Positions 1 to 32,274 of a stretch of 32,274 nucleotides of DNA are shown one piece after another. The position numbers and the translations under genes are program-made. The DNA is from Candidatus Thalassarchaeaceae archaeon (lineage in GTDB: Archaea; Thermoplasmatota; Poseidoniia; Poseidoniales; Thalassarchaeaceae): the NCBI GenBank assembly GCA_029942125.1, contig JAPYUB010000009.1, positions 1 to 32,274 on the forward strand. Reading direction: 5' to 3'. The first letter of the stretch is position 1; each line of letters begins with the position of its first letter. The notes below the pieces were generated by a model, which saw only the letters and a list, made by a program, of their open reading frames with translations, was not told the DNA's origin and made no database searches.

Positions 1-3000
1 ATGGTGATTTCCGCTATTGATGGTGGCGGAAACACCGGCGGGTACTTCAGGCCCAGCATGGCCTCAACACGTGAAATCGTCTACGTTGACATCGATGATT
101 TGTCATGGAGGAACACCATCCTAGCCCACGAATTCCAGCACCTGCTACACAATGCCCGAGATCCATTCGAATACATCTGGATTGACGAAGGCAATGCAGA
201 CATGGCCGCTTTCCTCTGCTTTGGAGCATCCAACACGGTCATCGGACACGCCAATCAGTGGACCACAAACGCCAGCGCATCGGTTCGCTGGTGGAATCAG
301 CGCTTGGCTGATTATGGGGCAGGTTTCATGTTCATGCTCTTCCTTGCCGATAATCTCGGTGGAGGCTCGGCGATTCGCCAACTGGTGGCAGATACTCGAA
401 CTGGTGGGGCGGGAATTGTCCAACTAGCCCAGACACTGGGCCCAGGCAGCACACCAATCGGAACCACGATGACGGACATCTTCGCCAACTTCACGGCATC
501 GGTCACCCTCGACCATGGTACTCAAGCAGAATTCGGGCTCGATAACATCGACATGTACGAGACCTGTGGAGGCAACCAATTCTGTCGACTCCAACTCTCC
601 GGATCAAATCTGAACTGGGGTTCAATGTGGCAAAGTGGACCACACGATCTCGAAGGATGGGGCGCCCATGCATTCCGATTCAAGGATGGAACAGGATCGC
701 CTCTCAACATTATGATTCAGCCCACTGAGTTGGGCTTTGCCGCTACCACACTCACACACGATGCAGCCGCTGGTACTTGGTCGATGGAACAATTGAGATT
801 TGACCCCCTGACTGGAATTGGGACGGCCCTGATTCCTAGTTTTGGCAACATCACAGATGATGTGTACCTCATCGTCTGGTACGAGAGTGGTGTCGATGAC
901 TGCGACTATACCAGTCCGAATTGCGCCTTCCCTGGTGGAACGGAATATCCCATCGCTTCATTCGATGTGATGGCTGGACTCATCACCCAACCAGCTCAGA
1001 TTGCTGTCGCTCAAGAATTCACAAGCGATCGAGATCAAGATGGGGACCATGACACCGTCGAAGCGACCGTTGAGGTCACATCATCCGCTTTTTACGAAGT
1101 TCTGGACATTGAGGTCAAGGCTTACGATAACAACACCCTCCAAGATTCGCTTTCCTTCTCCATGGAAGCGGGTAACAATATCCCTGTTAATCGAACAGTT
1201 TGGTACACACCGCCATGGGATGGCGATTGGACTCTACATTTCACGATGAGGAATCAAATTGGAGAGATTGTCGATGAGGCTCTCACCCTCCCACTAACAT
1301 TGGCGAATATGGCACCAGTCGCTGAAGGAAGTGCGTCGGCGAATGCAACACAGACGTGGTTGCCTCTGCAATTCTTTGGTGCTGGATATGACCTATGGGG
1401 CCTTGGAATGACGAATGCGTCCTTCACCCACAATGAGACACCAATTGGATACAATTGGGACTTCGGAGATGGTTCATCCGGATCTGGTCTCAAGGATCCA
1501 CTGCGTGCTTGGCAGATTCCAGGGATGTACAATGTCACCTTGAGTGTAGTCGATCAAGGTGGAGGCGTCAGCTCGAACCAGATGTGGGAGATTAGCGTCA
1601 ATGACACCGAAGTTCCCGTCCCTCAAATCGACGTTGGTTCACCACCAGTAGCAATCTCAGACCCTTACACATTACTTACATCTCAACGGGTTCAATTCTC
1701 TGCAGCGAGGACTGATGACAATGTTCCGCTCAATCAATTAATCTTCACGTGGGACTTTGGAGACGGAACAATCCTCAATGGCCAAGGCCTCTACGACGTA
1801 TCACACGAATGGGCGACTGGGTCCTCGAACGGTACTGCATACAATCTGACCTTGTATGTTGACGACGGGGCACATGTAGCCAATATGACGGTCACCATTC
1901 TAATCATGAACAGGGTGCCACGGCAGGTTTGGTTTGAGGACATGGAGACCACAACCTTGACCCCTCTGCTGATGCCGACAGTATTCATCGATGATGATGG
2001 TACAATCATGTCTACGGATTGGTGGTTTGATGAGAATGTCAATCTGGATGGAGGCATTGTAACTCTGGCTTCACCATTTGTTTCCAACCACAGCACAGAT
2101 GCGAATCCATCACCTGCATGGGCAACCCCTGGTTGGAAGAATATCACAATCTATGCGATTGATAATGCAGGGGATGTAAGTTCCACTGTTTTGCGTGTTG
2201 AAGTCTTCAATCAACGTCCAGTGGCCATCTTCCCACGACCCGATGATGGAACTACCAATACAATGTACTCGTTCCTCTCCTCGTCATTTGATCCAGACGG
2301 AAATTCGGGCAACATGAGTCACAATTGGACCATCACTGGAATCCAAGACCCAATCACCAACAATCAGGTGAATCACATGTTCACAGTTCCCGGCGTCTAT
2401 GTCGTATCCTTGGTAGTCACCGATGAAAGAGGCCTAGACTCACTACCGAAGAGTTACACCATTCACATCGCAAATCCACTACCAATGCCGATGCTTTCTG
2501 TAAACGAAGCTTGGCTCAATGGAAACATTGTCACGATGCCTGGTTCGGATTTATCCGTCTACACTTGGCGTCGTACCTTTACAGATTTAGGGGATATTTT
2601 CGTTGCACCAGGAACAGTTCTTCGATTCTCATCAGATGGTTCACGAGACATGGATGCCGCCTTTGATGGCATGGATAACCCTGACCAGAATGCGGCAGAT
2701 TGGAATGGAATCGTCGACACCACCTGGAGTTGGGGTGATGCATCGCCACCCTCGCATGCATACGATGCATGGCACATCTTTGAGCAGCCCGGATTCTACA
2801 CTGTGACCCTGACTGTAAGAGACGGATATGGGACCGGTGACAGCAATTCAACAACGATTGGGGTCTGGGTTTCCAGCACGCCTGTAATTCTCTCAGAGGA
2901 AATCATCGGAGATGGAAGCGCATTCAGTGGTGAGATGAACATCATGGAAGCAATAGCTCAAGATGTTGACTTAGATTCAGGAATGAAGGCATGGCGAGAC

Positions 3001-3603
3001 GATGATGTGCTTTCAGATAGTGATAATGATGGCGTTGCTGACAATGATCAAGACACCCCGCTGAATGTGGATCTCGCCTATTGGTGGGATCTTGACGACA
3101 GTGTAGATGACGATGGAAATGGAAATTTCAATGATGATTGGACTACTAACCTCAACGTTCGAGAAGGACGGGGGATTGATGCGCAATGGAACGAATCAGG
3201 TGAATATTTGATTCGATTGATGGTCTGTGATGACACAGCAGTTTGCACAATTGAAACCTATGAAATCATCGTCCGAGACCCCGATGCAGCAGACGATGCA
3301 CTCGGAGATTTGTCATGGAAGGATCTGCTCCCTTCAGCCGATTCAGGGAGTTTGTACATCCTCATCCTCATCGCTCTAGTCCTGACCCTTGGATGGCTGG
3401 TCATGCGTGAGCCCGAAGAGATTGAAATGGAGGCTGAGGAAGCGGCCAGTACCTACGATGTTGCCGAAGTTCACACAGAAGGTGGAATTTTGGGCATGGA
3501 CCAGCACGCACCTCCCCCCAAGCCGACGCATTTGGCCAAGGAGGATCGCCGCAGCAAGGAATCGGGTTATGTGCGACCTGTCACCAGCAGACGCCGGCGG
3601 TGA
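1..3603 (+). CDS. Large secreted, membrane-anchored protein: N-terminal zincin-type metallopeptidase region, multiple PKD domains, C-terminal TM; probably 5'-truncated by the window edge
   Basis: Open from base 1. AHEFQHLLH (HExxH) followed by WIDEGNAD, as in M6/M30-like zincins. Repeated PKD-like motifs (YNWDFGDGSSG, FTWDFGDGT, STWSWGDASPP). TM segment LYILILIALVLTLGWLVM and a basic cytoplasmic tail ending in RRRR. Confidence 0.8.
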   Translation: MVISAIDGGGNTGGYFRPSMASTREIVYVDIDDLSWRNTILAHEFQHLLHNARDPFEYIWIDEGNADMAAFLCFGASNTVIGHANQWTTNASASVRWWNQRLADYGAGFMFMLFLADNLGGGSAIRQLVADTRTGGAGIVQLAQTLGPGSTPIGTTMTDIFANFTASVTLDHGTQAEFGLDNIDMYETCGGNQFCRLQLSGSNLNWGSMWQSGPHDLEGWGAHAFRFKDGTGSPLNIMIQPTELGFAATTLTHDAAAGTWSMEQLRFDPLTGIGTALIPSFGNITDDVYLIVWYESGVDDCDYTSPNCAFPGGTEYPIASFDVMAGLITQPAQIAVAQEFTSDRDQDGDHDTVEATVEVTSSAFYEVLDIEVKAYDNNTLQDSLSFSMEAGNNIPVNRTVWYTPPWDGDWTLHFTMRNQIGEIVDEALTLPLTLANMAPVAEGSASANATQTWLPLQFFGAGYDLWGLGMTNASFTHNETPIGYNWDFGDGSSGSGLKDPLRAWQIPGMYNVTLSVVDQGGGVSSNQMWEISVNDTEVPVPQIDVGSPPVAISDPYTLLTSQRVQFSAARTDDNVPLNQLIFTWDFGDGTILNGQGLYDVSHEWATGSSNGTAYNLTLYVDDGAHVANMTVTILIMNRVPRQVWFEDMETTTLTPLLMPTVFIDDDGTIMSTDWWFDENVNLDGGIVTLASPFVSNHSTDANPSPAWATPGWKNITIYAIDNAGDVSSTVLRVEVFNQRPVAIFPRPDDGTTNTMYSFLSSSFDPDGNSGNMSHNWTITGIQDPITNNQVNHMFTVPGVYVVSLVVTDERGLDSLPKSYTIHIANPLPMPMLSVNEAWLNGNIVTMPGSDLSVYTWRRTFTDLGDIFVAPGTVLRFSSDGSRDMDAAFDGMDNPDQNAADWNGIVDTTWSWGDASPPSHAYDAWHIFEQPGFYTVTLTVRDGYGTGDSNSTTIGVWVSSTPVILSEEIIGDGSAFSGEMNIMEAIAQDVDLDSGMKAWRDDDVLSDSDNDGVADNDQDTPLNVDLAYWWDLDDSVDDDGNGNFNDDWTTNLNVREGRGIDAQWNESGEYLIRLMVCDDTAVCTIETYEIIVRDPDAADDALGDLSWKDLLPSADSGSLYILILIALVLTLGWLVMREPEEIEMEAEEAASTYDVAEVHTEGGILGMDQHAPPPKPTHLAKEDRRSKESGYVRPVTSRRRR

Positions 3604-3607
3604 CCCA

Positions 3608-4576
3608 GTGATAGCCAAAGGACGGCGGCGCGGCACGACACTTGCAGTAATCCTGCTTCTCCTGCCATTGCTCTCTGTGATATCCTATGAGATGGGTATA
3701 GACTTCGCACCTGCCGCTTCAGCTGCTTCCGATTGCGGGCAAGGGGAACAACCGGGGGCTCTCGATGAGGATATGGTTGAAGATTTCAGGTTGACAGGAA
3801 GTGGGTGGCTTGGTGATGGTGACCGATGGGAGATTGCAGAGGATGAAGAAGACTATCAGATTACATACCGAGATCTGTCCAGTCTCTCGTCCTCATTCTA
3901 CACCTCATTCGTTCTGAACAATGATTCCGCAGTTGGTCTGAGAATGAATATGACCACAGGTTGGAAATACACCATCTGCATCAATATGCAGCCCCTCAAT
4001 GGGTCCGAGGATAGACCCATTGCAGATGTTTATCTGCTTCAAGAAAATGACTTCTCGCAATATGAATTCGATTTCGATTCCAGGCACGACGATTGGGATG
4101 GAATGCGAGAAGATATTGCACACTCGGCTCCTTGGTTACAGAACCTGATTCTGTGGCATCCTTTCAGAGATGTGCATTCATACGAGAAATTGGACAAGGT
4201 CGAGTTTGCGGTGGCACTGGATCATGAAGAGCGAAGTTATTCTATCTGGGACGATTATGCACAACCTGAGACGATGTTTTTGATGATTGAATCATGGAAT
4301 AACATTCGCGATTATGATGCCAAACCACAGGAATCCAACTACAGTGTAGATGTTACCGTTCTTGTCGAAGAGCGATTCTCCCTGCCAAACTGGACGGTGT
4401 CCATGGTTTGTTGCGGGGGACTGTTGGGGATTATGGCTTCACCGTTCCTCGTTCACCGACGTTACATGAAAGCAGGATTGGTCGCCATAGAAGCAGGCGG
4501 TGGAGACATGATGCCTCATCTCGAAACAGCGCCAAAGAAGCCTTCTGTGACACCGGCTCTAACCGAACAAGGGTGA
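3608..4576 (+). CDS. Hypothetical exported protein with N- and C-terminal hydrophobic segments
   Basis: The ORF track begins at 3389, but the hydrophobic N-terminus TTLAVILLLLPLLSVISYEMG follows an in-frame GTG at 3608, 5 nt after the upstream stop. C-terminal TM MVCCGGLLGIMASPFLVHRRYM. Confidence 0.65.
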   Translation: MIAKGRRRGTTLAVILLLLPLLSVISYEMGIDFAPAASAASDCGQGEQPGALDEDMVEDFRLTGSGWLGDGDRWEIAEDEEDYQITYRDLSSLSSSFYTSFVLNNDSAVGLRMNMTTGWKYTICINMQPLNGSEDRPIADVYLLQENDFSQYEFDFDSRHDDWDGMREDIAHSAPWLQNLILWHPFRDVHSYEKLDKVEFAVALDHEERSYSIWDDYAQPETMFLMIESWNNIRDYDAKPQESNYSVDVTVLVEERFSLPNWTVSMVCCGGLLGIMASPFLVHRRYMKAGLVAIEAGGGDMMPHLETAPKKPSVTPALTEQG

Positions 4577-5374
4577 TTATTCGTACTCTAGGATGCCCCA
4601 AGCAGTCCGCAAGTCGTTGATATTGATATGCCCCCGTTTGACCAATGAGTAATCTCGGTCAAGGGTGGTGTACACCAAGGGTTGTTTGAGTAAGGGTGCA
4701 TGAATTCGAGTCCAATCCCCTCCACGTCCGTTACCCATCAATGCGACGTTGATGTCACTATCTGACAGAGTATGAGCGGCTTCAAAGATATGAAGACTGG
4801 CCGAATGTTCAACGCCTTTGTAGCAACACTTGATGATGTCTCCAGCGTCAGAATTGGCCGTTACATATTCGATAATTTCTTCCGCGGATGATACTGCAGG
4901 AAGATGACTAGAAGCAATGATTGAGGTACCCTCCCCACAGGCCTTAACCAAGGCCTTACGAGCCTTCGACGCGATGGAAATCTCAAGATCAATCCAAGAT
5001 ACTTCACTCTCTATTGCAACCTTCAAAATCGCAACACGAGCACCCTCATCACCATGAAAATAACCCCCTTCAGCAGAGGAACGACAAGTGAAGATAACAG
5101 GAATCTGAATTCCATCCTTGAGAGTTTGGACTGAGGATTCAACCTCGACATCAGCAATGGGGCGCTGCTCCATAATCGGTTCCTGTTTCTGACTGACTTC
5201 ATCACCATCTTCATTCTTGATGATGATTGGATCGATTTCAATACGATTTACGTAGAGATTGTCAAAGCAAACTTCGACCACATCGGCGCCCGCAGCTGTC
5301 GCTCGGCTAGCATCACGAATCATGTCCTCAACGCTGTGTCCACGCAATGTTACGCAGATTTGAGTCTCAGTCAT
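4577..5374 (-). CDS. aroD: 3-dehydroquinate dehydratase, type I (divergent)
   Basis: Type I DHQase-like motifs: VVEVCFDNL, PVIFTCRSSAEGGYF, WIDLEIS, IIASSH (catalytic His candidate), DIIKCC (Schiff-base Lys candidate), MGNGRGGDWTRI. Start taken at the internal Met (MTETQICVTLRGHS); the ORF track extends to 5392. Confidence 0.75.
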   Translation of the reverse strand: MTETQICVTLRGHSVEDMIRDASRATAAGADVVEVCFDNLYVNRIEIDPIIIKNEDGDEVSQKQEPIMEQRPIADVEVESSVQTLKDGIQIPVIFTCRSSAEGGYFHGDEGARVAILKVAIESEVSWIDLEISIASKARKALVKACGEGTSIIASSHLPAVSSAEEIIEYVTANSDAGDIIKCCYKGVEHSASLHIFEAAHTLSDSDINVALMGNGRGGDWTRIHAPLLKQPLVYTTLDRDYSLVKRGHININDLRTAWGILEYE

Positions 5375-5507
5375 CGAGGCGGGGACCCACACCCCCTGTT
5401 TAACCGTATTTGAGACCGCAGTGGCGCGAGCCCCCCCCTCTAAATTTTCTATTCGGACATAATTGAAGTGTCAATTCCAACGTAGTGATGCGGTTTCGAA
5501 TCGTAAT

Positions 5508-5532
5508 AAACAACGCGAAAACAGCGTTGTTT
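5508..5532. promoter_or_regulatory. 9-bp inverted repeat AAACAACGC-N7-GCGTTGTTT in the aroD/gyrB divergent intergenic region
   Basis: Perfect inverted repeat read from the sequence, followed by a short T run on the + strand. Confidence 0.4.
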
Positions 5533-5587
5533 TACGAGAATAAGCGGAGCATTCAATAACCACCAGAGGCCACCAGAAAATGTCCCG

Positions 5588-5611
5588 TGAGGACCCCTTA
5601 GGGGGTCCTCA
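5588..5611 (+). promoter_or_regulatory. Strong hairpin in the gyrB 5' leader (TGAGGACCCC-TTAG-GGGGTCCTCA)
   Basis: Perfect 10-bp stem with a 4-nt loop, ending about 28 nt before the gyrB ATG. Confidence 0.5.
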
Positions 5612-5635
5612 ACGAATATAGAAAAGAGGGTATAG

Positions 5636-7630
<1,995 letters not shown>

Positions 7631-7636
7631 GGTGAT

Positions 7637-10372
7637 TTGATGAGTGACGAAGATCTACCAGTAAATCCAACAGACAATCAAGTTCGACACACGATCGATC
7701 AAGAGATGACAACATCATACATCGACTATGCAATGTCTGTGATTATTGGACGTGCCTTGCCCGAAGTTCGTGATGGACTGAAGCCGGTTCACCGCCGCGT
7801 TTTGTTTGGCATGTACGAGGCAGGACATACATCTGACCGTTCATACTCCAAATCTGCCCGCTCAGTGGGTGAAGTCATGGGTAAATTTCACCCACATGGC
7901 GACCAATCCATCTACGACACAATGGTTCGCATGGCTCAGGATTTCAGTTTGCGATATCCATTGATTGATGGACAGGGAAATTTCGGAAGTATCGACGGCG
8001 ATAAGGCCGCTGCAATGCGCTATACAGAAAGTCGGCTACATCGATTGGCCAAGCACATGTTGGACGATATCAAGAAAGATACTGTGGATTTTCAACCGAA
8101 CTTTGATGATTCGGAACAAGAACCCCAGGTATTGCCTGCTCGATTGCCCAACCTACTCCTCAATGGAAGCGATGGGATCGCTGTAGGTATGGCAACAAAA
8201 ATTCCGCCACATAATCTGATAGAAGTGGCTTCTGCAGTCCATTTACACGTCGATCGGATCATAGAAGAGGGAGAAGAAAACGGTGACCCGGAAAACCTAC
8301 CAGCAATCGACGTGGGTGAATATATGCAACATATGAAGGGCCCAGATTTCCCCACGGGTGCAACCATTCATGGCGTCGATGGCATTCGTGATATGTACGA
8401 AACTGGGCACGGTAGATTCCATGTACGAGCCCATTCCGAGGTATTTGATGATGACAAAGGAAAGCGCATTGTGATTCATGAAATCCCCTACCAAGTAAAG
8501 AAAGCGGCGATGCTAATAGCCATTGCAGATTTGGTGAGGAAGGAAACTGTCAAGGGAATTCGAGATATTCGTGATGAATCGAGCAAAGAAGGCATTCGCG
8601 TTGTCATTGAAATCAAGCAAAATGCAGATCCGCATGCCGTACTAAATCAGCTGTATCGCTCCAGTCGCCTGCAAGAATCATACTCAGCTAACATGATGGG
8701 AATTATCAACAAACAACCGGTCCAACTAACTCTCCCTGTGATACTACACACATATGTACGACATCGAGAAGAAGTCATTCGACGTCGCACACAATTTGAT
8801 CTTGCAAAGGCCGAAGCACGTGCGCATATTCTCGAAGGGCTTGTCAAAGCACACGCACGTATTGATGATGTTGTAGCGGCTGGTAAAGGTGCAGATAGTC
8901 GTGAACATTTTGAGAAAGTTTTGCGCGGCGAGGTCACATTTGGAAAAATTTCTGCCTTCGATTTCTCAGAACCACAGGCCAAGGCGATTGCAGAACGCCG
9001 ACTCTACCAACTCTCAAAGATGGATACCCAGAAAGTAGACAATGAATTCAACGAACTCAAAATTGACATTACTGAATACAACTCCATTCTGGCAAGTCGT
9101 GGCCGACAACTGGAAATCCTGTTAACCGAATTGGATGAAATGGTCGAAAAACATGGCGATGAACGTCGCACCAATATCGATCCCATGCCACTTTCAATGG
9201 ATCGTGAAGATCTCGTCGAAGAACGTGCAATTGTCATCTCTCTTTCTGAGGACAATTACATCCGCCACCTTCCAGTTGAAGCATTCCGTGTGCAACATCG
9301 TGGAGGAAAGGGTCTCAAAGGAGTTACCACGAAAGATGAAGATTTCCCTAAATCCATCCTCACCTGCTTCAGCAAGGATCGCCTTCTCATCTTCACCGAT
9401 CAAGGACGAGTCTACGGACTCAAGGCGTGGGAAACACCGCAAGGTAGCCGTCATAGTCGTGGAAGCCACATTCGTAATTTGATTGAGCGATTGCGAGAGG
9501 AAGAAAAGGTCGTGACAATTCTCCCCATTTCCAAGGAATTGCAAGAAAATCCGGATGGACATTACCTAATATTTGCCACCCGCGAAGGAATTGTCAAACG
9601 CTCCAAGTTAGGAGATTATACACGCATCAATCGAAATGGTAAGTACGCCCTGAAATTCAAGACGGAAACTGATGCTCTGGTCGCTGTACGTGAAGCTACT
9701 GAGGAAGACCATGTGGTGATGGTGTCAAAATTCGGAAGAGCCTGTCGATTCAAACCGAGTCAAACAAAAGAAAATCCTGACGGGTCAATCGGATTCACTG
9801 TCAAGGTCCAAGGGCGGGTCACCGGTGGCGTACGTGGAATGAATCTCAAGAAAGCTGACGAAGTTGTCGGCATGATTGCCACGTCGAACGAGGAGACACA
9901 CGTACTGACCCTTTCTAAATTCGGCATGGCAAAGCGAAGCGTTCTCGGCGATGGTGAAATGCACAACGTACTCGACGCTCAAGGCGAACAAGTCTGGGAC
10001 GATCGGACTGGAAAACCAAAGTTAGAACGCGATGGTTATCGAAAGACCAATCGGGGTATGAATGGGGTGAGGACCATGAACCTCAATGAAGCCGCTGGGG
10101 ATGAAATTGTTCGCGTACACACCATCCCCGATTTAGGTGACCAAATCTTCCTCTTGACTGGAAAAGGCATGATGATTCGAGTCCGTGCCGACCAAACCAA
10201 AGAGACCACTGGTAAGGTGACCAAGGGCACGCGAGTGATGGAATTACGCGATCGTGACAAGGGTGGATTCGTTGACGAGATTATATTCTCAGCACGGCTG
10301 CCTGCAGTACTCATTGATGAAGAGGATGCTGAGCCTGAAGCCGAGCCCGTGGTGGATGATGAGGAAGAGTGA
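7637..10372 (+). CDS. gyrA: DNA gyrase subunit A
   Basis: Directly follows gyrB. YIDYAMSVIIGRALPEVRDGLKPVHRRVL, RYTESRL (catalytic Tyr), and GyrA-box variant QHRGGKG. Acidic C-terminal tail. Confidence 0.97.
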   Translation: MMSDEDLPVNPTDNQVRHTIDQEMTTSYIDYAMSVIIGRALPEVRDGLKPVHRRVLFGMYEAGHTSDRSYSKSARSVGEVMGKFHPHGDQSIYDTMVRMAQDFSLRYPLIDGQGNFGSIDGDKAAAMRYTESRLHRLAKHMLDDIKKDTVDFQPNFDDSEQEPQVLPARLPNLLLNGSDGIAVGMATKIPPHNLIEVASAVHLHVDRIIEEGEENGDPENLPAIDVGEYMQHMKGPDFPTGATIHGVDGIRDMYETGHGRFHVRAHSEVFDDDKGKRIVIHEIPYQVKKAAMLIAIADLVRKETVKGIRDIRDESSKEGIRVVIEIKQNADPHAVLNQLYRSSRLQESYSANMMGIINKQPVQLTLPVILHTYVRHREEVIRRRTQFDLAKAEARAHILEGLVKAHARIDDVVAAGKGADSREHFEKVLRGEVTFGKISAFDFSEPQAKAIAERRLYQLSKMDTQKVDNEFNELKIDITEYNSILASRGRQLEILLTELDEMVEKHGDERRTNIDPMPLSMDREDLVEERAIVISLSEDNYIRHLPVEAFRVQHRGGKGLKGVTTKDEDFPKSILTCFSKDRLLIFTDQGRVYGLKAWETPQGSRHSRGSHIRNLIERLREEEKVVTILPISKELQENPDGHYLIFATREGIVKRSKLGDYTRINRNGKYALKFKTETDALVAVREATEEDHVVMVSKFGRACRFKPSQTKENPDGSIGFTVKVQGRVTGGVRGMNLKKADEVVGMIATSNEETHVLTLSKFGMAKRSVLGDGEMHNVLDAQGEQVWDDRTGKPKLERDGYRKTNRGMNGVRTMNLNEAAGDEIVRVHTIPDLGDQIFLLTGKGMMIRVRADQTKETTGKVTKGTRVMELRDRDKGGFVDEIIFSARLPAVLIDEEDAEPEAEPVVDDEEE

Positions 10373-10417
10373 ACAAACCACTCGCCTTAAATGAAAATTG
10401 ACGGTGGAACGGCTGCT

Positions 10418-10504
10418 GCGACGTTCGCATAGCCTGGCCATCGCGCTGGATTGCTAATCCAGTGGGTTTTACCCGCGGGAGTTCAAATCTCCCACGTCGC
10501 GCCA
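10418..10504 (+). tRNA. tRNA-Ser (anticodon GCT), CCA encoded
   Basis: Acceptor stem GCGACGT/ACGTCGC plus discriminator G and CCA. Anticodon arm CTGGA-TTGCTAA-TCCAG. Long variable arm GGGTTTTACCC. T arm GGGAG-TTCAAAT-CTCCC. Confidence 0.92.
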
Positions 10505-13500
10505 TCAATCGAAGAAGTCTTCGATATCGTCAGCGAACTCATCACTATCGGCTAATCGTTGAGCGCGAGCGCGCTTTCGCTTGGCCTTGGTTTTCTGTTC
10601 CTTGTATTTGTTGACGAGCATTGGAATGAGAAGGAGGTTCAGCACCATCAAGGCCGTGCATACGACGGCAGCTTGCTGGAAGCGACCAGCGTTGATGTCA
10701 TCCAACAATCGACCATACCAAGGTGATGGGCCTACACCTGGAAGAGAAGGGGGTTCTGGTTCAGCGGGTGGAGGTGGAGCAAGGTGGTAATCCCAGAACA
10801 TATCTTCGACTTCGATTCCAACCGCATTGTCTTCACGGACTAGGTAGTCGCTGTTTTCAACCTGATCAAAGGGGATGAGGACATAATAGTAGAATTGTTC
10901 AACCTTAACCGATTCCCTCAAGCCACTTTCAGTTTCATTGAACCAAACCTCTTCCCCTGGTTCGCCCTGTAATCCAACTAGCAGCGGTTCCATGTAAGTT
11001 ACACTGTCCACGACGACTTGAGTGCGATACAGATTCCAAGTAACTGGGCCTTCTTCGTCAACTTCGGGCCATGTCCAACCCACATGTATCGTATGTGCCT
11101 TTGTGCCATTGTTGAATGTCACGGAAGCACGCATTTCTTCAACGACGGTTTCAGGATTTGAATTGTCAACACACACTTCGTCTACATCCATACGCTCGGT
11201 CGTTGGGTTCCAAACGGCATTTGTGACATTGCCAAACAGCCAATCGGGCAAACCTCCACGAGTGTGGGACACGACAAGGTACGACAAGCACGTCCCTTGA
11301 TCCCAGAAATTGGGATCCTGCCAAGATGTTGTGTCCCTTGTGACATCTAGAATCCCATACCCAGCCGTGGCTGTATTGAACTGTGTTTCAGAAGCAAATG
11401 GATAACTGAAACGGAAAGTGTCTTTTCGGTAAATTCTCCATCCACCAAAATATGGATTCTCAGTGTCACCTTCGTTTTCCCAGGTAATCTGAACTTGTCC
11501 ATCCTTCTGTAGAACGATGGTTAGATTATTTGGATTGACATGGACCGGGTCGAGTTGTCCAATCAGCATGAACGTTCCACCATTATCATCAGCCGTAGTC
11601 ATCAGTAGGGAACCATTGCCAACGACGACGTATGAATCCCCACCTACCAACTCTTCTGTCATTGTACTATTCCAATCGGATAAACGCAACAACTCAACGG
11701 TTGTCCGGTCGATTGAAGGCGGTAGGAAACTATCCAAATTCAGCCATGCTTCGATACTATCAACCTCGATTTCAACACCGTACGGTGAATCCATAGAGAG
11801 GTTGAACAGCACCAAGGGTTCCTTGCCCTTGTTGAACGCTGCTGGATAGAATACACCAGGGGGAGGAAGTTGAGGTTGATCAAAGATGAGTTGCATCGAG
11901 TAGGTGGAGATAGAAACTCCCCCCGTTAGGTATGGCAGCGATTGAAGTTCAACTCGGTTCAGGATTCGTATGGGTTGTGTGGTGATTTCAAGATTACCAG
12001 CTTCATCAGTAACGTAGAGCGTTAGAATCCATTCGCCCATTGGCATTGTGATGTTGGTGACTTGGCCGTAACCAAGAATCTCCAAGAAATTCATTCTCCA
12101 TGTATAATTCAAAGGCATTGGTGCCTGAGGATCAACACCCGCGACGGCGAGAATGTTCTGGCCAGTTTCATACACTTGGAAGGTGGTTGGATTCGCAATG
12201 GTTGGATTTATGGCACCAAAATCAATGATGATGGCTTGCTCAAACCAGTTGTCACTTGGCAATGAATCAATGTGACCATCGGTTGTGACAATCGAAGCGT
12301 TCAGTGTGTAAACACCGGTTGTTGAGAAATCGAAATCACAACTAATCTCTTCCCCAGGTGTTAGGGTTAGATTGCAATAAAATGGACCTGCTGCAAAATC
12401 AAGAGTCTGGAGATCATACAGATTAACTTCAACCTGTGCATCCGCAGTCACCCAACCAATATTTCCAGATACCACTCGAATGGATTGCTCACCGTATGGG
12501 AATCGAACCAAATATTCTCCGTTCTGTAGTACGTATGAGGTCGTGCCTCGTGCAGGAACCACTTCTCGAATCCACAAATCTGTCGTGTCATTGACTGTGA
12601 TATCAAAGACGGTCATATCATTGTAATCATTCGGATCGTAGTCAATTTCTAGGAATGTCCCGTTTATGTGAGCTCTGACTTCAAAATCACCCGGGAATGG
12701 AGCAACAATGTCAGGAAGGGGGATGGTGGCCGAAGCGAAGGTTCCGCTGTAACCTCCTACTTCGTGGGATGCATCAGCGACTTCAATTTCAGGGACCTTC
12801 AATAGAACTGTAAAACAGAGGGTGCCATTTTCAAGATCCGTGTTGTATTGTGCGCTCTGGAGTGTGCCATCACCTGTGAAACCCCAATTCTCCGTGTAGA
12901 CTTCGCTACCATTCCACGTGACAATGATTTCCACATTATGTTCGAAACCAAACTCCGATCCAGCGACGGCGATATTTCCTAGAAGTTTCGTTGATGTATT
13001 AGTGAGCCCGACTTGAATGTCGTAGGGAGAAAAATAGGAGGTAGAGGTCGCGTCGTAATGGGTCGCAGTGTGAATAATACCAGTTCCACCCATTCCATCT
13101 CCACCAGTGAAATTCATATCCCAATCTACACAATCCTGTGACTCAGCTACCACTGGATTGACCAGATGCATGGACCAACCGGTTGAGAAGTTCTGTGATT
13201 CAGGCCAAGAACGACTTCTGACGTCGAGATTGGCAGGGATTGGTTGGTTGCTATTGTAAACCTCAGAGGTATCTACATCATGCCCATTCACAATCAGATC
13301 GACCAGATTATCTTCGATGACAATAGTGTATCGCAAATGATCATTGCTAGGATTATTGTCTTCCACACTGAAGTGGAACATGACGGTGAAAGTTCCAGCG
13401 AACGTCGAAATATCCCCTGAATCAATGAACCACAAGAACGAGTAGAATGTGACAACTGCTGAATCACCGTCTGCGCCTGAACGATTCAGACTGGGGGCCT

Positions 13501-13834
13501 GGGTAGAGGCTTCTTTGAGAACCTGTGAGGCTGGGCAAGCGGCCAAATGGGTGTAATCGCCACCACATATCTCAAGATTGATGTTTCGAGCATTTGCATT
13601 GAGGTTGTATTGATTCTCAACCATTACTTGGGGGGTCCAATCAAGAACATCAGAATCGTCAAAATGAATGTTCGGCGTCGGTTCAATCGCCGCAACGATG
13701 GCGACATCGTCATTGCCGAAACTGGCCTGAACAGGAGTTGCGAATGCAGCGAAGGAACTCAAAATCATGAGTAAAACAAGAGCGCTAGCGTGGTGTCGGT
13801 TCCGCGCCCTATGGGCGCGCTGGACTGAACCCAT
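10505..13834 (-). CDS. Large secreted surface protein with C-terminal TM anchor
   Basis: Signal peptide-like RARNRHHASALVLLMILSSFAAFATPVQA. Long beta-rich, N-x-S/T-rich ectodomain. Pro-rich linker, then AAVVCTALMVLNLLLIPMLV TM and a basic/acidic tail. The ORF track starts at a GTG (13849); the ATG at 13834 is preferred from TATA spacing. Confidence 0.75.
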   Translation of the reverse strand: MGSVQRAHRARNRHHASALVLLMILSSFAAFATPVQASFGNDDVAIVAAIEPTPNIHFDDSDVLDWTPQVMVENQYNLNANARNINLEICGGDYTHLAACPASQVLKEASTQAPSLNRSGADGDSAVVTFYSFLWFIDSGDISTFAGTFTVMFHFSVEDNNPSNDHLRYTIVIEDNLVDLIVNGHDVDTSEVYNSNQPIPANLDVRSRSWPESQNFSTGWSMHLVNPVVAESQDCVDWDMNFTGGDGMGGTGIIHTATHYDATSTSYFSPYDIQVGLTNTSTKLLGNIAVAGSEFGFEHNVEIIVTWNGSEVYTENWGFTGDGTLQSAQYNTDLENGTLCFTVLLKVPEIEVADASHEVGGYSGTFASATIPLPDIVAPFPGDFEVRAHINGTFLEIDYDPNDYNDMTVFDITVNDTTDLWIREVVPARGTTSYVLQNGEYLVRFPYGEQSIRVVSGNIGWVTADAQVEVNLYDLQTLDFAAGPFYCNLTLTPGEEISCDFDFSTTGVYTLNASIVTTDGHIDSLPSDNWFEQAIIIDFGAINPTIANPTTFQVYETGQNILAVAGVDPQAPMPLNYTWRMNFLEILGYGQVTNITMPMGEWILTLYVTDEAGNLEITTQPIRILNRVELQSLPYLTGGVSISTYSMQLIFDQPQLPPPGVFYPAAFNKGKEPLVLFNLSMDSPYGVEIEVDSIEAWLNLDSFLPPSIDRTTVELLRLSDWNSTMTEELVGGDSYVVVGNGSLLMTTADDNGGTFMLIGQLDPVHVNPNNLTIVLQKDGQVQITWENEGDTENPYFGGWRIYRKDTFRFSYPFASETQFNTATAGYGILDVTRDTTSWQDPNFWDQGTCLSYLVVSHTRGGLPDWLFGNVTNAVWNPTTERMDVDEVCVDNSNPETVVEEMRASVTFNNGTKAHTIHVGWTWPEVDEEGPVTWNLYRTQVVVDSVTYMEPLLVGLQGEPGEEVWFNETESGLRESVKVEQFYYYVLIPFDQVENSDYLVREDNAVGIEVEDMFWDYHLAPPPPAEPEPPSLPGVGPSPWYGRLLDDINAGRFQQAAVVCTALMVLNLLLIPMLVNKYKEQKTKAKRKRARAQRLADSDEFADDIEDFFD

Positions 13835-13860
13835 CGGACCCACGACCACAAACGGCCCGT

Positions 13861-13866
13861 TTATAC
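13861..13866 (-). promoter_or_regulatory. TATA-box-like element (TATAAA on the minus strand)
   Basis: The minus strand reads GGGGTATAAACGGGCC, centred about 29 nt upstream of the ATG at 13834. Confidence 0.45.
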
Positions 13867-13956
13867 CCCTCGGCGAACCGACACACGGAGAAAAGGATTG
13901 TAGCAGGCATCAATACGGGCCACAGGGTTGATGGATGCGACCTTCATGGGGGTTTG

Positions 13957-15033
13957 ATGATGCGGGGCGAGGACTCGGTCGCCAACGCACGAAAAGTGCG
14001 TGATGAGAGGGGGGTGACCGCTGTGGTTGAGTTTCTCTCAGCATTCGTCCTTTTTTTGGTCATTGTTAGCGCATTTCTTGCTTTGAGTCAATTGAAACTA
14101 GGGAGTAATGTAGCGGAGGTGGATAGACTTGATCAGATGGCTATTGACGGACTTGAAAGGCTCACTGATTCCAAGGGACACGTCGTCCTCAGAAATGCGG
14201 GTATCCGAGATATCACAAATGCGAGCGATGATTGGCATTTACACAACGCTAGTACTTTGCTAACAGCAGATTTACTACCCGCGATTGGAGATGGTGCTGG
14301 ACACCTAGACATGGACCGAATTGTAGCGTTAGGAAATGTCACCGAAGATCGTCTCATTCACGGCCTTGGAATTGACGAAGGATTGAGCCTCAATCTGACA
14401 ATCATCGTGGTCCAGAGCAGTGATGAATCGCAGATTGATGAAATCATCTTTTCCGATGGATCTTCGCGCTCAAGCGCAACCCGTGGTGCTACCGCCAGTC
14501 GAATCATGCATCTCGATGATAATGTGGTGCGGGTAACTATGGAAGTACACAATGCCGGACGCGAACCTTCAGGGCTGCGAATCACTGAATTCATGGCCGA
14601 CCCATTGAATGGACCACCTGAATGGATTGAACTAGAAAATCCGGATGGATTTGCCATGAATCTATCCGGTTGGAGTCTTGCACGACCGGGGGCCTTTGAA
14701 TTGATTCAAGATGGAGCATTGGCTGCAGGGGGGCGATTGATTTGCACCGGTAATGCTGTCACACAGTACAATCCAACCAATGCCACAATGATTGATATGG
14801 CCGCATCGGGTGTTCTAGGAACAGGAACAATCGATGCATTAGCAGCAGAGGGGGATACCATCACTCTTGGTTGGACGCGTGCGGGAACAGTACTCACATA
14901 TGACGTAATTATTGTGACTTGGGACGGGACTTGGGATATCCAAGCCAATCATTCGATGACATACAATTTGGGTGGCTCACCAAGCAGTTCAACGAATTGG
15001 ACGGGAGTAGATGGCGGCACGCCCGGTTGGTGA
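13957..15033 (+). CDS. Type IV pilin-like (class III signal peptide) protein with C-terminal lamin-tail-like (LTD) domain
   Basis: N-terminus ...KVRDERG|VTAVVEFLSAFVLFLVIVSAFLALSQL: charged leader, Gly, then hydrophobic helix with a Glu near +6. C-terminal ITEFMADPLNGPPEWIELENPDGFAMNLSGWSLARPG...GDTITLGW resembles LTD. The ORF track starts at TTG 13954; ATG is at 13957/13960. Confidence 0.7.
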   Translation: MMRGEDSVANARKVRDERGVTAVVEFLSAFVLFLVIVSAFLALSQLKLGSNVAEVDRLDQMAIDGLERLTDSKGHVVLRNAGIRDITNASDDWHLHNASTLLTADLLPAIGDGAGHLDMDRIVALGNVTEDRLIHGLGIDEGLSLNLTIIVVQSSDESQIDEIIFSDGSSRSSATRGATASRIMHLDDNVVRVTMEVHNAGREPSGLRITEFMADPLNGPPEWIELENPDGFAMNLSGWSLARPGAFELIQDGALAAGGRLICTGNAVTQYNPTNATMIDMAASGVLGTGTIDALAAEGDTITLGWTRAGTVLTYDVIIVTWDGTWDIQANHSMTYNLGGSPSSSTNWTGVDGGTPGW

Positions 15034-15113
15034 AGAATCATCATAATCGGGTCGTTTAGGAATTGTTCAGTCAATCGGCTTATCTACGGCCTGCGGAATC
15101 GGGCACTGTTACC

Positions 15114-15875
15114 ATGATGCCAACCCCCCAGTACGAGCGTGACAGATGTGTCACTGGGATTGCTGGGTTGGATGAAATTCTACGTGGTGGGATCCCCTAC
15201 GGTTCAACTGTTCTGGTGGCAGGAACCTGTGGCTCTGGAAAGACAACAATGTGCATGGAATTCTTGGTGAATGGTGCGGAGAATGGTGAGGCATGTGCTC
15301 ATTTTTCAGCCACAGAACCCTCAGTGAAGCTTCTGGAGAATGTTCGGCAATTCGATTTCTTTGACATGCGTTTGGTTGATCGAGGATTAATCAACGTCTT
15401 TGATATGGACGTTCTGTTCTCATGGTTAGGAATGACAAAATCAACCTTCGAACTGTCTGATATCGATGCCATGGTGAAATCGATTACGGACATTGTCAAT
15501 ACAATCGGCGTCACCCGTCTGGTGATTGATTCAGTGACCACATTGTGCTACAAGATTCCCAGTGAGCAACTCATCCGCGATTTCTTGTTCAAACTCGGAA
15601 AGGCCCTTTCGACCCTCGGCTGCACCGCACTACTGGTGTCTGAAATTACATCCTCTGGTGCGAAAGCCTACTGGTCATCATTTGGTGTAGAAGAAGCGAT
15701 TCTCGATGGCATCATCGTTCTTGGTGATGTCGAACGGATGGGACACCTGCTAAGATTCATTCAGGTAGTCAAGATGCGTGGTGCATCACACGCTCGCGCG
15801 AAGTACGCGCTTGAATTAACTCCGAAAGGCGTGATGCTCACACCGATGTTGAAGTGGGGTGCTGTGAATGATTGA
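15114..15875 (+). CDS. KaiC/FlaH-like RecA-superfamily ATPase (intact Walker A)
   Basis: TGIAGLDEILRGGIPYGSTVLVAGTCGSGKTTMCMEFL (Walker A GTCGSGKT) and VTRLVIDSVTTL (Walker B). The ORF track starts at TTG 15063; ATG 15114 is more plausible. Confidence 0.88.
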   Translation: MMPTPQYERDRCVTGIAGLDEILRGGIPYGSTVLVAGTCGSGKTTMCMEFLVNGAENGEACAHFSATEPSVKLLENVRQFDFFDMRLVDRGLINVFDMDVLFSWLGMTKSTFELSDIDAMVKSITDIVNTIGVTRLVIDSVTTLCYKIPSEQLIRDFLFKLGKALSTLGCTALLVSEITSSGAKAYWSSFGVEEAILDGIIVLGDVERMGHLLRFIQVVKMRGASHARAKYALELTPKGVMLTPMLKWGAVND

Positions 15876-16455
15876 GTTGGATGCAGGAGTGGCTCAACAA
15901 TTAGCTGAAGAGGTCACGCCTTCTTCGGCGATTCAAGTTCGCGTCGGGACAAGCAATTCGGAACTCATCATCGCCTCAATTCTGCAACCTTTGATTCAAG
16001 GTTTTGAGATGAGAGGTGTGTACATCTGTGCATCACGAAGTGCAACTGAAATCATTCAATCGTTAGAACAAATTGGGGTGGATCCAAGTGGGATACAGTT
16101 CATTGACACTGTGTCGAGTGGTTTCATCGGAGGTACCAAGGTTCCATATTCCAACGTGCGCTTCGTTGATAGCCCCATAATGCTGGAGTCTATCATGCTA
16201 CAGACCTTGTATCACTTGGGGGAATATACCGAGACTGGTAATTTTGTGATAATTGATTCTGTCAATGCGCTTTCAATTTACAACGAGAAAAGAATGCTCG
16301 CTGAGTATCTACACACATTCATCAACACATTCCGCGCACGCGAGGTGTTGACAATCATCATCAACGTTCCAGACCAGACGCCACCAGGAGTATTGGCCAA
16401 TCTGGATTTGTACTGTACCGACCTAATTGACCGAGGGCAGGTTGTCATTCATTGA
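15868..16455 (+). CDS. KaiC/RecA-like protein, degenerate (no Walker A)
   Basis: Overlaps the upstream gene by 8 nt. Walker B-like NFVIIDSVNALSIYN is retained. The P-loop position reads VGTSNSELIIASIL. Confidence 0.65.
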   Translation: MIELDAGVAQQLAEEVTPSSAIQVRVGTSNSELIIASILQPLIQGFEMRGVYICASRSATEIIQSLEQIGVDPSGIQFIDTVSSGFIGGTKVPYSNVRFVDSPIMLESIMLQTLYHLGEYTETGNFVIIDSVNALSIYNEKRMLAEYLHTFINTFRAREVLTIIINVPDQTPPGVLANLDLYCTDLIDRGQVVIH

Positions 16456-16465
16456 GGTGTAGAAA

Positions 16466-17287
16466 ATGGCAACATCAATTCGATTCGACGGTGATGACGA
16501 GGAGTTCTATGGCGACATGTGCAGCATCGGCTCAGCAAAATTCGATGCGATTCTGACCGGCAATGTACTCAATGAGGGGAGCATTCCTCGCGGGTTCACG
16601 ATGCTGGCCATCGGCAACCAAGGTGCAGGTATGGATCTGTTTGCCAAACAATTCGCATCCGTCGCTGAAGATCCTGAGAACACCCTGCTCATCTCCACCG
16701 CAGAAAGCCAAACTGAGATTCTCTCACTGTACCGGCGTTACAATTGGCCCACCGACATCAAGGTCAGAACCATGGGTGAGGAGTATAACCGCAATGTTCT
16801 GGAACGCGACCTACGCGCTAGCAGATTTCGACTTGAAGGGTTTTCGATGGAAGATATTCAGCGTCTCGCCCAGACACGATTCGTGGAGAATGAAATCCAC
16901 GATTATCTGACTGATTTGACCACTCAGTTGACATCGCTTCCAGCATATTTCAGAGCGGCTGTCGACAATCTCGATTTCTTCTTCACTCGAAATGAACCGG
17001 CACGTGTGATTTCGATGTTGCGCATGATTCAAGCGCATACACAATTGCATAGAGGCATTCTTCTGCTCAATGTCTCAAGTGATATGGTCGACAAAGCTGT
17101 TGAGCGTGAATTGTACGCAATGTGTGATATTGTGATGGAGTTTGAGGTCGGCATGCTTGGAACAGATTTCGAGACTCGCATGGTCATCCGCAAGTTCCGT
17201 AACGGACCTGAGAACCTCAAAGCGATTTCATTCCGAGTCACCAAGGACGAGGCTATCACTCCAGAGACAGTGGACCGTATCGCTTGA
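16466..17287 (+). CDS. KaiC/FlaH-like protein with degenerate Walker A
   Basis: KFDAILTGNVLNEGSIPRGFTMLAIGNQGAGMDLFAKQFA parallels the KaiC 'GLDxxLgGGiPxGs...GxxGxGKT' layout, but GKT is replaced by GMD. Confidence 0.7.
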   Translation: MATSIRFDGDDEEFYGDMCSIGSAKFDAILTGNVLNEGSIPRGFTMLAIGNQGAGMDLFAKQFASVAEDPENTLLISTAESQTEILSLYRRYNWPTDIKVRTMGEEYNRNVLERDLRASRFRLEGFSMEDIQRLAQTRFVENEIHDYLTDLTTQLTSLPAYFRAAVDNLDFFFTRNEPARVISMLRMIQAHTQLHRGILLLNVSSDMVDKAVERELYAMCDIVMEFEVGMLGTDFETRMVIRKFRNGPENLKAISFRVTKDEAITPETVDRIA

Positions 17288-17292
17288 TTGTC

Positions 17293-18303
17293 TCAGAATA
17301 AGCCGAATATCCAAACGATTGGATCTCCTAGTAGGACTAATGGAAGGATTGCTGGGAATACGAACAGCAGGAACGGGTGCTTGGCGGTTACCCAGGCTTT
17401 CTCCAATCCTTCCGCAGCCAATTCCTCCAGCACTGCCTCAACATCTGTTTCGGCGCGACTGCCGCGAACGGGGCGCATCCGTCTAGTGATGCCCCGAGTG
17501 CCATCGGGTTTGTCGATGATTTCCTCCAGCAACCAAACATGCTTGTTGGGTATTTCTGACAATGTCATGCGTGAAGCGTGCCAAGACATGGAGAGTGGCA
17601 TCAAATCACCTGCGCTACTATTTCGAACAATCATCACAAATGGAAGAACAAGGAAGGCGAGTCCAGCCCAGATGAGAAGTGAAATGGATGGAGGCATGGA
17701 AGTCGAGAACGTCTCGCTGGAAGTATTCAGTGGAAATTCCGCACCATTCCATGAAGGCAACAAAAGTGTGGCCAGCATCATCGCTTTGGCATCTGCACCG
17801 CCGTGCAGCATCCTGAATCTCCACGCCATTTCAAAAAATACCAGGACAATCCCCATGATGACCATTTGGCCCCAGAGCAATGCCGATTCAGTGGTGGATG
17901 CGGAGGTGTCCATGTACACATTTGCATCGAAATAGTCCAGCAATGTAGGCGCGTATTCCATAGCACCCATGACCAAACCAACACCACTGGCAATATACCA
18001 GACTGTCACAAGGATGTCGACAATTGAACCTTGCATGATATCATCAAGGGATGGTCGTCCAATCAATGCAGTCGAAGCGAAGGCGACCGCGGCGGAGGCT
18101 GTCAACCAAATCATCCAACTGGCTTCAAGGATGAGCAGTTCAAGACACAACAGGAACAAAGCAGGTTTGGCCCAAGCCCACCACCACTCGTTTGAAACCC
18201 TGCGAGTTTTGTGATCCAGCCATGCAGCGCCACCAAAACACAAGATGAGAACGCCGACACGAACCCACTGGATTAGTTCCAATTCGAAGTTGCCATCAGC
18301 CAT
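17293..18303 (-). CDS. A24-type (GxGD) prepilin/preflagellin peptidase-like membrane protein
   Basis: WLDHKTRRVSNEWWW (first catalytic Asp region) and GGADAKAMM (GxGD-like), with multiple TM helices. The ORF track start at 18438 would overlap the divergent UPF0147 gene; the internal ATG at 18303 is preferred. Confidence 0.75.
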   Translation of the reverse strand: MADGNFELELIQWVRVGVLILCFGGAAWLDHKTRRVSNEWWWAWAKPALFLLCLELLILEASWMIWLTASAAVAFASTALIGRPSLDDIMQGSIVDILVTVWYIASGVGLVMGAMEYAPTLLDYFDANVYMDTSASTTESALLWGQMVIMGIVLVFFEMAWRFRMLHGGADAKAMMLATLLLPSWNGAEFPLNTSSETFSTSMPPSISLLIWAGLAFLVLPFVMIVRNSSAGDLMPLSMSWHASRMTLSEIPNKHVWLLEEIIDKPDGTRGITRRMRPVRGSRAETDVEAVLEELAAEGLEKAWVTAKHPFLLFVFPAILPLVLLGDPIVWIFGLF

Positions 18304-18384
18304 GCGATTCAACACTTGCACTGGAAAGCGCCTTAAAGCAGCCTCGGCCCCCCGAAGCCGTGAGTTCACGTTCGGAGGAGTTCC

Positions 18385-18660
18385 ATGACAAGCGATATCG
18401 AGAATCGAATGCAACAAATCGCGGGCGTTATTACACAATTAGATGATCCAAAAGTGCCCCGCAACATCCGCAAGGGCGCAAAAGATGCGGTCGAAAAGTG
18501 GTTACTCAACAAGAATAAGGAACTCGATATCAGAATTGCGATTACGCAAGCCAAATTGGAAGAACTCTACGAAGATCCAAACATTCCAATGGAATTTGGA
18601 ACATTGATTTTGCAGATTAATACTGCGCTTGAGCAGATGCTTACTGATCTGCATTCCTGA
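18385..18660 (+). CDS. UPF0147 family protein
   Basis: 91 aa; ITQLDDPKVPRNIRKGAKDAVEKWL...LYEDPNIPMEFGTLIL matches the archaeal UPF0147 pattern. GGAGGAG ribosome-binding site upstream of the ATG. Confidence 0.8.
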   Translation: MTSDIENRMQQIAGVITQLDDPKVPRNIRKGAKDAVEKWLLNKNKELDIRIAITQAKLEELYEDPNIPMEFGTLILQINTALEQMLTDLHS

Positions 18661-19417
18661 TGGTCCACGGCATCCCCGTATTGGCCAACCCAAGTCCTTC
18701 TCCTTGAGCAGTGAGCCCAATCAGACCAACCTCAATGGAAGGGTCGAACAAAGAGAGTCCATACTCAAGTCGTTCCCGTAGAGTTCCGTTTTGAACGGCA
18801 ATTCTATGACACAACATCTTGATTGTGATTTCTTCGCCGATTCCGGTCGCTGCAAGTGCGATATGTTCGTCAATCCACAAACCAGGCCCCCACAATGGAG
18901 TATCTCCGACTCTTCCTCGGGGTCTTCCCGAACAACCCCCGGTGGATGAGGCAACAGCCATCAGACCATTGGAATCGATGGCCACACTGCCCACTGTATC
19001 ATTGGCCGAGGGAGAATCACTGCCGATAACTGTGGCCTTAGGATAACCGCGTTCATCAGCCCAATCACGAGCCCCTTGACCAACGAGAATGTGGATCTGC
19101 TCATCGAGTAATCCTGCGGCAACATGTATCGGATTGGGGGTGTCTTCAATGGCCATGATGGCTCCAAGGCGGCCATCCGAAGTCGCGACAGCTGCGTCCA
19201 ATTGAATCGAGCCGTCCGCCCTCTTGCGTCCACCCGTTCCAGCATTCAATACAGGGTCATCCTCCATGATTTCTACAGCAGCAAGAACGGCATCGAGTGC
19301 CGAGCCTCCAGCTGATAGAATGTCCCAACCCGCATCAGCTGCAATGTCCACACCGGGCTGATCTTTGGCAGTATGCCCTGCGCCACCATGGCAGACAATC
19401 ATCGGCTTGGACATCAA
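18641..19417 (-). CDS. Isoaspartyl peptidase / L-asparaginase-like (T2 family Ntn hydrolase)
   Basis: VCHGGAGHT, LNAGTGGRKRADGSIQLDAAV, NDTVGSVAIDSNGLMAVASSTGG (nucleophile Thr), RPRGRVGDTPLWGPG. Confidence 0.88.
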   Translation of the reverse strand: MMSKPMIVCHGGAGHTAKDQPGVDIAADAGWDILSAGGSALDAVLAAVEIMEDDPVLNAGTGGRKRADGSIQLDAAVATSDGRLGAIMAIEDTPNPIHVAAGLLDEQIHILVGQGARDWADERGYPKATVIGSDSPSANDTVGSVAIDSNGLMAVASSTGGCSGRPRGRVGDTPLWGPGLWIDEHIALAATGIGEEITIKMLCHRIAVQNGTLRERLEYGLSLFDPSIEVGLIGLTAQGEGLGLANTGMPWTIRNADQ

Positions 19418-19435
19418 ATCCTCACCGGTACTAGT

Positions 19436-21505
19436 TCATGCTGAAGGGCGGACATTGGGGTTTGGTGTCAGGCGATCAATGACCGCACCAAGACGTTCCA
19501 CCAAGGAACTCTTATTCTCGTTCGAGACGAGCGCATTTTCCATGACTTCATCAAGAGTATCAACTGGGATGACCTCGACTAGGTCCTTGTAGGCATCATC
19601 GATGAGGACATCCTTCATGTTGGCGCGAGGAATAATGACGCGACTGATTCCACTCTTGGCTGCGGCCTCAATCTTCGCTGTGACTCCACCAATTGGCAAA
19701 ACTTCGCCACGAACGGAGAGCGACCCCGTCATGGCTAGATTCTGATCGATTGGAATATCCTCAAATGCTGAAATAATGGCCGTTGCAATGGTGATACTAG
19801 CGCTATCGCCATCAACACCATGAGTATCTACGAACTGGATGTGGATATCATAATCTGATACATTTTTACCTGTCAACTTCTTGATGACGGCACTGACATT
19901 GGTGACGCTTTCTTTGGCCATATCGGATAAGCCTCCGGTCGCAAAGACACTGCCTCCCTTGGATTGAGATGGCGTCACGAGAGCCTCCACGGGTAGCATA
20001 ATTCCACTGAAATCGGACATTCCGCTGTCTGCACCAAGAACGGCCAGACCGTTGACGCGCCCGACGCGCTCACCGCTATTCACCAGAAGTGAGTAATCCA
20101 GACGATGTTCAATCATGCGATCGGCAACCTGTTGTTCAAGTGGACGAGCGATGCGACGAGCACCGAGTACATGCTTGCTCGTGGTAATACTAGCATTCTC
20201 TTCGCAAGCCAGGTCGCCTGCAATGCGCACCAATCCACCGAGTTCACGAAGACGTAACGTGAGTTTTCCACGGCGGCCCGCTCGTCGTTGTGACTCACGG
20301 AGAATGATTTCAACCGCGGAGCGGTCAAAATGAGGAATTGGGTTGCCGGTCTTCTTGTTCATTTCATTGTTCACTTCCTGAGCGATGAATCGAATCAAAC
20401 GGCGTCGGTTGCGCTCGGTATCTCGCATAGTTGAATTGACGTAGACCTCGTATCCATATCCACGAATTCGACTACGCAGTGCAGGGTGCATATGCTGAAC
20501 AGCATCGAGATTACCCGCTGCGACAAGAATGAAATCACAAGGAACTGCTTCGGTTTTGGTTAGGGCGCCAGATGAACGCTCTGAGCGTCCAGAGATGGGG
20601 AATGCCTTCTCTTGCATCGCAGTGAGCAGAGCTTGCTGCTCTTCCAAGCGCAGCAGGTTGATCTCATCGACGAATAGAACACCACCATGAGCCTTGTGAA
20701 TAGCACCAGCCTCGACTCGTTCGTGAGCAGGAGTTTCCATCCCACCAGACTGGAAGGGGTCGTGGCGAACATCTCCAAGTAAACTTCCAGCCAAAGTTCC
20801 GGTGGCATCGATGAACGGTGGCATATCGCCACGCTTTCGTTTGACAAGCAATTTGGGAATTCTTGACTCCTCGTTTGAGACTAGGCGATTTTTGATGAAC
20901 ATGTATCCAAAGGCGACAAGAAACATACCAAATAGGAGCATGATGATGTCTCCGGATTGGATTGTCGCCAAAAGAAGGGCGGCACCGATAAGAAGGGCGA
21001 CGAACATCAACGTTCGGCTGGTGCGGTCACGCTGTTCGCGGAGTTGAGCACGACGATCCTTGACGATTCGATCACCACGGCCAGCTGGGACCGTGCGAAT
21101 TCGAGGTTCATTCTCGTCGTCATCGTTCACATAGCAGAGGGTGTCCTCCAAGGATTCGTTCGGCATGAGTTCTGTCATCGCTTTTGCGAGCATGCTCTTG
21201 CCGGTACCGGGATCTCCAATCATCATCATGTGACGTCGCTGCTCAGCGGCTTTTCGAATCACTACCGCTGCATCTTCCTGCCCAATGACTTGGTCAACCA
21301 GACAATCGGGAATCGGAACATCAGCTGTTGATTCAAAGGATATTCCTTGGAGCCATTCATCAATGGGTTGATCGATGATGGGGTCATCCGCACCTTCGGC
21401 AATAGAACCAAGGCCAAAATCGCTCTTTTTGTGGGAGGGGGAATCAAGTTCATCGATGATGGCCACCTCTTCAGCGACCTCTTCATCCACTTGTTCATCC
21501 GCCAT
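19436..21505 (-). CDS. lonB: Archaeal membrane-anchored ATP-dependent protease LonB
   Basis: Walker [12 protein letters not shown] with TM helices inserted after it ([38 protein letters not shown]). FVDEINLL Walker B. Lon catalytic Ser/Lys motifs GDSASITIA and [14 protein letters not shown]. Confidence 0.95.
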
Positions 21506-21572
21506 GGCGACCTCTCCGGTATGGTTCTGTGTCTCGGCTACGTTCTTGAATGTGCGGTATTGCGACTTCGAG

Positions 21573-21601
21573 CGCCCAAGGGGGCTTTAGCCCCTTGGGC
21601 G
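21573..21601. promoter_or_regulatory. Strong inverted repeat CGCCCAAGGGG-GCTTTAG-CCCCTTGGGCG between lonB and trmI
   Basis: Perfect 11-bp stem in the divergent intergenic region. Confidence 0.5.
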
Positions 21602-21724
21602 GGTGACCTTCATCTATCGTCGAATTGATATTGGTGACCATGGTCGGAAACACATCCACTCAGCCGCCTCAGGGTCGGCACCTTGCTTGCAAGGTCGAGT
21701 TCTTCGGAATTGGGATGTGAAAGA

Positions 21725-22498
21725 ATGACAGAATACACCGCATTAAGGGAAGAAGACGGGCGGACTTACATCGTCCCCATTCAGGACGATGAATTGAAGA
21801 TCAAAGGCATCGGAAGGTTTGCGCCAAAACCCTTGCTTGAAGGCATACAGAATGGGGAACGGGTAACCATCGGACAAAAGGTACTGACCAAGGTCGAAAT
21901 CGGTCTTCCTGAACTACGCAAAGGCATGAGACGCCGAGCTCAGATTATCAATCCAAAAGATGCGGGATTTCTTATTGCATGGATGGGAATCGGGGCCGGC
22001 CAGCGTGTGCTTGAAGCGGGTCACGGCTCAGGTGGATTGGCGCTACACATCGCCAACGTCCTAGGGGCGAATGGTACGCTTGTTTCGGTCGAAAATCGAC
22101 CCGAACATGCAGAAGTTGGACGAGAGAACATGGAACGAGCCTCGGGTTCGTTGAGAGAATTTCCGACTTGGGTTCTATTGGAGGGGGATGTTGCGGAAGC
22201 ATCCTTCGATGGAATCGTCGAAGATTTTGATGCCATTATCTTGGATCTCCCCGAACCATGGCCGGTCATCGCCACGCTGTCGAAGAAACTCCGATATGGT
22301 GGTAAAATAGCCTGTTATTGTCCCGTCTCAAGCCAATTTGAGAAAGTCTGGAATGCCTGTGAGGAAGCCGGTCTATCCATCGATTGGGCGGGTGAAATGA
22401 TGGAACGGGTTTGGACCAAGGCCAGCCGCGGTGGAGTGCGACCCGGAAACACACCGATGGGTCACACCGCATTCCTGTTGATTGCAGAACGAACCTGA
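21725..22498 (+). CDS. trmI: tRNA (adenine-N1)-methyltransferase TrmI-like
   Basis: RRAQIINPKDAGFLIAWMGIGAGQRVLEAGHGSGGLALHIANVLG (SAM motif I), DAIILDLPEPW (motif IV), GGKIACYCPVSSQ. ATG at 21725, internal to the listed ORF. Confidence 0.88.
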   Translation: MTEYTALREEDGRTYIVPIQDDELKIKGIGRFAPKPLLEGIQNGERVTIGQKVLTKVEIGLPELRKGMRRRAQIINPKDAGFLIAWMGIGAGQRVLEAGHGSGGLALHIANVLGANGTLVSVENRPEHAEVGRENMERASGSLREFPTWVLLEGDVAEASFDGIVEDFDAIILDLPEPWPVIATLSKKLRYGGKIACYCPVSSQFEKVWNACEEAGLSIDWAGEMMERVWTKASRGGVRPGNTPMGHTAFLLIAERT

Positions 22499-22499
22499 A

Positions 22500-25400
22500 T
22501 CAGTCTTCTTCACGCGGAGGCATGACGCGGTTCATCTCTTGACAAGTTGGACACTTGAATCGGAATGGGGCTTCTTTGTCAGTCGGTAGACGGATGCGAG
22601 AATCACAAGCATGACATCGAGCAGTTCCATCTTCATCTGCGCGGATTTCACCATGTTTGAGATCTGCATTCTTGTTCTCTTCCTCAGCGGCTTCATCCCA
22701 TGCATCTTGGGTACTCTTTTTGTCCCGTGATTTAGAACTGTAGCGAATCCACATGATGAGTAAGCCTGCAAAAATCCAACCCGAAAGCATGGCGATAGCG
22801 AGGTTCGCTGCATTGACCATAGGTCCGCCGTCCCACAATTCAGCTTCCTTGGGAGGGGGTTCGTCAAATTCAACAGTCAGGGTGGTCGATGAACTGCTCA
22901 CCGAGTATCCCTGACCATCGGCCAAAGTTCCACTGGCTTCGATTCGAATATCAACGCTACCTATTGTAGGTTCGCCGTTGGGTTGGAGTGTCAACGAATA
23001 GGTGGCAACGCCACGCGGGGCGACAGTGAATACGCTGATGGTCTGATTCTCATCGACGAAATTCCAGTCAGGAGAGAGATCCTGTGCATATTCTCCGGCA
23101 AGGTTGAGGAAGCCCGATACCTGTTCATTGCCGTTGTTGCGAATAGTCACTGTATAGGTCGCAGAACTATTCCATGGAAGTGACCAGTCATCGCCAGTCA
23201 TCGTGACCACCAACATCGGTCCGCCGTCGACATTGCGATGGGGTTCGATGTCGATATCAACAGAATCGGTCGAATACACGCTCGAATCGGAAAGTGAGGT
23301 CGCTGTGAAGGCTATTGTGTGAATCCCGGCCAAGAGTGTGCTGCTAGCCGTACAGGTGACTGCGTGACTTTCTGCGGCTGCACCTGCTGCGAGAGTTGTC
23401 TGTGCTGGATGGTCGCACATGAACCCTGACGGGCCGGTGACCAGCAGGGTATCTTCGGCCTCTCCCAGATTGGTGAGGAATAGGGTCAGGCTTGCACTTC
23501 CTTCAGCCGAAATGGAAGCCACGTTGGTCGTGACGGTTGCTTGGACTGAGACTTCAGGGACTGTAGCAAATAGGGACAATGAATCGTTAATGGCATCATC
23601 ATTCTCACTTTCGACAACCAATGTCATCTCGGTATCTTCACTCGCCCCAGTACGGCGCAAGGTGATGTTCACCTCACCACTTTCACCCGACGCAAGGGTG
23701 AGGGTCTGCGGCGAAATCCCAACTTCAAATCCAGCCGCTCCCGTCAATGTAATGGCAAAGGTGTCGGGTTCGTTTCCGTCGTTGATTACCGTAACTACAA
23801 ACACAGAATCGGCGCCACTGGCAACGGGCAATGAATCACCTGCCACCAATACACGAACCTCGGCTCGCTGATCGACTTGCGCGTTGATAGTATGAGAATC
23901 CCAGGTACTACCATCGTCCGGATTCATGGCTAGGATAGTGAAGGTGTATGTGCCTGAAGCAATGTCATCATCAATACCTACCGTCATTGATAGAGTCGAA
24001 CTGTTTCCATTGGGTGCAACCGATGTACTTGTATTGACGGTGATGGTGAAACCCTGTGGAGCATTGCTCCAATCAAGGGAAACATTAGCTGTACCAGTAC
24101 CATCATTGGTCATCGTGAAATCAACCGTGGCCGGCGTATCCGCACCCACATCAAATGCACCACCCAAGGGCCCATTCATCCAAATCGAGGACCAGGGGAG
24201 AATGGTGACTGTTCCGGTGAAATTCAATGTTGAAGAGCCATCTTGTGTCTCAGCACTGAAATCAATCGATTGATTGCCGACCAACGGTGTATCTGAGGCT
24301 GTTGATGTCGACCAACTCAAATCGACGGTCTCCCCAGATTCCACAGTGACGAATGTGGAACTCGTATCAATCGTCAAATCGGGAGACGAGGCAGTGAGAC
24401 GGATGTTTGTGGCCTCTGTGCCGGTGTTGCGGATGGTCATCATGCCTGATGTGGACTCGCCGGGAGTGAGTGTGATAGCCTCATTACTGATCACGGCCAG
24501 ACCGTGCGCTACACCAACAGTGAGAGTGTGAATGTGAGAATAACCCACTTCGCCAATCTCATCCCAGGCTGACAAAGTGAGATCACAGGAGTCCCCTTCA
24601 CTGGCGTCCACATCAATGGTCACATTCGCGCTGACAGTTTCAGTTGATTCCAAGGAGAGTCGCCCCCCATCCGCTTCCATCGCATCCAAACTGGTTGTGC
24701 AAACACCGATTGCAGATATCGAATACAGCGATTCAGCCTCAGATGTTCCAGCATTGTAGACATCGAAAACGACCATGCCGGTTGCGTTAGGCAACCAATT
24801 GCTAGTCGAATCGTTCGCAGAGAACGTCAGATTGTGTGTCCCATTGACACGGACGACTATGGTTTCTGAAATAGTGAAGTTGCCCATGGCCGAACCAGCC
24901 GAGAGAAGGAATCCGTAATCGCCGGGCGCTTCGCCATTCGGTACACTGACTCGCAGTGTACCAGTTCGACTCTCGCCAGAACTCATATTCTCAAGCGTTG
25001 AATCCAGCCACCGCACGTCCCATCCAGCAGGCACAGATCGGCCCATGCCGGTTCCGTTACCGCCACTACCCCCACTGCTGACCGTCATACATGTCGTCGC
25101 GTTACCAATGGCACTGAGGTTCTCGGTCAAGGTGGCAGAAATGCACCATTCCCCAACGGTGACGTTCCACGTTTGTGTCCAGGAATGATTGGTTCCGTTG
25201 CTGGTCCAATTGTATATCCCACCATCATGTGGGAAAATGGATCCGTTCTGTTGGAGTGTCCAATCGACAACATAACTGATATTGGCAGTCAGATTCACAG
25301 AATCGAGAACAGCGGTCAGATTGGTCGATACTGCTGAAAATGATGCAAAAAATTCAGTAGGTCCAGTGGTTACATTGCCCGTTCCGTTACTGGTGTTATT

Positions 25401-26096
25401 CCCTGTGTTATTCCCTGTGTTATTCCCTGTGTTGTTGCCAGTATTGTTGCCCGTATTATTCCCAGAGTTGTTTCCTCCAGAATTATTGCCGCCACCGGAC
25501 CAATTGACCCAAAAATCGCTGATATCCGCGGTTTCATCCACGGCGAGCACGATGTGGTCAATTGAGGATCCGAGGTTTGAGATTGGGACATCGATATCGA
25601 TAGATTCGCCGACCTCGATGCCGAGTAGCCCATTGTCACCAACGGCCGTATGTTCGATATTCGGCAAATAGGAGGGGGTGACCGAGAGGTAGAGGGTGAT
25701 GGTGGTTGAGATGTTTGTTCCCGATTGAGCCACGTTGATGTCGACGGCACCACTGTCAGACAATTCCGCATCAGCAGCCAAGTGAACTATGATGGTCGTT
25801 GTCACCGAGAAGGTAGGCAGGACCGTGGATAGCGTCTCATCAGCAAGAGTGACATTCCAAACAGAAGAGGTCATCGAATCATCGACTGTAAGATCAAAGT
25901 CACGAATGGAGGTGTCATTGTTCTCAATAGTCAGGGTGACGTTAGCGCTGTCTCCTTGAATCATATCGATCTGGTCATCGGAGATATCCAGCAAAATGCG
26001 GCTGTCTGCTGCTACAAGTGGTACAAATGCGGCCAAGAATGTGCTTGAAATCAAAAGGAGGCACAGCGCCAAAGAACGGCGTCGCTGGTGTGACAT
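22500..26096 (-). CDS. Very large secreted surface protein with Ig-like/CARDB-like repeats, TM and cytoplasmic C-terminal zinc ribbon
   Basis: Signal peptide RRRSLALCLLLISSTFLAAFVPLVAA. Repeated beta-sandwich-like segments. TM AANLAIAMLSGWIFAGLLIMWI. C-terminal CHAC...CPTC ribbon. Confidence 0.82.
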   Translation of the reverse strand: MSHQRRRSLALCLLLISSTFLAAFVPLVAADSRILLDISDDQIDMIQGDSANVTLTIENNDTSIRDFDLTVDDSMTSSVWNVTLADETLSTVLPTFSVTTTIIVHLAADAELSDSGAVDINVAQSGTNISTTITLYLSVTPSYLPNIEHTAVGDNGLLGIEVGESIDIDVPISNLGSSIDHIVLAVDETADISDFWVNWSGGGNNSGGNNSGNNTGNNTGNNTGNNTGNNTGNNTSNGTGNVTTGPTEFFASFSAVSTNLTAVLDSVNLTANISYVVDWTLQQNGSIFPHDGGIYNWTSNGTNHSWTQTWNVTVGEWCISATLTENLSAIGNATTCMTVSSGGSGGNGTGMGRSVPAGWDVRWLDSTLENMSSGESRTGTLRVSVPNGEAPGDYGFLLSAGSAMGNFTISETIVVRVNGTHNLTFSANDSTSNWLPNATGMVVFDVYNAGTSEAESLYSISAIGVCTTSLDAMEADGGRLSLESTETVSANVTIDVDASEGDSCDLTLSAWDEIGEVGYSHIHTLTVGVAHGLAVISNEAITLTPGESTSGMMTIRNTGTEATNIRLTASSPDLTIDTSSTFVTVESGETVDLSWSTSTASDTPLVGNQSIDFSAETQDGSSTLNFTGTVTILPWSSIWMNGPLGGAFDVGADTPATVDFTMTNDGTGTANVSLDWSNAPQGFTITVNTSTSVAPNGNSSTLSMTVGIDDDIASGTYTFTILAMNPDDGSTWDSHTINAQVDQRAEVRVLVAGDSLPVASGADSVFVVTVINDGNEPDTFAITLTGAAGFEVGISPQTLTLASGESGEVNITLRRTGASEDTEMTLVVESENDDAINDSLSLFATVPEVSVQATVTTNVASISAEGSASLTLFLTNLGEAEDTLLVTGPSGFMCDHPAQTTLAAGAAAESHAVTCTASSTLLAGIHTIAFTATSLSDSSVYSTDSVDIDIEPHRNVDGGPMLVVTMTGDDWSLPWNSSATYTVTIRNNGNEQVSGFLNLAGEYAQDLSPDWNFVDENQTISVFTVAPRGVATYSLTLQPNGEPTIGSVDIRIEASGTLADGQGYSVSSSSTTLTVEFDEPPPKEAELWDGGPMVNAANLAIAMLSGWIFAGLLIMWIRYSSKSRDKKSTQDAWDEAAEEENKNADLKHGEIRADEDGTARCHACDSRIRLPTDKEAPFRFKCPTCQEMNRVMPPREED
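25393..25476. repeat. 12-nt tandem repeat encoding GNNT units within the surface protein
   Basis: Repeated gtgttattccct units (+ strand), encoding GNNTGNNTGNNTGNNTGNNTGNNTSNGTGN on the minus strand. Confidence 0.85.
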
Positions 26097-26116
26097 CAGA
26101 ACGACCGTGTTCGCGA

Positions 26117-26155
26117 CATCCTTTGAGGATGATGGGAGAACGCGTAAGCGTTCTC
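26117..26155. promoter_or_regulatory. Two consecutive hairpins (CATCCT-TTG-AGGATG; GAGAACGC-GTAA-GCGTTCTC) between metK and the surface protein gene
   Basis: Perfect 6-bp and 8-bp stems in the 75-nt intergenic gap of two minus-strand genes. Confidence 0.45.
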
Positions 26156-26171
26156 AGAGATAAACTCAGAT

Positions 26172-27401
26172 TCAACCATTCCGAAGAGCGGTCAAACGTG
26201 TCTCATCTAGACGTTCCCATGGGAACAAATTTCCAACCGGTTCACGGCCAAAATGACCCCCTGCAGAAGTGGATGAATAGATGGGTTGTAGAAGCCCCAG
26301 ATCGGCCACCATTGCACCTGGCCTGAAATCGAAGGTGTTCCGCACTCGACGAGTAATCTCATCCTCTGTGATTCCTGAGGTGGCACTTCCGTTGGTCATC
26401 ACTCGAATGCTGACCGGATCGATGATCCCAATGGCGTAGGCCAATTGAATCTCGCACATATCTGCAAGCCCCGCGGCAACGACGTGCTTGGCTGCCCATC
26501 GAGCTGCATAGGCTGCGGAACGATCTACTTTGGATGGGTCTTTGCCACTGAACGCGCCACCTCCGTGTCGACCCATGCCTCCGTATGTATCGACGATGAT
26601 TTTGCGACCGGTTAATCCTGCATCTGCAAATGGACCGCCCTGTACGAAACGGCCAGTACCATTGATGATGACATCGGTATTGGAATCAATCAGTTCGGAT
26701 GGAATCACCGCATCAATGACATGCTCTCTCACCTGTTCAGTGATGAAGGTGTGTTCCGCTTCCTCGCCACCGAGTTCAGCACTCATGTCATCGTGCTGAA
26801 TGGCAATCACAATCGCCCAAACTCGACGCGGTTTGTTGTACCCTCCATATTCGATGGTGACCTGTGCTTTTCCATCGGGCCGAGCCCACGGGAGAATTCC
26901 CTGCCCTCGAGCCTCTGTCAATCGACGAGTCAACGCTTGAGAAAGCAATGCTGACAAAGGCATGAATTTGCCTTTCAATGCAGGATAAACTTCGGATTCG
27001 TTAGTGGCATATCCAAACATCATTCCTTGATCTCCGGCCTTCTGTTTCGACCCTTCGCCCACGCCTCTAGAAATGTCCTGACTCTGAGTCGAGATGAGCA
27101 TGTCGACGGAGCACGAATTTGCATCCATCCCCACATCTTGGGATGTGTATCCGATGGTAGCTGCGGTAGAGCGAGCAATCGCTTCGTAATCTGGTTCAGA
27201 TCCAGCAATCGAAATCTCACCGGCTAGAACAATGTGACTGTGTGACTTTGTCCCTTTGACCAGAGTTTCACAAGCCACGCGTGCCCCTGGGTCCTGTGCT
27301 AAACAGGCATCGAGAATCGCATCCGAAATAGCATCACACAATTTGTCTGGATGACCTGAGGTCACAGACTCTGATGTGAACAACAAACGTTCGTGAGACA
27401 T
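26172..27401 (-). CDS. metK: S-adenosylmethionine synthetase, bacterial type
   Basis: FTSESVTSGHPDKLCDAISDAILDACLAQDP, GDQGMMFGYAT, DTYGGMGRHGGGAFSGKDPSKVDRSAAYAARW: classical bacterial MetK signatures. Confidence 0.96.
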   Translation of the reverse strand: MSHERLLFTSESVTSGHPDKLCDAISDAILDACLAQDPGARVACETLVKGTKSHSHIVLAGEISIAGSEPDYEAIARSTAATIGYTSQDVGMDANSCSVDMLISTQSQDISRGVGEGSKQKAGDQGMMFGYATNESEVYPALKGKFMPLSALLSQALTRRLTEARGQGILPWARPDGKAQVTIEYGGYNKPRRVWAIVIAIQHDDMSAELGGEEAEHTFITEQVREHVIDAVIPSELIDSNTDVIINGTGRFVQGGPFADAGLTGRKIIVDTYGGMGRHGGGAFSGKDPSKVDRSAAYAARWAAKHVVAAGLADMCEIQLAYAIGIIDPVSIRVMTNGSATSGITEDEITRRVRNTFDFRPGAMVADLGLLQPIYSSTSAGGHFGREPVGNLFPWERLDETRLTALRNG

Positions 27402-27517
27402 TAAACCCAGCGAACCTCCTTCTGCATATCAATGGTGAGGGCTAAGGCGTTTCATGAAAGAGGCCCAAATGTACCGTGTTTTCCGCCGTACTGTTCAAGT
27501 GATGGACTCGCACGCCC

Positions 27518-28939
27518 ATGAGCATGACCGGACGCAATGGTCGCGATTGGGAGCCTACTCACTATCGCACGCACACCCTTGGTGAGATACGTGATCAGGG
27601 CGCTCAGATGATTGGGCATGAAGTCACTGTTGCGGGGTATGCTGAGACCGTGCGTGGACGCGGCGCCATCTGTTTCCTTATGCTGCGTGATGGCACTGGG
27701 TACCTCCAGGCTTTCCTCAAGAAAGATAACATGGACGAAGATACCTTCGATGCCATTCAGGGTTCGAGTCGTGAATCCACCATCCAAGTCACTGGAATTG
27801 TTGCGCAAAAGCGCCCACCCAAGGTTGCTGAAGGTGAGCCAGAGCCTCCTGCAGAATATGAGGTCAATGTCAGTTCAGGTGTGATTCTGGCGCTCGCAGA
27901 AACCCCACTTCCCGTCGGTGTCGCAGATGATGTGAACGTCGGCCTCGATGTTCGCCTTGACAATCGTCACCTCGACCTGCGACGTGCCCACGTTAACGCC
28001 ATGTTCCAGTTGCGAGGTAATGTCCTACAATATGGGCGAGACCACCTAATCACTGAGGGTTTCAACGAGATGAATTCACCGAAGATTATAGCAAGTGCCT
28101 CCGAAGGAGGCACCAATCTGTTCCCGATGAAATACTTCGAAACGGATGCCTATCTCTCACAATCCCCTCAACTGTACAAGCAACTCGCCGTTCTCGGGGG
28201 GCTGGAACGCGTGTTCGAAGTCGGCCCGGCCTTCCGCGCAGAGAAACACGACACCTATCGACACCTCAACGAATTCATCTCATTCGATATCGAAGGTGCA
28301 TGGATGAATGATGAAGATGTTATGTGCGTGCAAGAGAGAATGATTCACCATATTTGGAGTCAAGTCGCGGCAAACGATCAGAATCTAATTGACATCATCA
28401 ACGAATATCGAGGCTCACAAGGAGACGAAGCTATTACCGTCGAAGTTCCGATCCTTCCGTTCCCAAGAATTCCCTACTGCGATGCCATTGAAATCGTCAA
28501 AGCCGGCGGCGGCAAAATCGAGTGGGGCGATGATATAGAATCCCATCACTGCGACCTGATTGCAGAGAAATACCCCGGCTTCCATTTTCTACCTCGCTGG
28601 CCGATGTCGATGAAGCCATTCTATATCTATCACGATGAAACAGAGAAGGGAGCCAGCGGTGGTCAGCTCTCGCGTGGATTCGACCTCAACTACGGGCGTG
28701 ACGAGATGACCAGTGGGGGTCAGCGCGAGCATCGCTTTGAGGTGCTCGAGCAAAACCTGCGAAACATGGATCTCAACCCGGTTGATTTCACATTCTATAC
28801 GGATGGATTCCGCTATGGAGCACCGCCGCACGCCGGTTGGGGATTGGGTGTTGCTCGACTACTGATGGTTCTCACGGGTGCGGGCAATGTGCGCGAAGTG
28901 GTTCTCTTCCCTAGAGACCGAAGTCGTGTAACACCCTAA
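27518..28939 (+). CDS. aspS: Aspartyl-tRNA synthetase, archaeal type (class IIb; possibly AspRS/AsnRS)
   Basis: N-terminal OB-fold. [52 protein letters not shown] (motif 2) and [15 protein letters not shown]...[13 protein letters not shown] (motif 3). Confidence 0.87.
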
Positions 28940-28961
28940 TGGATTACAGGACGATGGTCGA

Positions 28962-29189
28962 ATGACTCCGGAGAACTCCAAGAAAGTTTGGAATTACATA
29001 CAGGAAGCAGGAGATAAATTGGTGGGGAAACTCCCACCATCTCACCGTCATCCCAGTGGCAGGAATCCGTATGCCCACGTAGCAATTTGTGTCAAGCACA
29101 AGTTCGGCCAATCGTACAAGGATCTACCCGATGAACAGATAGATGAGGTGATGGAGTACATCGATAATCTGGTAGATAATCCCTCTTGA
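28962..29189 (+). CDS. Small hypothetical protein (75 aa)
   Basis: Good ORF between aspS and the formyltransferase-like gene on the same strand; no recognised family. Confidence 0.55.
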   Translation: MTPENSKKVWNYIQEAGDKLVGKLPPSHRHPSGRNPYAHVAICVKHKFGQSYKDLPDEQIDEVMEYIDNLVDNPS

Positions 29190-29245
29190 TTGATTAGAGG
29201 TGTGAACCGAAAAGAACGGGTATCTTCCACCCCTTCGGGGTGAAC

Positions 29246-29971
29246 ATGGGGGATACGCCAGTCTTTGCCTATCTCCTACTCAAAGGGCATCCGTACGGGC
29301 GCGAAATGTTGCGACAAATGCTCTCGGAGGGCTTTGTTCCCGCCATCATCATCGAGGAGGATTCGGCGATTGGTGACGAGGAACGTGAAAAGTTCCTCAA
29401 GCGCATAGAGGGCAACCCCATAGCACCGACTATCGTCGAGCAAATTGCCGACTTCGATGTACCACACGTCACTGTGCCCATCCACAATTCCGACGAAGTG
29501 ATGCCGCTCATCCAGGACATGGATCTCGATCTCATCGTCTTTGGTGGAACACGAATCATTCGAGGAGAAATCCTCGATGCACCCAAGGATGGCGTCATCA
29601 ATTCACATCCCGGTTTTCTACCGGACTGTCGTGGCTCAGCCAGCCCAGCCTGGTCTGTCTATCACGACATTCCCATCGGCAGTACCGCTCATTTCTGCGA
29701 CAATGGCATCGATACTGGAGAAATCCTGTTGCGCCGTGAATTACCTGTCAAACGTGGTATGACGTACGAGGATCTCTGTTACGGAACGCTAGTTCTTGCC
29801 TGTGTGTTAATGAAGGAGGCGCTGATGGCTTATGTTGCAGGAAAATGGCCGGAAATGCGCCACCCTCAGGGCGAAAGCCCATGGCCTACCTTCCGCAATG
29901 CTCCACCAGAGATTCTGGAAGTGGTGGACCAGAAGTTGGCTGACCAGAATTATGCACACTATGTGAACTGA
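29246..29971 (+). CDS. Formyltransferase-family protein (Fmt/PurN-like catalytic domain only)
   Basis: GVINSHPGFLPDCRGSASPAWSVYHDIPIGSTAHFCDNGIDTGEIL: N...HPGxLP...D catalytic pattern of 10-formyl-THF-dependent transferases. ORF track start is GTG 29240; ATG is at 29246. Confidence 0.78.
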   Translation: MGDTPVFAYLLLKGHPYGREMLRQMLSEGFVPAIIIEEDSAIGDEEREKFLKRIEGNPIAPTIVEQIADFDVPHVTVPIHNSDEVMPLIQDMDLDLIVFGGTRIIRGEILDAPKDGVINSHPGFLPDCRGSASPAWSVYHDIPIGSTAHFCDNGIDTGEILLRRELPVKRGMTYEDLCYGTLVLACVLMKEALMAYVAGKWPEMRHPQGESPWPTFRNAPPEILEVVDQKLADQNYAHYVN

Positions 29972-29980
29972 GGTGAAAAA

Positions 29981-30742
29981 ATGGAAAATCCGTATGCATC
30001 TGATGCTCTGAAAGGAATGCGAGCTGTCGTCTGTGGTGCCTCCAAAGGCATCGGACGCGCAACCGCCGAAATGCTAGCCGCGTGTGGTGCGGATGTCATC
30101 GCACTCAGTCGAAGCGCGCCCGATATTCCCGGTGTACGTTCCATATCACTGGATCTGGAAGATGCTGCAGCTATCGAGAAGACGATTGCTGGAATCCTTG
30201 TCGCTGGACCCATCCACATTCTGATCAACAACGCAGGAGGTCCCCCCGGCGGTCCACTTCTTGACAATGAGGTCGCGGACTTCGAGGCACCGTTCAAGCG
30301 GCATCTCCACGCAGCTCATCGTATCACCCAAATGGTCGTCCCTGCTATGGAAGAAGCCGATTTGGGCCGCATCGTCAACATCATCTCAACCTCGGTTCGT
30401 GAACCGATTCTCAACATCGGGCTATCCAACACACTTCGAGGGGCGATGGCTTCGTGGGCCAAATCACTGAGTCGTGAATTGCCCGCTTGTGTCACAATCA
30501 ACAATATTCTTCCTGGATTCACAGATACAGATCGTCTGGATTCACTGGCAGATTCAATCCATGAGAAAACAGGACGGAGCAAGGAGGACATTCAAGATAC
30601 TTGGATATCACAAGTTCCGATTGGCCGACTCATCGACCCGAGGGAAACCGCTTCAGCAATCACCTTCCTTTGCTTACCGCAATCCGGTGGGATTCGCGGC
30701 GTAAGTCTGGCCGTAGATGGTGGGCGAATGCGCTCAATCTGA
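29981..30742 (+). CDS. SDR-family oxidoreductase-like protein
   Basis: CGASKGIGRATAEML (TGxxxGxG-like), INNAGGPPGG (NNAG), IVNIISTS, and C-terminal ITFLCLPQSGGIRGVSLAVDGG. Confidence 0.88.
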   Translation: MENPYASDALKGMRAVVCGASKGIGRATAEMLAACGADVIALSRSAPDIPGVRSISLDLEDAAAIEKTIAGILVAGPIHILINNAGGPPGGPLLDNEVADFEAPFKRHLHAAHRITQMVVPAMEEADLGRIVNIISTSVREPILNIGLSNTLRGAMASWAKSLSRELPACVTINNILPGFTDTDRLDSLADSIHEKTGRSKEDIQDTWISQVPIGRLIDPRETASAITFLCLPQSGGIRGVSLAVDGGRMRSI

Positions 30743-30751
30743 GGGTATCAA

Positions 30752-31591
30752 ATGACCGATAAATCGCTGACACCCGAGCAGGCGCATCACCTACTGGACC
30801 TGATGGCTAAGGGTGAAGGGTTTGACGAAGGCATGGATGCAGGGGTCGCCCTGACACTGGCGGACATTGCACTACAAATCGACCAGCCCGAGCGAGCGGA
30901 GGCATTGATTATCCACGCGGTTAAGTTGGCCAAGGATTCTGAAGATAATGACCAACTCGCATGGGCACTGCTAACCAAGGCCCGCATCGTCAACGACGGG
31001 GACGCGCTGAAGGAAGCAGAGGATTTGGTGGCAGTCAGCGAGGATGATTGGTTGCGCTCTGCCTACAACAACCAATGTGGAATTCATGCACTAGAATCGA
31101 GGGACATTCCAACGGCGAAATCCGCTTTTGCTCAAAGTCTCGTATTGAAGGAGGCACTGGAGGACAAGGTCGGTCAGGCCAACACACTCTACAATCTCGG
31201 TGAAATCGCCCGCGAAGAGGGCGATTTAGAACAATCGAAGGAGTTTCATGCTCGATGTGTAGACCTACTAGATGAATTGGAAGACCGGAAAGGGATGGTC
31301 AACGGATTGGCCATTCTCGGACACCTAGAAGCGGTTGAATCCAACATCGATTCCGCCATCGTCCATTACGAAGCTGCACTCGAGATTGCTGAAGCAGAGG
31401 TTGACTTTGAGGGAACCGTCGTTGCACGATGGGGGCTTGCTGAGATGGCTCGAGCGAGGGATGACCAAGATCTCGAACTGCAACATCTCTCTCAAGTGAT
31501 GACTGGATTCATGCAATTGGGCCGACCTACACCGGATCCAATCAAAGATCGACTCAACGAATTGGCCGATTCCATTCACGGAGGGAACTAA
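30752..31591 (+). CDS. TPR-repeat protein
   Basis: Helical repeats with TPR-like spacing: ANTLYNLGEIAREEGDLEQSKEFHARCVDLL, VNGLAILGHLEAVESNIDSAIVHYEAALEIA. Confidence 0.8.
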   Translation: MTDKSLTPEQAHHLLDLMAKGEGFDEGMDAGVALTLADIALQIDQPERAEALIIHAVKLAKDSEDNDQLAWALLTKARIVNDGDALKEAEDLVAVSEDDWLRSAYNNQCGIHALESRDIPTAKSAFAQSLVLKEALEDKVGQANTLYNLGEIAREEGDLEQSKEFHARCVDLLDELEDRKGMVNGLAILGHLEAVESNIDSAIVHYEAALEIAEAEVDFEGTVVARWGLAEMARARDDQDLELQHLSQVMTGFMQLGRPTPDPIKDRLNELADSIHGGN

Positions 31592-32274
31592 ATGGAGTTT
31601 GATGTCTTCTTCTCCATTTCACAAACCCCGGATGCTGCTGGCACGTTCCCTGATGAGAATACCATGTATGCCAATTATCTCGAACAACTAGGGGTGGCCG
31701 ACGAACTCGGATTCGGAGTCGCTTGGATCGCTCAAGCTCACCTGTCCACTGAAGTACAGAAGCGAAACAAGAAGCCGGTCATTCCGCATTGGGAAGGTGA
31801 AGTCGGACTCTGTACCGATTTCTTCCAATTGGCCATGCTGACAATGGCCCACACCAAGCGAATAGAAGTCGGCAGTGCGGTATTGGCCATATTGGCGAAC
31901 GGTGGCCCGATTGCAGTGGCAGAACGAATCGGAAATTTCTGTGCATTACAGGAAGTTCGAGGTGATTCGCGTAAACTGAATCTCGGATTTAGTGCCGGTC
32001 GCTTCCAATTCATGGCATCCCCTTACGGAATTGTTCCACGCGACGCCGTCGAGGAGGCAGCCTGGCCTGCACTTCGGGGTAAAATTTTCTGGGAAGCCTC
32101 AGAAATCATGCTGCGCCTTGTACGCGGTGACACAATCTGTTCTGACGACATTAGAGAAACCACCCTGACCCGTGCGAATTTTCGTTCCAATGAGGATTGG
32201 CGAGCAGTTCAATCTGCGAATGGTAATGATGATGCCGAAATCCACATTCCTCGGCGTTACCAATTTGAGGATAT
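31592..32274 (+). CDS. LLM-class (luciferase-like) flavin-dependent oxidoreductase, truncated at window end
   Basis: ATG directly after the TPR gene stop; open to the window end. ADELGFGVAWIAQAHLS, AMLTMAHTKRIEVGSAVLAILANGGPIAVAERIGNF, LNLGFSAGRFQF fit the luciferase-like monooxygenase fold. Confidence 0.8.
   Translation, partial: MEFDVFFSISQTPDAAGTFPDENTMYANYLEQLGVADELGFGVAWIAQAHLSTEVQKRNKKPVIPHWEGEVGLCTDFFQLAMLTMAHTKRIEVGSAVLAILANGGPIAVAERIGNFCALQEVRGDSRKLNLGFSAGRFQFMASPYGIVPRDAVEEAAWPALRGKIFWEASEIMLRLVRGDTICSDDIRETTLTRANFRSNEDWRAVQSANGNDDAEIHIPRRYQFED

Follow-up and report, generated by a model that had tools for sequence, protein, structure and literature searches.

The window analysed here, a 32,274-nt stretch of DNA that makes up one contig of a Candidatus Thalassarchaeaceae (Marine Group II, MGII) genome, contains among its open reading frames an LTD-pilin gene followed on the forward strand by KaiC1, KaiC2 and KaiC3, with a peptidase gene convergent to them (Table 1). 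The KaiC1 frame runs 8 nt into that of KaiC2, a gap of 10 nt precedes KaiC3, and another of 5 nt lies between KaiC3 and the peptidase. This layout agrees with a first-pass annotation of the same DNA in its coordinates, overlap and convergent gap. That annotation left out the divergent surface-protein gene, which we find to be a member of the conserved block. The probable start of the peptidase is an internal ATG, which fits its orthologues better and gives no overlap with UPF0147. Among the open reading frames and Pfam matches of the window, there is no archaellin, FlaI or FlaJ gene, as had been noted for the latter two.

Table 1. Genes of the locus, numbered from the first position of the window
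Feature	Coordinates	Strand	Remarks
Surface protein	10505-13849	-	1114 aa; divergent from the module
LTD-pilin	13954-15033	+	ORF; other ATG starts at 13957 and 13960
KaiC1	15063-15875	+	ORF; start at ~15114 favoured by orthologues
KaiC2	15868-16455	+	ORF
KaiC3	16466-17287	+	ORF
A24 prepilin/preflagellin peptidase	17293-18438	-	ORF; probable start at internal ATG 18303

The large secreted or surface protein, which has no match in a Pfam search, consists of a signal peptide, a long ectodomain, a single C-terminal transmembrane helix, a basic stretch and a short acidic-aromatic cytoplasmic tail that reads DEFxxxxEDFFD. A tail of the (D/E)EF(D/E)(D/E)FF type is conserved in most of 15 homologues. 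The LTD-pilin is a candidate type IV pilin in the broad sense, with a putative class III signal: it has an N-terminal pilin-like hydrophobic helix (RDERG/VTAVVEFLSAF), with an invariant AVxEFLxAFxLFL segment, and then an ectodomain rich in beta strands that includes a lamin-tail domain. It belongs to the lamin tail domain family by its Pfam score (PF00932, 6e-10, 39.9 bits against a cut-off of 34.3) and by the Ig-like fold predicted in its AlphaFold2 model (pLDDT 85, helix 8-43), which Foldseek matches to the Ig fold of lamin A/C (prob 1.00, E 6e-4). The same model weakly resembles the Haloferax volcanii pilus 8fj5 (prob 0.66), while a profile search against the PDB returned nothing. In the Pfam search, the protein does not match Pilin_N (PF07790), although its N-terminus resembles a pilin of the genome's own C77 pilus operon (hhalign P 1.3e-4, prob 53%). 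The convergent gene matches Arc_PepC_II (2e-7, 32.1 bits against a cut-off of 29.9) and retains both catalytic Asp residues (LDHKTRR and GGADAK); domain score and residues together identify it as an archaeal A24 prepilin peptidase.

The KaiC trio

KaiC1 is a single-domain KaiC ATPase with an intact Walker A motif (GTCGSGKTT), Walker B Asp and KxRG, and the Walker A Lys is kept in 74/74 orthologues. KaiC2 is a pseudo-KaiC that lacks the P-loop and ends before the KxRG strand while retaining the Walker B Asp; among its orthologues, Walker A is found in 0/76 and the Walker B Asp in 76/76. KaiC3 is a second pseudo-KaiC, with GNQGAGMDL in place of Walker A here and a GSGxEL type generally, in which KxRN is kept. 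Its orthologues have lost the Walker A Thr/Ser in 61/61 cases and the Lys in 56/61. The first-pass annotation was thus right to read one intact and two degraded P-loops at this locus.

Against the PF06745 cut-off of 26.6 bits, KaiC1 (8e-55, 186 bits) and KaiC3 (3e-7, 30.6 bits) score above and KaiC2 (3e-5, 24.1 bits) just below. The KaiC3 profile matches KaiC structures at 1e-10 to 1e-12. For KaiC2, the sequence profile has no match in the PDB, but its model (pLDDT 78) is predicted to adopt a KaiC fold, with FlaH (4yds) as the best structural match (E 9e-8). KaiC1, KaiC2 and KaiC3 are each monophyletic. KaiC1 retains KxRG at 59/59 loci that have KaiC3 versus 4/10 that do not, a correlation to which only a small number of lineages (f30, f37, f38) may contribute. 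The trio is not ArlH: against the NCBIfam equivalog, which has a cut-off of 215 bits, KaiC1 scores 35.7, KaiC3 36.0 and KaiC2 has no match. Weak Elongator-type matches of KaiC1 and KaiC2, which might suggest an Elp456-like ring, were set aside at E-values >0.02.

Conservation of the block

Within Poseidoniales, a contig scan with strict motifs yielded 80 loci from other named genomes, with titles that are all Poseidoniales, MGII or unresolved euryarchaeote. The order LTD-KaiC1-KaiC2-KaiC3 on one strand is shared by 71/80 loci, so the arrangement is not due to chance. The remaining nine comprise four contigs with KaiC genes alone, two that are truncated ahead of KaiC3, and three (L081, L129 and L142) with an inverted but intact KaiC block and the pilin and LTD genes still alongside. 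A surface-protein homologue adjoins nearly all loci of sufficient length, and the conserved unit is the divergent surface protein, LTD-pilin, KaiC1, KaiC2 and KaiC3. At four loci, a pilin that matches Pilin_N directly follows KaiC3. In Poseidoniaceae, the gene sizes 3' of KaiC3 suggested a che cluster; by Pfam, these genes are an A-type ATP synthase operon.

One departure from the first-pass annotation concerns the peptidase. Its proposal that five neighbouring genes form a unit is borne out, as regards conservation, for the LTD and KaiC genes, which recur together and are tied to a type IV filament, but not for the peptidase, which at the loci checked is a neighbour of the KaiC genes in genera g1 and g6 alone and is unlinked in most genomes. 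The enzyme is present, essentially as a single copy, in 100/146 Poseidoniales genomes, including g4 and g10, where the trio is absent and the gene mostly adjoins flaJ. We therefore reject it as a fixed fifth member and regard it as a single-copy general enzyme.

The trio also recurs outside Poseidoniales, in 25 families of the phylum (60 loci sampled), with KaiC1 directly 5' of KaiC2 at 59/60 loci and KaiC3 next at 45/60. This breadth bears on whether the genes are simply inherited together with no joint function. The families of the order are related, and flanking genes are likewise conserved inside each family, as ordinary synteny would have it. Between lineages, however, the flanks are wholly different (gyrAB/LonB, A-ATPase/CtaAB, EPSP/MutSL) while the block persists, it stays intact where it has been inverted in place, and the KaiC1-KaiC2 adjacency spans all 25 families; we consider mere synteny highly improbable. 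An upstream neighbour shared by seven distant families is a metabolic RraA/OMP-decarboxylase fusion and was rejected as part of the module.

Downstream on the same strand, type IV pilins appear in 10/25 families, against a chance expectation of ~1% per locus, and the LTD-pilin is also found 5' of KaiC1 in family f20, which places it beside the trio in two distant lineages. These linkages have to be weighed against the reading that the trio is a general KaiC signalling hub, i.e., a transcriptional or physiological regulator with targets beyond surface structures, comparable to CirA of H. volcanii. KaiC-like proteins have been proposed as signalling hubs in archaea (cited in PMC5847659), and CirA influences both motility and cell shape (PMC13286277). 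Consistent with such a role, no adjacent pilin was found in 15/25 families outside the order, and at L184 KaiC2 and KaiC3 are separated by a MetOD1-type gene, with a gene of similar sequence at L183. Pilins are nevertheless the sole same-strand downstream gene family that recurs in 10 families, and together with the two-lineage LTD-pilin linkage this leads us to regard a general hub as rather unlikely.

Filament machines and the partner of the trio

The first-pass annotation had left open whether the locus is an incomplete archaellum cluster or a distinct system, and had pointed to a genome-wide search for FlaI/FlaJ and a separate canonical archaellum operon. Such an operon is present and intact on contig C4 (archaellin, FlaG-like, FlaH, FlaI and FlaJ), and the same genome encodes two more type-IV-filament machines, one with a PilB-type pilus ATPase (C77) and one with a Tad-like ATPase (C99). 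The C77 ATPase has a weak PilB3_C match (7e-4), and its platform genes are split. Since a complete archaellum operon and two further machines lie on other contigs, we can dismiss the idea of a stripped archaellum at this locus. The KaiC genes not being ArlH, and the mismatched distributions of trio and archaellum in four genera, argue the same way: g6 and g11 of Thalassarchaeaceae have the trio with no archaellum found, whereas g4 and g10 have an archaellum and lack the trio. A distinct system was the better of the two options, although the locus looks less like a secretion machine in its own right than like a control module for pili.

The trio could still serve the C4 archaellum as an accessory, that is, as a second ArlH-like switch. 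ArlH is itself a KaiC homologue, KaiC3 is weakly similar to it, the KaiC2 model matches FlaH best among known structures, and most genomes with the trio also have an archaellum. The archaellum operon, however, already contains a canonical FlaH, the genera named above separate the two systems in both directions, and the structural genes linked to the trio encode Pilin_N pilins, not archaellins. We judge this role to be improbable.

Across the order, the trio co-occurs with both the PilB-type (C77) and the Tad-like (C99) ATPase, a pattern that may stem from one or a few loss events in small-genome Thalassarchaeaceae. The C77 pilus as sole partner is unsupported, as the C99 ATPase is distributed identically. 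Outside the order, Pilin_N is carried by 113/117 genomes with KaiC2 versus 90/149 without, and PilB by 113/117 versus 87/149, where the Fisher tests take no account of phylogeny. Many genomes there have pilins and PilB without KaiC2, and the trio is thus not required for pili generally. At the loci inspected, the trio has no detected neighbour that encodes a pilus ATPase or platform protein, so its target is one that we infer.

A candidate switch for adhesion pili

With moderate confidence, we favour a mixed KaiC/pseudo-KaiC switch that controls type IV adhesion pili and not the swimming filament. Cyanobacterial KaiC forms hexameric rings with its sites at subunit interfaces. KaiC1, a relative of ArlH and KaiC, would be the switch that binds ATP, while KaiC2 and KaiC3, having lost the nucleotide-binding motif, would most likely join it in a mixed ring or stack; KaiC3 retains the KxR residues, which in KaiC rings extend into the nucleotide site of the adjacent subunit. 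Depending on its ATP or phosphorylation state, this assembly would set whether a pilus ATPase and platform build or hold the filament, in the manner proposed for ArlH and ArlI; unphosphorylated ArlH forms a hexamer and binds ArlI (PMC8978795). Within that filament, the LTD-pilin would act as a minor or tip subunit, and surface contact could be read through the conserved cytoplasmic tail of the surface protein. A more specific form is possible, and we offer it tentatively: a phylum-wide heteromeric ring of fixed composition, one catalytic KaiC with two pseudo-KaiC, in which KaiC3 completes the KaiC1 site in trans and KaiC2 caps or docks, serving as the pilus counterpart of ArlH and as a surface-contact route in archaea reported to lack chemotaxis genes.

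In the surface ocean, no archaea are more abundant than those of MGII. Their adhesion has been credited to the archaellum, and the absence of chemotaxis genes noted (PMC6461757), while the main text of the MGII genome papers searched does not describe a pilus. Our results point to MGII pilus machinery separate from the archaellum and with its own KaiC module, which bears on particle attachment, and provide a presence/absence pattern by which the filaments can be told apart.

Among known systems, the trio resembles ArlH/FlaH, a single-domain KaiC-family protein that works with a type-IV-filament ATPase and, as 4yds, the nearest solved fold of KaiC2. It differs in comprising three paralogues, two without Walker A, that lie outside the arl operon and are present where no archaellum is detected. 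Cyanobacterial KaiC, known from the KaiABC clock, shares the fold and the Walker motifs of KaiC1, whereas the trio consists of single KaiC domains, two of them without a canonical nucleotide-binding motif, and no KaiA or KaiB was seen nearby. The likeness to the PilB3/PilC3 adhesion pilus of H. volcanii lies in the PilB3_C match of C77 and the resemblance of the LTD-pilin model to 8fj5, both weak; here, the machinery is on another contig and tied to the trio by co-occurrence and pilin linkage only.

KaiC regulators near pili are already known: the main text of Makarova, Koonin and Albers 2016 (PMC4858521) places KaiC ATPase genes (arCOG01171, 01174 and 01175) near or in archaeal type IV pilus operons as proposed regulators, one of them forming a pair with a DEATH-like protein. 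A fixed trio in which one KaiC protein is active and two are inactive does not appear in the passages of that text examined, nor an obligate one in the portions of the literature searched. Haloarchaeal inactivated KaiC (iKaiC) domains are thought to be ATPase-dead and are combined with domains such as HalOD1 (PMC5847659), whereas KaiC2 and KaiC3 are stand-alone proteins whose operon also encodes an active KaiC. If the one-active, two-inactive set is constant phylum-wide, it would be a straightforward natural experiment on the influence of pseudo-ATPases on KaiC-type rings, and KaiC1-KaiC2-KaiC3 sets of cultivated Thermoplasmatota, if any exist, would be directly testable.

Gene content and motifs of the KaiC locus

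The window spans the whole of contig C9, from a genome of 1.83 Mb that is 86% complete. Corresponding loci of named genomes assign it to Ca. Thalassarchaeaceae, in the order Ca. Poseidoniales (Marine Group II, MGII). All genes named in the first-pass annotation are confirmed, namely the LTD protein, the trio of KaiC-like genes (KaiC1, KaiC2 and KaiC3, the first two overlapping by 8 nt) and a convergent A24 prepilin peptidase 5 nt away, while a divergent 1114-aa surface protein that belongs to the conserved block had been overlooked. For the peptidase, the ATG at 18303 is the probable start, because alignments to many orthologues begin only around this point and a start further upstream makes the gene overlap UPF0147.

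Coordinates of features in the window (C9), on other contigs of the same genome and in other loci (L)
Feature	Sequence	Position	Strand	Remark
tRNA-Ser (GCT)	C9	10418-10504	+	between gyrA and surface-protein gene
Surface protein	C9	10505-13849	-	1114 aa
LTD protein	C9	13954-15033	+	
KaiC1	C9	15063-15875	+	
KaiC2	C9	15868-16455	+	
KaiC3	C9	16466-17287	+	
A24 peptidase	C9	17293-18438	-	
Tad-like filament genes	C36	14165-15308		CpaF-like ATPase gene plus two T2SSF genes, split between C36 and C99
Tad-like filament genes	C99	4412-5653		as for C36
Surface protein (1570 aa) and 287-aa protein	L048	1140-5852		just upstream of archaellin gene
Repeat-rich surface protein gene(s)	L048	14826-19428		downstream of archaellum operon
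MetOD1-type gene	L184	9785-10900		between KaiC2 and KaiC3
Similar-sequence gene	L183	3751-4875		same place

Walker A is present in KaiC1 (74/74) and missing from KaiC2 (0/76, with L052 masked by N at this site). KaiC3 lacks the Thr/Ser in all 61 sequences and the Lys in 56, and carries a conserved GSGxELFAKQF-type segment instead. The Walker B Asp is kept throughout KaiC1 (74/74) and KaiC2 (76/76) and in 57/61 KaiC3 sequences. KaiC1 retains KxRG and KaiC3 mostly retains KxRN, while KaiC2 is ~60 residues shorter and stops ahead of this strand; its model (pLDDT 78) has FlaH as top match (4yds, E 9e-8) and also matches KaiC structures. KxRG occurs in KaiC1 at 59/59 loci with KaiC3 versus 4/10 without, the exceptions coming from few families. 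This pattern suggests that KaiC1 and KaiC3 share an interface.

Conservation within and beyond Poseidoniales

Gene order is kept among relatives: LTD-KaiC1-KaiC2-KaiC3 is constant in all 15 loci examined in detail and intact in 71 of 80 loci from named genomes. Of the remaining nine, four are contigs with KaiC genes only and two end before KaiC3 is reached; in the other three (L081, L129, L142), the KaiC block has been inverted in place but still lies between pilin and LTD-pilin genes. KaiC3 is present in 85/146 Poseidoniales genomes. The flanks are wholly different among lineages (gyrAB and LonB; A-type ATP synthase and CtaAB; EPSP synthase and MutSL). The divergent surface protein is found in every detailed locus except L053, which has the peptidase there instead; in L136 and L137, its gene lies on the KaiC-block strand. 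A pilin of one family immediately follows KaiC3 in L053, L055, L062 and L065, and the two tested (L053, L055) match PF07790. Of the five genes proposed in the first-pass annotation as a functional unit, four form this conserved core; the peptidase adjoins the block only in genera g1 and g6 among loci checked.

Across the phylum, the KaiC2 profile matches 200/394 genomes, 117 of them outside the order. In 60 loci from 25 families examined there, KaiC1 is immediately upstream of KaiC2 in 59 and KaiC3 follows in 45, contig ends cutting some of the other 15. In a combined tree that also includes FlaH and two further KaiC proteins from this genome, KaiC1, KaiC2 and KaiC3 are each monophyletic (support 0.62, 1.0 and 0.99, respectively), and their pairwise distances correlate at 0.81–0.92, as vertical co-inheritance predicts.

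In its model (pLDDT 85), the LTD protein of the window begins with a helix of 36 residues, followed by a beta-rich ectodomain for which the top PDB matches are the lamin A/C Ig fold (prob 1.00, E 6e-4). The linkage to pilins also extends outside the order. In family f20, two genera have LTD-pilins upstream of KaiC1. Pilin_N-type pilins occur downstream of the KaiC genes on the same strand in 16/60 loci and 10/25 families, the only same-strand non-KaiC family to reach 10; chance proximity within 3 kb is ~1% per locus, given about 3.4 of these genes in a 1.9-Mb genome, by our estimate. By tests that ignore phylogeny, KaiC2 co-occurs with Pilin_N (113/117 genomes with KaiC2 versus 90/149 without) and with PilB at E <= 1e-80 (113/117 versus 87/149).

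Relation to the filament machines of the genome

Contig C4 holds a canonical archaellum operon (archaellin, PF01917 1e-23; a FlaG-like protein; FlaH, FlaI and FlaJ). A pilus operon on contig C77 encodes a PilB-type ATPase, which matches PilB3_C weakly (7e-4), and also comprises two platform genes and two pilin-like genes. The N-terminus of the LTD protein resembles the first of these pilins (P 1.3e-4, prob 53%). Tad-like platform and ATPase genes lie on C36 and C99. The locus is therefore neither a degraded archaellum nor the sole filament locus, and the incomplete archaellum-related cluster raised earlier is not supported. The peptidase, essentially single-copy, is found wherever either filament occurs, and mostly adjoins flaJ in g4 and g10.

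Within Thalassarchaeaceae, the trio, the C77 PilB and the C99 ATPase all occur in g1, g6, g8 and g11, whereas FlaJ occurs in g1, g8, g4 and g10; nearly all Poseidoniaceae genomes carry all four, and the order-wide distribution of the C99 ATPase is that of the trio. Trio and archaellum can thus each occur without the other, whereas the trio is inseparable from the C77 and C99 machines. This pattern rests on few evolutionary events, as the trio-less genera, whose genomes are smaller, may belong to a single clade.

The g4 and g10 genomes (e.g., G114, contig C91) encode an archaellum with a FlaJ just 47–50% identical to that of g1, possibly a separate acquisition. At archaellum locus L048, possible additions are the 287-aa protein and the 1570-aa surface protein, which has several hydrophobic segments at its C-terminal end; a run of N interrupts the long repeat-rich gene(s) downstream.

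Proposed role of the trio

The MGII archaellum has been described by Rinke et al. (PMC6461757), who report that chemotaxis genes are missing, and by Tully (PMC6336850). The words pilus and KaiC are absent from both main texts, and no earlier description of the trio was found in the main texts searched. The KaiC-family protein ArlH binds the ATPase of the archaellum, for which it is proposed to act as a switch, and is hexameric when unphosphorylated (PMC8978795); KaiC ATPase genes recur alongside those of archaeal T4P (PMC4858521). Read most parsimoniously, the trio would serve a pilus as ArlH serves the archaellum, two of its subunits having become non-catalytic partners. The trio would form a complex acting on a target ATPase, in a direction of control that is likewise conjectural, and a candidate input is the conserved DEFxDFF-type cytoplasmic tail of the surface protein. 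The protein inserted in L183 and L184 is internally duplicated and MetOD1-type (V4R/HNOB-like), MetOD1 being a relative of the V4R and heme-NO-binding domains (PMC5847659), and it is a candidate sensor for the trio.
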